This document shows, in pieces, positions 1-64,000 of a stretch of 64,000 bases of DNA. The stretch is from positions 1 through 64,000 of the forward strand of contig JAQTUQ010000003.1 of the NCBI GenBank assembly GCA_028707255.1. The letters are read 5' to 3'. The stretch's first letter is position 1. Every line of letters begins with the position of its first letter. A program made the position numbers and the translations under genes. Source of the stretch: Dehalococcoidales bacterium (lineage in GTDB: Bacteria; Chloroflexota; Dehalococcoidia; Dehalococcoidales; UBA5627). Under the pieces are notes generated by a model that searched no databases, had not been told where the DNA came from, and saw only the letters and a list, made by a program, of their open reading frames with translations.

Positions 1-538
1 TGTCCAAGGTAACATCCGAATCGGCTCCGATGACTATGCGGTCCGGTTTTTTAAAATAAGCGATGGCTTTTCCCAGCCGGAGATTTTCGGGGCAACAGGC
101 GACATCGAAATCAAGCGATGGATTGTGTTCTCGAGTCATGGACTTTATTTTTTCGCAGGTTTCCACCGGAACCTGGCTGCTGATAATGAGCGTGCATCCT
201 TCTTTCAGATAAGGGGCAATCTTTTTACAGGTATTCATAACAGGGGAAAGGTCGACCTCATCACTATCGTCGACCGGCGTATCGAAGGCAATTATTATAT
301 ATGAACAATCCCTGACGGCATTCTCCAAGTCGGTTGTATAGTTAAGCCTTCCCGCCCTGATATTGGAGGTAATCAATTCTTCCAGACCCGGTTCGAACAG
401 GGGTGGAACCCCGTTATTCAGGTTTTTAACCCTTTCCGTATCGTCATCCGCACCGGTAACCTGATAGCCGAAGCCGGCTAAACAGGCGGAATAGACGCAA
501 CCGAGATGCCAGAGACCGATTACGCAGACATTTTCCAA
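1..538 (-). CDS. Nucleotide-sugar dehydrogenase (UDP-glucose/GDP-mannose dehydrogenase family), partial at window edge
   Basis: Reverse-strand translation reads LENVCVIGLWHLGCVYSACLAGFGYQVTGADD..., a Rossmann N-terminus, followed by CPENLRLGKAI. TTG start at 538 with GGAGT upstream. Not in the ORF track because it uses TTG and runs off the window. Confidence 0.75.
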   Translation of the reverse strand, partial: MENVCVIGLWHLGCVYSACLAGFGYQVTGADDDTERVKNLNNGVPPLFEPGLEELITSNIRAGRLNYTTDLENAVRDCSYIIIAFDTPVDDSDEVDLSPVMNTCKKIAPYLKEGCTLIISSQVPVETCEKIKSMTREHNPSLDFDVACCPENLRLGKAIAYFKKPDRIVIGADSDVTLD

Positions 539-543
539 GTTTT

Positions 544-1485
544 TTACTCCTTGCCCAAAAGCCTTCGGGCAGCAATTCGCACTGCTTTATCGGAGGTATG
601 TTTCGGCGTCCACCCGAGCTGTTTTACCTTATCGATATTGAAATGTACAAATGGGGCGTCGCCGCGCCAACCGCGGCTGCCGCCGCTATATTCGTATTTT
701 ACGTTTTTCAGCCCCATTTCTTCACAAACGATATCGGCGACACCTGTTACAGTGCTGTAGGTATCGGTGCCGAGATTGAATACATCGCAGTCTTTTTTTG
801 ATTTTTCAAAAACGGTCAGCATACCGTCTATGCAATCTTCGACCATGAAGAAGTTCTTTTCCTGTTTACCGTCACCCAGTATTTCCAGTTTTTTCGGGTT
901 GTTTTTCAGCTTTTGAATAAAATCGTAAATAACTCCATGCCACATATGTCCGCCGACCACATTACCGAAACGGTAAATACAGGCATGCATATCGAACAGG
1001 TGGCAGTACGCCGATATCATCCCCTCGCAGGCTAACTTCCCGGCTCCGTAGAGTGAGATGGTAAGCAGCGGGCCATCCGTTTCAGCCAGCGGTTTGGGCG
1101 GCATATCACCGTAAACGGTGGCGCTGGAGGCAAACATCATATTTTTTATTCCCGACTTGCGCATGCATTCCAATACGTTATAGGTGCCGATGGTGCAATT
1201 TTTCAGGTCGAAATCGGTGACGTTATTGCCCTTGACGATATCCGTATTGGCGGCCAGATGCCATACGATATCATGCCCGGGCATATATTTATTCAATGCT
1301 TCAACATCAAGAATATCCGCTTCGATAAATTTGAAATACGGCTTTCCGATGTAATGTTCTATTAATTTCCGGTTTCCGGTAACCAGATTATCATAGACCG
1401 TAACCGTATTGCCGTCCTTTAGCAATCTTTCAACAACGTGGCTCCCGATAAATCCCGAACCGCCGGTCAGTAAGTATTTTGACAC
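544..1485 (-). CDS. NAD-dependent epimerase/dehydratase (UDP-glucose 4-epimerase-like, extended SDR)
   Basis: TGGSGFIGSHVVERLL nucleotide-binding motif; SLYGAGKLACE active-site region. Confidence 0.9.
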   Translation of the reverse strand: MSKYLLTGGSGFIGSHVVERLLKDGNTVTVYDNLVTGNRKLIEHYIGKPYFKFIEADILDVEALNKYMPGHDIVWHLAANTDIVKGNNVTDFDLKNCTIGTYNVLECMRKSGIKNMMFASSATVYGDMPPKPLAETDGPLLTISLYGAGKLACEGMISAYCHLFDMHACIYRFGNVVGGHMWHGVIYDFIQKLKNNPKKLEILGDGKQEKNFFMVEDCIDGMLTVFEKSKKDCDVFNLGTDTYSTVTGVADIVCEEMGLKNVKYEYSGGSRGWRGDAPFVHFNIDKVKQLGWTPKHTSDKAVRIAARRLLGKE

Positions 1486-1568
1486 TTTTGTCCTCCTTAT
1501 TTAAATCCTTATATATAATCAGGTTGGCACACTTTCATATGCGGTTGTAATAAATTCATATGTCTTAA

Positions 1569-2564
1569 TCAGCCGATAAAATATTTTTTTGCAAAACCGA
1601 ACATTTTCGGGCATGAACAGGAAATATAACCCAGAGCAACAAAAAACAGAGCGTAAATACTGAGTTTTATCCGCTTAAAAGATATTAGCGGTTTATAAAA
1701 GAGACCTGCTAACGATAGCGGCAGCATTCTGAATAATATGCGCTCTAACACACTGCGCTCACGGGTTAAATTACTCGTATCGTTGTCTTCGGGATACATT
1801 TTTTTTAGCAAGGCTTTGGAATATCCCTGCCAGTAACATTGTCCCCTTATAAATTTCAAGGTCAAACGGTATTTATATACGTTGTGATATACCTGTACTT
1901 TCGGATTGTATAAGATGTGTTTTCCTGTTTTCATCCTGACCCTTATCGAAAATTCCGCATCGTCGACAGGGCCGCTTTTCCATGCTTCCTTGCCGCCGTT
2001 AGTATTTCCGAAGTTTGGGGAAAACCGGCTTTCCTTAAAAACTTCTTTCCTGAAAGACATGTTCATTCCCCAGGTGCTACGCACGGTTCTGGCGCTTTGC
2101 CAACCGGTAAAAGCGGTACAACTGACAATCCACTGGAATTCATCCGGAAGCCATGACATTTTACTGTCTTCCCAGACGGGATAGCCCGGCCCCGTTACGC
2201 CGATTATAGTTTCGTCATGATATGTATGTGCCATTTCTTCAGCCCAGTCGGGGAATAACACCACATCGTCATCCACAAAAGCGATGATGTCCCCTTCGGC
2301 ATTTTCAATGCCGAGATTTCGCGACATTGAAAGACCGAGTTTTTGGGGGCTGAAAACAATGCGGACACTGTCGATTTGTTTTTCTTTTATAAAGGTATCG
2401 AGCATATCGCACAATTCCTGCGAACGCTCGACCACAAAAATGGTTTCCATATTTTGGTATGTCTGCTTTTTTATGGATTCCAGCAGTTCGTATATATCGT
2501 TCAATCGCTCCGTAGTGTACGAAGTTATTACCAGCGAAAGTGATGAGTGGCCGTTTGTGTTCAT
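1569..2564 (-). CDS. Glycosyltransferase family 2
   Basis: LVITSYTTERL, GLSMSRNLGIENAEGDIIAFVDDDVVLFPDW: GT-A fold with DDD motif. Confidence 0.88.
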   Translation of the reverse strand: MNTNGHSSLSLVITSYTTERLNDIYELLESIKKQTYQNMETIFVVERSQELCDMLDTFIKEKQIDSVRIVFSPQKLGLSMSRNLGIENAEGDIIAFVDDDVVLFPDWAEEMAHTYHDETIIGVTGPGYPVWEDSKMSWLPDEFQWIVSCTAFTGWQSARTVRSTWGMNMSFRKEVFKESRFSPNFGNTNGGKEAWKSGPVDDAEFSIRVRMKTGKHILYNPKVQVYHNVYKYRLTLKFIRGQCYWQGYSKALLKKMYPEDNDTSNLTRERSVLERILFRMLPLSLAGLFYKPLISFKRIKLSIYALFFVALGYISCSCPKMFGFAKKYFIG

Positions 2565-3460
2565 CTTGTACTGCCGTTCATCGCCGCCCTGAATATTTTA
2601 AAATCTCTGGCATGCTGTTCCCGCGATATGCCGATGACGACGCCCTTTATTTGAGAAATCCCGTTGATATATTCGATAGCCTCAGCGGATTTTAAATAAC
2701 CGCTGGCAAGTATGCTCATGGCTATTACCTCTGTTTGTGGGATATCTTCCAGTTTTTTTTCGCATTCTTCTTTAGACGGGTTCATCTGGAATCCGATCTT
2801 GTTATAGGGGGCTACTATTGCCACTTTTGTAAGGTCTATTCCCAGTTTTGTTAAAAAATCGATTAGCTGTGGTGAATTACGCGTTTCGAAGCCCGGTTTG
2901 ATTTTCATCTTTTGCATGAAGCCGATAAATGACCTGAACAGCCATTCGAGTTCCAAAGCCAGCGCCATCTCGGTTATGATCTCATGTAATAAAAAGCAGT
3001 CGGGGGCTCGCTTGGACTTTGCTGCTTTACGTATTCTGAATATCTCATAATATAAATAGGCCTTCATTAAAGCCGCCGGGTTTTGAAATACCACCCCTTT
3101 AAAGCCGCAAAAGACCGCTTTAAGATTGCACGAAGCAATAATCTGTTTGGTTAAATGTATTGCCATTCCCGGTGTTCCTAATCGCGAAGCAAGCCTGACA
3201 TAATCCGATGCGGCAGGTGCGATAGCGTACAGTTTCGGGGAGACACCTTTATCGGCTAACGATCTGATAATATCGAGTGTAATTTCACTGACGGAAAACA
3301 TAAAACCGTCGGCGCCGTTTTCGACGGCGACTCCTATTAATTCCGCGCAGTATTCAGGATTGGAAATTTGATTGCCCCTGCCGGATGCGCGGCTTTGTGA
3401 AAGGTGGCTGACCCCGTGAAAAGGATTATCGCCTACCAGAAGTAATTTTTGATTTTGCAT
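2561..3460 (-). CDS. Conserved hypothetical protein, possibly TIM-barrel, in glycan operon
   Basis: 299-aa ORF with 4-bp overlap with the GT2 gene; VGDNPFHGVSHLSQ N-terminus; alternating beta/alpha pattern. No family confidently recognised. Confidence 0.65.
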   Translation of the reverse strand: MQNQKLLLVGDNPFHGVSHLSQSRASGRGNQISNPEYCAELIGVAVENGADGFMFSVSEITLDIIRSLADKGVSPKLYAIAPAASDYVRLASRLGTPGMAIHLTKQIIASCNLKAVFCGFKGVVFQNPAALMKAYLYYEIFRIRKAAKSKRAPDCFLLHEIITEMALALELEWLFRSFIGFMQKMKIKPGFETRNSPQLIDFLTKLGIDLTKVAIVAPYNKIGFQMNPSKEECEKKLEDIPQTEVIAMSILASGYLKSAEAIEYINGISQIKGVVIGISREQHARDFKIFRAAMNGSTR

Positions 3461-3467
3461 ATTAAAA

Positions 3468-4451
3468 CTAACCTTTTCTTTTTTCCACCTGTTCGATCAA
3501 GTAATCGACTTTAGCCGCTTCCGTAAAATCTGGTTCGGCTTTACCGCCTTCCATTACTGCCTTGATAAACAGCTCGTTCTCGCGGTAATACTCCGGAGCA
3601 GCCAGCAGAAACGGGACACGATCGTCGAGATCCTGTCTGTAAGATTCATTGCATTCCCCTGAATCCTTTTCAATTCTAATCCGGTCGGAATTTACCGATA
3701 TAGTTCCTTCGGAACCGGTGATTATTAGACCGAATTCGGGTAAACGGTAGCCTTCTTTAGTCCATGAAATATCATAGTCGCCTTGCATGCCGGAGGCGCT
3801 TTTTACGCAAAAACTGGAGCCGTTATCGATACCGTTCTTGAAATCTTTATCATGTTCTACTGTTGTCAATTCAAGGTTGCCGAATAACCACAGGCTTAAA
3901 TCTATGATATGGGCGCCGAGATCCCTGGTAGCGCCGCCCTTAACGGTCGATGCTTTGCCGTTACCCGGGGCGAAGTCGGAAGCGTAGGCATATGCCTTAA
4001 AGCTGAGCGTTTCACCGATTCCCCCGTTCTGCAACAGAAGACGCGCTTTTCGATATGTAACGGCAAATCTGCTCATATAACCCACCATGGTTATTCCTCT
4101 ATTCTCTTTTGCCAGTTGACATAAGCTTTTCGAATGTTCGTAACCGGAGGTCAGTGTTTTTTCCACGAAGACATTCCTGGTAATACCGTTTAAATAAAGG
4201 TCTTTTACAATAGAGTAGTGGCTGGGAATAGGGGTAGTTACATAAACGGCATCATATTCGGAAGAGGCAAATATTTCGTATTTGTCTGTAATTACGACAT
4301 TGCTGACGGCTTTTCCGAGGAATCTTTTCATTAGCGTGCTTTTATCATATATAGCAACCAGCGATGCCCCCGGAATGCTGTTAATCAGGCTGGTATGCAG
4401 CAAGCCCATTTTACCCATACCGACTATGGCTATTTTCAGAGGATTGTTCAC
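3468..4451 (-). CDS. Gfo/Idh/MocA family oxidoreductase
   Basis: IAIVGMGKMGLLHTSLI Rossmann motif; VEKTLTSGYEHS (EKP-like motif); GGATRDLGAHIIDLSLWLFG. Confidence 0.9.
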   Translation of the reverse strand: MNNPLKIAIVGMGKMGLLHTSLINSIPGASLVAIYDKSTLMKRFLGKAVSNVVITDKYEIFASSEYDAVYVTTPIPSHYSIVKDLYLNGITRNVFVEKTLTSGYEHSKSLCQLAKENRGITMVGYMSRFAVTYRKARLLLQNGGIGETLSFKAYAYASDFAPGNGKASTVKGGATRDLGAHIIDLSLWLFGNLELTTVEHDKDFKNGIDNGSSFCVKSASGMQGDYDISWTKEGYRLPEFGLIITGSEGTISVNSDRIRIEKDSGECNESYRQDLDDRVPFLLAAPEYYRENELFIKAVMEGGKAEPDFTEAAKVDYLIEQVEKRKG

Positions 4452-4505
4452 TATTGTTAAATCCTTTTTTAAATCAATTTAATCGATACACCATATATGC
4501 GGAAA

Positions 4506-5189
4506 TTAAAAGCGTTCCTTTATGATGATAAAAAAATCCTTAAAACCCTGTTTGAAACTGGATACCTTACTGACATTGCCTATGCGTCCTTTATCGATTT
4601 GCCGGATTTCAACCGCCTTTAAGCCGGCTTTTTTAGCTTTGACAACCATTTCCTGTTCCATTTCAAATCCGTCATAACGCAGGTTTAATCTAAGAAAATC
4701 TTCTTTTCGCAGGGCATTGTAACCGGAACATACATCGGTATATCTGGTGCCGAATAATATATTGGTGGTACTGATAAGAACCCGGTTGCCGAATTTGTGA
4801 TAAAGCGGCATTTTGGGGTTAGCATTCAAGAACCTGGAGCCTTTGGCAAAATCATAACCGTTAATCAAGGCTTCAATATATTTGGGTAAGTCGGCCGGAT
4901 CGGTAGATCCATCGGCATCCATTGTAACGACAATCTCGCCCGTAGCGTTCTTAAAACCGAATTTTAGGGCATCCCCCTTACCTTTTCCCGGCTGAGCAAT
5001 GACCTTTAAATCAGGACGAATGGTTTTGGCTACTTCTATGGTCGAATCATTGGAATGCCCATCTACCAGCAGTATTTCATCTACCCATCCGGGAATCCCG
5101 GGCAGAACGTGAGGCAGATTCTCCGCTTCATTGAGCGCGCAGATTATTACCGATATGGCTGGGCAGTTTGCCGGTTTTTGAACATTCAT
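4506..5189 (-). CDS. Glycosyltransferase family 2 (dolichol-phosphate mannosyltransferase-like)
   Basis: ISVIICALNEAENLPHVLPGIP; VVTMDADGSTDPADLPKYI. Confidence 0.9.
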   Translation of the reverse strand: MNVQKPANCPAISVIICALNEAENLPHVLPGIPGWVDEILLVDGHSNDSTIEVAKTIRPDLKVIAQPGKGKGDALKFGFKNATGEIVVTMDADGSTDPADLPKYIEALINGYDFAKGSRFLNANPKMPLYHKFGNRVLISTTNILFGTRYTDVCSGYNALRKEDFLRLNLRYDGFEMEQEMVVKAKKAGLKAVEIRQIDKGRIGNVSKVSSFKQGFKDFFIIIKERF

Positions 5190-5199
5190 AATCTGTCTA

Positions 5200-5877
5200 T
5201 TATCCCTTGTTCAACATGTCGATTGCCTTGTTGGCATCATTTATGAATTGCCTGACAGTCTCGCGTGTATATTGATGGTCTGCCATCTTGGTAAGCATTG
5301 CCGGTGGAATGGTAACGATGTGAGCGCCGGCTAAAGCAGCGGAGATAACGTCTCCTACCGAGCGGATGCTGCCGACAATAATTTTACTCTTGTAATCCCA
5401 GCGCTCCAGCCAATCGACTGATTCGGCAATAACACCCGAGGCATCGCCACCCTCATCGGAAATCCTGCCGGCAAAGATGCTGATATATGTCGCTCCGGCT
5501 TTGGCCGCCAGCATCACCTGACCGATGGAAAGCGCGGCTGTGGCATTAACTTTAATTCCGCTTTCTTCCAGTTGTTTGATAACACCGTAGCAGGGAACAC
5601 CGTCCTGATTGATTTGCGGGATTTTGATAACGATGTTCTGTGCCCACGAATCGAATTGATGCGCCTGAGAAACCATTTCGGAGAGGTCGTTGGTGGTTAC
5701 CTCGACGGACAGGGGTTGGGGAAATATCATTTTGGCGATTTCCCCGGCATGCGTCTCAATATTATAAGCACCATCCTTTAACATGATGGAAGGGTTGGTG
5801 GTTACACCGTCGATGACTCCCATATCCGTCCATTTCCTGATTTCGTTCAAGTTCGCTGAATCCAGGAATATTTCCAT
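5200..5877 (-). CDS. Short transaldolase / fructose-6-phosphate aldolase family (MipB/TalC-like)
   Basis: MEIFLDSANLNEIRKWTDMGVIDGVTTNPSIM; NIVIKIPQ; ATYISIFAGRISDEGGD. Confidence 0.9.
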   Translation of the reverse strand: MEIFLDSANLNEIRKWTDMGVIDGVTTNPSIMLKDGAYNIETHAGEIAKMIFPQPLSVEVTTNDLSEMVSQAHQFDSWAQNIVIKIPQINQDGVPCYGVIKQLEESGIKVNATAALSIGQVMLAAKAGATYISIFAGRISDEGGDASGVIAESVDWLERWDYKSKIIVGSIRSVGDVISAALAGAHIVTIPPAMLTKMADHQYTRETVRQFINDANKAIDMLNKG

Positions 5878-5901
5878 ATCTCTTCCTCCGCTGAATTTGT
5901 T

Positions 5902-6495
5902 TCATAGAGCTGTATTATCTTTAATTAAAAATGCCGCCTGCAACAGGTTTTCACAAATGAAATCAGATTTGGCATTCTCCTGCTCCATACGATGACATTG
6001 TTCGCATTTTTCCTTTCCGATCAGTATGGTACGGCAACCGGCGCTTTTACCGGCCTGTATATCGGTAAGCCCGTCGCCAACCATCCATGATGCTTCAAGG
6101 TCGATACCCAGTTCGCTGGCAGCTTCTTTTATCAGACCGGGCTTTGGTTTACGGCAATCACAAACCACCTTTAAATCAGGTACAACTGCCTGCGGATGAT
6201 GAAGGCAATAAAATTCATCATCCACAAATGTATTTGCACGACCCAACTCATCGATAAGCTGCCGGCGGATTGCTTCGAAAATCTGCTGTGACATATGCTT
6301 CTTGGCGACGCCGGGTTGATTTGAGACTATAATTACTTTATAACCGGCAACACGTAAAATACGTATGGCTTCAGGGACGCCATCAATAATCCGCAACTGG
6401 CTAACAGTAAACGGGGAATCTATGATTCCCTGTTCCCGGTGATAGATGAGTTCGTTTATCACCCCGTCGCGGTCTAGAAATACGGCCTTTTCCAT
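5902..6495 (-). CDS. gmhB: D-glycero-D-manno-heptose 1,7-bisphosphate phosphatase (HAD-IIIA)
   Basis: VFLDRDGVINELIYH; VIIVSNQPGVAKKHMS; Cys/His set CLHHP...CDCRKPKPGL; MVGDGLTDIQAGKSAGC. Confidence 0.85.
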   Translation of the reverse strand: MEKAVFLDRDGVINELIYHREQGIIDSPFTVSQLRIIDGVPEAIRILRVAGYKVIIVSNQPGVAKKHMSQQIFEAIRRQLIDELGRANTFVDDEFYCLHHPQAVVPDLKVVCDCRKPKPGLIKEAASELGIDLEASWMVGDGLTDIQAGKSAGCRTILIGKEKCEQCHRMEQENAKSDFICENLLQAAFLIKDNTAL

Positions 6496-6509
6496 AACTG
6501 TTTAATTCC

Positions 6510-7106
6510 TTATTTGACAGACTCCCATTTCATTTCCGCCGCTTTCAATTTCGGGTGTGAGACAATCAGATGCCAGACAACAGCCTGAAATGCCTCAGTA
6601 TGAGGTGTAACCGAAGCCGGATTGACAGTAGGGATTATTACATAACCATCCGCTACCCTGGCGGTATATCCGCCGTCACGGCCGATAATACCAAGGATAG
6701 CGGCTCCTGTTTCTTTTGCATATTGGAGAGCGCGAACCAGATTGACACTGATTGCTTTTTCTTCGTTGCCGCCACCAACAGAAAAAATAAAGATGCCGTC
6801 GTTGCTGTTCAAGCGGCTTACTTTCAGCCATTTTAAAAAAGCCTCCTCCCATCCATCGTCGTTTATGCGGGCGGTAAGTTCGGAGATATTATCGAGTGGG
6901 GAATACGATTCGATGCCGGCAATTTTTCTGAAGTCGTTTACAGCGTGTGTTGCATTGCCGGCGCCGCCACCGACGCCTAGGAAAAAGAGGCGTCCGCCTT
7001 TTTTGCGGATAGCGCAAATAATATCGACCATTTTTTCGATACTAAGGCGGTCCAGCAATCCGGCTATCTTTGCCGCTTCTTTTAAGTGTTCATCAGTATA
7101 ATTCAT
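6510..7106 (-). CDS. gmhA: SIS-domain sedoheptulose-7-phosphate isomerase (GmhA-like)
   Basis: GGRLFFLGVGGGAGNATHAVNDFRK; FIFSVGGGNEEKAISVNLVRAL; operon context with gmhB/hddA/hddC. Confidence 0.78.
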   Translation of the reverse strand: MNYTDEHLKEAAKIAGLLDRLSIEKMVDIICAIRKKGGRLFFLGVGGGAGNATHAVNDFRKIAGIESYSPLDNISELTARINDDGWEEAFLKWLKVSRLNSNDGIFIFSVGGGNEEKAISVNLVRALQYAKETGAAILGIIGRDGGYTARVADGYVIIPTVNPASVTPHTEAFQAVVWHLIVSHPKLKAAEMKWESVK

Positions 7107-8104
7107 CTATATCTCGTTGATGTATTTGCCAGTATTTTTGTGCCATCGAAATCGAAATGGAATTTTTCCCATCTAAGACCCGCGTCTTCCATTTGCTGTA
7201 TAATGCGTTTTTTACATCCGTTTTCGCAGTAAAAAAGCAGAAAACCACCGCCGCCGGCGCCGATTAATTTACCTCCGATAACTCCGTTTTTGCGGGCAAG
7301 TTCATAGCACTCATCGATATGAGGGTCGGATATTTTACCGGAACGTCTCTTTTTTAACTCCCAGTGAACATTCATCAGTTCTCCAAGCATATTCAGATTA
7401 CCGGATTCCAGGTATTTTCTGGTTTGAAAGCCGATATCTTTTATTTGATTCAGATTGTCAATGATTGAGGGGTCTTCATTTTTGGATTTTTGATCCTGGT
7501 CGCAAAGTATCTCTGAAGCACTTCTTTCCTTGCCTGTAAAAAACATCAGCAGGTGGTCTTCAAGTTCATCTTCGTCGTCAGCGGAAATGCGCAGGGGTTC
7601 AAAGATTACCGTTCCGTCTTTTTCAAAAGTGAGACAGGTAAGACCTCCAAGCGCTGCCATATATTGGTCCTGCTTGCCTATCGGTTCGCCCATCAAGTCT
7701 ATCTCGATATGGCAGGCTTCCTCGGCCAGTCTCTTTTGGGTGGTATAATCTTTGTTATATACATGCAGTGCATGAAGCAAGGCTACGGTAAAACTGGAAG
7801 AAGACCCGAGTCCGCAACCGGAAGGAACATCTGCGGCAGAATGCAATTCAATACCGTGATTTATACCCACGAGCTCCAGAGCCGTGCGGAAGATGCGGTG
7901 TTTGATTTCGGAAATATTATCTACTATTTCTGTTTGAGAGTAGCTCAGGCGTATGCTGTCGTAGAATCTCTTGTGCGCTGTTATATTGCAGTATTTATCG
8001 ATAGCTCCGGCAATCAGAAAGCCGCCGTATCTGGAATAATAGGATGGCAGATCTGTTCCGCCGCCGCCCAGAGTAATGCGCATCGGAGCCCTGGCTAAAA
8101 TCAT
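7103..8104 (-). CDS. hddA: GHMP kinase, D-glycero-alpha-D-manno-heptose 7-phosphate kinase-like
   Basis: APMRITLGGGGTDLPSYY; DVPSGCGLGSSSSFTVALLHAL; GGKLIGAGGGGFLLFYC. Confidence 0.85.
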   Translation of the reverse strand: MILARAPMRITLGGGGTDLPSYYSRYGGFLIAGAIDKYCNITAHKRFYDSIRLSYSQTEIVDNISEIKHRIFRTALELVGINHGIELHSAADVPSGCGLGSSSSFTVALLHALHVYNKDYTTQKRLAEEACHIEIDLMGEPIGKQDQYMAALGGLTCLTFEKDGTVIFEPLRISADDEDELEDHLLMFFTGKERSASEILCDQDQKSKNEDPSIIDNLNQIKDIGFQTRKYLESGNLNMLGELMNVHWELKKRRSGKISDPHIDECYELARKNGVIGGKLIGAGGGGFLLFYCENGCKKRIIQQMEDAGLRWEKFHFDFDGTKILANTSTRYR

Positions 8105-8814
8105 TTATTTGCTCCTGTAAGCGTTATAAAATCTTCCAAACCTGCCGGTGAACCGATTTCATAAAAACGTTCCTTTACTTCATATGCCAGCAGTTCCTTA
8201 TCCGCTATCAGCGAGGTAAAAACATCTCCCAGTTCGTAAAAACAGTCCTCCGGTATTCTCGATAGCATATCCTTGCGGAAAAGGTTTACCCCGTATTCTA
8301 TGTAAGCCATATCGGCAGTTTTTTCACGCTTGTTGTACTTAGCAACCACATCTCCGCTTATTACAGTATTGCTCGAATCGTAGAGGTCGTTGTTTTTATA
8401 GACGGTCATAAGCGCCAGTTTGTTTTTAGCTTGGAAGAAATCCCAAATAGCGGCAAAATCGGGCGAAGTGTAGGAATCTCCGTATATGGTAAAGAATCTG
8501 TCGTCCAGTAATGGCTCGGCATTCTTAAGCGCGCCTGCCGTACCTAAAGGTACATTTTCATAACTATAAGTTATATCAACATCAAACCTGCTTCCATCAC
8601 CGAAATAACTTTCAATTTGTTCTCCGAGATGCCCCAGGCAAATTAATAAATTGCCGAATCCATTTTGCCTAAACATCTCCAACTGGTATTCCAGAAAAGG
8701 TTTGCCATAAATATTTAACATTGATTTGGGACGATTATGTGTCAAGGCACCCAGCCTGGTAGCCAGACCGCCCGCCAGTACTACTATCTGCACATTATCC
8801 GGTCTAAAAGACAT
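8101..8814 (-). CDS. hddC: Nucleotidyltransferase, D-glycero-alpha-D-manno-heptose 1-phosphate guanylyltransferase-like
   Basis: VVLAGGLATRLGALTHNRPKSMLNIYGKPFLEYQL; 4-bp overlap with the kinase. Confidence 0.82.
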   Translation of the reverse strand: MSFRPDNVQIVVLAGGLATRLGALTHNRPKSMLNIYGKPFLEYQLEMFRQNGFGNLLICLGHLGEQIESYFGDGSRFDVDITYSYENVPLGTAGALKNAEPLLDDRFFTIYGDSYTSPDFAAIWDFFQAKNKLALMTVYKNNDLYDSSNTVISGDVVAKYNKREKTADMAYIEYGVNLFRKDMLSRIPEDCFYELGDVFTSLIADKELLAYEVKERFYEIGSPAGLEDFITLTGANK

Positions 8815-9022
8815 AGTTTTTCTCTGACAATTATTATAATAATTAAATCACAGGAATATAGACATAAATGAGATAAAATATACTTTATTGGACATATATA
8901 GACATTTATACAGTAAATTATTATTTAAGTCAAGGAGGCGTTAAGAATTCATCATATACCGTACCGGTATAGTCTCTTAACTGACTGATATAGGAAAATA
9001 GTAATGATTTGTATAAAAAGGG

Positions 9023-9051
9023 TTGACGTGGCGATATTCGGGGTGTAATAT
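9023..9051 (+). promoter_or_regulatory. Candidate sigma70 promoter (TTGACG, 17 nt, TAATAT)
   Basis: Read directly; about 570 nt upstream of the beta-helix ORF with no other plus-strand gene between. Confidence 0.35.
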
Positions 9052-9623
9052 TATTTTATAAATTAAACGTATGCGACACTTATTAGTAGCATAGAAGCAT
9101 AAGATTTCTATTTATGATGTAGGTAATAAATTATAATGTGGGGTAGCAATTGCAATATGAAGCATTAGTACATTATTTTAGCTTCGAAAAGCAGAATAAC
9201 CGGCTACTAGAAAACGCTATAATAAAGTATAAATTAATCATTCATTACTTTAGTAATACCTTTTATCCTGACGATTATTCTTATAGTCTCCACCGGCAGA
9301 TGGCAAATAGCCGAATTTCAGCCATTCTTTACAAGTTTCAATTCGAAGACCGAAAACAAACTGCCATTTCAGAGCTGAGATTTAATAATTCCGCAACATC
9401 CGCACTGCCACAGGCTATTATATCTTGTTGATATTCGCACTATATTAGAAGTGCATTTATAACTTAATTGACGAAAAAATGAACCAGCCAATGGAAGCTG
9501 ACGGGGAATGTGCATGTACACAGATAGCGGCAGTATTTGATGGACGGGCAGATGTCAAGGGAGTTGTCATGCAGGTTATAAGTGCAAAGTTAAATCGGGT
9601 GAAAACAAGGAGGATATAGCACA

Positions 9624-12600
9624 ATGATAAGATGTATTAAAACTTCCGGACGCTGGTTGTTGTCTGTTGTCTTGATGCTTGTGATTAGTGTAGCCTTGAC
9701 GGCTGCGTTGAATGTATGGGCAGCAGTTCCCCAGGATATTTATGTGGATGATGACTACACGGAAGCAACTGGTGGATGGAATGTGACTCACTTTGCCACA
9801 ATTCAGTCAGCCATCAATGCGGCTTCTCCCGGCGATACCATCAACGTGGCGGCGGGGACTTATACCGAGCAGGTTCTCATCCAACGGAGTGTGCAACTCG
9901 TCGGTGACGGCGCCGGTTCTGCTGTTATCCAACTGCCCGCGGCCAGGACTGATACGGCGGCAGCGGGCGGCAAGAGCTGGGATTATATCATTGCGGCTTA
10001 CCCGGTAAGCGGCACCATCGATGTGGTCATCGACGGCTTTACCATCGACGCCGACGGACTGGCAAAGCAGGCGGGTACCGACGGACTGGTCGGCGTGCTT
10101 TTTAACAACGTCAATGGCGCACAATCCGGCCTCAACAATTGTGTGATTCAGGGATTTGAACAGGTAGAATACGAAAGCTGGGGCATACGTGTCTACGGAG
10201 ATTCCGGAGTCACTATTGATAACAATACTATCATCGACTATACCCGCGACGGTATCACGGTAAGTGGAGATGCAGGCGTTGGGGATGACCCTGTTGTCAC
10301 TATCAGCGATAACACCTTGACTGGTAGCGCCTTACCGCTAAACGGCATCTCGATACTTGACGGCGCCACCGGTACCATCAGCGGCAACACGGTCAGCGGT
10401 CTTACCCGCAGCACGCCATGGGCGGCGGTAGGTATCATGGTGGATACTTCAACGGGCGTCCAGATAAACAACAACACGATTAACGGGTGCTTCTATGGTA
10501 TTTACCTGGGTGATGCCACTGACACTACAGTGAGCGGAAACACCCTCACGGACAATATAAAAAGAGGCATCAGCCTGCATAATGCCAGCGGTAATACCAT
10601 TTTCGGCAACACTATAAATGGGCCGGCGGCCGGAACGGACGATGTCGGTATAGGGCTGGCGAATGGCTCAGCTAATAATACGATTGGCGGCGACTTGCCG
10701 GCTGACGGCAACATTATCACGATGGCTATTGCCGGTTCCGCCAACTTGTATGCAATCCACCTGCAGGGAGATGCCGGAAGCGGAAATATCATCAAGAACA
10801 ATACCATTACCGGCGGCTTGCGGGCGGTACAGTTCGACGGGCCTCCCGGCATCACCGGTACAACGACAATTGCCAACAACACGTTCAGCGGGCAGTCGTT
10901 CGGCGGAATAATTGCTATCAACAACGGCAGCCTGGTCATCACGGATAATACCCTGACGAATACGACGCGGCCGATGGAATTCTGGGGACCGGTTAATGTG
11001 ACCATTACAGGAAACACCATTGACGGCGCGCTCTTCGACGGCATCAACATGGGCAATGTCAGCGGGACGAAGCTGATTGAGAATAATACTTTCAGCAATA
11101 TCGTTAATGGAGATGCAAACATCGCTGCCATCTACGGCCGTGCTGACAGCGACAATATGGTCATTAACAATAACACTATCAGCAGTTCATGGAAGGGCAT
11201 TCAGATAGATACCGGCTGTACCGGGACGGTTATCACCGACAATACCATTAGCGATAATTCCTGGTCGGGAATCAGCGCCTACGATGCGCTGTTGACGGTG
11301 ACCGGCAATACCATTGATACTTGCTGGCGTGGTATTGAAATCGCCGGTGCGTTGACAGCACACAATAACTCATTCCTCAATAATGTGTATGGCTCGGTTA
11401 TCTTCTATAACAATGATGCTCACGACGTTACCGACAACTGGTGGGGTAGCGCCAGCGGTCCGTCGGTATGGCTGAATGGAGTTAACCAGAGCACATACAA
11501 TCAGGCCTCGCAGGTGGAATATATACAGGCGAACACTAATGGCAATTTTACGTATACGCCATGGCTGAATGCCGCACCGCCTGGTGGGGAAAGCTTTGCT
11601 CCTGTAACCAATGGAGATAACAGCTATGCTTCCATTCAGGCGGCTATCGATGACGCTACAGCAGGAGACACTATCAACGTGGCGGCGGGGACGTATGACG
11701 AGAACATTACGGTTGATAAATCCCTCACTATTAACGGTGCCGGAGCCGGCGACACAATCATCGACGGTGGTGGTAGCGGTGTGGTAGTGCTAATTACAGC
11801 CGGTAACGTCACCTTTCAAGGGTTCAATGTAACTGGTTCAGGTAATAATATACAAGCACACGCCGGTATAGTGCTTCAGGGAGTGACCGGCTGTACAATT
11901 GAAAACAATACAGTCAGTAATAATGCTGCTAACGGCATTGCATTGGCGATATCGAGTAACAATATTATACGAAACAATACGACTAACAATAATGTTGCCT
12001 GGGGCATTGTTGTTGTAAATCCAGGAACAAATGATGGCGAAGCAACGGCAATGGCATCTACCGGAAATACTTTCGAAGGCAATACCAGTAACGATAACGG
12101 GGCAGAAGGTATTTATCTCGATAAGCGCTGTAACAATAACAGTGTAATCGATAATACTCTATCCGGAAACTCAGGAAACGGCATCCACCTTTACGAGTCG
12201 CATGGCAATACCATTACAGGAAACATAATAACTGATAATGTCGGATCAGGTATTTATATAAAGAGTCATGACAATAACGTATCAGAAAATACTATTACCG
12301 GTAACAATACCGGCAATTCAAGTGAACATGCAGGTATTTACTTGAAGAGCGGGTGGATAGATCATAAAAGCCATGTTGATGGCAACCAGCTTTTAGCCGA
12401 AAACAATAGCATAAACCATAACAACATTTCAGGGAATAATAATGCCGGGGTGTTCTACCTGGAAAACGAGTATACCTATGATGATGACCTCGTCATAGAT
12501 GCCACTCTCAACTGGTGGGGCGATGCCAGCGGGCCGGCTCATGCAAGCAATCCCGATGGTAACGGCGATGGAATTTCCGATAATGTCGACTACGAACCAT

Positions 12601-13448
12601 GGATAGGCAGCAGCGAAGAACTGGAGCTATTGGGAGATGATGTAAACTACTATATAGATTCCGATGGCAAAATACTTGAAGAAATCGTAGCTACTTCCGA
12701 TGATGGCGGTTTTACCATCACAATTCCTGAAGGAACAATTGCTCTCGATGAATTCGGTGAACCGCTGCCCGGTATCGATGTTAGCACAGGTAACGGTATA
12801 GAACCGCCGGAGGATGCTGCTATCGTAGGTTTAATATATAACTGGGAACCTGAAGGTGCAACATTCGACCCGTACATAATATTTGAATTTCATTATAATG
12901 ACGAGGATATTCCAAGTGGTTTCGAAGAAACGAATTTAGTTATAATGTATTATGATTCTGATGCAGCAGAGTGGGTCGCTCTCGAAACTTTTGTCGATAC
13001 ACTTAATAACGTTGCAACAGCCTATGTAACACACTTTACATCGTTTTCTTTGTTTTCAGTTGAAGCGGAAATCGTAACGACCACCATTATTTCGACGATA
13101 ATTAATACAACGACCATAATAATTTCAGACAACCCGATAACAGTTACAACAACGCAGACAATGCCACAGGTGACCATAACTCAACTTCTACCGGGTACTA
13201 TGGCAACAGTTACGCTACCGGTTACTATAACACAAACCGGTGCTGGAGCTACCGTAACACAAACTGAACTTCAAACAACAGCGATAACTACTACACAACA
13301 GCAAAGCGCAACGACTGCGACATCGACAACTACTACAACGCAAACTATAACCCAGGAAGTTATCAATTGGACAATAACCATCGTAATAGCGATAATCGCA
13401 TTACTAATTGGGGCTCTGTTAGTTGCAATAATTGTAAGGCGAATTTAA
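9624..13448 (+). CDS. Secreted right-handed parallel beta-helix surface protein with Thr-rich stalk and C-terminal TM anchor
   Basis: N-terminal signal peptide; repeated NNTI/GNTI beta-helix rungs (NosD/pectate-lyase-like); two IQSAINAASPGDTINVAAGTY modules; C-terminal TTTTTTQTITQ...TITIVIAIIALLIGALLVAIIVRRI; GGAGGATATAG upstream of the start. Confidence 0.88.
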   Translation: MIRCIKTSGRWLLSVVLMLVISVALTAALNVWAAVPQDIYVDDDYTEATGGWNVTHFATIQSAINAASPGDTINVAAGTYTEQVLIQRSVQLVGDGAGSAVIQLPAARTDTAAAGGKSWDYIIAAYPVSGTIDVVIDGFTIDADGLAKQAGTDGLVGVLFNNVNGAQSGLNNCVIQGFEQVEYESWGIRVYGDSGVTIDNNTIIDYTRDGITVSGDAGVGDDPVVTISDNTLTGSALPLNGISILDGATGTISGNTVSGLTRSTPWAAVGIMVDTSTGVQINNNTINGCFYGIYLGDATDTTVSGNTLTDNIKRGISLHNASGNTIFGNTINGPAAGTDDVGIGLANGSANNTIGGDLPADGNIITMAIAGSANLYAIHLQGDAGSGNIIKNNTITGGLRAVQFDGPPGITGTTTIANNTFSGQSFGGIIAINNGSLVITDNTLTNTTRPMEFWGPVNVTITGNTIDGALFDGINMGNVSGTKLIENNTFSNIVNGDANIAAIYGRADSDNMVINNNTISSSWKGIQIDTGCTGTVITDNTISDNSWSGISAYDALLTVTGNTIDTCWRGIEIAGALTAHNNSFLNNVYGSVIFYNNDAHDVTDNWWGSASGPSVWLNGVNQSTYNQASQVEYIQANTNGNFTYTPWLNAAPPGGESFAPVTNGDNSYASIQAAIDDATAGDTINVAAGTYDENITVDKSLTINGAGAGDTIIDGGGSGVVVLITAGNVTFQGFNVTGSGNNIQAHAGIVLQGVTGCTIENNTVSNNAANGIALAISSNNIIRNNTTNNNVAWGIVVVNPGTNDGEATAMASTGNTFEGNTSNDNGAEGIYLDKRCNNNSVIDNTLSGNSGNGIHLYESHGNTITGNIITDNVGSGIYIKSHDNNVSENTITGNNTGNSSEHAGIYLKSGWIDHKSHVDGNQLLAENNSINHNNISGNNNAGVFYLENEYTYDDDLVIDATLNWWGDASGPAHASNPDGNGDGISDNVDYEPWIGSSEELELLGDDVNYYIDSDGKILEEIVATSDDGGFTITIPEGTIALDEFGEPLPGIDVSTGNGIEPPEDAAIVGLIYNWEPEGATFDPYIIFEFHYNDEDIPSGFEETNLVIMYYDSDAAEWVALETFVDTLNNVATAYVTHFTSFSLFSVEAEIVTTTIISTIINTTTIIISDNPITVTTTQTMPQVTITQLLPGTMATVTLPVTITQTGAGATVTQTELQTTAITTTQQQSATTATSTTTTTQTITQEVINWTITIVIAIIALLIGALLVAIIVRRI

Positions 13449-13515
13449 TAAACTTCCCACGACCTTACGGTCGGGGTATTAAGTTAGGTAGGATAAATAT
13501 ATTCGATAGTAAGAT

Positions 13516-13547
13516 TATAAGGCTGGGATTAAACTCTCAGCCTTATA
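13516..13547. terminator. Hairpin between convergent genes (tataaggctg / cagccttata)
   Basis: Perfect 10-bp inverted repeat, 12-nt loop, between the convergent CDSs. Confidence 0.55.
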
Positions 13548-13567
13548 GTTTGTAACCGAACGGCAGT

Positions 13568-14197
13568 CTATTCCGTTTTGGGGATTAAAACACCGACCGG
13601 GCATTTTTTAACGCATTCCATACAGAAATCGCAATGTGCGGCACTCTCGAAGCAGGCAATTTTTGTTTCATATCCCCTATTAACAAAGTAGATATGACTT
13701 GCTCCGTATATTTTTTCACAGGTTTGAACGCATATTCCGCAACGGACGCATTTATTGGGGTCGTAGTAAAGAAAAGGGGTTAGGGTCTCAAGCGGCAGTT
13801 TGTTTTTAGGAGGCCGTAAGTTATCTATCCTCCGCCTGTCGATATGTAGATGCGCCATAATTTTTTGAAGCTCGCATTTTCCGTTTGCCGGGCATTCACG
13901 ACAGGTGAAGTGGTGATCAGCAATGATGAGTTCAACAACGGGACGAATCGCCGCATCTATTTCCGGAGTATTGGTTTTAACAATCATTTCGTTTTCTGCC
14001 AGTGTGCGGCAAGCCAGCACAATTTTTTCGTTATTAACTTCAACCATACACAAACGGCAAACACCGCCGGGGACTAAATCGGCATTGTAACAGAGGTGCG
14101 GAATATAAATATGATTTTCCAGGGCTACCTGCATTATGGTCGCCCCCTGATCGGCATCAAATTGCTGCCCATTGATAGAAAAGCGTATTTTATTCAT
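13568..14197 (-). CDS. HoxU/NuoG-N-like iron-sulfur subunit (2Fe-2S, His-Cys3 4Fe-4S and two 4Fe-4S)
   Basis: MNKIRFSINGQQFDADQGATIMQVALENHIYIPHLC; HHFTCRECPANGKCELQ; CVRCGICVQTC; CDFCMECVKKCP. Internal ATG at 14197 preferred over the ORF-track start at 14275, which overlaps the upstream CDS by 86 bp. Confidence 0.88.
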   Translation of the reverse strand: MNKIRFSINGQQFDADQGATIMQVALENHIYIPHLCYNADLVPGGVCRLCMVEVNNEKIVLACRTLAENEMIVKTNTPEIDAAIRPVVELIIADHHFTCRECPANGKCELQKIMAHLHIDRRRIDNLRPPKNKLPLETLTPFLYYDPNKCVRCGICVQTCEKIYGASHIYFVNRGYETKIACFESAAHCDFCMECVKKCPVGVLIPKTE

Positions 14198-15887
14198 CGA
14201 TATTTCCTTCTTCAACGAGCAATCGGCATACGTTTGCATGGCATCTTTTATGATTGATGTGGGCTTCGTATTCATTCTGGAAATAGCGCAGAGTAGTCAA
14301 AACCGGGTTGGGGGCAGTTCGTCCCAGTCCGCAAAGCGAGGTATGAGCTACCGATTCGCTGAGTTCAAGCAGCATATCGATATCCGTTTGCCTGCCCTTT
14401 CCTTTAGTAATATCATCCAGTATATCAAACATCTGTTTTGTGCCGAGCCGGCAGGGAATGCACTGTCCGCAGGATTCCTGCTTAGCAAAATCGAGGAAAA
14501 AGCGTGCCACATCGACCATACAGGTATCTTCATCCAAAACCACCATGCCTCCGGAACCCATAATTGAACCGGCAACAGCTAATGAATCGAAGGCAATCGG
14601 AAGTTCGAGCAGTTCGGCAGGTAAGCATCCCCCCGAAGGTCCGCCAGTTTGCACAGCTTTAAACTCTTTGCCGTTCGGGATGCCTCCGCCGATATCGAAA
14701 ATTATCTTTCGCAGCGTAATCCCCATCGGAACCTCAATTAAGCCGCGGTTAGCCACCTTGCCGGTGAGGGCAAAAATTGCCGTGCCTTTACTGCTTCCGG
14801 TTCCGCGGTCGGCAAACCACTCTGCGCCGTTTGTAATAATGGCCGGGATATTGGCCAATGTTTTAACGTTATTGATATCGGTCGGTTTTCCCCATAATCC
14901 GCTTTCAGCGGGGTAGGGCGGGCGGTGCCGCGGCATACCCCTGTTCCCTTCGATAGATGCTAACAACGCCGATTCTTCACCGCAGACAAAGGCTCCGGCG
15001 CCTTCCCTGATTTCGATATCGAAGTTAAAACCCGAATCCAGTATATTTTCACCCAGTAACTCATATTGGCCCATCTGTTCAATGGCGGTTCTAACTCTTT
15101 TTATAGCCAAGGGGTATTCATCGCGGATATATATAAAGCCGCGGCTGCATCCGATGGCATAAGCTGCAATCAGCATTCCTTCGAGAACAGAATGAGGGTC
15201 GCTTTCAAGAAGAGACCTATCCATATAAGCTCCGGGGTCTCCTTCATCGGCATTGCAGATCAGATATTTCGGGTAAGATTCCGTCTTGCGGCATTCCTTC
15301 CACTTGAACCCGGTAGGGAAACCGGCTCCACCCAATCCACGTAATCCCGATTTTTCCACTTCATCTATTATCTCGTCCTGCTGGGTGCATAAAGCTTTTT
15401 CGAATCCCTTATAACCTCCCCGAGCAATATATTGAGAAATATCCTCAGGATTAATCACGCCGATATTTTTAAGAGCTGTGCGTTCCTGATATTTAAGGAA
15501 ATCGATTTCGAAGAGGTTGGGAATGCCGTCTATTGCTTCGCCCCAAGCACCGAGTGCCAGGTCGGTGCGATAATTGTTATTTACCAGGTAATCCGTGATA
15601 AGCTCTGCAGCCGTCTCGGGTTCAAGATTTCTATAAGTGATGCGAGGTTGCCCGGGTTTAATGATATCGACCATCGGTTCGCAGTAACACATGCCCAGAC
15701 AGCCGGTTTTGTGAATTCTGGCTTCAATGTGATTCTTCATCAGGGTCGATTCTATAGATTTATATATGGATAAGGCTCCGGCAGCTTCACCGCAGGTAGC
15801 CATGCCTATAAATATCTGAGGGATGGACGGATTAGTTATCTTCTGCCATTCTTTTTCAGCCTTTGCCCTGAAATCTGCCGTTATCAT
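14190..15887 (-). CDS. NuoF-like NADH-binding subunit (HndC/HydB/HoxF family)
   Basis: GLRGLGGAGFPTGFKWKECR; NADEGDPGAYMDRSLLESDPHSVLEGM; ESCGQCIPCRLGTKQM. Confidence 0.93.
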   Translation of the reverse strand: MITADFRAKAEKEWQKITNPSIPQIFIGMATCGEAAGALSIYKSIESTLMKNHIEARIHKTGCLGMCYCEPMVDIIKPGQPRITYRNLEPETAAELITDYLVNNNYRTDLALGAWGEAIDGIPNLFEIDFLKYQERTALKNIGVINPEDISQYIARGGYKGFEKALCTQQDEIIDEVEKSGLRGLGGAGFPTGFKWKECRKTESYPKYLICNADEGDPGAYMDRSLLESDPHSVLEGMLIAAYAIGCSRGFIYIRDEYPLAIKRVRTAIEQMGQYELLGENILDSGFNFDIEIREGAGAFVCGEESALLASIEGNRGMPRHRPPYPAESGLWGKPTDINNVKTLANIPAIITNGAEWFADRGTGSSKGTAIFALTGKVANRGLIEVPMGITLRKIIFDIGGGIPNGKEFKAVQTGGPSGGCLPAELLELPIAFDSLAVAGSIMGSGGMVVLDEDTCMVDVARFFLDFAKQESCGQCIPCRLGTKQMFDILDDITKGKGRQTDIDMLLELSESVAHTSLCGLGRTAPNPVLTTLRYFQNEYEAHINHKRCHANVCRLLVEEGNIDE

Positions 15888-15914
15888 TCTTTGCCTCCGC
15901 TAACGCAGCTGAAA

Positions 15915-16640
15915 TTATCCGGGATTTTCGTCTTTTGTATCCGTTTTTTTGAAAAGCTTTTGTACCTTATCCGAATTCATTTTTCCGTAAGTCTCACTAT
16001 TTACGGTAATAACCGGAGCGAGTGCGCAGCAACCGACACAGGCAACGTTGTCGAGAGTATATTCATTGTCTGTAGAAGTTTCGCCTTCTTTTATTCCCAG
16101 CAGTTTCTCGGTATCTCTTGTCAACTGAGGCGCGCCGCTGATATGGCAGGCGGTGCCTCGGCAAATACAGACATGCCGTCTTCCGGGAGGGGTAAGCCGC
16201 AGGGATTTGTAGAAAGACGCCACAGAATGGATGTGTCCCTCTGGCAACTTAAGAAAGCGGGCTATATGGCTGACCATATCTTTCGGCAGGTAACCGAAAT
16301 TAGACTGGAGTTCGAGCAGAATAGGTATTAAGCCGCTTTTATTGCCGTTGTAAAAGGACAGGATTTTGCCCAATCTCAGGTATTTAAACAGGGGGATGCT
16401 CATCGGGCATTCCGTAGTACAGTCTCCGCAATCGTTACATTCGTCGATACCGTGTTTTTTGCTATCGGCAAAGCGGCCGTTTTTAATATCTTCTAAAAGA
16501 ATCGACGGCCAAAGGCCTTTATCGCAAACTTCCAGGCATAAGCTACAATCGATACAGGGATTTTCCCTTATCAATTCTTTATCGGAAGGCTTATCATCCC
16601 GCTTTTTGAAAAAAGAAAGAACCGGCGCAATCTTGTTCAT
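15915..16640 (-). CDS. NuoE-like 2Fe-2S thioredoxin-fold subunit with N-terminal dicluster ferredoxin domain
   Basis: CIDCSLCLEVC and CNDCGDCTTEC at the N-terminus; CICRGTACHISGAP...DNVACVGCCALAPV at the C-terminus. Confidence 0.88.
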   Translation of the reverse strand: MNKIAPVLSFFKKRDDKPSDKELIRENPCIDCSLCLEVCDKGLWPSILLEDIKNGRFADSKKHGIDECNDCGDCTTECPMSIPLFKYLRLGKILSFYNGNKSGLIPILLELQSNFGYLPKDMVSHIARFLKLPEGHIHSVASFYKSLRLTPPGRRHVCICRGTACHISGAPQLTRDTEKLLGIKEGETSTDNEYTLDNVACVGCCALAPVITVNSETYGKMNSDKVQKLFKKTDTKDENPG

Positions 16641-16988
16641 CTTCTGTATTTACCTTAGCGATAATTTCGTCGACATATATAGAATAAAACCCTCTATTAT
16701 ATAATATATTTATGAAATAACTAAATCGGACAAATATAGTCCAGTATACAATATAATACTTATTTTGTCACTATTTTTTAAGAATACATTGAATTTTAAA
16801 CTTTTTAGGGTAGACCACAAAATTATTCAAACAGTATGCAGAGATGGGTTTGAGTAATAAGGAGATTTGCACTAGGAACGATGCCCTTATCTGTTTGAAC
16901 TCTCTATATCTAAAATGGAGCAAGCGTTTTAAATATGAAAAAGAAAAATCTGCAAAAGTTCAGAAACAGGTTAAACCCTTACAATATC

Positions 16989-17016
16989 TTGACAAAAAAG
17001 AAGGAATTATTATATT
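16989..17016 (+). promoter_or_regulatory. Candidate sigma70 promoter (TTGACA, 16 nt, TATATT) upstream of mgsD
   Basis: Hexamers read directly; about 270 nt upstream of the CDS. Confidence 0.35.
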
Positions 17017-17286
17017 GTTATTCAGCACTGGCTGCCGTATTTGCTCACATCAAAACTCCGGTTGTAATCTCTCCAACATCTATAGTATTCGAAGTATCAA
17101 TCCGACCCAAAAAGGTACATCTAAAAAGGGAGAAGTAGGGGTCTGTGAGGATAACGATAATTGATAATTAGTATTAGGATATATTTATAATAACAGGAAT
17201 TTTAAAATATATGGTGCTCATAATATATTAGATTATCTTTGGTGGTATATCTGCCATTATATGAATAACGAGAGGAGGGAAGTGTA

Positions 17287-19350
17287 ATGCGATTTGAAGC
17301 TATCAGGCCTGCCGACCACATCGGTCCGGTTAAAATTCATGATGTCTGTCGTGCTCTTGAACTGGATACCGGTTCGGATGCAGGAGCTCTTTCCAAAGAC
17401 AGCGCCGGTACGCGCCGTATAAGCCGTGAAGCAAGTTCAAAAATAGAACAAAAGCTGGCGATCGTTTTACCTGTAAAGAACGAAGACCTGAAGGTTTTTG
17501 AGGGTGTGCTGAGCGGTATTCCGCATGATTGCCTGATGATAGTGATATCAAATAGTAACATGGATTATTTTAAAAGCGAGAAGGATATCGTAAACCGGTT
17601 TTGTAATGTGAATAAACGACAGGCTCTGGTTATCCATCAAAAAGACCCCGACCTCGCTAACGCCTTTTCGTTTTCCGGCTACCCGGATATTATCGACGAT
17701 GACGGACTTATCCGTAACGGCAAAAGCGAAGGGATGATAATAGGTATTGTAATGTCCAGAATTATGGGCAGGGAATATGTGGGTTTTATAGATACCGATA
17801 ATTATATTCCCGGTGCCGTAATGGAGTATGTTAAACATTATGCCTCGGGTTTCAGCATGATTGAATCGCCTTATGCCATGGTCCGTATTTTATGGCGCTA
17901 TAAACCGAAGCTTATCGGAGAGTTATATTTTAAGAAATGGGGGCGCGTTTCGGAGATAAGCAACCGTTTTGTAAATGCGCTTCTTTCTACCAAGGGCAGG
18001 TTTGAAACGGAGGTAATTAAAACGGCGAATGCCGGAGAGCATGCCATGAGCCTAGAATTGGCTATGAGGCTAACCTATGGTTCTGGCTATGCTGTAGAGA
18101 CACAGGAACTAATATCCATACTTGAGAATTTCAGCGGCATTTTGGAACCAACCGATGACCTGATTTTTGAAAAAGGTGTAGAGGTAATCCAGACCGAATC
18201 TATTAATCCCCATCTGCATGCCGAAAAAGGAGGCGACCATTTGCTACAGGAAATGCTACTTCCCAGCCTTTCGGTGATATATTACAGTCCTCTGTGCGAA
18301 GAAAAAACGAAAGAAATGATTAAAAAGCAACTGACAGATATGGAATGTATAAAAGAAGGAGACGAAGTTCCCAATATTCAGCTAATTGCGCCTCCGCAGA
18401 ATATCGACCTTTCCATGTTTGCGGATAACATAGAGGGTATTATGCCGAGATTCGTTGTGCCTGATACATCGATTTACAGGATAGCTGTTGACAGGAGTAA
18501 AAAATCGGATTCGGCTCAAAAAGTAGTTGTTACCGACCTCGACGGAACCCTGCTAGATTCCCAAAATTATTCGTACACGCTGGCGCTCGATGCCATCAGG
18601 AAATTGCAGGGATTGGATATTCCGATTGTTTTTTGTTCCTCGAAAACCAGGTTTGAACAGGAAGTTTACCGTGATGAGCTGGGTATTAATGCACCGTTTA
18701 TTGTGGAAAACGGAGGCGCCATATATATTCCAAAGGATTATTTCAGGCTGCCGTTTTCATATGACAAGATTGTTGACGACTATATGGTTGTAGAGTTCGG
18801 TATTGCTTATCAGGAACTGCGTTATAAATTAAAGGAAGCGCTGGAGGAGGCATATCATCAAATTGAGTCTAACAGCCTGGGGGAATTATTTGTTAACAGC
18901 TTCGGCGACATGACGGTCGAAGAAGTTGCCAAAGAAACGGGGCTGGGGCTAAAAATGGCTGCTCTGGCTAAACAAAGGGAATACAGCGAAACTGTAACGA
19001 TTAAAGGCAGTAAAAAAGCCGTTGAAGCGGTGTTCGACCAGATAAAAAAGGCCGGACTGTTATGCACATTCGGCGGCAGGTTTTATGAAGTTACCGGGGG
19101 TAATGATAAGGGGAAAGCAGTAAAAATACTGCTTGAGCTTTACAAGATGAATTACGGGAACGTGATGTCATTTGGAATAGGGAACAATGTAAATGATTTA
19201 CCGCTTCTTTCACAGACAGATTTCCGTATGCTGGTTCAGGGGCAGGATAGAAGATGGAGCCGTATGAATATCTCCGGTCTCTATAAGGTCAGGGGAATCG
19301 GCCCCGACGGATGGAGTAAAGCGATCGAAATGATGCTCTCCAAACCGTAA
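17287..19350 (+). CDS. mgsD: Bifunctional mannosyl-3-phosphoglycerate synthase/phosphatase
   Basis: N-terminal GT55-like MPG synthase (IVLPVKNEDLKVFEGVLSGIPHDCLMIVISNS, GFIDTDNYIPGAV) fused to HAD MPG phosphatase (VVTDLDGTLLDSQNYSY, FGIGNNVNDLPLL); same architecture as the described Dehalococcoides enzyme. Confidence 0.92.
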   Translation: MRFEAIRPADHIGPVKIHDVCRALELDTGSDAGALSKDSAGTRRISREASSKIEQKLAIVLPVKNEDLKVFEGVLSGIPHDCLMIVISNSNMDYFKSEKDIVNRFCNVNKRQALVIHQKDPDLANAFSFSGYPDIIDDDGLIRNGKSEGMIIGIVMSRIMGREYVGFIDTDNYIPGAVMEYVKHYASGFSMIESPYAMVRILWRYKPKLIGELYFKKWGRVSEISNRFVNALLSTKGRFETEVIKTANAGEHAMSLELAMRLTYGSGYAVETQELISILENFSGILEPTDDLIFEKGVEVIQTESINPHLHAEKGGDHLLQEMLLPSLSVIYYSPLCEEKTKEMIKKQLTDMECIKEGDEVPNIQLIAPPQNIDLSMFADNIEGIMPRFVVPDTSIYRIAVDRSKKSDSAQKVVVTDLDGTLLDSQNYSYTLALDAIRKLQGLDIPIVFCSSKTRFEQEVYRDELGINAPFIVENGGAIYIPKDYFRLPFSYDKIVDDYMVVEFGIAYQELRYKLKEALEEAYHQIESNSLGELFVNSFGDMTVEEVAKETGLGLKMAALAKQREYSETVTIKGSKKAVEAVFDQIKKAGLLCTFGGRFYEVTGGNDKGKAVKILLELYKMNYGNVMSFGIGNNVNDLPLLSQTDFRMLVQGQDRRWSRMNISGLYKVRGIGPDGWSKAIEMMLSKP

Positions 19351-19352
19351 TT

Positions 19353-19371
19353 TTAAGATAAACCATCTTAA
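19353..19371. terminator. Possible hairpin terminator (ttaagat / atcttaa) between convergent mgsD and gap
   Basis: 7-bp inverted repeat just after the mgsD stop; no clear T tract. Confidence 0.3.
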
Positions 19372-19492
19372 CATAAGAATCGAAGGGGAATCGGCTAAGT
19401 ACTTTCTGTAAACAGGCCTTGGATTTGGCTCCGCCCATCTTATTAAGGACAGGAGCGGAGCTAAAAAATTTCATATTCGCGAGAAAAGAATT

Positions 19493-20500
19493 CTACCCGT
19501 TTTTAGTTATAAAAGCGGCCAGGTCTGCCAGGCGGCAGCAATATCCCCATTCGTTATCGTACCATGAAAGCACCTTTACCATATTGCCTTCTATTACCAT
19601 CGTATTGGGGGCATCTACTATCGAGCTTAAAGGATTCCCCTTGAAATCGGAACTTACCAGCGGCTCTTCGCTGTAACCGAGTATTCCTTTCAGCGTGCCT
19701 TCCGAAGCTGCTTTAAAGGCATTGTTAATATCATCTACACTGGCCTCTTTACCAATCTCTGCTACCAGGTCGACAATAGAAACGGTGGGAGTAGGCACTC
19801 TTAAAGCAATTCCATGCAGTTTACCTTTCAATCCCGGTAAAACCAGCGAAATGGCTTTGGCAGCACCGGTGGTGGTCGGCACCATGTTTTCGGCGGCGGC
19901 GCGGGCGCGTCTCAAGTCACTATGGTACATGTCCTGCAGTCTCTGGTCGTTGGTGTATGAGTGTATTGTGGTCATCAAACCTTTAACTATACCGAAGTTG
20001 TCGTGCAGTACCTTGGCAACCGGAGCCAGGCAGTTGGTAGTGCAAGAGGCGTTGGAAATTATGTGGTGTTTACCGGCTTCGTATTTATCCTCGTTTACGC
20101 CCAGCACAATCGTGATGTCCTCGTTTTTGGCAGGAGCGGATATTATCACCTTTTTAACGCTGCCTTGCCTGTGAGCGCAGGCTTTTTCGGCATCGGTAAA
20201 TATGCCGGTGGATTCGATAATAATTTCCGCTCCGTAATCAGACCACGGAATCTGGGCCGGGTCTTTTTGTGAAAGAACTTTTATGTTTTTGCCGTCGACG
20301 GATATGATATCGTTTTCAGCACTAACATCTCCCTTATAAACCCCGTAAGTGCTGTCCCATTTAAAAAGGTGGGCATTCGTTTTAGCATCCGTCAGGTCGT
20401 TTACAGCGACCACTTCCATATCTCCGGCATGATATTCGTTTATCGTCCTCAAGACTAATCTGCCGATTCTGCCGAATCCGTTTATTCCTATCCGAGTCAT
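19493..20500 (-). CDS. gap: Type I glyceraldehyde-3-phosphate dehydrogenase
   Basis: [32 protein letters not shown]. Confidence 0.97.
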
Positions 20501-20531
20501 TTTTCTCCCCCTTTTTTATTAATGGAATATA

Positions 20532-21527
20532 CTATCTGCCGGGATTGCGCTTAAGCATATCTATAAAGGCTTCGATACGCGTCCTGACATGCTGGTCGAG
20601 GTAAAAATTATCGTTGCCCTCCAGTGTCAGCATCGGTAATTTAAAGACATCCTTGAATATAATACCACCAATACCCCGGTAACAGAAAGCCTGAACGTAG
20701 TGTATGATGCCGTCTATATTTCTTTTTTCAAGCTCTCTTTTAATGTCTTCTATCCTGTATGTGATAGAGTATGGATAAGTATAGATACTGTATTGCTCAG
20801 CCAGAGATGCTACCGGTTGCGTCATGGCGAACTGCCTCTGTACTTCATTATAAATAACTCTGGCTCCGTCGTTTTCCGTGAAACGATACAGTTCCTTGCC
20901 GTATACGGAAGGTACTCCGATGTATGCCAGCCGAATACTGTTTTCCGGGTAGGACTTGCGTTTTTCGGCATTCTCAATCACGGCGCTTAACTGCTTTTCA
21001 TATTCTTCATAGTCCCTGTTAAAATCGGAAGCCGATACCAGCCAAAGGTGATTTTCAAAGCCGCTGACTTTATTGTCTTTCCATGTAAGCGTGTCCAATC
21101 TATCGGCGAGTTTGCGGCAGGTTTCCAGTTGCTTCCTGATATTTTCGGCTGCCTCGAGCGTAGTCCCCAATTCTGCAGCCAGTTTAGTAAGGGTCTTTTG
21201 CATTTCGTTTATATCCGGCTGCTCGGGATAGGCAAAGGGGATGGTTTTTAGTCCCCGGTGTTTCAAAACCTCCATCAGCATTACGGTATTGGAGCAATCG
21301 CCGTTGGTGACGCACATTACGGTATCGATATCGTATTCCATGCAGACGCCGTAGATGCCCTTTATCCAGCCGCAGCAGTTGATGGGGAAACCGTCTTTTT
21401 CGGCAATCTTTATCAGGCGTTCCGGGTCGGGGTCGCTGATAAAGATATTATTGAGGTCGACCGGCTGATAACCGCCGGCCAGCAATACCTCTATGGGAAC
21501 GTTGGTCGTAATACCGATTTTATTCAT
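20532..21527 (-). CDS. 2-hydroxyacyl-CoA dehydratase family protein (HgdB/FldC-like, COG1775)
   Basis: MNKIGITTNVPIEVLLAGGYQPVDLNNIFI; PINCCGWIKGIYG; VTNGDCSNT; FCYRGIGGIIFKDVFKLPMLTLEGN. Internal ATG at 21527 preferred. Confidence 0.78.
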   Translation of the reverse strand: MNKIGITTNVPIEVLLAGGYQPVDLNNIFISDPDPERLIKIAEKDGFPINCCGWIKGIYGVCMEYDIDTVMCVTNGDCSNTVMLMEVLKHRGLKTIPFAYPEQPDINEMQKTLTKLAAELGTTLEAAENIRKQLETCRKLADRLDTLTWKDNKVSGFENHLWLVSASDFNRDYEEYEKQLSAVIENAEKRKSYPENSIRLAYIGVPSVYGKELYRFTENDGARVIYNEVQRQFAMTQPVASLAEQYSIYTYPYSITYRIEDIKRELEKRNIDGIIHYVQAFCYRGIGGIIFKDVFKLPMLTLEGNDNFYLDQHVRTRIEAFIDMLKRNPGR

Positions 21528-21532
21528 AAGGA

Positions 21533-22363
21533 TTACTCTTCGGGGTTGTTGGAGAACAGCTCGCAGGGCAGGAATCGCGGCTTGTTCCATATATCGTCGA
21601 GCTCTGTTTTATGGCCGGCGCTGTCGCTTGCCCGGATTATATGATAGACGGGTGGATTTGAAAATTGTGCCGGCTGCAGGTCGTCTACATGCCGGTATCC
21701 CAATTCCTTCAGTCTTTTTTTAAACAGTTCTATCAATTCCTTTCCGGCCTGACCGTGGTCGATTTTATTTTCGAGCCTGTCCTGCCTGATGCTTCGCCAA
21801 TCTGTATTGCCGTAAAGCCGGTCGATAGACGATTCGCAGTCATACCTGGTCAGATTTCTCAATATGGCCATTTCCAGCGGAAAGAATATTAACAGGTCTG
21901 TTTTATGGCCTTTCCAGTCAGTTCCGTGGGAAGCCAGCTTTTTAATTGTTGTCCAGCGCAGTTTCGTATAACCGGCAGGATCGACAAGCACAAGCGAAGA
22001 CTTCGAGCGCGGTATGCAATCAAAGGCCTGCCTCAATATATTATCGTTGATACAATTACCGGTAATAATACGGCTCCTGTCTTTAAATTCAACTGTCGCT
22101 TCACCGAGTAATGCGGCTTCTTCCGGATTGTTCACTATAAAGATACATTTACGAAATTTGCTTTTCAGGGCGGATATTTCGCTGCCTTCGATATTGCAAT
22201 TATCCGTTTTGCAGGGAAAAAAAGAGCTGCCGGCAAAGATATCCAGATAAAAACGGTCCCTGTTTCTATCTGTGTATAACTTAATATACTCAGCGAAGCA
22301 CTGCAGCTTGTGGCAGAGCCATTTGGGGGGTTGCCGGAAAGTCTGTTTCAGCTCTTCATTCAT
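21533..22363 (-). CDS. Three-Cys-motif partner protein TcmP-like
   Basis: WLCHKLQCFAEYIKLYTDRNRDRFYLDIFAGSSFF; GSEISAL; SLVLVDPAGYTKLRWTTIKKLA. Confidence 0.68.
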   Translation of the reverse strand: MNEELKQTFRQPPKWLCHKLQCFAEYIKLYTDRNRDRFYLDIFAGSSFFPCKTDNCNIEGSEISALKSKFRKCIFIVNNPEEAALLGEATVEFKDRSRIITGNCINDNILRQAFDCIPRSKSSLVLVDPAGYTKLRWTTIKKLASHGTDWKGHKTDLLIFFPLEMAILRNLTRYDCESSIDRLYGNTDWRSIRQDRLENKIDHGQAGKELIELFKKRLKELGYRHVDDLQPAQFSNPPVYHIIRASDSAGHKTELDDIWNKPRFLPCELFSNNPEE

Positions 22364-22368
22364 TTATA

Positions 22369-23682
<1,314 letters not shown>

Positions 23683-24177
23683 TTAATCCGAAATCATATC
23701 CAGCGCTATAGCAACTGCATCCGCAGCATTATCAACGCGGATTATGGCATCGTCGGTTTTCTCTTTATTTGACAGTTTCCATGTGCCCAGCCCGATTACC
23801 GGGATGCCGTTTTTCAAGGCGTATCCGATTTCCGTCAGCGTACCGTATCCGCCGCCGACGGCAATAACCGCCTGCGCCGATTTGACGACGATTATATTCC
23901 TGGCGTAACCGATACCGGTAACGATTGGTATCTTAACGTATTGGTTGGCATCTTTTCTGTCGGTTCCGGGGAGGATCCCGACGGTAAGCCCGCCTTCGGA
24001 AACAGCGCCGCGGCAGGCAGCTTCCATAACTCCGTCCAGACCGCCGCAAACCAGAATAGAGCCGCTTTTGGCTATTTCACGGCCTATCTCCTCGGCCAGT
24101 TTGATTTCCTGCGCCGAAGCCTTGGAATTACCGATAACTGCTATGAATTTATTTTTAGCTGCCATTTTCTGAAACAA
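23683..24177 (-). CDS. TIGR00725-like SLOG/LOG-family protein
   Basis: IAVIGNSKAS; LVCGGLDGVMEAACRGAVSEGGLTVGILPG; AVIAVGGGYGTLTEIGYAL. Confidence 0.85.
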   Translation of the reverse strand: MFQKMAAKNKFIAVIGNSKASAQEIKLAEEIGREIAKSGSILVCGGLDGVMEAACRGAVSEGGLTVGILPGTDRKDANQYVKIPIVTGIGYARNIIVVKSAQAVIAVGGGYGTLTEIGYALKNGIPVIGLGTWKLSNKEKTDDAIIRVDNAADAVAIALDMISD

Positions 24178-24257
24178 TCGGATTATAACATTCGAATCGA
24201 GAGGTTGGCAAAGGCGGTTTTCGCTAAAAGAGTTTATTTTTGTTCTTTGCCTTTTAA

Positions 24258-24294
24258 TAAGCTAAGCAACTGTCTTGTATAGTTGTTTAGCTTA
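24258..24294. terminator. 14-bp stem hairpin flanking the AT-rich island (taagctaagcaact / agttgtttagctta)
   Basis: Inverted repeat with one G-T mismatch, 9-nt loop, read directly. Confidence 0.4.
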
Positions 24295-24391
24295 ATACTA
24301 ACATTTTTAAAAACTGAGAGTTACTATTATTAATCGGAAGGTTGCTTTGCATATTGGAGATTATTCTAGCACTATGCATAGAAATAATATT

Positions 24392-25321
24392 TTAATAATC
24401 AATTAAGTACGAAAGTTGTCTTGTTTTATTACCATTCGTTTTTAACTCTTCTAAGAAATTAGCAAATAAACTTTTTAATTTATGGTATTCTTTAGAACGT
24501 TTATCTAAAGGCATTTTATATGGAGTGCATATAATATCCCATGTTGGCGATTGATTTATACTTGGTCTAACTTTGTTGCGTTGAAAGTATCCTTGAAATT
24601 CGTTTTGGCTTGCTAATTCGATAACTTGTATTGCTATTGTGCGAATATGCTTTTTTTCTTGGGGTGAGCAAAAAGAATGCCAGATAGGTGCGCTATCTTT
24701 AAGCACTTCATCGACTGTGAAAAACGTTTTATTATTGAATATATATGTGATGACTTGAACAATAATCCTTTCTGCAATTTCCCAATCTTTTGAATTGATA
24801 TCAAATGGAATTAATTGGGTTGGAATAAGTGCTTGTGAAATATACATTTTAGGTGAAAAAGCATCATTTAGTTCAGGTATGCAAAAACTATTTAATTTTA
24901 ACTCCAGCCCGTCATCATCAACTAATAATACTGGAAAAGTGTATTGCCCTTGATTAATTCCAATTAAAATACGAGATTCGTTACTTGATAATCCTATTAT
25001 ACATATATCATGAAAATCAGTTACTGCTGATGAAAGAAATGCTTTAATGTCCATGGATGTTATTTCTGAGTATCGTTTTAATTGGTCATTATCTGTATTA
25101 TTGCCTTCTTTCCACTCAAACAGAATACTATGTTGTTGTATTATTGATGATATAATTAGCTCTGGTTTAACGACGTGCTTTTGCGAATTCGGAAAACCTA
25201 ATTCAATCCACTCTGGCTTATATCCCAAGTCTCTAATGATAGTAGGTAAGCCAGCTTCTGCTCTACACAGCCCAATCCAAAGGTTGAGCATTTGAAGATT
25301 AAAATTAGAAAATGCCATCAC
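24392..25321 (-). CDS. Hypothetical protein with PD-(D/E)XK nuclease-like signature
   Basis: PELIISSIIQQHSILFEWKEGNNTDNDQLKRY: P-E, about 14 residues, E-W-K, then QLKRY. GTG at 25321 or ATG at 25318 with a GAGGAGGGG ribosome-binding site. Confidence 0.6.
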   Translation of the reverse strand: MMAFSNFNLQMLNLWIGLCRAEAGLPTIIRDLGYKPEWIELGFPNSQKHVVKPELIISSIIQQHSILFEWKEGNNTDNDQLKRYSEITSMDIKAFLSSAVTDFHDICIIGLSSNESRILIGINQGQYTFPVLLVDDDGLELKLNSFCIPELNDAFSPKMYISQALIPTQLIPFDINSKDWEIAERIIVQVITYIFNNKTFFTVDEVLKDSAPIWHSFCSPQEKKHIRTIAIQVIELASQNEFQGYFQRNKVRPSINQSPTWDIICTPYKMPLDKRSKEYHKLKSLFANFLEELKTNGNKTRQLSYLIDY

Positions 25322-26462
25322 TCCCCTCCTCTTTAAAAGTAATTTGAGAATTGAAGTGGTGTTTAAGGTTTGTATATAAGCGTACTACGGTATTACCACA
25401 TGAGGAATATGGAAGATAAACACGCATAAATTCTGGAGTGATTTCAAAATCTATTCTACAATTAACATGGAGGTCAATAGCCGTTACTCGATAAACATAT
25501 TCTCCTAACTTTATAGGACATCCCCAGAGACGGAATGGTAGTGAGGCAGAAAAAAGTCTATTACAAAATCTGTCCAAGTTATCAATTGGTTTAGGAAAAT
25601 AAAAATTTAAAGCTTTTCCACCTATATTAACATTTTCATTAATGCTGTTAACTTTTATAGAATAGTTCTGCTCTATATTGTGTATTGTTGATATGTATTC
25701 GGTATAAGTATTTGAAATAAGAGACAAATGACTCATAAAAGATGTTCCGCGGGCAGTGACTTTACCATCATATTTGAAATCATCAATTGTAAAATCATTT
25801 GACTCCTGAGAAGATAACCAATGTTTAATCTTTACTTTTGATAATGTAGTAGAAAAGGGAAACTGTTCATTGAGGATGTTATATACATCTTTTGCAGCAG
25901 TTCCCCATAGTTGCATTTTAAGATATTCAACGGAATTTGTTAATTCAGAATTTTCATCTACAATAGGTCGGTAGTCATAATCTAAACCGAGACCTTTAAA
26001 TACTCCTTTTTTACTTAATCTATATAAAATTTCTGGCCAAAACCAAGTACGGTCAATATGTTGATGTTCTTTTATTAGGCGGTCAATAAACCAATCAAGG
26101 CTGATACTCATATTGGTTGAATGAAGAATCCAGAATCTAGGATTGCTAGCATCAAGAAATATTTTTATTGCTTCTTTATTATAGAATGCAGTCAATTGGA
26201 ATAAGGTGGGGTCATCATAACTTGATTCTATTTTTAAGTTATGTTTTTGACGTAAATAACCTTGTGAAATGCTGTATAAAAATTCTTGTAGAGTTTCATA
26301 TGATGCATTCTCATTAAGATGAGCTTCTAACAAATAAGTTTTAATTAGTGATGTATCAGGTTCAAGTTCTTGTGTTTCATAAAGCTGAGAATATGTTTTA
26401 TTCATCCTGTCATCAAGGTAATAAATCATCTCTTGTCGAGTTAAACTGCTATCTTTGAGCAT
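25305..26462 (-). CDS. Hypothetical protein, overlapping the PD-(D/E)XK-like gene
   Basis: 385-aa ORF, 17-bp overlap with the downstream ORF, same AT-rich composition. No family recognised. Confidence 0.6.
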   Translation of the reverse strand: MLKDSSLTRQEMIYYLDDRMNKTYSQLYETQELEPDTSLIKTYLLEAHLNENASYETLQEFLYSISQGYLRQKHNLKIESSYDDPTLFQLTAFYNKEAIKIFLDASNPRFWILHSTNMSISLDWFIDRLIKEHQHIDRTWFWPEILYRLSKKGVFKGLGLDYDYRPIVDENSELTNSVEYLKMQLWGTAAKDVYNILNEQFPFSTTLSKVKIKHWLSSQESNDFTIDDFKYDGKVTARGTSFMSHLSLISNTYTEYISTIHNIEQNYSIKVNSINENVNIGGKALNFYFPKPIDNLDRFCNRLFSASLPFRLWGCPIKLGEYVYRVTAIDLHVNCRIDFEITPEFMRVYLPYSSCGNTVVRLYTNLKHHFNSQITFKEEGSDGIF

Positions 26463-26679
26463 TTATTATTTACCTTATACTGAATAGTAAAGTATTTTAA
26501 AGGAATATTAATACTCTATTAATTCAAAGTCAATATTTATTTAGTATATTTATAATAATTTAAAAATCAATTTTCTTTTCATGCATTTTTTAACCTATAT
26601 TTTTATATAAGCATGAAAATGTGGACATCGTGAGTTTATCGAATATGGCAATTAATATCGGATTAATTCAAACGTCTAG

Positions 26680-27258
26680 TTAATTAAACTTGTTCATAGC
26701 CGTTTCTACTTCTTCGGTAAGCAGGCATAGAATAGCGTCGCTGACTTTCTCTATGGACGGCTCGATCAGTTTCTTTTCCTCGGGACTGAAACTATTCAGG
26801 ACAAAATCGACTATGTCATCATCGTAATAGTTATCATCGGTATCCTTTTCCGGCCGTCCGATGCCTACTTTAATCCTGACAAAATCGCGCGTGCCTATAT
26901 CCCGGATAATAGAATCGATTCCTTTATGTCCCCCCGAACTTCCGCCGGCCCTGATGCGCACTTTTCCGAGCGGCAGGTCCATATCGTCGTGGATGACGAT
27001 AATATCGGATGGTTTCAATTTGAATTTATGCATCAGGCGGTTTACCGATTGTCCGCTGAGATTCATATATGTTTGCGGTTTAGCCAGGACGACCTCGGTT
27101 CCTTCCACCGTACCGCGTCCGGTTCTGGCATCGGCCTGTTTTTTATCGAAATTAATAGAATGCTCATGCGCAAAGTGTTTTAAGCACATGAAGCCGATAT
27201 TATGACGGGATTTCGAATACCCCTGTCCCGGATTCCCCAAGCCGATAATTAATTTCAT
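26680..27258 (-). CDS. pth: Peptidyl-tRNA hydrolase
   Basis: MKLIIGLGNPGQGYSKSRHNIGFM; KPQTYMNLSGQSV; HDDMDLPLGKVRIR. Confidence 0.97.
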   Translation of the reverse strand: MKLIIGLGNPGQGYSKSRHNIGFMCLKHFAHEHSINFDKKQADARTGRGTVEGTEVVLAKPQTYMNLSGQSVNRLMHKFKLKPSDIIVIHDDMDLPLGKVRIRAGGSSGGHKGIDSIIRDIGTRDFVRIKVGIGRPEKDTDDNYYDDDIVDFVLNSFSPEEKKLIEPSIEKVSDAILCLLTEEVETAMNKFN

Positions 27259-27326
27259 CAGGTAATAGAATAATACCTGCGCTTTATTTAATCAACTCCG
27301 TATAATCTGATATACTCTATACATAT

Positions 27327-29345
27327 ATGAAAACCGATGATGTTCAATCTGAAATCGAGGATTTGAGGGCGGAAATTAACCGGCACAATTACCTGTATTA
27401 CGTGCTGGATAGCCCTGAAATAAGCGATGCCGACTACGATTCCCTGATGCAAAAACTGCGGCGTCTCGAAGAAGAATTTCCGCAGTATTTAACACCCGAA
27501 TCCCCGACGCAAAGAGTGGGGGCTCCTCCCCTGGAGGCTTTCGGGGTAGTCGAACATCAAGTACCACTTTTATCGCTGGCAAACGTCTTTTCAAACGAGG
27601 AACTGGAGGCATGGTACAAACGCACCTTAAAATTGCTCGACGGTCAGAAACCCACATTTGTGTGCGAGCACAAGATGGACGGACTATCGGTAGCTTTAAC
27701 CTACATCGACGGCAGATTTACAGTCGGAGCGACACGCGGCGACGGGTACAGGGGTGAAAATATCACGCAGAACCTGAAAACGATTAAAAGCATTCCATTA
27801 ACTTTGCCAAAAGGAGCGCCGTCTCTGATTGAAGTCAGGGGCGAGGTTTTCCTGCCGCATGCCGGTTTCAATAAGTTGAATAAAGAAAGGGCTGCCGAAG
27901 GCCAGCCCCTTTTTGCCAATCCGCGCAACGCCGCTGCCGGTTCTTTACGCCAGCTTGATTCGACGATAACGGCCACGCGTCCGCTGGATATCTATATTTA
28001 TACATTGGCGCGTCTTGAGGGAGCCAAATTCCCGGAAACACATTCGGAATCCCTTAATTATATGAAATCGCTCGGTTTTAAAATTAATCCGAATAATCTT
28101 TCGGCAGACACTATCGAGCAGGTAGAAGCGTATCGCAACGAATGGAAAGATAAAAGGGATAGCCTGCCGTACGATGCCGACGGTATCGTTGCCAAGATAG
28201 ACAGAATAGAATTGCAGGAGCGGCTGGGGGATGTCGGGCGGGAGCCGAGATGGGCGATTGCCTACAAGTTCCCGGCGATGCAGGCCAATACGCTCTTGAA
28301 GGAAATCCGTATCAGCGTCGGCAGGACGGGGACATTGAATCCCTATGCCGTGCTCGAACCGGTATCGGTAGGTGGAGTAACCATCAAGCAGGCGACATTA
28401 CATAACGAAGATGATATCCGCAGGAAAGATATCCGCGAGGGTGATACCGTTATCATTCAAAGAGCCGGGGATGTAATACCGCAGATAGTCGGGCCGGTGC
28501 TTGCAAAGCGCCCTGCTCTGTCAGTTGCCTTTAATTTGCCTGCCAAAGTTAACGGTGTCTGTCCCGAATGCGGCAGCCGCATATACAAACCGGAAGGGGA
28601 AGTAATGTATTATTGCCCGGACGCGGCCTGTCCGGCGCAGGCTATATTGAAAATAGAGCACTTCGCATCGAGGGGCGCAATGGATATCCGCGGCGTCGGC
28701 GAGAAAATGAGCGTCATCCTCTACAAGGAAGGGTTGATAGGCGATTTTGCCGATTTATATACATTAAGGAATAAAAGGGATGAATTATTAAATATCGAGA
28801 GAATGGGCGAAAAGAGCATAGATAATATGCTGGAGGCGATTGAAAACAGCAAGAAGCGTCCGCTTGCCAATCTCATTTTTGCGCTGGGAATCCGCCATGC
28901 CGGAGAAGAAATGGCCGGCATCCTGGCAGATGAATTCGGCAGCATCGATAGTTTGGAAGCAGCCTCTAAAGATGAGATAGACGCCATTCCGACGATAGGG
29001 GTTAAAATCTCGGACAGCATCATCGCTTATCTTGGAAATCCAAAGAACAGGGAGATAATTCAAAAGCTGAAAGATGCCGGGGTAACGATGAGCATGGAAA
29101 ATAAGCAAACAGGGAATAAGCCGCTGGCTGGTATGGAGTTTGTAATTACCGGTAAACTGGAAAGCATGTCCCGTCCCCTGGCAGAGGAAAAGATAAAACA
29201 GCTTGGCGGAGCGGCAAAAGGCGATGTAACCCGCAAGACCGATTACCTGGTTGCGGGCGCAGACCCCGGTTCCAAGCTGGACAGGGCAAGGGAAATGGGG
29301 ATTAAAATAATTTCTGAAAGCGAATTTTTAGGGCTTTTAAAATAA
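27327..29345 (+). CDS. ligA: NAD-dependent DNA ligase
   Basis: CEHKMDGLSVALTY; CPECGSRIYKPEGEVMYYCPDAACPAQ; C-terminal BRCT domain. Confidence 0.98.
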   Translation: MKTDDVQSEIEDLRAEINRHNYLYYVLDSPEISDADYDSLMQKLRRLEEEFPQYLTPESPTQRVGAPPLEAFGVVEHQVPLLSLANVFSNEELEAWYKRTLKLLDGQKPTFVCEHKMDGLSVALTYIDGRFTVGATRGDGYRGENITQNLKTIKSIPLTLPKGAPSLIEVRGEVFLPHAGFNKLNKERAAEGQPLFANPRNAAAGSLRQLDSTITATRPLDIYIYTLARLEGAKFPETHSESLNYMKSLGFKINPNNLSADTIEQVEAYRNEWKDKRDSLPYDADGIVAKIDRIELQERLGDVGREPRWAIAYKFPAMQANTLLKEIRISVGRTGTLNPYAVLEPVSVGGVTIKQATLHNEDDIRRKDIREGDTVIIQRAGDVIPQIVGPVLAKRPALSVAFNLPAKVNGVCPECGSRIYKPEGEVMYYCPDAACPAQAILKIEHFASRGAMDIRGVGEKMSVILYKEGLIGDFADLYTLRNKRDELLNIERMGEKSIDNMLEAIENSKKRPLANLIFALGIRHAGEEMAGILADEFGSIDSLEAASKDEIDAIPTIGVKISDSIIAYLGNPKNREIIQKLKDAGVTMSMENKQTGNKPLAGMEFVITGKLESMSRPLAEEKIKQLGGAAKGDVTRKTDYLVAGADPGSKLDRAREMGIKIISESEFLGLLK

Positions 29346-29377
29346 TATTAGATTAGATATGGAGAAAAACGAACTAA

Positions 29378-30685
29378 ATGGCTGAAATCAGACCTTTTCG
29401 CGGAGTGCATTACAACAAAGAGGTAGTCGGTGATATATCCGGGGTTATTTGCCCCCCTTACGATATAATTTCCCCCCAGATGGATGAGGATTTGCACAAC
29501 CGCAATGCTTATAACTTCATCCGCATCGAGTATAACCGCCTGCAAACGGACGATTCCGATACGAATAACAGGTATACCCGTTCGGCGGCTATCTTTGAAG
29601 AATGGCTGGGAAAGAATGTGCTGGTTACGGATAATGTACCGGCTATTTACGTACACGACCAGTTCTTTTATCTGGATGGAGATGAATACAAAAGGCGTTC
29701 GCTGATTGTCAGGGTAAGGCTGGAGGACTGGGACAAAAATATCGTACGTCCGCACGAAAATACCTTCAAAGGCCCCAAGAAGGATAGAATCAATCTTCTA
29801 TGGGCGTTGAATGCCAATACCAGTTCGGTTATGTCCATGTATGAAGATAAAGACCTGAAAATATCGTCCTTTTTAAAAAGAATGGATAGCGGGAAGTCAT
29901 TGATAGCTACAAGAGAACTGGATGGAGAAAGACATAAAGTTTGGACGATAACAGAACCGCAGTCGGTAAAAGAATTTTGCGATTATTTTAATGATAAGCC
30001 CCTGTATGTTGCCGATGGACATCATCGCTACGAAAGCGCATTGATTTATAAGAAAGAACGAAACGCCTGCGATAAAGACGCTAATGCCGATGCCGCCTAC
30101 AATTTTGTTATGATGACTCTTTTGGATATGGATGACCCGAACCTTATCATTTTCCCGACTCACCGCTTATTGTCCGGGCTGGAAACAGAAGTAACCGCTA
30201 ATCTCGAAGAAAAACTGAAAGCATATTTTGATATTGAAGAGTTATCCTTTGATGCCCCGGATGTTTGGCAGCAGGTTGACAGTATAACTGCGGACGAAGC
30301 GAGTATCAAATTGAACGTGGTAGGATTAAAACCGGGGATATTATCTATCCTGACATTAAAGGATATTGATGCCGCGGCCGCTATTATGCCGGTAGAACGT
30401 TCTGATGTCTATAAGAAGATGGATGTCAGTATTGTCGACCATGTCATACTGGAGAAGATACTGGGTATGCAGAGCGACGACGAAAAGCGCATTGCGTATA
30501 CTCACGATAGAGCAGAGGCGGTCAGCAGAGCCTTAAACGGAGAATGCCAACTGGCGATTATTACCAATATGGTCAAAGGTCAGACCATTAAGGATATTGC
30601 CGATTCCAGAGACCGGATGCCGCGCAAATCCACCTATTTTTATCCCAAGCTACCGAGCGGTTTGATCGTGAATCACCTGGTGTAA
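29378..30685 (+). CDS. DUF1015 family protein
   Basis: IRPFRGVHYNKEVVGDISGVICPPYDIIS; YVADGHHRYESALIY. Confidence 0.88.
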   Translation: MAEIRPFRGVHYNKEVVGDISGVICPPYDIISPQMDEDLHNRNAYNFIRIEYNRLQTDDSDTNNRYTRSAAIFEEWLGKNVLVTDNVPAIYVHDQFFYLDGDEYKRRSLIVRVRLEDWDKNIVRPHENTFKGPKKDRINLLWALNANTSSVMSMYEDKDLKISSFLKRMDSGKSLIATRELDGERHKVWTITEPQSVKEFCDYFNDKPLYVADGHHRYESALIYKKERNACDKDANADAAYNFVMMTLLDMDDPNLIIFPTHRLLSGLETEVTANLEEKLKAYFDIEELSFDAPDVWQQVDSITADEASIKLNVVGLKPGILSILTLKDIDAAAAIMPVERSDVYKKMDVSIVDHVILEKILGMQSDDEKRIAYTHDRAEAVSRALNGECQLAIITNMVKGQTIKDIADSRDRMPRKSTYFYPKLPSGLIVNHLV

Positions 30686-30691
30686 ACCCTT

Positions 30692-30900
30692 AAGAGTGTC
30701 TTTGCGAGGACGCCGCAGGCGGACGAAGCAATCTTTCCCGAATAGGCCGAGTGGCAGTTCCTTTATCTGTCATTCTGGAGGCCATAAGGGATGGTCGAAG
30801 AATCCGGGGTGGAGTAATTCGTTAGTATCTCCACCGCCCCGGATGCTTCATTCGTCCCTCACGAATTCAGCATGACAGGTTGTTTTTATTACTGGGGTTC
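30692..30900. repeat. Dispersed intergenic repeat block A
   Basis: Reverse complement contains tattcgggaaagattgcttcgtccgcctgcggcgtcctcgcaaagac, same family as blocks B and C; also gtcattctggaggccataagggatggtcgaagaatcc, shared inverted with block B. Confidence 0.75.
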
Positions 30901-31092
30901 GGCTTGTGCGGATGAGGTTTTAATATCCGAGTCAAATCCCCTTTGATTCCCCTTTTCCAAAGTGGAAGAATACGATATCTTTTTAACATAAAATAATATA
31001 GATTAATCGAGAAGTACTTTTCCTGGTGATATCAAAAAAATACTTAACATAATGGTCATTTCTTCCTTTAGCAAAGGGAGATTGAGAGGGAT

Positions 31093-31680
31093 TTAACAGG
31101 TTAAAGACTTTCCCGAAACAATCTTCGAGAAATACTCATGCATACGGCTATCATCTGTCAGTTCCGGGTGGAAGGACATTCCCAGCATATTTCCCTGCCT
31201 TACAGTGACGATGGTGCCGTTCTCCAGTTTAGCGAGAATTTCAACATTTTCTTCCGCTTCCTCGATTAAAGGGGCGCGGATGAATACCGAATGGAAAGGT
31301 TTGTCTCCCAGAGCTTTTATATCGAGGTCGGTTTCGAAACTGTCCGGCTGCCTGCCGAAGGCGTTACGCCTTACTTTAATATCCATCAAGCCGAGTGTTT
31401 CGACATTCGAGTTGGTGACTGTTTTTGCCAGCAGAATCATTCCGGCGCAGGTACCCATCATAGGGAAGCCGTCGAATCCCAGTCTGCGAAGCGGCTCGAT
31501 AAGGTCGTAGTTATTTGCCAGATTGAGCATGGTGGTGCTTTCGCCGCCGGGAATAATAAGCCCGTCCAAACCTTCCAGTTCGGCGGGCTTACGTACCTGT
31601 TCGCTCTCGATACCAAGTCTATCCAGAACTCGAGCATGTTCTATGAAAGCCCCTTGAAGGGCTAAAATACCGATTTTCAT
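31093..31680 (-). CDS. pdxT: Pyridoxal 5'-phosphate synthase glutaminase subunit
   Basis: IGILALQGAFIEHARVLDRLG; GLIIPGGESTTM; MGTCAGMILLA; MSFHPELTDD. Confidence 0.96.
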   Translation of the reverse strand: MKIGILALQGAFIEHARVLDRLGIESEQVRKPAELEGLDGLIIPGGESTTMLNLANNYDLIEPLRRLGFDGFPMMGTCAGMILLAKTVTNSNVETLGLMDIKVRRNAFGRQPDSFETDLDIKALGDKPFHSVFIRAPLIEEAEENVEILAKLENGTIVTVRQGNMLGMSFHPELTDDSRMHEYFSKIVSGKSLTC

Positions 31681-31685
31681 ATATA

Positions 31686-33260
31686 TTATATCTTGACTAC
31701 TTTAGCGCTGTAGACATCGGGCAAGGCTAATATATTATCTATTTGCTCTTTCGAGAACGGGGCATCCAGTGCCAGTATCATAAGAGCCTGTCCCCTGGGT
31801 TTTAAGCGACTTAAATGCATATAGCTGATATTGACATCCCCGTCGCCGGCAATCTTGCCGACAGCTCCAATAAGGCCCGGTCGGTCGCGGTGGTCGCTGA
31901 ACAGGAAGTAGCCGCCGGTTGGAATAATATCTATCCAATAGTCATTTACTCTGACGACGTGGGTTTCCCCACGCAGCACAGTGCCTGCAATGGTAATTGA
32001 TTCATTGCTGGTGGTAATCTCGAGAGTTATCAGGTTGGCGTAATTTTCACAAGTGGTTTCTTTTTGCTCGATTACTTTAATGCCGCGACGGGAAGCAATA
32101 ATATTGGCGTTAACAACATTGACTCTTTCTTCCGTCAACCGGTTGAGAACACCGCCCAGTATCGCTGCCTTTAAAGCATTGGTATCATAGCTGGATATTT
32201 CACCCTGATATTTAATATGAAGACCGGTCATTTGTCCTTCGCCCAGGTAGCTTGCCACGTTACCGATGGTAGTACATACTTCAAGGAACGGAGCAAGGAA
32301 AGGCATTGCTTCTGCCTTTATAAAAGGAGCATTGACGGCATATCTGGCAGGCTGGCCGTTGAATACATCGATAATCTGCTGAACCACCTCGGTAGTAGCC
32401 AGTGTCTGAGCTTCAGTTGTAGAAGCGCCCAGGTGTGGAGTTACTATAATTTTATCGCATTCAAAAAGCGGGCTTTCTGTACAGGGTTCATTTTCGAAAA
32501 CATCTATTGCTGCGCCGGCAACTCTCTTTTCCTTGACAGCTTTCACCAGCGCATCGTTATTTATAAGACCACCGCGGGCGGTATTGATTATGCGTACATT
32601 GGGTTTAACGGTAGCCAGTTCCTTTTCCCCGATTATGTTTTTGGTAGATTCGGTAAGAGGGATATGTAAAGTAATAAAATCGGATTCTTTAATAAGTTGT
32701 GCCAGAGGAACCAGTTCTACCTGAAGATTGGCTGCCCTTTCGGATGATATAATAGGGTCGTACCCGATAAGTTTCATTTCCAGGCCGCGTGCGCGCCTGG
32801 CTACTTCAGAACCGACATTACCAAGCCCCACGATGCCCAGTGTTTTCCCTTTTACTTCTATTCCCATAAATTCGGCTCTCTGCCATTTGCCGGATTTCAA
32901 TGAGGTGTTAGCCTGCGGTATATTACGTGCCATGGCAAGCATTAAGGCAACGGCATGTTCTGCGGCGGATACAGTATTGCCGGTAGGGGCGTTAACGACG
33001 ATAATGCCACGCTGGCTGGCGGCGTTAGTATCGATATTGTCGACCCCGACACCGGCGCGTCCGATAATTTGCAGGTTTTTTCCGGCAGCAATAATATCTG
33101 CCGTAACCTGAGTCTGGCTGCGCACGATTAGTGCGTCATAATCTCCGATTATGGGGATTATGTCTTCAGGGCTTTGCTTTGTTTTCACATCTACCTGGGC
33201 ATACTTGCTCAGTAAATCTATCCCTTCCTGGGCTATGGGGTCGGCAACTAATACTTTCAT
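31686..33260 (-). CDS. serA: D-3-phosphoglycerate dehydrogenase (with ACT domain)
   Basis: LQIIGRAGVGVDNID; GIVGLGNVGSEVARRARG; INTARGGLINNDAL; C-terminal ACT. Confidence 0.96.
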   Translation of the reverse strand: MKVLVADPIAQEGIDLLSKYAQVDVKTKQSPEDIIPIIGDYDALIVRSQTQVTADIIAAGKNLQIIGRAGVGVDNIDTNAASQRGIIVVNAPTGNTVSAAEHAVALMLAMARNIPQANTSLKSGKWQRAEFMGIEVKGKTLGIVGLGNVGSEVARRARGLEMKLIGYDPIISSERAANLQVELVPLAQLIKESDFITLHIPLTESTKNIIGEKELATVKPNVRIINTARGGLINNDALVKAVKEKRVAGAAIDVFENEPCTESPLFECDKIIVTPHLGASTTEAQTLATTEVVQQIIDVFNGQPARYAVNAPFIKAEAMPFLAPFLEVCTTIGNVASYLGEGQMTGLHIKYQGEISSYDTNALKAAILGGVLNRLTEERVNVVNANIIASRRGIKVIEQKETTCENYANLITLEITTSNESITIAGTVLRGETHVVRVNDYWIDIIPTGGYFLFSDHRDRPGLIGAVGKIAGDGDVNISYMHLSRLKPRGQALMILALDAPFSKEQIDNILALPDVYSAKVVKI

Positions 33261-33261
33261 T

Positions 33262-34356
33262 TTATTTTTTCACCTCAAAACCGGCCTGTGGTAAGACTAC
33301 TTTCAATTTGTTTAATACTTCTTTAATATCATCTTCTGTAACATAACCGAGATGCCCGATGCGGAATATTTTCCCCGCTAAATGCAATTGTCCGCCGCCG
33401 AGTACTATATCATGTTGTTCACGCAGCGTCTTCGTTAATAATTTAACATCCAGCCCCTCGGGCGCCAGAATTGAAGTTACGGTATTGGAAGCGTATTTCT
33501 CATCCGCAAACAGCGGCAATCCGAGTTCCTTGATGCCTTTCCTGGTCATATCGGCAATACGGATATGGCGGGCAAATATATTTTCAATACCCTCTTCCAG
33601 CATCATCTGCAGGGCTTTTTCCATGGCAAAAACAACTGAAATAGCCGGAGTCCAGGGCGTTTGTCCTTTTTCAAGGTTGCTTTTTGCTTTGGCTATATCG
33701 AAATAAAAACGGGGCATTTTAGCTTCGGCATTGGCTTTCCACGCCTTTTCGCTTACCGAAAGCATAGCCAGACCGGGTGGTACCATCCAGCCCTTTTGGG
33801 AACCGGAAACAACCACGTCGCAACCCCACTCGTCTACCGGAAAGTTAATTGAGCTCATACTGCTAACGGCATCTACCAAAATCAATTTATCGAATTCTTT
33901 TATAACATCACAGATTGGAGCAAGGTCGTTAGTAACGCCTGTAGATGTTTCGTTGTGGGTAACCAGCACTGCTTTGACAGCCGGGTTATCACTTAGCGCT
34001 TTGCGAACGGTTTCAGGATCGGCCGCTTTTCCCCATTCGAAATTTAAGGGAATAACCTCGGCTCCGTATGTATTGGCAATCTTGGCAAAACGGTCGCCGA
34101 AAACGCCGATGGAAATAGCGAGTACTTTATCTCCGGGGGAAAGCATATTAACTACTGCTGCTTCCAGGCCGCCGGTTCCCGATGAGGTAAGGGTAATTAT
34201 CTCGTTATTTGTTTGAAACACTTTTTTAAGATTAGAGGTTACACCATTTAGGATCTGGGCAAATTCAGGTCCCCTGTGATTTATCATTTGCCGGCTCATC
34301 TCTTTGAGGATAACATCCGGGCAGGGTGTAGGTCCGGGGATACGTAGATTAGTCAT
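33262..34356 (-). CDS. Class V aminotransferase (serine-pyruvate/alanine-glyoxylate/phosphoserine type)
   Basis: RIPGPTPCPDVILKEMSRQMINHRGPEF; LVDAVSSMSSINFPVDEWGCDVVVSGSQKGWMVPPGL. Confidence 0.92.
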   Translation of the reverse strand: MTNLRIPGPTPCPDVILKEMSRQMINHRGPEFAQILNGVTSNLKKVFQTNNEIITLTSSGTGGLEAAVVNMLSPGDKVLAISIGVFGDRFAKIANTYGAEVIPLNFEWGKAADPETVRKALSDNPAVKAVLVTHNETSTGVTNDLAPICDVIKEFDKLILVDAVSSMSSINFPVDEWGCDVVVSGSQKGWMVPPGLAMLSVSEKAWKANAEAKMPRFYFDIAKAKSNLEKGQTPWTPAISVVFAMEKALQMMLEEGIENIFARHIRIADMTRKGIKELGLPLFADEKYASNTVTSILAPEGLDVKLLTKTLREQHDIVLGGGQLHLAGKIFRIGHLGYVTEDDIKEVLNKLKVVLPQAGFEVKK

Positions 34357-34400
34357 ATTTTTAACTCCTTTGAAAACACTTCTTTAATTTAGTATAAAAG

Positions 34401-35612
34401 TTATTTAATTATATCCGAATTATATATTTTAGCAAAGCGTCTTTTACCCACTTTGATAATAGAACCGCTTATAATTTTTATAACGTTAACGGTAACCGTT
34501 TGTCCATTTAAACTGACAGCACCCTGTTCTATTAACCTGCCGGCATCGCTGCGGCTTTTAGCCACCTTTATAACTGTGAGCAGGTCTTTTAAATCAACTT
34601 CGCTGTTAAGGTTATAGCAGTGTTCCTCGATTTCATCAGGTATTTCCTTGTTCTGAACAACCCTGGCAAAATGCGCTTCCGCTTCGATTGCAGCCTCTCT
34701 ATCGTGCAGTTTGGTTACAATCTCTCTTCCCAGCCTTTTCTTGAGCTCCATCGGATTTATTTCGCTTTTGTCCAGCAATCTTCTAAATTCGTTAAGTTCA
34801 TCATCGGAAACATCGGTAATCAACTCGAAGTAGTTCATAATTATGCTGTCCGGTATGGACATGACCTTGCCGAACATATTTTCCGGAGATTCGGTAACTC
34901 CTATGTAATTACCGAGGCTCTTGCTCATTTTGTGCGCTCCGTCCGTTCCCACCAGCAACGGAACCATTAAAACCTGTTGAGATCTTTGTCCGAGCATTGT
35001 TTGCAGTTCACGGCCTACCAAGAGGTTGAATTTCTGGTCGGTGCCGCCGAATTCCACATCGGCATTGATGGCAACCGAATCATACGCCTGTAAAAGGGGA
35101 TACAGGAATTCTGTTATCGTAATCGGCTGGTTGGCATTATATCTCTTGCTGAAATCATCGCGGGCAAGAATCTGAGCGATGGTGAATTTGCTGGTAAGTT
35201 TGATAACATCGGCAAGGTCGAATTTGCCGAACCATTCACTTTGCCAGCGAACCTCTGTTCTATCCTTATCTACAATTTTGAAGAATTGTTCCATATAGGT
35301 TTTGGCATTTATTTTAACCTGTTCCGCTGTCAGCATCGGGCGGGTTACGGAGGCTCCGCTCGGGTCTCCGATTTGGGCAGTCCAGTCTCCGACAATAAGC
35401 ACTACCTGATGCCCCATCTCCTGGAATTCGCGTAATTTTTTGAGCCCGACCATATGTCCCAGGTGTATATCCGGAAAACTGGGGTCGAACCCTTCTTTTA
35501 ATCTTAGCGGTTTTCCAGCTTTTAACGCCGATACCAATTCGTCTTCGACTATTACCTCGGATACGCCTCTTTTTAACAGTCTTTTAATGTCCGCTTCAGA
35601 TAATTTTTGCAT
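34401..35612 (-). CDS. tyrS: Tyrosyl-tRNA synthetase
   Basis: PDIHLGHMVGLKKLREFQ (HIGH-like); KMSKSLGNYIG (KMSKS); C-terminal S4 domain. Confidence 0.95.
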   Translation of the reverse strand: MQKLSEADIKRLLKRGVSEVIVEDELVSALKAGKPLRLKEGFDPSFPDIHLGHMVGLKKLREFQEMGHQVVLIVGDWTAQIGDPSGASVTRPMLTAEQVKINAKTYMEQFFKIVDKDRTEVRWQSEWFGKFDLADVIKLTSKFTIAQILARDDFSKRYNANQPITITEFLYPLLQAYDSVAINADVEFGGTDQKFNLLVGRELQTMLGQRSQQVLMVPLLVGTDGAHKMSKSLGNYIGVTESPENMFGKVMSIPDSIIMNYFELITDVSDDELNEFRRLLDKSEINPMELKKRLGREIVTKLHDREAAIEAEAHFARVVQNKEIPDEIEEHCYNLNSEVDLKDLLTVIKVAKSRSDAGRLIEQGAVSLNGQTVTVNVIKIISGSIIKVGKRRFAKIYNSDIIK

Positions 35613-35616
35613 ATTA

Positions 35617-36549
35617 TTATTTCCTGTTCAGATTATTTAGATAGTCTTTTGCCGCTGCGGCGTCTCTTCTTATTTGTTCTGCCAGTTCGTCCGCACTATC
35701 GAATTTTATTTCACTGCGTAACCTGTAGATTATATCAATTTTAAGGTTTTTATGATACAGGTCTCCGTTATAATCGATCAGATGAGTTTCAATAGTCCTT
35801 TTGGTATCTCCAAAGGTAACACGTTTCCCTATAAACGTAACGGAATTATAACATTGCCCGTCAAGAAGGGTTCGGGTGGCATATATGCCTTCCAGTGGCA
35901 AAGCCTGTTCGCTATCGACATAAAGGTTAGCGGTAGGGAATCCGATTTTCTTTCCGGTGCCGGTTCCCTGGACAACCTCGCCTTCTATGCTGAAGTAACG
36001 TCCCAGAAGATGAGAGGCTTTTACCATGTCGCCGGCAGACAGGGCATTTCTGATAGCGGTGCTGCTGATTATGCCGACACTGTTTTTAAATGGCGGAATT
36101 ACCGAAAACTCGAAGTTCATCGATTGTGCGAGATTTCGGAGAAATGAAATGTCTCCTTGACGCTCATTGCCGAGCGCAAAGTCGGGGCCTACGATTAACC
36201 CCTGCATTTTCAGGTGTTTTTGCAATAAAGAAATAAAATCGGATGCGCTAATGCCGGCTATTTCTTTCGTAAATGTCAGCGGAACGACAAAGTCAACTCC
36301 CTCCTCTTTTATCAGCTTTATTTTTAGTTGCAGATTCGTAAGAAACTGGAGTTCATTGCCGGGATTTACTACCCGGCGCGGATGTCGTTTAAATGTAATT
36401 ACTCCGCTTTCAAGCCCTTTTTGTTTTGCCCTTTTGATGAGTTCCGAGAGAAGGCTCTTGTGTCCAAGATGCACACCATCGAATACACCGATTGTTAAAT
36501 AGGTGCCTTTGTCGGAGGTAAAGTCTGCTAAATCATTTTCCAGTGACAT
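35617..36549 (-). CDS. ribF: Bifunctional riboflavin kinase/FAD synthetase
   Basis: LTIGVFDGVHLGHKSLLSEL; GTGKKIGFPTANLY. Confidence 0.94.
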   Translation of the reverse strand: MSLENDLADFTSDKGTYLTIGVFDGVHLGHKSLLSELIKRAKQKGLESGVITFKRHPRRVVNPGNELQFLTNLQLKIKLIKEEGVDFVVPLTFTKEIAGISASDFISLLQKHLKMQGLIVGPDFALGNERQGDISFLRNLAQSMNFEFSVIPPFKNSVGIISSTAIRNALSAGDMVKASHLLGRYFSIEGEVVQGTGTGKKIGFPTANLYVDSEQALPLEGIYATRTLLDGQCYNSVTFIGKRVTFGDTKRTIETHLIDYNGDLYHKNLKIDIIYRLRSEIKFDSADELAEQIRRDAAAAKDYLNNLNRK

Positions 36550-36691
36550 AACTCAATCCTGTGTTGTTTTAAATATATAAATCTAATAATACAGACTATC
36601 ACATAAAATATTGATTTCCGATGTCGGGTTTTACAGTACAGGTAAAAAGATTAGATAAATTATAGATATATTGGGTGACAGTGTAAAGCGG

Positions 36692-36727
36692 CTCTTTATT
36701 TGACATACGTCAAATAAAGAGTATAAT
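36692..36727 (+). promoter_or_regulatory. Consensus sigma70 promoter for rpoBC (TTGACA 36700-36705, 16 nt, TATAAT 36722-36727) overlapped by a perfect 13-bp inverted repeat (36692-36721)
   Basis: ctctttatttgac-atac-gtcaaataaagag read directly, immediately followed by TATAAT. Confidence 0.75.
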
Positions 36728-36757
36728 AGTATTTGGAAATAAAGATAAGAAGAAGGA

Positions 36758-36786
36758 TTGACAAAAATTATTTTTTGTGCTATGCT
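36758..36786 (+). promoter_or_regulatory. Second candidate sigma70 promoter for rpoBC (TTGACA, 17 nt, TATGCT)
   Basis: Read directly, in tandem with the previous promoter. Confidence 0.6.
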
Positions 36787-36909
36787 TCCCTTTTGCTATT
36801 ATTATGCCTCAGAGAGTTCAACAGATATTCCCTACGCAGAATGTTTGTGCTAATTCGTATTAGCACCGGTTTATGTATTAATTCCGCATATAGATTTTAA
36901 GGAGTGATA

Positions 36910-39900
36910 ATGGTATCGAAATCGCCAGTTCCTTCCAATAAGGAAACGTATCCCGTTAAACGCAAAACTTATGCCAAGCTTCCACAGGTTCTCGATGTAC
37001 CTAATCTGGTCGAAGTCCAATTGGATTCCTTTCAATGGTTACAGGAGGAGGGAATAAAGCAGCTGCTGGACGAAATATCACCCATCCAGGATTTTACCGG
37101 CAGCAGGCTCGAGTTAAGTTTTGTAGGCTATGAATTCCGTGAACCGCGCAACACCGAACAGGAGTGCTTGCAAAAAGACCAAACTTATTCGGTTCCTTTA
37201 TATGTAAAAGCGCGATTACTTACGAAAGGTACGGGTGAGATAAAAGAACCGTTCGACCTGTTCTTCGGTGATATACACCTGATGACGGATAAAGGCACTT
37301 TTATTACCAGCGGTACCGAAAGAGTGATTGTCAGCCAGTTGTTACGTTCACCCGGTATCTATTTTACCACCGACGAAGATTCGACTACCGGACGCAAACT
37401 GGGGAAGGCCAATCTCGTTCCCAGCCGCGGTGCCTGGCTGGAATTCGATACCAGCAGCCGTGATGTAATATCGGTCAAGGTCGACGGGAAGAGAAAGATA
37501 CCTGTCACAACTATACTGCGGTCAATCGGATACGGCAGCGATGCAGAATTGATTAAAATATTCGAGCGAGATGATAATTCATCGACCAGGCATTTTATCC
37601 AGTCTACCCTCGATAAAGACCCGCTTGTTAAAAACGAGGAAGATGCGCTGATAGATATCTACAGGAAACTGCGTCCGGGTGACCCTCCCAACGTGGATAA
37701 TGCCAGGAAATTGATTACCAATCTATTTTTTAACCCCCAGCATTACGACCTGGGTATAGTCGGCAGATATAAACTGAATCAGAGATTAAATATTCCTAAA
37801 AAAGCCGATGATGACGATAGGGCTTTAACCAGGGAAGATTTAATAGAGATTATCCGCCATATCATAATGGTGAGTAACGGTTATGAATCCCCCGATGATA
37901 TCGACCACCTGGGAAACAGAAGGGTACGCACTGTCGGCGAATTGATTCAGAACCAGTTCCGTGTCGGACTTGTCAGGCTGGAGAGAGTTGCCAAAGAGCG
38001 CATGAGTATCATCAGCAGTGATATCGTAACACCGGGAGCTCTGGTAAACATTCGTCCGGTGCTATCGGCAATCAGGGAGTTTTTCAGCGGCTCGCAGTTA
38101 TCGCAATTCATGGACCAGACCAATCCGCTGGCGGAACTGACGCATAAACGCCGTTTATCTGCCATGGGCCCCGGCGGTCTGTCACGCGACAGGGCCGGTT
38201 TCGATGTCCGCGACGTGCACTATTCACACTACGGCAGGATTTGTCCTATCGAAACTCCTGAAGGCCCTAATATCGGTCTTATCGGTACGCTGGCAGCCTA
38301 CGGGCGCATAAATCGCTACGGTTTTATTGAAACGCCGTATCGCAAGGTTGTCAAGGAACTGAAAAATAACAGTAAAGAACTGGTCGGCAAGATTGCCGGT
38401 GAAGATATTCTTAATGAAAAAAATGAAGTTATTGTAAAAGCGGGGGGCGAAATAACCAAGCAACTGGCGAGCGAATTGGCTAAGCTGTCAGGCAGGAATA
38501 TCCCGGTTAAGCCGTATGTATCCAACGAAATAGATTACTTGCAGGCCGATAAAGAAGATAAGTACAATATTGCCCAGGCAAATACCGTTATTGACGAGAA
38601 GGGCTATTTTGTCAACAAGAGAATCGAAGTCCGTTACGAAGACAGATATCTGATGCTTCCGCCCGAGAAAATAGATTATATGGATGTTTCCACCAAGCAG
38701 ATATTCAGTGTGGCGGCGTCATTAATCCCGTTCCTTGAGCATAACGATGCCAATCGTGCTCTGATGGGAGCAAACATGCAGAGGCAGGCAGTGCCCTTGC
38801 TCTGTGCCGAGTCGCCGATTGTGGCTACCGGTATGGAAAGAGAAGTAGCCAGATACAGCGGTCAGGTGCTTTTTGCCAAAAACCCCGGTGCGGTTATTTC
38901 GGTTACCAGCCTGCAAATAGTTATTAAAAGCGACAGCGGACAGGAAGATGTCTATCCGCTGCAAAAATTCATTCGTACCAATCAGGGTACCTGTATCAAT
39001 CAGCATCCGATTGTACACCGCGGGCAGAGGGTTGAAAAGGGTGATGTGCTGGCTGATAGTTCCGCCACCGAAGACGGTGAACTGGCGCTCGGTCAGAATG
39101 TCATCTGCGCTTTCATGAGCTGGGGCGGTTACAACTATGAGGATGCTATTATCCTTTCCGACAGAATGGTGGAACAGGATAAATTCTGTTCCATTCATAT
39201 AACGAAACACGAGATTGAAGCCAGAGATACCAAGTTAGGCCCTGAGGAAATCACCAGGGATATTCCCAACGTCGGTGAAGAAAGCCTCAGCGAACTGGAC
39301 GAAAACGGTATTATCCGTGTCGGGGCTGAAGTAGGTCCCGATGATATCCTGGTCGGCAAGATTACTCCCAAGGGTGAAACGGAACTGTCGGCAGAGGAAA
39401 AACTGCTGCGCGCCATATTCGGTGAGAAAGCGCGTGAAGTCAAGGATACTTCTTTAAGAATGCCTCATGGCGAATGGGGTAAAGTCATCAATGTTAAACT
39501 GTTCTCTCGCGATGAGGGTGCCGAATTGCCTGTCAGGGTTAATCAATGGGTACAGGTATGGGTGGCGCAGAAAAGATCGGTTTCGGTCGGTGATAAATTA
39601 GCCGGCCGCCATGGCAACAAGGGTGTTATCTCCGTGATAGCTCCGGCAGCCGATATGCCGTTCCTGCCCGACGGCACTCCGGTAGATATAATTTTGAATC
39701 CTATCGGCGTGCCTTCCAGAATGAATCTGGGACAGATACTGGAAACGCACCTGGGGTGGGCTGCCAGAAACTTGGGTTTTAAAGTATTGACTCCGGTATT
39801 CGACGGCGCCGGCGATACCGAGATAGAAGATGCGCTGGCACGAACATGGCTGGTGCAAAAAACCGGTTCCATCACGTTAAGTCTGCAAGGTGGGAAACCC

Positions 39901-40728
39901 TCGCTGGACCTTGAAAAAGCCAAAGCCTGGATAAGTGAGAAAGGCTTCGATGGAGAAAAAGTCTTCAACAGGGAGTTAATCGGCGAAGCCCGCGATGTTT
40001 GTTTGCGTTTGTGGCTTGAAGAACTGGGCGTGGAAAGCAGAAAGCTCAGCCCCGATGAATTGACGGAAAAAATGAAGGAAGTAACGGTTACCATGAATTC
40101 TCCTTCGCCGGTAAGCGGCAAGTCTGTTTTAAGGGACGGACGTACCGGTGAGCCGTTCGACCAGCCTGTAACCGTCGGTAATATTTATATGTTAAAGCTT
40201 ATTCATCTTGTCGAAGATAAGGTTCATGCCCGTGCAACCGGTCCTTATTCATTAATCAGCCAGCAGCCTCTCGGAGGCAAGGCTCAATTCGGCGGTCAGC
40301 GTTTCGGTGAAATGGAAGTCTGGTCGCTTGAAGCCTACGGCGCGGCGCACAACCTGCAGGAAGTTTTGACTATTAAATCGGATGACGTTGCCGGCAGAGC
40401 CAAGACATATGAAGCTATCGTTAAAGGCGAGGATATCCTGCCGCCGGGTGTTCCCGAGTCGTTTAAAGTATTGGTAAAAGAATTGCAGAGCCTCGGTCTG
40501 GCGGTTGAAGTTATCAATGAAGAGGAAAAAATTATCCAGGCTGAGAAGATACAGGACAGCTCGGAATTCGAGGGGCTTAGCAGCGCTAAAATGGTATCCG
40601 GTAACGAAGAACCGGATGATATAGAAGGGAAAATAGAAGACTTGATCGGGGGCGAATCCTTCTTTGACAGTTTTAATATCGAAGCTGACAATACGGAAAC
40701 CGATTCCCCTGAGAGTGAGGTAAGTTAA
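36910..40728 (+). CDS. rpoB: RNA polymerase beta subunit
   Basis: Full-length RpoB motifs ([65 protein letters not shown]). ATG at 36910 has better AAGGAG spacing than GTG at 36904. Confidence 0.98.
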
Positions 40729-40732
40729 CATA

Positions 40733-43700
40733 ATGCTTGAAGTTAATGATTTTGATGCCGTTCGTATTTCGCTGGCTTCTCCGGAGCAGATAACAAGCTG
40801 GTCTTACGGTGAAGTTACAAAGCCGGAAACCATTAATTACCGTACGCTTAAACCGGAAAGAGACGGCTTGTTCTGCGAAAGAATATTCGGCCCGACCAAG
40901 GATTTCGAATGCGCATGCGGTAAATATAAGAGAATACGCTATAAGGGTATTATTTGCGACAAGTGCGGTGTCGAGATTGCCCGCTCCAAGGTTCGCCGTG
41001 AGAGAATGGGGCATATCGAACTGGCTTGTCCTTTAAGCCATATCTGGTTTGCGCGCGGTATTCCCAGCCGCATCGGTTTACTGCTTGACCTTTCCGCTCG
41101 CAGCCTCGAACGTGTCATATATTTCTCGCATTATATCGTGACCGAGGTTGATAAAGATGCATGTAATGCCGCTATCAGGCAGTTGGAAAGCGAACTCAGC
41201 AATGAAATCGCAGAAAGTAAACTGACGCTTGATAATAATATAGACGCGCTGGAAAGAGACCAGGCGACCGTTGAAGAGATAAATAAAATGCGGCGCAGTT
41301 TTGAAAGCGAAAAAGAACAGCTTGAAGATGCACTTCCTTCCAAGATAGAGCAACTGAAGAGCATACGCAAAGGCGCCTTACTGACCGAAACCCAGTATCA
41401 GGATTTAAAACAACAGTACGAAGATGTTTTTAAGGCTGAAATGGGCGCCGAGGCGATTCTTAAACTGTTAAGGGAAATCGACCTGGATGCCCTGCGCAGC
41501 CAGCTTATTCAGGAGACACATTCTTCATCCGGTCAGCGCCGTCGCAAAGCCAGCAAGCAATTGCAGCTTGTCGAGGCTTTCAGACGCAGCGGCAATAAAC
41601 CGGAATGGATGATACTGACTGTTTTACCGGTGCTTCCGCCCGATTTGCGTCCCATGGTGCAGCTGGATGGCGGCCGTTTTGCAACCAGCGACCTGAATGA
41701 TTTATACAGGAGGGTAATAAATCGCAATAACCGTTTGCGCCATCTTGTCGAAATCGGGGCTCCCGGTATCATCATACGCAATGAAAAGAGAATGCTGCAG
41801 GAAGCCGTCGATACCCTTATCGATAACGGCAGGAGAGGCAGAGCGATTGCCGTCAGCGGCGACCATAAGGCAAAGTCGCTTTCGGATATGCTGCGAGGCA
41901 AGCAGGGGCGTTTCCGCCAGAACCTGTTGGGTAAACGTGTCGACTATAGCGGGCGTTCCGTAATCGTCGTCGGTCCCGAACTGAAGATTCACCAGTGCGG
42001 ACTGCCGCGCAGAATGGCGCTTGAATTATTCAAACCCTTCGTTATGCACAGACTTGTCATGGAAGGATTGGCTTCCAATATCAAGAGCGCACGCCGGCAG
42101 GTCGATAGGGGGCGTCCCGAGGTATACGACGTTTTGGAAGATGTTGTAAAAGAGAGGCCGGTTATGCTTAACCGCGCACCCACTTTGCACAGGCTCAGTA
42201 TTCAGGCATTCGAGCCGGTGCTTATCGACGGAAGCGCCCTGCAAATCCATCCCCTGATGTGCGCCGCTTTCAACGCCGACTTCGATGGCGACCAGATGGC
42301 TGTTCATGTGCCTTTATCAGATGCGGCTGTAAAAGAATGCCGCGAAATGATGCTCAGCACAAACAATATGCTGCTTCCCAGCTGCGGCGAGCCGGTTGTC
42401 ACTCCGACACTGGATATGGTATTCGGCTGTTATTACCTGACTACCATCAAGCCCGGCGCAAAGGGCGAAGGTTCCAGGCTGGGCAGTTTCGAGGAAGCCA
42501 AACTCAGTTATGAGCTGGGAGCTGTCGAACTGAGGGCTGAAATAGAGGTTAGAGTCGAAGCAGGAAAAAGGGTAAAGACCAGCGTCGGGCGTATTATCTT
42601 TAATGAGATTTTGCCCCCCGTACTGGGTTTTATTAACAAAGATATCGACAAATCCAGTTTAAAGAGGATTGTGGCGGATTGCTACAAGAAACTCGGAAGC
42701 GACCCGGCGATGGGTAAGATGCTGGACGACCTCAAAAACCTCGGTTTTAAATATGCTACGAAATCCGGTATCACAATCGCCATGAGCGATATCGAGGTTC
42801 CGGCGGATAAACCCAGGCTGATTGAAAAAGCCGATGAAAAGACGGCCATTGTAGAAAGCCAGTACCAGCGCGGTCTGATTACGGATGACGAAAGATACAA
42901 CAGCATTATCGAGGTGTGGATGGATACCACCGACAGTATAACCCAGTCCATCCAGAGATCATTGAATAAAAACGGCAGCATCTATATGATGGCAAACTCC
43001 GGAGCCAAGGGTAACATTTCGCAAATCAGGCAGATGGCAGGTATCCGCGGTCTGATGACCAACCCGTCGGGCAGAATCATCGACTTCCCGATTAAATCCA
43101 GCCTGCGCGAGGGTTTAAGCGCCATCGAGTACTTCATTTCTACCCACGGCGCGCGTAAAGGTCTGGCGGATACGGCTCTGCGTACTTCGGGGAGCGGTTA
43201 TTTAACCAGGCGTCTGGTGGATGTTACCCAGGATGTTATCGTTCGGGAACACGATTGCGGCACAAACGACGGCATCTGGATAACCGAGAGTGAGGAAAAA
43301 GATGTCTTGCCGCCCTTTGCCGAGAGAATGACCGGCAGAATGGCTGCTACACAGATAGTCGACCCGCAAAGCGGGGAAATAATTATCGACCGCAACCGCG
43401 AAATCGATGAAATAATAGCCAAAACGATTGTCGAAGCCGGTATAAAGAGCGTCTATATCAGGTCACCCTTGAGCTGCCAGCTGAAACAGGGCATCTGCCA
43501 GTTATGTTACGGCAGAGACCTGGCGCGCGGCCGTATGGTCGAGCTCAGCACGGCAGTCGGTATCATTGCGGCGCAGAGTATCGGCGAGCCGGGCACACAG
43601 CTTACACTTAGAACATTCCATACCGGCGGTGTGGTAGGTCTGGATATTACTACCGGTCTGCCCAGGGTCGAGGAGTTGTTCGAAGCGCGTCCTCCCAAGA

Positions 43701-44752
43701 CTCAGGCTATCATTTCAGAAATCGACGGAATGGCTGAGGTTATCAATAACGAAGAGGGTAAACGCATCAAGGTAATAAGCTATGATATTTTCAATGACGA
43801 ATATAAATTGCCGGAAGGCTGGCAGTTGCTGGTCAATCACGGTCAATGGGTGGATGCCGGAAACTTAATCGCCGCTCCGCCGCAGGACAGCAGCCAGACA
43901 CTGGCTGAGCTTGTGGTTAACAACCTGACTGCCCGTGTCTCCGGTGAGGTGATTATTCAGGACGGCAAGCTGTTTATCAAATTCGAGGAAAAAGAAGAAA
44001 GGGAATATGTCGTTCCTGCCGCCATTCATATCCGCATTCAGGACGGCGATATGGTAAAAGCAGGGCAGCAGCTTACCGATGGCTCCATCAATCCGCATGA
44101 TATCCTGATGGTGCTGGGCAAGGAAGCGGTACAGAGATACCTGGTGGACGAGGTGCAAAAAGTATATTGTTCGCAGGGTGTACATATCAATGACAGGCAT
44201 GTCGAGGTTATCGTGCGCCAGATGCTCTCCAAGGTTCGCATCGATTCCCCCGGTGATTACGATATCGTTCCGCGCGAACTGGTAGACAGGTTCCGCTATG
44301 AAGAAATCAATGCCAAGGTGCTTGCCGAAGGCGGAGAGCCGGCAACGGCGCACGCTGTCCTGATGGGTATCACCAGGGCATCTTTAAGTACCGACAGCTG
44401 GCTGGCGGCGGCATCCTTCCAGGAGACTACCAGGGTGCTTACCGAAGCAGCAGTTTTCGGTAAAATGGACAGGCTATCCGGTTTGAAAGAGAATGTTATC
44501 ATCGGCAAGCTTATTCCCGCCCGCTGCAAGGCATCCAAAGAGGCTTCCGAAGAGATGGAACATAAACTGGCGCATAAGGAGACTCCGCATTTACTGGCGG
44601 GTTTTGCTGAAGAGAAAGCGCCTGTATCCGAGCATCAGGACGAGGACGTTGCAGGAATGAGTGCCGCTTTGTTAAATGACGATAACGAGGCTGATTTATC
44701 GAACTTCCTGCTCGACGATGGCGATGACGAAGAAGAGAAGCCCGAGTTTTAG
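40733..44752 (+). CDS. rpoC: RNA polymerase beta' subunit
   Basis: [38 protein letters not shown]; four bp after the rpoB stop. Confidence 0.98.
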
Positions 44753-44774
44753 ATTTTATAAAAAAGCATAAATT

Positions 44775-44806
44775 AAAACCCCCCGCGTCTGACGCGGGGG
44801 GTTTTT
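44775..44806 (+). terminator. Strong intrinsic terminator of rpoBC
   Basis: aaaaccccccgcgtc-t-gacgcggggggttttt: GC-rich stem and T tract. Confidence 0.95.
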
Positions 44807-44856
44807 GTATTGTTTTTAATTTGAATTAGACGGCTAAACAATATAAAGAATTATTT

Positions 44857-45246
44857 TTAAGTTTCTTCTTCGACTTCACCACGAGATACAGCACCGTCAG
44901 CGGCCACATCATACGGACCCCATTTTAAGGCTGTATAAGCATCTGCTCCACCCATAATATGAGGGCCAATTGCAGTGGCATCAATAGCACCTGGTTCTCC
45001 GTCACTGGTAGGAATGTCACCATCGTTTGCAAACATATAAGCCGTTACCGCAACTTGTACGTTGTAAAGCTCAGTTGCCATAGCCGCTTCGTCCCCTGAA
45101 TTCATTAACCCAACTATATTGGGAATAGCAACCGCTGCAAGAATACCCAGTATGGCGATAACAACCAGCAGCTCTATCAGGGTAAAGCCTTTTTCGCCTT
45201 TGCGAACTTTGTCTAACTTCCTGGTAAACTTTTCGATTATTTTCAC
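44857..45246 (-). CDS. Type IV pilin/pseudopilin-like protein
   Basis: KGEKGFTLIELLVVIAILGILAAVAIPNIVGLM prepilin motif; GTG start at 45246 with AGGAGG spaced correctly (the ORF-track start at 45336 lies upstream). Confidence 0.9.
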   Translation of the reverse strand: MKIIEKFTRKLDKVRKGEKGFTLIELLVVIAILGILAAVAIPNIVGLMNSGDEAAMATELYNVQVAVTAYMFANDGDIPTSDGEPGAIDATAIGPHIMGGADAYTALKWGPYDVAADGAVSRGEVEEET

Positions 45247-45357
45247 GTGTCCTCCTTTTTTATTTACAGTTTTTATGATACCTGTGCAAGCAAATACAGA
45301 AATGTAACCGGTAACCGGCCGTAACCGATTATACAAAACTTACCTGCTTGTATTTTA

Positions 45358-45386
45358 AGTATAGTTTTACCTACAGGCGTTGTCAA
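45358..45386 (-). promoter_or_regulatory. Sigma70 promoter for the pilin gene (TTGACA, 17 nt, TATACT)
   Basis: Reverse complement reads ttgacaacgcctgtaggtaaaactatact. Confidence 0.7.
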
Positions 45387-45509
45387 TATCCGTAGGTACT
45401 ATAATCTATAGCCATATCTTCTCATTTTTAATAAAAAACATAAAATAATTGTGATATAATCAATTACGGAATCCATTTATCAGTCTTACAGGGTAATAAG
45501 GAAGATGAC

Positions 45510-46115
45510 TTGGGAAACAGAACTAAGGAAAATGAGCCGTTAAACCCGAACGAAAGCCGCTCCATGAAAAAGCTGCACCAAAGGGTGAAAAGCCGCGCCG
45601 CTTCTTTACGCTGGAACTTAAACGGACTGATGGTCGTTTACGCCTTTCTGATAATCGTAATCATACTGTCTTTCAGCGCTGTTAACAGCATGTTCGTGGC
45701 GGTGATTGCGGTAGCAGGACTGGTGGCAATCTGGTTTGTCAGTTCATTACGCATAAAAAAGATAGAAGAAGAATTGTACAGGCAGGAAATAATCGATTAC
45801 GGCGAGTTGCTTAATCAGGCAGAGCAACTTCCCAAGGATTTATTTCCGGCTTCACATAACCAATCGGTTTCCCCGCTTTCGAGGAGAGAGCTGGAGGTTT
45901 TAGTGCTTATCGGCTCGGGCAGGCGCAATAAAGCCATAGCGCGCGAGCTGCATATCAGCGAGATGACGGTTAAAAACCACATCAGCCATATATTCGAGAA
46001 AATGGGCGTCGACGACCGCATCGGCGCTGTCATACTGGCGATTCAAAACGGCTGGCTAAAATACGACGACCTGAAGAAAATCGAGATAAAAGCCGGCGAC
46101 GAAGAGCCGGAGTAG
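45510..46115 (+). CDS. LuxR-family HTH transcriptional regulator with two N-terminal TM helices
   Basis: LSRRELEVLVLIGSGRRNKAIARELHISEMTVKNHISHIFEKMGVDDRIGAVILA; hydrophobic N-terminal segments; TTG start. Confidence 0.88.
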   Translation: MGNRTKENEPLNPNESRSMKKLHQRVKSRAASLRWNLNGLMVVYAFLIIVIILSFSAVNSMFVAVIAVAGLVAIWFVSSLRIKKIEEELYRQEIIDYGELLNQAEQLPKDLFPASHNQSVSPLSRRELEVLVLIGSGRRNKAIARELHISEMTVKNHISHIFEKMGVDDRIGAVILAIQNGWLKYDDLKKIEIKAGDEEPE

Positions 46116-46123
46116 GCGGCTCC

Positions 46124-46700
46124 TCGTAAGGATATTGCCCCTCTCTGCGAGCGGAGAGGGGTTGGGGTGAGGTGGACACAAGACCTCATCCCCCTGTCCC
46201 CCTTCTCCGTAAACAGAGAAGGGGGTAATGAATAAACGTCTTTGCGAGGAGTCCCTCTGCACTGTCATTCTGAGGCGAAGACGAATGAATCTTATATAAA
46301 TCAGAGAGGGACGACGAAGCAATCTCTACCGGTTATTTTAATACTGCCATATGGTCTATTCGGTAAAGATTGCTTCATCCCGGCAAGCGGGATTCGCAAA
46401 GACAGTTATGTTGGCGTAGCGGGGTAATTTAGTTGCATTGTAGGGATTGCTTCGTCCTCCTGCGTCGTCCTCGCAACGACGCTAAAAAGGAATTGTCATC
46501 CTGAACGAAGTGAAGGATCTGAATGCAATTCGATAAGCCCTGGATTCTTCGGCTTCGCCTCGGAATGACAATATGGGAGTTGTCATGCTGGAGTCCCGAC
46601 CTGTCGGGATTTCTCCCCACCCACCAGATTCTTCGGCCATCCCTTATGGCCTCCAGAATGACAGTACCTGTCGGCTTGACTGCAAAACCGATATAAGGCA
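46124..46700. repeat. Dispersed intergenic repeat block B
   Basis: Mosaic of short inverted elements; 46319-46483 is near-identical to 49053-49217. Encodes PHPNPSPLAERG-like and RRRRTKQSL-like spurious peptides. Confidence 0.85.
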
Positions 46701-46705
46701 CAATA

Positions 46706-47353
46706 GTGCAAATGGAAATTGTTTTGATAATCGTCTTTCTGCTGCTCGGTCTGGTTGTCGGCAGTTTTCTTAATGTATGTATCGACCGCCTTCCGGCAAA
46801 GCAATCGATTATTTCCCCTCCTTCCCACTGCCCGGCATGCGATAAACGGCTATCCGTTAAAGATTTAATCCCGGTATTCAGTTATATTCTGCTGAAAGGG
46901 CGATGCCGCTATTGTAAAAGTGCCATTCCGAAGCGTGTCCTGCTGGTAGAAGCGGTTGCTGGAATCGGTTTCGTTTTATTACTGTGTTTTTACGGAGTCG
47001 GGCCGGAACTGGCGGTAACATTATTTTATTTTTGCCTGTTTCTGGTAATATTCGTAATCGACCTCGAACATCATCTGATACTGAATAAGGTTGTCTATCC
47101 CTGCGCCGTAACCGCATTGATTATCAGCATCTTTTTGCCTCAACTGGAAATATCGCCCTCTCTGGCAATCGCCGGACACTTCTTCGATTTGGGATGGGCG
47201 TCGGGGATTGTCAGCGCTCTGCTGGGTGGTATTGTCGGATTCGTTATATTTTTTATTATTTCACTCTTGACACGCGGGGGGATGGGCGAAGGCGACGTAA
47301 AAATGGTGGGGCTTATCGGATTGATAGTAGGCTATCCCCTGATATTTGTATAA
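46706..47353 (+). pseudogene. Prepilin peptidase (A24, PilD-like), interrupted by an in-frame TAA; same-frame continuation 47354-47530
   Basis: CPACDKRLSVKDLIPVFSYILLKGRCRYCKSAIPKR; VIDLEHHLILN and GEGDVKMVGLIG aspartates. After TAA 47351-47353 the same frame continues MMLAIVLGGVVALLLIIFKLKSRKQSIAFGPFLAIGAMVTILWGNDILNWYLALVLWF*. Confidence 0.85.
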
Positions 47354-47763
47354 ATGATGTTGGCAATTGTTTTGGGCGGCGTCGTAGCCCTGCTGCTGAT
47401 TATATTCAAATTAAAAAGCCGTAAACAATCCATTGCTTTCGGGCCGTTCCTGGCGATAGGGGCTATGGTCACGATACTGTGGGGGAATGATATACTCAAC
47501 TGGTATCTCGCTCTTGTTCTCTGGTTTTAAATAACTGTCAAATTCATTTCAATCAAACTGTTTTGCTTTCGCTATCAGCTCATTTCACGATAAATCGGGA
47601 CTCATCGGAATATTGTTAAGCTGGTCCCGACTCGTCGGGATTAATCGGGAAAAGAAGCAGCGTCGAATATTTTATTAAATCAGGCATAAATTTATAAAAA
47701 AACTATTACAATCCCTTGACAGATATAGTATAATAGTACTAGGTAATTTGTAGGGGTGCTTTA

Positions 47764-48039
47764 ATGAATTTAGACCGCAGACGGTCTAGCATCGAAATAA
47801 TCGCCGATATGCTGAGGCTCGGTGAAGCCGGAAAAACCGAGATGATGTATAGCGTCAATATGAGTTTTTTCCAGTTGCAGAAATACCTTAATTTCCTGCT
47901 GGAAAGAGGATTGGTGGATAAGGTTAAAGTGGGGAATCCCTCCGTTACATACAGGGTTACCCCGAAGGGGCTTAACCTTTTAAGAAGCATAGATGCGGTG
48001 TTGACGACTCTTGAACTTAGACAGGATGATGATATATAA
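47764..48039 (+). CDS. Winged-helix DNA-binding protein (archaeal-type small HTH)
   Basis: RRSSIEIIADMLRLGEAGKTEMMYSVNMSFFQLQKYLNFLLERGLVDK...YRVTPKGLNLLRSID. Confidence 0.85.
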   Translation: MNLDRRRSSIEIIADMLRLGEAGKTEMMYSVNMSFFQLQKYLNFLLERGLVDKVKVGNPSVTYRVTPKGLNLLRSIDAVLTTLELRQDDDI

Positions 48040-48087
48040 ATTAAGCGTGATATAATATAAACAGATATTTTACCGAAGGAGCTCCTT

Positions 48088-48522
48088 ATGTCCGATAAGA
48101 AAATGATGATAGTGCCGGCGGAACTGGTTAACAAAATAAATGAAAACCGCGGTGATTTGTCGCAGGCGGAATTTATCGAATTTTTAATCAACGACCAGTT
48201 GGGTCAGGATAAACCGGCTGAATTAAAGAATACAACGAATGCTGAAATCGATTCCTTAAGAAAAGAAATCAGGCAGTTTATGCAGGATGTCGAAGCCAAG
48301 CATAAGACATTCGTTACCAAGGAAGAAGCTGCCGCTTTCCAGGAAGATACCAAGAAATTGATGAAGAGCTTCCTCGATTTCTTTATCGGTTACGGGCTTG
48401 AATTCAACAAGAAATCCGAAGGAAAAGATGATTTGTCCGAACTTTCCAGGACGCTGGATGCGCTCGAAAAAGGTTCTGCCGATGAAGGCAAAGAAGTAAA
48501 AATAAAGTGGAAGAATTGCTAG
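48088..48522 (+). CDS. Hypothetical protein, predicted helical
   Basis: 144-aa ORF with a ribosome-binding site (gaaggagctcctt) and a downstream terminator; no known domain recognised. Confidence 0.65.
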   Translation: MSDKKMMIVPAELVNKINENRGDLSQAEFIEFLINDQLGQDKPAELKNTTNAEIDSLRKEIRQFMQDVEAKHKTFVTKEEAAAFQEDTKKLMKSFLDFFIGYGLEFNKKSEGKDDLSELSRTLDALEKGSADEGKEVKIKWKNC

Positions 48523-48557
48523 CAATAGCATAATCTTCGGTCTTAAAGTTAAAAACG

Positions 48558-48586
48558 AACCCTCTTTTTTTAGAGAGGGTTTTTTG
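48558..48586 (+). terminator. Intrinsic terminator (aaccctct / agagggtt followed by T tract)
   Basis: Stem-loop and T run read directly. Confidence 0.85.
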
Positions 48587-48587
48587 T

Positions 48588-49250
48588 TTGCCATACGGTC
48601 TATTCGGTAAAGATTGCTTCATCCTCCTGCGTCGTCTTCGCAAAGACAATTGTAAATAAAGGAAAGAAAAAGCACTCCGCGATTCTCTCCCTTTAGAAAA
48701 GGGAGATTAAGAGGGATTTTACAGGTTATCGGAATCGATGGAGCAATACGTTGTAAATCTCCCTCAGTCCCTCTTTTCCAAAGAGGGCAGGTACCGCAGA
48801 TAAATTTGTGCTGCTTCTCCCCACCCCCCGGATTCTTCAGTCACCCCTTGTGACTTCCAGAATGACAGTTTAATCGTTAATCCCGTAGGGACGGGCATTG
48901 CCCGTCAGCCAGATACGGAAGCATAAATGCGGACGACCATTGGTCGTCCCTACGTTTTTTATTTGTCATGCTGAATTCGTTCATGTTAGAAGTCAACATC
49001 CGGGGAGGGGTGAATGAAATGTCATTGCGAGATTTCCCGAAGGGAAAGCGCGGCAATCTCTACCGGTTATTTTGATACTGCCATACGGTCTATTCGGTAA
49101 AGATTGCTTCATCCCGGCAAGCGGGATTCGCAATGACAGTTACGTTGGCGTAGCGGGGTAATTTGGTTGCATTGTAGGGATTGCTTCGTCCTCCTGCGTC
49201 GTCCTTGCAACGACGCTTTGAGAGAACTGTCATGCTGAATTCGTGAGGGA
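48588..49250. repeat. Dispersed intergenic repeat block C
   Basis: Partial copy 48591-48650 and full copy 49053-49217 of the block B element, plus other inverted elements (cccgtagggacgggcattgcccgtc..., ggacgaccattggtcgtcc). Confidence 0.85.
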
Positions 49251-49259
49251 GCAACCACT

Positions 49260-49357
49260 AAAAAGCCGTTCGTGGTGAGTCCTAAAAAACCGTTCATAGT
49301 GAGCCATCAAAAAGCCGTTCGTGGTGAATCCTAAAAAACCGTTCATAGTGAGCTTGT
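49260..49357. repeat. Small tandem array: 24/25-nt subunits, 49-nt higher-order unit repeated twice
   Basis: aaaaagccgttcgtggtgagtcct / aaaaaaccgttcatagtgagccatc / aaaaagccgttcgtggtgaatcct / aaaaaaccgttcatagtgagcttgt. Confidence 0.9.
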
Positions 49358-49396
49358 CGAACTAAGCGGCTATCACTATAACAGATTATATTTATG

Positions 49397-49446
49397 AAAA
49401 ATCCGTTCGATTGACCCTTCGATAAACTCAGGGCGAACGGATTTTT
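49397..49446. repeat. Perfect 13-bp-stem hairpin (aaaaatccgttcg / cgaacggattttt)
   Basis: Read directly; internal ccttcgataaactcaggg; could also act as a terminator. Confidence 0.85.
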
Positions 49447-49658
49447 TAAACCTATCATCTAAATCGCAGCCGCACCTCCTATAATAAATCCTTAAACCCC
49501 GTAAAAAATTTATTACTTATTATCAATCCTGTTCAGCTATAAAATAGAACATTGTTCTAGTATTGAAAACCTTCCTATAGCTATGACAGTGTGGCATAGT
49601 TAATACAATTTACATAAGTCACATCGTTCAGAGAAGACTGTCAGGGAGGGTTATAACA

Positions 49659-51299
49659 ATGGGTATTGAAGCAGAACTTTTTAAAAGAGGCAAGCAGGAA
49701 GATTTATGGCAGAGATGTTGCGGGTATCTCGACCTGAGTATCGAGGATTTCGCGCATATCCAGAAGAGATTACTGCTGGAACAACTGGAATTGCTTAACA
49801 GGTGTGAACTCGGAAGAACCATTATGGGGGATGCCAGACCGGAAACCGTCGATGAATTTCGTACGTCGGTGCCTTTAACAACCTATGCAGATTATGCGCC
49901 ATACCTGTTGAAACGCCGCATGGATGTATTACCGCAAAAACCGATTCTGTGGCAATACACTTCCGGGAAATCCGAGGAATACCCGTACAGATGGGTACCT
50001 GTTACCGCAAGACAACTCGACCAGATAGAGGGTATCATCTTTGCCATGATGATATTATCAACTTGTAACAATAAGGGTGAAATAAACCTGAAAGGCATGG
50101 ACAAGGTTTTTTACGGCATGGCGCCTCCGCCTTATACCACCGGCACCATGACACGCGCTTTCCCCAACGAGCTTTTCGATGTAGTGCCTCCTGTAGGTGA
50201 AGCCGAGAACATATCCTTCGAAGAAAGAATCAAATATGGCTTCGACCTGGCTCTGGACAAAGGTCTCGACCTGTGTATCGCAATGTCGAGTGTAACCGTG
50301 GCAATAGGAGAGCGTTTTGGCAGGAAAGGTAAGAGTAAAATAAGTGTCAAAGCGCTCGTTAAGAAACCGAAAAAATCATTCAGATTATTGAAAGGGATTG
50401 TTAAAAGTAAACTGGCCGGACGCCCTATGTTGCCGAGGGATATCTGGAAATTGAAAGGATTGGTGTCTTTCGGAATAGACGGTTCGGTTTACCGCGAAAA
50501 AATCAAAGAAATGTGGGGCAGATATCCACTGGAATTTCACGGCTGCACCGAAGCCATTTTTATCGCCATGCAAACATGGGACTATGAAGGCTTGTCTTTT
50601 ATTCCCAATCTGAACTTTTTTGAATTTATCCCTGAGGCTGAAGTAAATAAATCACTCGAAGACTCGACATATCAACCCAGAACCGTTCTCATTGATGAAG
50701 TCAAGCCGGGCAAATATGAGTTGGTAATAAGCAGCCTGCACGGCGGACCTTTTATACGCTACAGATTGGGACACCTGATAAATATAACTGCCACCAGAAA
50801 TGAAAAACTGAATATTGATATTCCTCAAATGAAATTCCTGACCCGCATCGATGACCAGATCGACATTGCAGGGTTTACCAGATTATCTGAAAAAGTGATC
50901 TGGAAATCGATAGAAAATTGCGGTATCGGTTATTATGACTGGGTTGCCTGCAAAGAGATTAACGGAAAACCGGTACTGCATTTATATATCGAGCCTAAAG
51001 AAACCAATATGAATGTAAGAGAAATAGAAAGTTCGATACATAATGAGTTAAAAAAATTGGATAAGCCGTATTCCGAGCTGGAGTCATTTACCGGTTTAAT
51101 GCCGTTAAAGATTACCCTGCTACCAGAAAATTCATTCAAAGCCTATAAGTTAAGACAGCAGGCGATTGGCGCCAGCCTCGATAACCTGAGCCCCAGACAC
51201 ATTAATCCGTCGATGGATACTATCAGGTTCCTGCTTAAACCGGACTTGTCGTTATTAAGAAAGACGGTTGTAACGGCAAAAGAAAAAATAGAGGCGTAA
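49659..51299 (+). CDS. GH3-like acyl-acid-amido synthetase family protein (ANL superfamily)
   Basis: TVDEFRTSVPLTTYADYAPYL; ILWQYTSGKSEEYPYRWVPVT; FEFIPEAE; YELVISSLHGGPFIRYRLGHLINI. Confidence 0.85.
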   Translation: MGIEAELFKRGKQEDLWQRCCGYLDLSIEDFAHIQKRLLLEQLELLNRCELGRTIMGDARPETVDEFRTSVPLTTYADYAPYLLKRRMDVLPQKPILWQYTSGKSEEYPYRWVPVTARQLDQIEGIIFAMMILSTCNNKGEINLKGMDKVFYGMAPPPYTTGTMTRAFPNELFDVVPPVGEAENISFEERIKYGFDLALDKGLDLCIAMSSVTVAIGERFGRKGKSKISVKALVKKPKKSFRLLKGIVKSKLAGRPMLPRDIWKLKGLVSFGIDGSVYREKIKEMWGRYPLEFHGCTEAIFIAMQTWDYEGLSFIPNLNFFEFIPEAEVNKSLEDSTYQPRTVLIDEVKPGKYELVISSLHGGPFIRYRLGHLINITATRNEKLNIDIPQMKFLTRIDDQIDIAGFTRLSEKVIWKSIENCGIGYYDWVACKEINGKPVLHLYIEPKETNMNVREIESSIHNELKKLDKPYSELESFTGLMPLKITLLPENSFKAYKLRQQAIGASLDNLSPRHINPSMDTIRFLLKPDLSLLRKTVVTAKEKIEA

Positions 51300-51337
51300 C
51301 TATAAATAAAATAAAATTATCGTTCGGAGTATAAATA

Positions 51338-52144
51338 ATGAATGGTCATTACAGGGAAATGTTTAGCCGCAATATAGGGCTTTTTACCGATTCGGAACAG
51401 GAAAAGATATGCAATTCCACAATAGCTATTGCCGGGTTGGGCGGGGTAGGGGGTTTGGCAGCCGAGAGGCTGGTAAGAATAGGTGTCGGTACCTTGAAGA
51501 TAAATGACCCCGGTGACATGGAACTCAGCAATTTCAACAGGCAATTCGGTTCCGATATGAAGACTTTGGGGCGAAACAAGGCCGAAGCAATATATGAACA
51601 GATTAAAGATATCAATCCGCAGGCCAGGATTTTTTATACCAAAACAGGTATTAAATCGCAGTGCGACGTAGAGTTTTTGATTGAAGGCTGCGACGTGATA
51701 GTGGATGTAATGGACTTCGGTTTGTTCAGGGAATCCATATTATTACAGAGGGAAGCCAGGAAAAGGGGCATACATTACCTTTTTTCCACCGCAATAGGAT
51801 TTGGAGCTATAACGGTGGTTTTCGCTCCGGACGGGATTACATTGGAAGAATATAATAATCTTCCCGTCGATGTCGATGTGGATAATCCCGGGCAGTTAAT
51901 AGTTCCGCTGGAGAGAATCGTTCCGGTCATACCCAAATATGTTCAGGATAAAAGCATAATAGATGATATTATCACCGGAGAAACATCCATTATACCTACT
52001 ACATGCATCGGAGCAGGATTATCGGCTATTCAGGCTGCCAGTGAAGCGATAAATATAGTTATCGGTAGAGATATGCCCAAAGCTCCCAATTATACTTATT
52101 TCGACCTGGTCGACCGTGAATTGGTGGTTGGCTCCGTTATTTAA
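51338..52144 (+). CDS. ThiF/MoeB/HesA-like E1 adenylyltransferase fold protein
   Basis: STIAIAGLGGVGGLAAERLVRIGVGTLKINDPGDMELSNFNRQFG; DVIVDVMDFG; no CxxC zinc motifs seen. Confidence 0.88.
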   Translation: MNGHYREMFSRNIGLFTDSEQEKICNSTIAIAGLGGVGGLAAERLVRIGVGTLKINDPGDMELSNFNRQFGSDMKTLGRNKAEAIYEQIKDINPQARIFYTKTGIKSQCDVEFLIEGCDVIVDVMDFGLFRESILLQREARKRGIHYLFSTAIGFGAITVVFAPDGITLEEYNNLPVDVDVDNPGQLIVPLERIVPVIPKYVQDKSIIDDIITGETSIIPTTCIGAGLSAIQAASEAINIVIGRDMPKAPNYTYFDLVDRELVVGSVI

Positions 52145-52298
52145 TAATTTAGTTTTCTCTACTTAATGAGCAGCGGGTAGTATATATTCGCTGCTTAATT
52201 TTTTCTATTGACAAAGAGTAAACGTAAAGCCATAATTAATCTATTGATATTACGTATATTTTCAGTGTTCGATTAACGAATAAAAGGATATTTATTCA

Positions 52299-54869
52299 GT
52301 GAATTTATGGGCTCTCATACCGCTAATTAGCTGTGTTATTTTTATAATCCTTTTTTTGTCGGTATTACCTCAAGTCAAAAAGCGCATCGAAAGAATCTTT
52401 GCCCTGTTTCTTTTTGCTTCCATGATATGGAGTTTTACGGCGGTAATGCTGCTACATAATATTTCCGCATCATCGAATTATCTTATATTCTGGAACGGGC
52501 TGGTTATTGCGGCAATACCATTGGTGGTGGTTAGCTATTATCATTTCATTCGCGCTTATAATAACAAGAAAGCGGGTATGGGTGTCTGGATAGGTTATGC
52601 AATCGTATCTGTTATCATTATTTTGTCCTTGATGGGATATGTTGTAAAAGATGCTTATTTCATCGGTAATTTACTGTATCACGACATATTTTATTGGGAT
52701 TTTATCCTTGCGGCAATCTTAATCCCCTTTCTTTCGATGATAATTATGCTATTATATAGACGATACAAAAACTCGATCGACCCCACCGACCGCAACAGAA
52801 CCTCGTATCTCATTGTAGGATGGAGTTTACTTGTAATTATCAGCTATATTACGCCTTTTACTCCTTCACTAAAAACACTGCCTATCGACCATATCGGGAA
52901 TCTTATAAATGCCCTGATAATCAGTTATACCATTTTCAAGTTCAATCTACTGAATATACAAATGATATTCAGGAAACTATTGACATATATCATAGTGATA
53001 GGCGTGCTTTTTGCTTTAACTACTGTTTTGTTTTTTATAAGCCCCGACTTTTTTACAAATTTACCGCTATTTATTATCGTTATAATACTTTCTTTAATTT
53101 ATATATTTGTTATCCTGGCGTCGGCTCCTTTGATTAAACTCGTCTCTAAAGGGGTTGATTATCTATTTTATCGAAAGACCTATGATTACCGACAGGAACT
53201 TCTCAATTTTAATAAAAAAATGAGTCATATTCTCAATCTCGACGAATTGGCAAAAGAAATATTGCCTACCATCTCCAAGGCTATAAATGTCACCGGCGCC
53301 AGCTTAATGCTGCAGGATAACAAGACCGGGAACTTCGAAACACAATTTATATATCCTGAAGATGAAAATACTGCTCCGGAAAGTACCTTTAAAAAGGTAT
53401 CTCTGGAGGCAGATAGCGCTATTATCGTCTGGATGGATAAAAAGGGGAAACCGCTTAATCCGGAGCAGATGGACGCTATCCCGGAATTAAGAGGATTATG
53501 GCAATCCGAAAAAGATAAAATACTGAGTTCCAATATGGGTCTCTTTTTCCCCTTTAAAAGCCGCGATAAATTAATCGGGATACTCACTCTGGGAAAAAAG
53601 AAAAATAAATCAATTCTGTCATATCCGGATATAGAGCTTATTTCAAATATTGCCAACCAGGCCGGTATAATCATTGAAAATGCCCAGCTTTATACACATG
53701 CCAAAATTAAAGCCAATACAGATGAATTGACAGGTCTCTATAATCATCGTCATTTCCATGAAAGGTTAGACCAGGAAATTACCAGAAATACCCGTTTTGG
53801 CGGTACATTCTCCCTCATAATGATGGATGTCGACCTGTTTAAATCCTACAATGATATATACGGTCATTTAGCCGGTGACCATGTGCTTCGAAAAGTCGGA
53901 GAATATATCGGAAATTCGATACGCGGTATAGATTTAGCTTTCCGATACGGAGGAGAGGAGTTTACCGTTATTTTGCCCGGAACACATATCGAGGATGCTT
54001 ATAAAGTTGCCGAACGCATCAGAAAGACCATCGAGTCAAAATCAAGTTTAAAAGCAATGCCGATTACCATCAGCCTTGGAATTTCCAGCTGGCCGAGCGA
54101 TGGAATCATGAAAGAAGAAATTATCGGGCGTGCCGATGAGGCATTATATTTAGCAAAACAATTGGGAAGAAACCGCACCTGTTTGTCATCCGATAATAAA
54201 AAACAACACGATACACAGTTAATCTCATCGGAAATCAGGTCGAATCCAAAAGCGTTAAGTATTATCTATGCGCTTGCGGCAACTGTCGACGCCAAGGATA
54301 GTTACACTTACGGGCACTCCAGAAAAGTCAGTGAATATGCAATAGCAATTGCCGAGAGTATGAAATTGCCCAATGAGAAGATTGAATGTATCCGCTCGGC
54401 AGGATTACTTCACGATATTGGGAAAATAGGTATACCCGACTATATCTTAAACAAAAATACTTTCTTAAGCAGTGATGAAAATCAGCTTATAAAGAAACAT
54501 CCAAAAATCGGGTCGGAGATTTTAAAACACGTCATCGATCTGGTAAATTGTATACCGGCTATATTACATCACCATGAACGCTATGATGGAACGGGGTATC
54601 CCTCAGGATTGGTTGGTGAAAAAATCCCGATTGAGGCACGTATTTTATCGGTTGCCGACGCTTATGATGCCATGGTTTCACTGAGACCTTATCGCAGACA
54701 ACTTTCTCTTCAGGAGGCAGTCGATGAGCTTAAGAGTTGTTCAGGGACGCAATTCGACCCCGTTATTGTGGACGCCTTTATAAAAGTAGTTCAGAAAAAC
54801 AATGCCGATTCGGTTGTGTATAATAATGATTATATATATCAATTAAAAGAGAATGAAGATATCGATTGA
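52299..54869 (+). CDS. Membrane sensor with GAF, GGDEF and HD-GYP domains
   Basis: Multiple N-terminal TM helices; GAF-like region; DELTGLYNHRHFHERLDQE...FRYGGEEFTVILPG; HDIGKIGIPDYILNK...HHHERYDGTGYPSGL. GTG start. Confidence 0.92.
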   Translation: MNLWALIPLISCVIFIILFLSVLPQVKKRIERIFALFLFASMIWSFTAVMLLHNISASSNYLIFWNGLVIAAIPLVVVSYYHFIRAYNNKKAGMGVWIGYAIVSVIIILSLMGYVVKDAYFIGNLLYHDIFYWDFILAAILIPFLSMIIMLLYRRYKNSIDPTDRNRTSYLIVGWSLLVIISYITPFTPSLKTLPIDHIGNLINALIISYTIFKFNLLNIQMIFRKLLTYIIVIGVLFALTTVLFFISPDFFTNLPLFIIVIILSLIYIFVILASAPLIKLVSKGVDYLFYRKTYDYRQELLNFNKKMSHILNLDELAKEILPTISKAINVTGASLMLQDNKTGNFETQFIYPEDENTAPESTFKKVSLEADSAIIVWMDKKGKPLNPEQMDAIPELRGLWQSEKDKILSSNMGLFFPFKSRDKLIGILTLGKKKNKSILSYPDIELISNIANQAGIIIENAQLYTHAKIKANTDELTGLYNHRHFHERLDQEITRNTRFGGTFSLIMMDVDLFKSYNDIYGHLAGDHVLRKVGEYIGNSIRGIDLAFRYGGEEFTVILPGTHIEDAYKVAERIRKTIESKSSLKAMPITISLGISSWPSDGIMKEEIIGRADEALYLAKQLGRNRTCLSSDNKKQHDTQLISSEIRSNPKALSIIYALAATVDAKDSYTYGHSRKVSEYAIAIAESMKLPNEKIECIRSAGLLHDIGKIGIPDYILNKNTFLSSDENQLIKKHPKIGSEILKHVIDLVNCIPAILHHHERYDGTGYPSGLVGEKIPIEARILSVADAYDAMVSLRPYRRQLSLQEAVDELKSCSGTQFDPVIVDAFIKVVQKNNADSVVYNNDYIYQLKENEDID

Positions 54870-54983
54870 CAGTATCCGGAATCGATTTGGCAGGTATTAT
54901 TACAACAATTTGAAAACGAACCTCTCATTATTATAAAATTTTAAGTAATTTTTTAATATATTGCATCATTTCAGGAAGTGAAA

Positions 54984-56984
54984 ATGTCTATTGACGAACT
55001 ATGTATTAATACTATTCGCATACTTTCCATGGATGCCGTTCAAAAGGCCAATTCGGGGCACCCCGGGGCGCCGATGGGAATGGCTGCCACGGCCTATATA
55101 TTATGGGACAGGTTTTTAAAACATAATCCGCAAAACCCGCAATGGATTAACCGCGACAGGTTTATTTTATCTCCCGGACATGCATCTACCCTGCTATATT
55201 CCTTATTACACCTTACCGGTTACGATTTACCCCTTGATGAATTGAAAAAATTCAGGCAATGGGAGAGTAAAACTCCGGGACATCCGGAATACGGGATAAC
55301 CCCGGGAGTAGAGGCAACCACCGGACCGCTGGGGCAGGGTTTCTCTAACGGAATAGGGATGGCTATCGCTGAAAAATGGTTGGCGGAGCAATATAACCGT
55401 CCCGGATATAATATTATCGATCACTATACTTATGCCATTGTTTCCGACGGGGACCTGATGGAAGGAATTACCTCGGAAGCCGCTTCATTTGCCGGCACTA
55501 TGCAACTGGGTAAAATCATTTACCTTTACGATGATAACGATATATCAATAGAGGGCAGCACCGATATTACATTTAAAGAAGATGTTGCTCTCAGATTCAA
55601 GGCTTATGGCTGGCAGGTCATCGGACCTGTTGACGGGAATACCATAAATGCAATCGCTGAGGCAATAAAAGAAGCGCAAAACGAAACCCGTTACCCTAGC
55701 CTTATAATTTGTAAAACTGTTATCGGTTGCGGCAGTCCGAATAAGGAAGGCAAATGCTCCGCTCATGGAGAGCCTCTTGGAACAGACGAAGTATCTCTTT
55801 CCAGGACAAAGCTGAATTGGCAGTATGCGGAATCTTTTAAAATTCCCGATGATGCCCTGGCTCATTTTCGCAAAGCCATAGATAGAGGAAAAACCGGACA
55901 GGATAAATGGCAAGAAGTTTTGGATTCCTATCAGATTAACTATCCCGATGAATATAAAAAACTTATGGAAGATTTGACCGGCGTATTACCTCAGGACTGG
56001 GATGAAGGGCTTGATACACTGTTTCCGGATAGTAACATAACACTTGCTACGCGTGAAGCCTCCGGGCAGGTAATTAACCTGATAGCTCCCCGGATTCATT
56101 CTCTGGTGGGCGGTTCGGCTGACCTTGCTCCGTCTACGAAGACAACGATAAAAGCGGCAAAATCGTTTGGCGTCGATTGTTATAGCGGACGGAATTTCCA
56201 TTTCGGGGTGCGCGAACACGCCATGGGCGCCATTGCCAACGGTATGACGCTGCACGGAGGATTGATTCCTTTCGTTTCCACGTTCCTGGTTTTTTACGAT
56301 TACATGCGGGCTTCGGTAAGACTGTCTGCGTTCATGAAACAGGGAGTCATATATGTATACACACATGATTCTATCGGTGTCGGCGAAGACGGACCGACAC
56401 ATCAACCTGTTGAACAACTGGCCGGACTCAGAACAGTCCCCGGTTTGGTAACGATAAGGCCGGCCGACGCAACGGAAACAGCGGAAGCCTGGCGAATAGC
56501 TATTAACAACAGGAATAATCCCACCGCTTTAATATTTACACGGCAAAAACTTCCGGTTATCGATAGAACGACTGCCGCACCTGCCGAAAACGTAAAGTAC
56601 GGCGGTTATATATTATGGCAGTCATCGGATATACCTGACATAATATTAATTGCCACCGGTTCCGAGGTTCATATAGCAATGGAAGCGGGGAGGCTTTTGA
56701 AGGGGATGGGAATCGCCGCTCGGGTTGTATCTCTGCCTTCCTGGGCGCTATTTGAGGCACAGCCTGAAGAATACAGGGAAACGGTACTTCCGAAGAATAT
56801 TAAAGCCAGGATTTCCATTGAAGCGGGAGTGACTTTTGGTTGGGAACGCTATGTCGGCAGTGAAGGTGTTGCTATCGGAATCGACAGGTTCGGAGCATCG
56901 GCTCCGTCTAATGTTTTATATCAACAGTTCGGGTTAACGTCAGAAAGAATTGTATCCGATGCTCTCAAATTGCTAAACAGATAA
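54984..56984 (+). CDS. tkt: Transketolase
   Basis: [56 protein letters not shown]. Confidence 0.96.
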
Positions 56985-56992
56985 TATCTGTC

Positions 56993-57637
56993 TTAAGTAT
57001 TGCAGAGACTTTCCAACCGGCGATAACTTTGCGCCGGATTATCCTGACAGAATACCGCACTTCCAACACAAATGGAGTTTACACCTGTTTTGGCGACGGT
57101 CGCTATGTTGTTTTCTTTTATACCGCCGTCTATTCCTGTATATATATGGGGATATTTATTGCGGAAATCTGTAATCTTATCCAGAACCTCGGGAATGAAT
57201 TTGCTTCCGTAATAACCGGGAACGACTGACATAAACAAAACGGAGTCCAGTTTATTTATTAGAGGGTCGAGTACGGATATATCGGTATCCGGATTAACGG
57301 CTATTCCGGCTTTTAATCCCGCCCCGTGAACCATATCGATTATATTACCATGTGATTCCGTAGCCTCATAATGAAATATTATTTGCTGCGCTCCAGCACT
57401 CGCAAAATCATCAACAAGATTCTCCGGATTATTAACCATCAGGTGGGCTTCCCATTTCAAGCCGGTTTTAACAATACAAATGTCCGTTGCTGTAATGCTT
57501 TTTGATGGAACGAATAATCCATCCATAATATCTATTTGAACAAAACCCGTGAATGTTGCGGCTATTCCAAGCATATCCTTTAATGATTGCGGATTATCTG
57601 TCAATACAGCCGGAACTACGGTAATTTTTTTATCCAA
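56993..57637 (-). CDS. rpe: Ribulose-phosphate 3-epimerase
   Basis: VQIDIMDGLFVPS; WEAHLMVNNPE; SVVPGYYGSKFIPEVLDKI; IDGGIKENN. TTG at 57637 with AAAGGA is plausible; the ORF-track start at 57679 overlaps the upstream CDS. Confidence 0.9.
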   Translation of the reverse strand: MDKKITVVPAVLTDNPQSLKDMLGIAATFTGFVQIDIMDGLFVPSKSITATDICIVKTGLKWEAHLMVNNPENLVDDFASAGAQQIIFHYEATESHGNIIDMVHGAGLKAGIAVNPDTDISVLDPLINKLDSVLFMSVVPGYYGSKFIPEVLDKITDFRNKYPHIYTGIDGGIKENNIATVAKTGVNSICVGSAVFCQDNPAQSYRRLESLCNT

Positions 57638-57641
57638 TTTA

Positions 57642-58391
57642 TTATCCTTTAGGCATTTGTTCGTTCTGGGACAGTTCACAAAGTTTTATATTGCCCCAAA
57701 CCCCCATAGCTTCATCCTTTATTATAATAACACCTTTTAATAGTCCGCTGCGCTTAGCGTAAACGATTGCCTTATCAATATCGTCTTTGGTAGTCACCAT
57801 GTTGCATATTGCCGTAGCGGCGGCGTCGGCTATCGAGGCTGAATCAGCCGTTATAACCGCTGCGTCCGCTTTTCCGAAACTGAACGAGTGACCGACAGTA
57901 CCGGAGGAAGTGCAAATGCCGAGCGGAGTATCGTTGGCTTCTATCTCTATTCCATACTTCCCGCTCAGGGATGAGTTTCCGGCATATATAGCAATAGTCC
58001 TGTTCTTTTTACTGCTTATAAAAATATCGCCACCGTTCTCGATAATCACTTCATGCGAGAATGAAAGCAGGTCTTTCCCGACAAACTCCGCAATTGCACC
58101 GGCAACCGCCGCCATAGGCCCTACATCGAATTTCTCTGAAGCTGCAATCATTTCTTTAATTATATGCGGACAACTTCCGGTTATCACCAGTGGTTTAAAC
58201 GATTCGGCAAACTCCGGATGCAATTCAATATAGCTTTCTATTTGCTTTCTGTATTTGCAAACAGAACTAATGGCTTTGCCCTTTAAATTACAGGATGTGC
58301 GTATGTATAAATCGGTTTCTTCGACAATTACACTGTAAGAAACCAGTTCCTTATCCTGTACCCAATTACGATATATCCTCGGCTGGTACAT
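57642..58391 (-). CDS. UPF0280/COG2122 family protein (ApbE-like fold)
   Basis: GPMAAVAGAIAEFVGKDLL; EVIIENGGDIFI; GICTSSGTVGHSFSFGKADAAVITA. Confidence 0.88.
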   Translation of the reverse strand: MYQPRIYRNWVQDKELVSYSVIVEETDLYIRTSCNLKGKAISSVCKYRKQIESYIELHPEFAESFKPLVITGSCPHIIKEMIAASEKFDVGPMAAVAGAIAEFVGKDLLSFSHEVIIENGGDIFISSKKNRTIAIYAGNSSLSGKYGIEIEANDTPLGICTSSGTVGHSFSFGKADAAVITADSASIADAAATAICNMVTTKDDIDKAIVYAKRSGLLKGVIIIKDEAMGVWGNIKLCELSQNEQMPKG

Positions 58392-58395
58392 AACA

Positions 58396-58806
58396 TTAGA
58401 AGTGCAACTCCATTGCTCGCGGCGGGCAGGCTTTCAGACATAGACCGCAGGCAATACACTTGCCGGCATCGAAAGATATCAGGCGTGAGTCAGGGTCGAG
58501 TTTGAAAGCTTTTGTCGGGCAGACGGTTACACATGCGCCGCAATGTGTGCATCTCTCATCGTTTCGCAATACATTCTGACCAAGCGATTGTATGCGTACT
58601 CCTGTCTCGGTAAGGTATTTAATGCCCTTATCATAATTTGCCTGTTCGCCCCGCAGTTCGATAACCATTAATCCTTCGGCATCCGGAATAATCGATGCTT
58701 TCATAATGTTGAATTCAAGGTCATAATCTTTTATGAGATGATAGACTATAGCCCTGTCTACAAGACGAACAGGAAAGTGGAGCACTATTTTTTTTGAAAC
58801 GATCAT
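58396..58806 (-). CDS. NIL domain plus 4Fe-4S ferredoxin protein (MA1822-like)
   Basis: N-terminal NIL-like domain; CTHCGACVTVCP and CIACGLCLKACP motifs. Confidence 0.9.
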   Translation of the reverse strand: MIVSKKIVLHFPVRLVDRAIVYHLIKDYDLEFNIMKASIIPDAEGLMVIELRGEQANYDKGIKYLTETGVRIQSLGQNVLRNDERCTHCGACVTVCPTKAFKLDPDSRLISFDAGKCIACGLCLKACPPRAMELHF

Positions 58807-58829
58807 TAAAACGACCTCGCTTGATAAAA

Positions 58830-60038
58830 CTATTCTGTAACCGGGCGCTCTTTCAGCGGTTTTGTTTTTAAACCGGATTCAATACCCGGTAACGATTCGA
58901 CCGGCTCGGTTAAGAGAAAACGCCCGCTTTCTATCCATTCTTTCAATGTATCGGCAATGATTAAAGCGCGTGAGTAACTGGATAACGATGCCGTCGGTAT
59001 CTGCTTGCCTCCGATTTCGATTTTTCCGCTCTTTAAATCGGCATAACTTACTTCGGCAATAATATTCGCAACCATATTCGGATAATCGGAAGAATAATCG
59101 ATAACAGGTGCAATGATATCGGCATCGGTTACGGTTGTATATTCAAGTATCTCTTCGGAAAGGATGGGAATGGGAACTCCGACACCTACCGTAAGGGTGC
59201 ATCCATATCCCATCATGCTGGTACCCCTTAACCACTCAGGGCGCATCTGTTTTAAATCTCCTATAAGCGCCAGCGTACCCGAACCCCTGGTAGGAACACC
59301 CTTTTCGTTCCTGGGAGCTGACGGATTATGCTGGGTTCCCTGCCAGGCGACAAAACCGATACCTCCTCCCAAAAACACCTTGGTTCCGATACCTATAGTT
59401 TTATAGTAAGGGTCATTTAACAGAGGTGATAATTGCCCCGAAGTAGAATAATTGATATTTCCCATATTGGGTTTTAAAATTCCCATATATGTATAAATTA
59501 CTTTTCCGGATACATTTATAGCTGCATTATAGTTCTGATAAACGTTGCGCGGGTTGAACAGCACTGCTTCATTAATGTCTTTTATGTTAATCAGGGTTTC
59601 GAGTTTTTTGCGGGGATAGCAATCGGTTCCGTATGCCGTAACAGATAATCGAATATCTTTTCCGGCTACCAGTTCTTCTATTACATGTCCCCCGCCGTAA
59701 TTGAACTCCCCGGGATAAATCCTGTTTCTGGGGTCATCATCGGGAAGGGCATTGGCTCCGATCAATAAATCGGTTGCCGCCAAGCCTGCATAAGCATTGA
59801 CATCGTTAAGATAGGCTCTTCCGCCTCCCAGTTTAATACGCGGGTTGGAATGTCCGATATTAAAATAAGCTGCGGATGAACACATGGGACCGAAAGTTCC
59901 GGTAGTCACCACATCTACTTCCTGAGCCGCCTTTTTAATTCCTTTTTCTTTGGCAATCGCGATTATTTCTTCGGCATTGACGACTACAGCTTCCCCCCTG
60001 CGTATTCTATCGTTAATTTCTTCGATTGTCTTTGACAT
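58830..60038 (-). CDS. Homocysteine biosynthesis protein, DUF39/COG1900 (L-aspartate semialdehyde sulfurtransferase family)
   Basis: VVTTGTFGPMCSSAAYFNIGHSNPRIKLGGGRAYLNDVNAYAGLAATDLLIGA; YGTDCYPRKKLE. Confidence 0.92.
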   Translation of the reverse strand: MSKTIEEINDRIRRGEAVVVNAEEIIAIAKEKGIKKAAQEVDVVTTGTFGPMCSSAAYFNIGHSNPRIKLGGGRAYLNDVNAYAGLAATDLLIGANALPDDDPRNRIYPGEFNYGGGHVIEELVAGKDIRLSVTAYGTDCYPRKKLETLINIKDINEAVLFNPRNVYQNYNAAINVSGKVIYTYMGILKPNMGNINYSTSGQLSPLLNDPYYKTIGIGTKVFLGGGIGFVAWQGTQHNPSAPRNEKGVPTRGSGTLALIGDLKQMRPEWLRGTSMMGYGCTLTVGVGVPIPILSEEILEYTTVTDADIIAPVIDYSSDYPNMVANIIAEVSYADLKSGKIEIGGKQIPTASLSSYSRALIIADTLKEWIESGRFLLTEPVESLPGIESGLKTKPLKERPVTE

Positions 60039-60366
60039 TTTACAGGCTCCTCGTGTATCTCATGTCATATTTGTAAATATAAATACAGGCTAAATATTTA
60101 AATGATAAACTCTACGAGATGGCTTGTCAATCAAAGTTCGATTGGGGCGAATATTATTACAGACCTTTTTATATTCATGCAAAGCATTATTGATGCTGTG
60201 AATATCTAAATCAGCTACGGTTACTTCATCAAAATACCATGATAAATAATCAATGGATTGATTATCAGAAAACTTTTATGTTCAGTTTTCAATTTTGTGC
60301 GGTTTATGCATAGTTTTCCAATCGAGCATCATATATAATATCTATATTGTCTGAGGGGTAGCTAAA

Positions 60367-61044
60367 ATGTTATTTCCAAACATACTTTTTATAATATGCG
60401 CCTATTTTTTAGGGGCATTCCCGCACCTCCGAATACTTGCCGGATTAAAGGGAATTAAACAGGAAGGAGACCTTCATCTTGCTTTTATGGCGCAAGGCAA
60501 ACGTTTGCTTGCAGTCATAGGAGTCATCATCGATATTGCTAAAGGGATTATTGTTATAGTTATCGGCAGGCTTCTCGATTTAGACATTGCGGTAATTGCC
60601 ATCGGCGGATTGTCGGCGGTAGCCGGTCAGATGTGGCCGATATTTACTAGGTTCGAGGGTGAAAAAGGAAATAGTATCGCAGTAGGCTTTATCGCAGCCC
60701 TGACTCCCAAAGCTTTTCTGTTAATAGCCATACCTATGCTGGCAGGTGTAATCGGTAAAGTAATAAGCCCCGATAATGCAGGAAAACCTCTCAAGGAAAG
60801 ATTAAAATTTGGCGGTTCACATAGTCTGAGCTTGCCTGTGGGAATGGCGGTTGCATTTTTAATCGCACCGCTAATGAGCGCCCTTTTGGGAGAGTCTCCG
60901 GTTGTGTCCTGGTCGTATGCAGTGCTGTTTCTGCTTATCATGATAAGAAGGATAACCGCTGGGTTAAAGAGTGACCTCGTCGGCAATCCGGTTACCGCAA
61001 GTGTTATAAAGAACCGCATTCTTTACGACAGGTCTCGAGTTTAG
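60367..61044 (+). CDS. Divergent PlsY-like glycerol-3-phosphate acyltransferase family membrane protein
   Basis: AYFLGAFPHLRILAG; AGQMWPIFTRFEGEKGNSIAVGF resembles the GH..P.F..FKGGKG motif; multiple TM helices. Confidence 0.68.
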   Translation: MLFPNILFIICAYFLGAFPHLRILAGLKGIKQEGDLHLAFMAQGKRLLAVIGVIIDIAKGIIVIVIGRLLDLDIAVIAIGGLSAVAGQMWPIFTRFEGEKGNSIAVGFIAALTPKAFLLIAIPMLAGVIGKVISPDNAGKPLKERLKFGGSHSLSLPVGMAVAFLIAPLMSALLGESPVVSWSYAVLFLLIMIRRITAGLKSDLVGNPVTASVIKNRILYDRSRV

Positions 61045-61090
61045 TCTTACGTTATTAATATTCACATTATCTTAACACTGATAATATGAT

Positions 61091-62038
61091 TTAACTGGCT
61101 TTTGAAAAGCTAATCTGGATCATATCTGGATTGCCCCACACGCCTATACTGATGGAAAAACTCAGGTCGTCGATAACTCCCCTGATTAGCGTGCGCTGGC
61201 CGTTGTATTCCTGGGTGACAGTCTCTTCATAATCCTGCATATCGCTGTAAAGCGCGCGATAATATTCTATGGCTTCCTCATAAGTACCGGTATGGCTGAA
61301 TAATTTGGAGGAAATTATCGTTCCCGACGGAGGATTACTGGTACATGAGTGATATTCCGCCCACATATCACCCAATCGATACAGGTTTTGAAGCGATTCT
61401 GGGAAATCCGTATGGAAAGGATTAGAGGTAATATTAAGGGTATTGGGTAACAGCACGTACAGGTAAACTATGTTATTACCGCTCCAGTAGTCCCAGCGCG
61501 CATCGACATAGTAATCACCGATAGTTCCCACAGCATCGTAAAATGAGGAATCCTCTCTTGTTTGGAGAAGGGAATTATAATACGCGGCAATTTCTGTCTG
61601 CGTTTTATCGGTAATATAGACGACTTTATATGCGTTAACATAATATCCCATGTCGTTATAGGCAGGAAACTGTATATCCAGGGCACAAAGGTCTATAGCC
61701 AGTTTACCGTATAACGGCCAGATATCTTCAGGGTATCCATCCAGCAGGTAACCGCGGAAATTACTGTAAGGGTCAGTTGTGGTTATCGCCGTACTGGTTG
61801 AGGGAGCGGTTGTCGTTGTGCCGGAGGCGCTAACGGTAGAAGTAAATGTTATAGTTGTAGAGGAAGTAACAGTTATGGTAGTCGGGATTGATACCGTAGC
61901 AGTAATTGTGCTTGTTGTTCGTTCTGTATTTGTAAGAGTAACAGTTTCCGCCGGAGGCTTGCTACAACCTGATAGCGCTATTACGGTAAGTAAGCCTGCC
62001 AAAACGCCTGATATAACCATAGATCTGTATTTATTCAA
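61091..62038 (-). CDS. Secreted lipoprotein with Thr/Ser-rich linker
   Basis: SGVLAGLLTVIALSGCSKPP lipobox; TVTLTNTERTTSTITATVSIPTTITVTSSTTITFTSTVSASGTTTTAPSTSTAITTT stalk. Confidence 0.88.
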   Translation of the reverse strand: MNKYRSMVISGVLAGLLTVIALSGCSKPPAETVTLTNTERTTSTITATVSIPTTITVTSSTTITFTSTVSASGTTTTAPSTSTAITTTDPYSNFRGYLLDGYPEDIWPLYGKLAIDLCALDIQFPAYNDMGYYVNAYKVVYITDKTQTEIAAYYNSLLQTREDSSFYDAVGTIGDYYVDARWDYWSGNNIVYLYVLLPNTLNITSNPFHTDFPESLQNLYRLGDMWAEYHSCTSNPPSGTIISSKLFSHTGTYEEAIEYYRALYSDMQDYEETVTQEYNGQRTLIRGVIDDLSFSISIGVWGNPDMIQISFSKAS

Positions 62039-62211
62039 AATGAAGTACTCCTCTTTGTAATTATACTTGTATATGAACGTATGTTTAATTAAAGGGGAAC
62101 AGTGAATGTGCTATGCTTTATATAATAGCCAATTTTAACAGAGGGATTGCATTTCAGTCAAAATATACGATTAATTGAGTTATATTTGATATGACTTTAA
62201 TACTGTTAAGC

Positions 62212-64000
62212 TTATCCCAGTACTTCTCTTATCTTACTTTCCAGAGTTTGACGGTCGAAAGGCTTGCTAATGGAATGGAGATTATATTTCTGAAGGAAGT
62301 TTTTTACTTCGCTGTTTGAGGAATCACCGGTTGTAAACAGAACCTTTTTCGACATATACGGCTTGTCATTTACCGCTTTTTCGAATAGTTCCTGCCCGCT
62401 CATACCGGGCATCCTGATGTCTATTATAATAAGGTCGTAATTATTACCGACGATTTTTTGCATGGCTTCATACGGGTCGCCGATTGTCTCCACAGCATAA
62501 TCAGAAGTATTCAGTGTCGATTTTATGAATTGCCGTATCGTCGGTTCGTCATCAACGACAAGTACGTTTATTTTTTTAATATTATCTTTAGTTTTCAGTG
62601 ATGGAGCGGATTCAAATGATTCATCTTGTACATAACCTTGTGTTACAGGTAATTCTATTATAAAAGTAGCCCCGTTATTTACTTCGCTTTCAACGGAAAT
62701 CGTTCCGCCGTGTTCGGCGATTATTGAGCGTGACAGGCTTAAACCCAATCCTGTACCCTCACCGACAGGCTTGGTAGTAAAAAACGGCTGAAATAGCTTT
62801 TTTATATTTTCCTCTGAAATACCCAGTCCGCTATCTGAAAATGCTATTCTTATTTTATCACCGATTTTTTGGGTAACGATTTTAAGTTCGCCGGCTTTAC
62901 CTGTTTTCCTCATAGAATATTCCGCATTAATAATTAAATTCAAAAATACCTGCTGGATTTGCCCCGGGTCGATAGTAATTAGTGGTATGCCTGTATCGTA
63001 TTGTACATTTACATCGATATTATTGGTCTTGAGAACGTAATTTCGCATATTTAACGTATTTTCAATAAGCTCATTAACATTGACCATTGCTTTTGCCGGT
63101 TTATGCTGACGTGCAAAAGTAAGTAGCCTTTTAACTATATCGGCTACCCTGCGGCTGCCGTTGGCGATGATCTCTACCTGTTCCTTCATATCCTGCGGAA
63201 GTTCTCTCTCGAGCAGCATATCGGAAAAGCCGATTACACCGGTCAGCGGATTATTAATTTCATGGGCAATTCCTGCCGCCATTTCCCCTACGGAAGCAAG
63301 ACGGCTCGATATCTCAGCCTTTTCCTGAAGCAGCCGTTTTTCCTCTTCCGCTTTTTTAACCTGCGTAATATCTCTCATTATATGAACCGAGGCAATTATT
63401 TCATCCTGCGGGTTTCTGATAGGGAATGCGGTAATCTCAAAATATCGGTCGAATACGTCATAATGCAGTTCAATGGTCGATGATTCGTTAGTACTTAACA
63501 TTACCAAATGAGGGCAATTCGGTAACGGATGTTCGGTCTGATGTACTATTTGATAGCAGGTTTTTCCGGCAATATCATCGGGCTGGACGTTAAAAAGGTC
63601 GGCATATGCCTTGTTTACTCGGAGTATTTTAAAATTATTGCTTTGGAGAGAAACAGGCATGGGAATAGAATCGAATGTTATCTGCCATTCCTCAGCCGCC
63701 TGCCTTAATTTTTCTTCGGTGCGTTTACGTTCCGCAATATCTGCCGCAATCAGTATCCAGCTCCTGAGCGATATAGCAACGACAGGAGCTAATCCCTGTA
63801 TCAGAAATAAATCATCCGAAGAATATCTCTGTTTTGTAGCTTTGGGAGAAAGGCAAATGCCGCCTATTTCCTTATCGCTGGCAATAAGGGGAATTAAAAA
63901 TTCGACATTCGGATTTACTAAAACCGCTGAATTAGGGAAAATAATGCTGCTGTTACGTTCCGACAGCAGGTTTATCATTTGCTGCTGATGTTCATCTTCG
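62212..64000 (-). CDS. Hybrid sensor histidine kinase/response regulator (GAF-PAS-HisKA-HATPase-REC), partial at window edge
   Basis: MAAGIAHEINNPLTGVIGFSDML; GTGLGLSLSRSIIAEHGG; VLVVDDEPTIRQF...DLIIIDIRMPGMSG. The frame stays open past the ORF-track start to base 64000. Confidence 0.92.
   Translation of the reverse strand, partial: EDEHQQQMINLLSERNSSIIFPNSAVLVNPNVEFLIPLIASDKEIGGICLSPKATKQRYSSDDLFLIQGLAPVVAISLRSWILIAADIAERKRTEEKLRQAAEEWQITFDSIPMPVSLQSNNFKILRVNKAYADLFNVQPDDIAGKTCYQIVHQTEHPLPNCPHLVMLSTNESSTIELHYDVFDRYFEITAFPIRNPQDEIIASVHIMRDITQVKKAEEEKRLLQEKAEISSRLASVGEMAAGIAHEINNPLTGVIGFSDMLLERELPQDMKEQVEIIANGSRRVADIVKRLLTFARQHKPAKAMVNVNELIENTLNMRNYVLKTNNIDVNVQYDTGIPLITIDPGQIQQVFLNLIINAEYSMRKTGKAGELKIVTQKIGDKIRIAFSDSGLGISEENIKKLFQPFFTTKPVGEGTGLGLSLSRSIIAEHGGTISVESEVNNGATFIIELPVTQGYVQDESFESAPSLKTKDNIKKINVLVVDDEPTIRQFIKSTLNTSDYAVETIGDPYEAMQKIVGNNYDLIIIDIRMPGMSGQELFEKAVNDKPYMSKKVLFTTGDSSNSEVKNFLQKYNLHSISKPFDRQTLESKIREVLG

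Follow-up and report, generated by a model that had tools for sequence, protein, structure and literature searches.

The question raised by this locus is what two overlapping genes of deviant base composition are doing among the housekeeping genes of a Dehalococcoidales bacterium. The stretch of DNA analysed, 64,000 nucleotides in length and referred to as the window from this point on, carries both genes on the minus strand between pth and a SLOG gene, which precedes eno. Gene A (25305..26462), which leads the pair, encodes a protein of 385 aa, whereas gene B (24392..25318) encodes 308 aa when read from its ATG, or 309 aa if GTG 25321 is used. A sequence-only reading of this DNA had taken the two for a compact, translationally coupled and compositionally foreign pair, a nuclease plus a partner, of the kind expected from an uncharacterised defence or nucleic-acid-processing module.

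Insertion site and base composition

Both overlapping reading frames of that account are present, on the same strand, and intact. Its 17-bp overlap, on the other hand, stands only if B is counted from GTG 25321; from ATG 25318, the overlap is 14 bp. The latter is probably the better start, and 14 bp the true overlap, because an AGGAGG Shine-Dalgarno sequence (25325..25330, minus strand) lies within the 3' end of A, 6 nt ahead of this ATG. The deviant composition was borne out. The pair has 31.7% G+C, compared with 50.4% in eno, 50.9% in SLOG, 45.9% in pth, 49.4% in ligA and 44.4% in the window overall, and its GC3 is 0.23 against 0.52-0.57 in neighbouring genes. The most AT-rich stretches of this length anywhere in the window begin at 24251-24751.

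The inserted segment spans 24213..26679, from the pth stop codon to the SLOG-eno promoter (TTGCCA at 24211, TATAAT to 24182), which adjoins it; the left edge is approximate. In three congeners (G001, G002 and G004), pth and SLOG are adjacent, with a spacing of only 36-44 bp that represents the empty site, and in the first two the TTGCCA...TATAAT promoter is clearly present in the gap. Such a comparison of synteny in relatives without the island had been proposed with the sequence-only reading. A fourth congener, G003, has a different insert of 832 bp at the same junction, with a 129-aa open reading frame. In a fifth, G005, the contig ends at the junction, and a two-piece AAA_13 ATPase (best E 2e-15) is encoded on the contig bearing the SLOG side; ATPases of the AAA_13 type are frequent among defence genes. 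The pth|SLOG junction (window 24213-26679; L060, L064 and L065) is an insertion hot spot of the genus. The pair itself is absent from 60 relatives of the order. This absence, together with the empty sites, rules out a universally conserved core gene pair at this locus, the reading that had been set against a foreign module from the outset.

A TcmP-type gene (21533-22363, minus strand; TIGR04474, E 9e-26; PADLOC PDC-M41A) directly follows eno and has a native GC3 of 0.54. No three-Cys-motif partner was recognised next to it.

Relatives and linkage of the pair

A tblastn search with A returned plasmids of Lysinibacillus, Metabacillus, Methanocaldococcus jannaschii and Halobacterium, four loci drawn from a plasmid-only collection, and no match among phage records. 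An alignment-based scan, built on four sequences, returned 16 genomic loci and one prophage contig, with members in Armatimonadota, WOR-3, Zixibacteria, Methanoperedens, Thaumarchaeota, Altiarchaeales, Halanaerobacter, Acidobacteria, Nitrospira, Anaerolineales and Bacillota. Whole-genome searches with A showed how thinly the family is spread, with matches in one of 61 genomes in the order, two of 301 in the phylum and four of 349 Bacillales, and in 17 of 345 genomes of the Methanoperedens phylum, partial matches included.

Wherever A occurs in full length among the first-collected loci, B follows it directly (22 of 22, with B of L015 counted from a re-set start at 9148), usually with an overlap of 1-62 bp. 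The same holds for all five further full-length A genes found by whole-genome searches with A alone, each of which has an adjoining B. In the Chloroflexota genome G221, A is split by an insert and B is still adjacent. For clades I and II taken together, 28 of 28 A loci (one split) adjoin B, across more than ten phyla of bacteria and archaea. Ten further, divergent archaeal loci constitute clade III, in which A has about 346 aa and the adjoining B-like gene reads PD...ELT. Trees of A and of B recover the same two deep clades and have most subgroups in common. The Chloroflexota copy L026 falls in the opposite clade from the window copy, which speaks for horizontal transfer. Between close pairs, dN/dS is 0.08-0.17 for A and 0.12-0.27 for B, reflecting purifying selection on both, and A is the more conserved of the two. 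A-B is therefore an inseparable, horizontally moving and sporadic pair in the order A-B, and the coupled, foreign pair described from the sequence alone (overlap 14-17 bp) proves to be obligately linked in its relatives.

Several loci depart from this pattern. Two copies are decaying: in L013 7529-9917, the split A of G221 is interrupted by a transposase-bearing insert, and in L094 5106-8962 (G971, clade III) an insertion element interrupts B and leaves A intact. For a Methanoperedens genome (L017/L067), the whole-genome search reports one TGA within the frame matched to A. At L088 1327-3483, a very distant A-like protein (E 2e-6) is followed by a PD...EIK nuclease, and this locus may belong to an additional branch with the two-gene layout of A-B. 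Short haloarchaeal plasmid proteins of 139-166 aa (L007 7923-8342 and L008 7884-8384) were rejected as members, as they comprise the A C-terminal domain alone, with neither the GNT motif nor a B gene.

The two proteins

The sequence-only reading had pointed in B to PE, 14 residues, EWK and then QLKRY, and had suggested a restriction-endonuclease-like fold. These elements correspond to P52-E53 (25160..25165), E68-W-K70 (25109..25117) and the helix motif Q79-L-K-R-Y83 (25070..25084), all on the minus strand, and they are conserved over 21 relatives. The first acidic residue of PD-(D/E)XK is Asp or Glu in 21 of 21, the second is Glu or Asp in 21 of 21 and the Lys is present in 19; Gln79 is found in all 21 and Tyr83 in 18. 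To judge from this alignment, conservation of the motif is not due to chance. K70 is replaced by Thr in two members of clade I (WOR-3 and Zixibacteria) and in clade III. A lysine slightly further on may substitute for it in the Thr-bearing proteins, some of which may be altered.

Among the 21 B proteins, four match the Pfam model HSDR_N_2 (best 1.5e-5) and one matches PDDEXK_11; the window copies of A and B have no significant match to Pfam, NCBIfam, PADLOC or PDB sequences. The AlphaFold2 (AF2) model of B (pLDDT 87.2, pTM 0.82) has the order H6-19, E33-38, E54-58, E63-70, H77-84, E102-110, H111-122 and E130-134, that is, the canonical alpha-beta-beta-beta-alpha-beta core of PD-(D/E)XK proteins. 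In the modelled secondary structure, this core is followed by a helix-helix-strand region of winged-helix type (residues 178-262; 24533..24787, minus strand). Foldseek matches of B are weak (best E 0.019; range 0.02-0.5), and PD-(D/E)XK nucleases recur among them, including Can2, McrBC, HamA, SdaI, DrdV and XisH, along with Hjc-like proteins and winged-helix and wHTH domains. Because motif, Pfam-clan matches and predicted fold agree, B can be classed with good confidence as a PD-(D/E)XK protein and predicted nuclease, as first proposed. It shares with the HSDR_N branch of that superfamily the PD-x14-E-x-K core, the Q...Y helix, the beta/alpha order and the HSDR_N_2 matches noted above. It differs in its winged-helix-like C terminus, in low sequence identity, in the Lys-to-Thr replacement of some members and in belonging to a pair without helicase or methylase.

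Protein A had matched nothing recognisable, and it still belongs to no named family. In Pfam, no match of its 22 members reaches significance (best 0.021, each match in one member only), none of them matches any model of PADLOC 2.0 at E 0.01 (nor do any of the 21 B proteins), and the window copy has no match in NCBIfam. Fifteen residues are invariant across the 22 sequences. Eleven (K, E, R, D, W, G, D-x-H and C-x-N-x3-R) persist in the divergent archaeal clade III. D330-L-H332 (25467..25475, minus strand) is invariant in all 22 and in clade III. C355-G-N357-T-V-V-R361 (25380..25400, minus strand) stands at the N terminus of the last long helix, and its Cys, Asn and Arg are likewise invariant, with C-x-N-x3-R kept in clade III. 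We infer that these residues are more likely to line an active site or to bind a ligand than to form a surface for general DNA binding.

The model of A (pLDDT 86.4, pTM 0.87) is a duplicated alpha/beta protein. Its top high-probability PDB matches in Foldseek are yeast Iml3 (probability 1.00, E 4e-5) and human CENP-L (probability 0.99), both remote at TM 0.23-0.30; among the weak matches is RnlA, an RNase LS toxin fold. The DNA-binding proteins RexA, which acts in phage exclusion, RdgC and Iml3/Chl4 have been assigned to a common structural group (PMC11077077). Neither RexA nor RdgC appears in the top 50 matches of A, which makes the remote resemblance of the model to the RexA/RdgC/Iml3 scaffold a lead. 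Matches to 4qvu (E 0.022) and hemocyanin (E 0.058) were set aside as noise-level. A zinc site formed by H245, D330, H332 and C355 was rejected, as H245 is not retained in clade III, and so was a pyruvoyl enzyme, suggested by weak AdoMetDC-like matches, as no invariant Ser for self-cleavage was seen.

Neighbourhoods and function

Outside the window, the pair recurs near restriction-modification (R-M), Hma/HEC-01, HKD-SNF2 and defence reverse transcriptase loci, as well as on plasmids and in prophages, which bears on the question of co-occurrence with defence islands put by the sequence-only reading. For instance, Hma/HEC-01 proteins lie near L026, an HKD-Snf2 helicase and a IIG methylase near both L013 (Chloroflexota G221) and L093 (a genome of the Methanoperedens phylum), EcoRII R-M near L027 and a type I HsdR near L029. 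PDC-S28 is found near L003, an OLD/GajA-type ATPase and VapBC near L004, and RT-Protease_XI, a defence reverse transcriptase, near L089. In L028, genes matching the Mu-transposase C-terminal domain/TnsB, TniB and TnsD/TniQ stand upstream, a Tn7-like arrangement, and type I R-M stands downstream. Four copies are on plasmids, and two (L009 and L090) are in prophage lysogeny modules, where ImmA/IrrE-like and integrase genes were read by eye. Known defence or R-M genes lie within about 8 kb in about nine of the 25 clade I/II loci with useful flanks, and two more are in prophages; these are raw counts, taken without a matched background. The surroundings of the window copy and of L014-L016, L018, L020, L021 and L025 are housekeeping or unclassified genes, as are the ordinary chromosomal surroundings of the four clade III loci examined, one of which (L097) adjoins Mre11/Rad50-like genes. 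In L022 1402-8366, from a UBA9088 bacterium, sensor-kinase-like, EAL-like and cyclase-like genes precede the pair, and the cyclase-like gene ends where A begins.

In each of the eight Bacillota loci examined (L006, L009, L023, L024, L027, L028, L029 and L089), A is preceded by a PemK/MazF-like gene of about 235-245 aa with what looks like a coiled-coil tail. Its identity comes from Pfam in L009 and L028, from annotation in L006 and from similarity in the other five. It is possibly a third component.

Association with defence islands and mobile cargo, sporadic occurrence and horizontal movement, the features by which a defence class is recognised, are all found here, as counted without a background control. 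With a probability of about 0.6, A-B is an undescribed two-gene anti-invader nuclease module in which A senses and B cuts, a role in defence that we infer from the neighbourhoods. The earlier suggestion of a defence or nucleic-acid-processing module is supported, and the obligate linkage and the mobile and defence context go beyond it. In the mechanism proposed, A and B would be translated from one mRNA and form a complex. A would be a sensor or licensing subunit of Iml3/CENP-L (RdgC/RexA-like) type, its invariant polar pocket controlling B, and would recognise either invading DNA or an infection-linked ligand. B, as effector nuclease, would then cut the DNA of the invader, or that of the host to give abortive infection, and its winged-helix-like C-terminal domain should contact nucleic acid. 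As the pair encodes no ATPase or helicase, recognition should be ATP-independent.

The carriage of two seemingly co-translated genes by plasmids and mobile elements, the PemK/MazF-like gene in every Bacillota locus and the weak match of A to RnlA would also suit a toxin-antitoxin or addiction module, in which B is a toxic nuclease, A neutralises it and the pair is a selfish stabiliser of plasmids, prophages and islands. We consider this unlikely. A is larger than typical antitoxins, is ordered, bears some 15 invariant, catalytic-looking residues and is better conserved than B, the opposite of what is usual for antitoxins. The decaying copies weigh in the same direction: B is interrupted in L094 with A intact, and in L013 the split A accompanies an intact B, which argues against B as a free toxin, since loss of A alone should kill.

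A helper in DNA repair or recombination, with A as a DNA-binding ring or clamp like RdgC and Iml3 and B trimming or resolving a DNA intermediate, is slightly less probable again. It would draw on the DNA binding of the fold neighbours of A (Iml3 and CENP-L, with RdgC and RexA by way of the literature), on the PD-(D/E)XK and Hjc-like matches of B and on the position of L097. Against it stand the very sporadic distribution in the order, the phylum and the Bacillales, and a placement that favours defence islands and mobile elements over repair genes.

The neighbourhoods are compatible, too, with other mobile-element functions, and carrier-aiding nucleases are exemplified by XisH-XisI and homing nucleases. 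That B aids the excision, integration, transfer or exclusion of its own carrier is nevertheless very improbable, for while XisH is among its best weak structural matches, and copies are inserted at defined sites, next to Tn7-like genes and in prophages, the carriers are unrelated (plasmids, prophages, a Tn7-like neighbourhood and a stand-alone insert), the window island has no flanking recombinase and only imperfect repeats, and no search made here relates XisI-type partners to A.

A bolder form of the anti-invader reading, which we put forward tentatively and hold to be rather doubtful, makes A a new enzyme or ligand receptor. In this form, K41, E46, R109, D137, W140, E264, D330-x-H332 and C355-x-N357-x3-R361 would together make up a site, either catalytic or for a small molecule, that makes or senses an infection signal and activates B, and the pair would constitute a new, ATP-free, two-gene class of immunity common to bacteria and archaea.

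Neither A nor B falls in a known non-defence family, the outcome that the sequence-only reading had counted against itself. Compared with known two-part nuclease defences, the anti-invader module proposed here resembles Hachiman in logic and lambda RexAB in setting, and by the comparisons made it is a member of none of those tested. RexAB is also a two-gene module in prophage lysogeny regions, and its first protein may have a scaffold in common with A, with the reservation that RexA is outside the best 50 matches. RexB, however, is an ion channel, whereas B is a PD-(D/E)XK protein rather than a membrane channel partner of RexB type, and A has invariant pocket residues. In the published account of Hachiman, the effector nuclease HamA is held by a DNA-sensing partner, the HamB helicase (PMC10925250). 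To that extent the nuclease-plus-sensor logic is the same, and B has a weak fold match to HamA, whereas A is no helicase and has no recognised nucleotide-hydrolysis motif, and no PADLOC Hachiman model matches the pair. Auxiliary PD-(D/E)XK nucleases are known in BREX-related/Hma systems (PMC12839542). A-B is found inside or beside such loci (DUF499, DUF1156 and HKD-SNF2) in L026, L013 and L093, but mostly occurs without them, which indicates an independent cargo module, not a core component. In XisH-XisI, too, the gene of a small PD-(D/E)XK-like protein is accompanied by that of a partner; XisH has only 128-129 aa in the matched solved structures, and A could not be related to XisI. A literature search on the M. 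jannaschii locus names and accessions and on fold and defence terms returned no study of the pair; supplementary files lay outside that search, and an unnamed listing in them is possible.

If the anti-invader reading is true, a defence module common to two domains of life has so far gone unnamed, despite a copy on a plasmid of M. jannaschii (MJ_RS09135/09130). Its leading protein has no family name, no sequence relative of solved structure and many strictly invariant residues. How foreign DNA might be told from self without ATP would be a question directly testable in one small two-gene construct, and the possible fold link between A, RexA and Iml3 would join phage exclusion, bacterial recombination control and kinetochore proteins.
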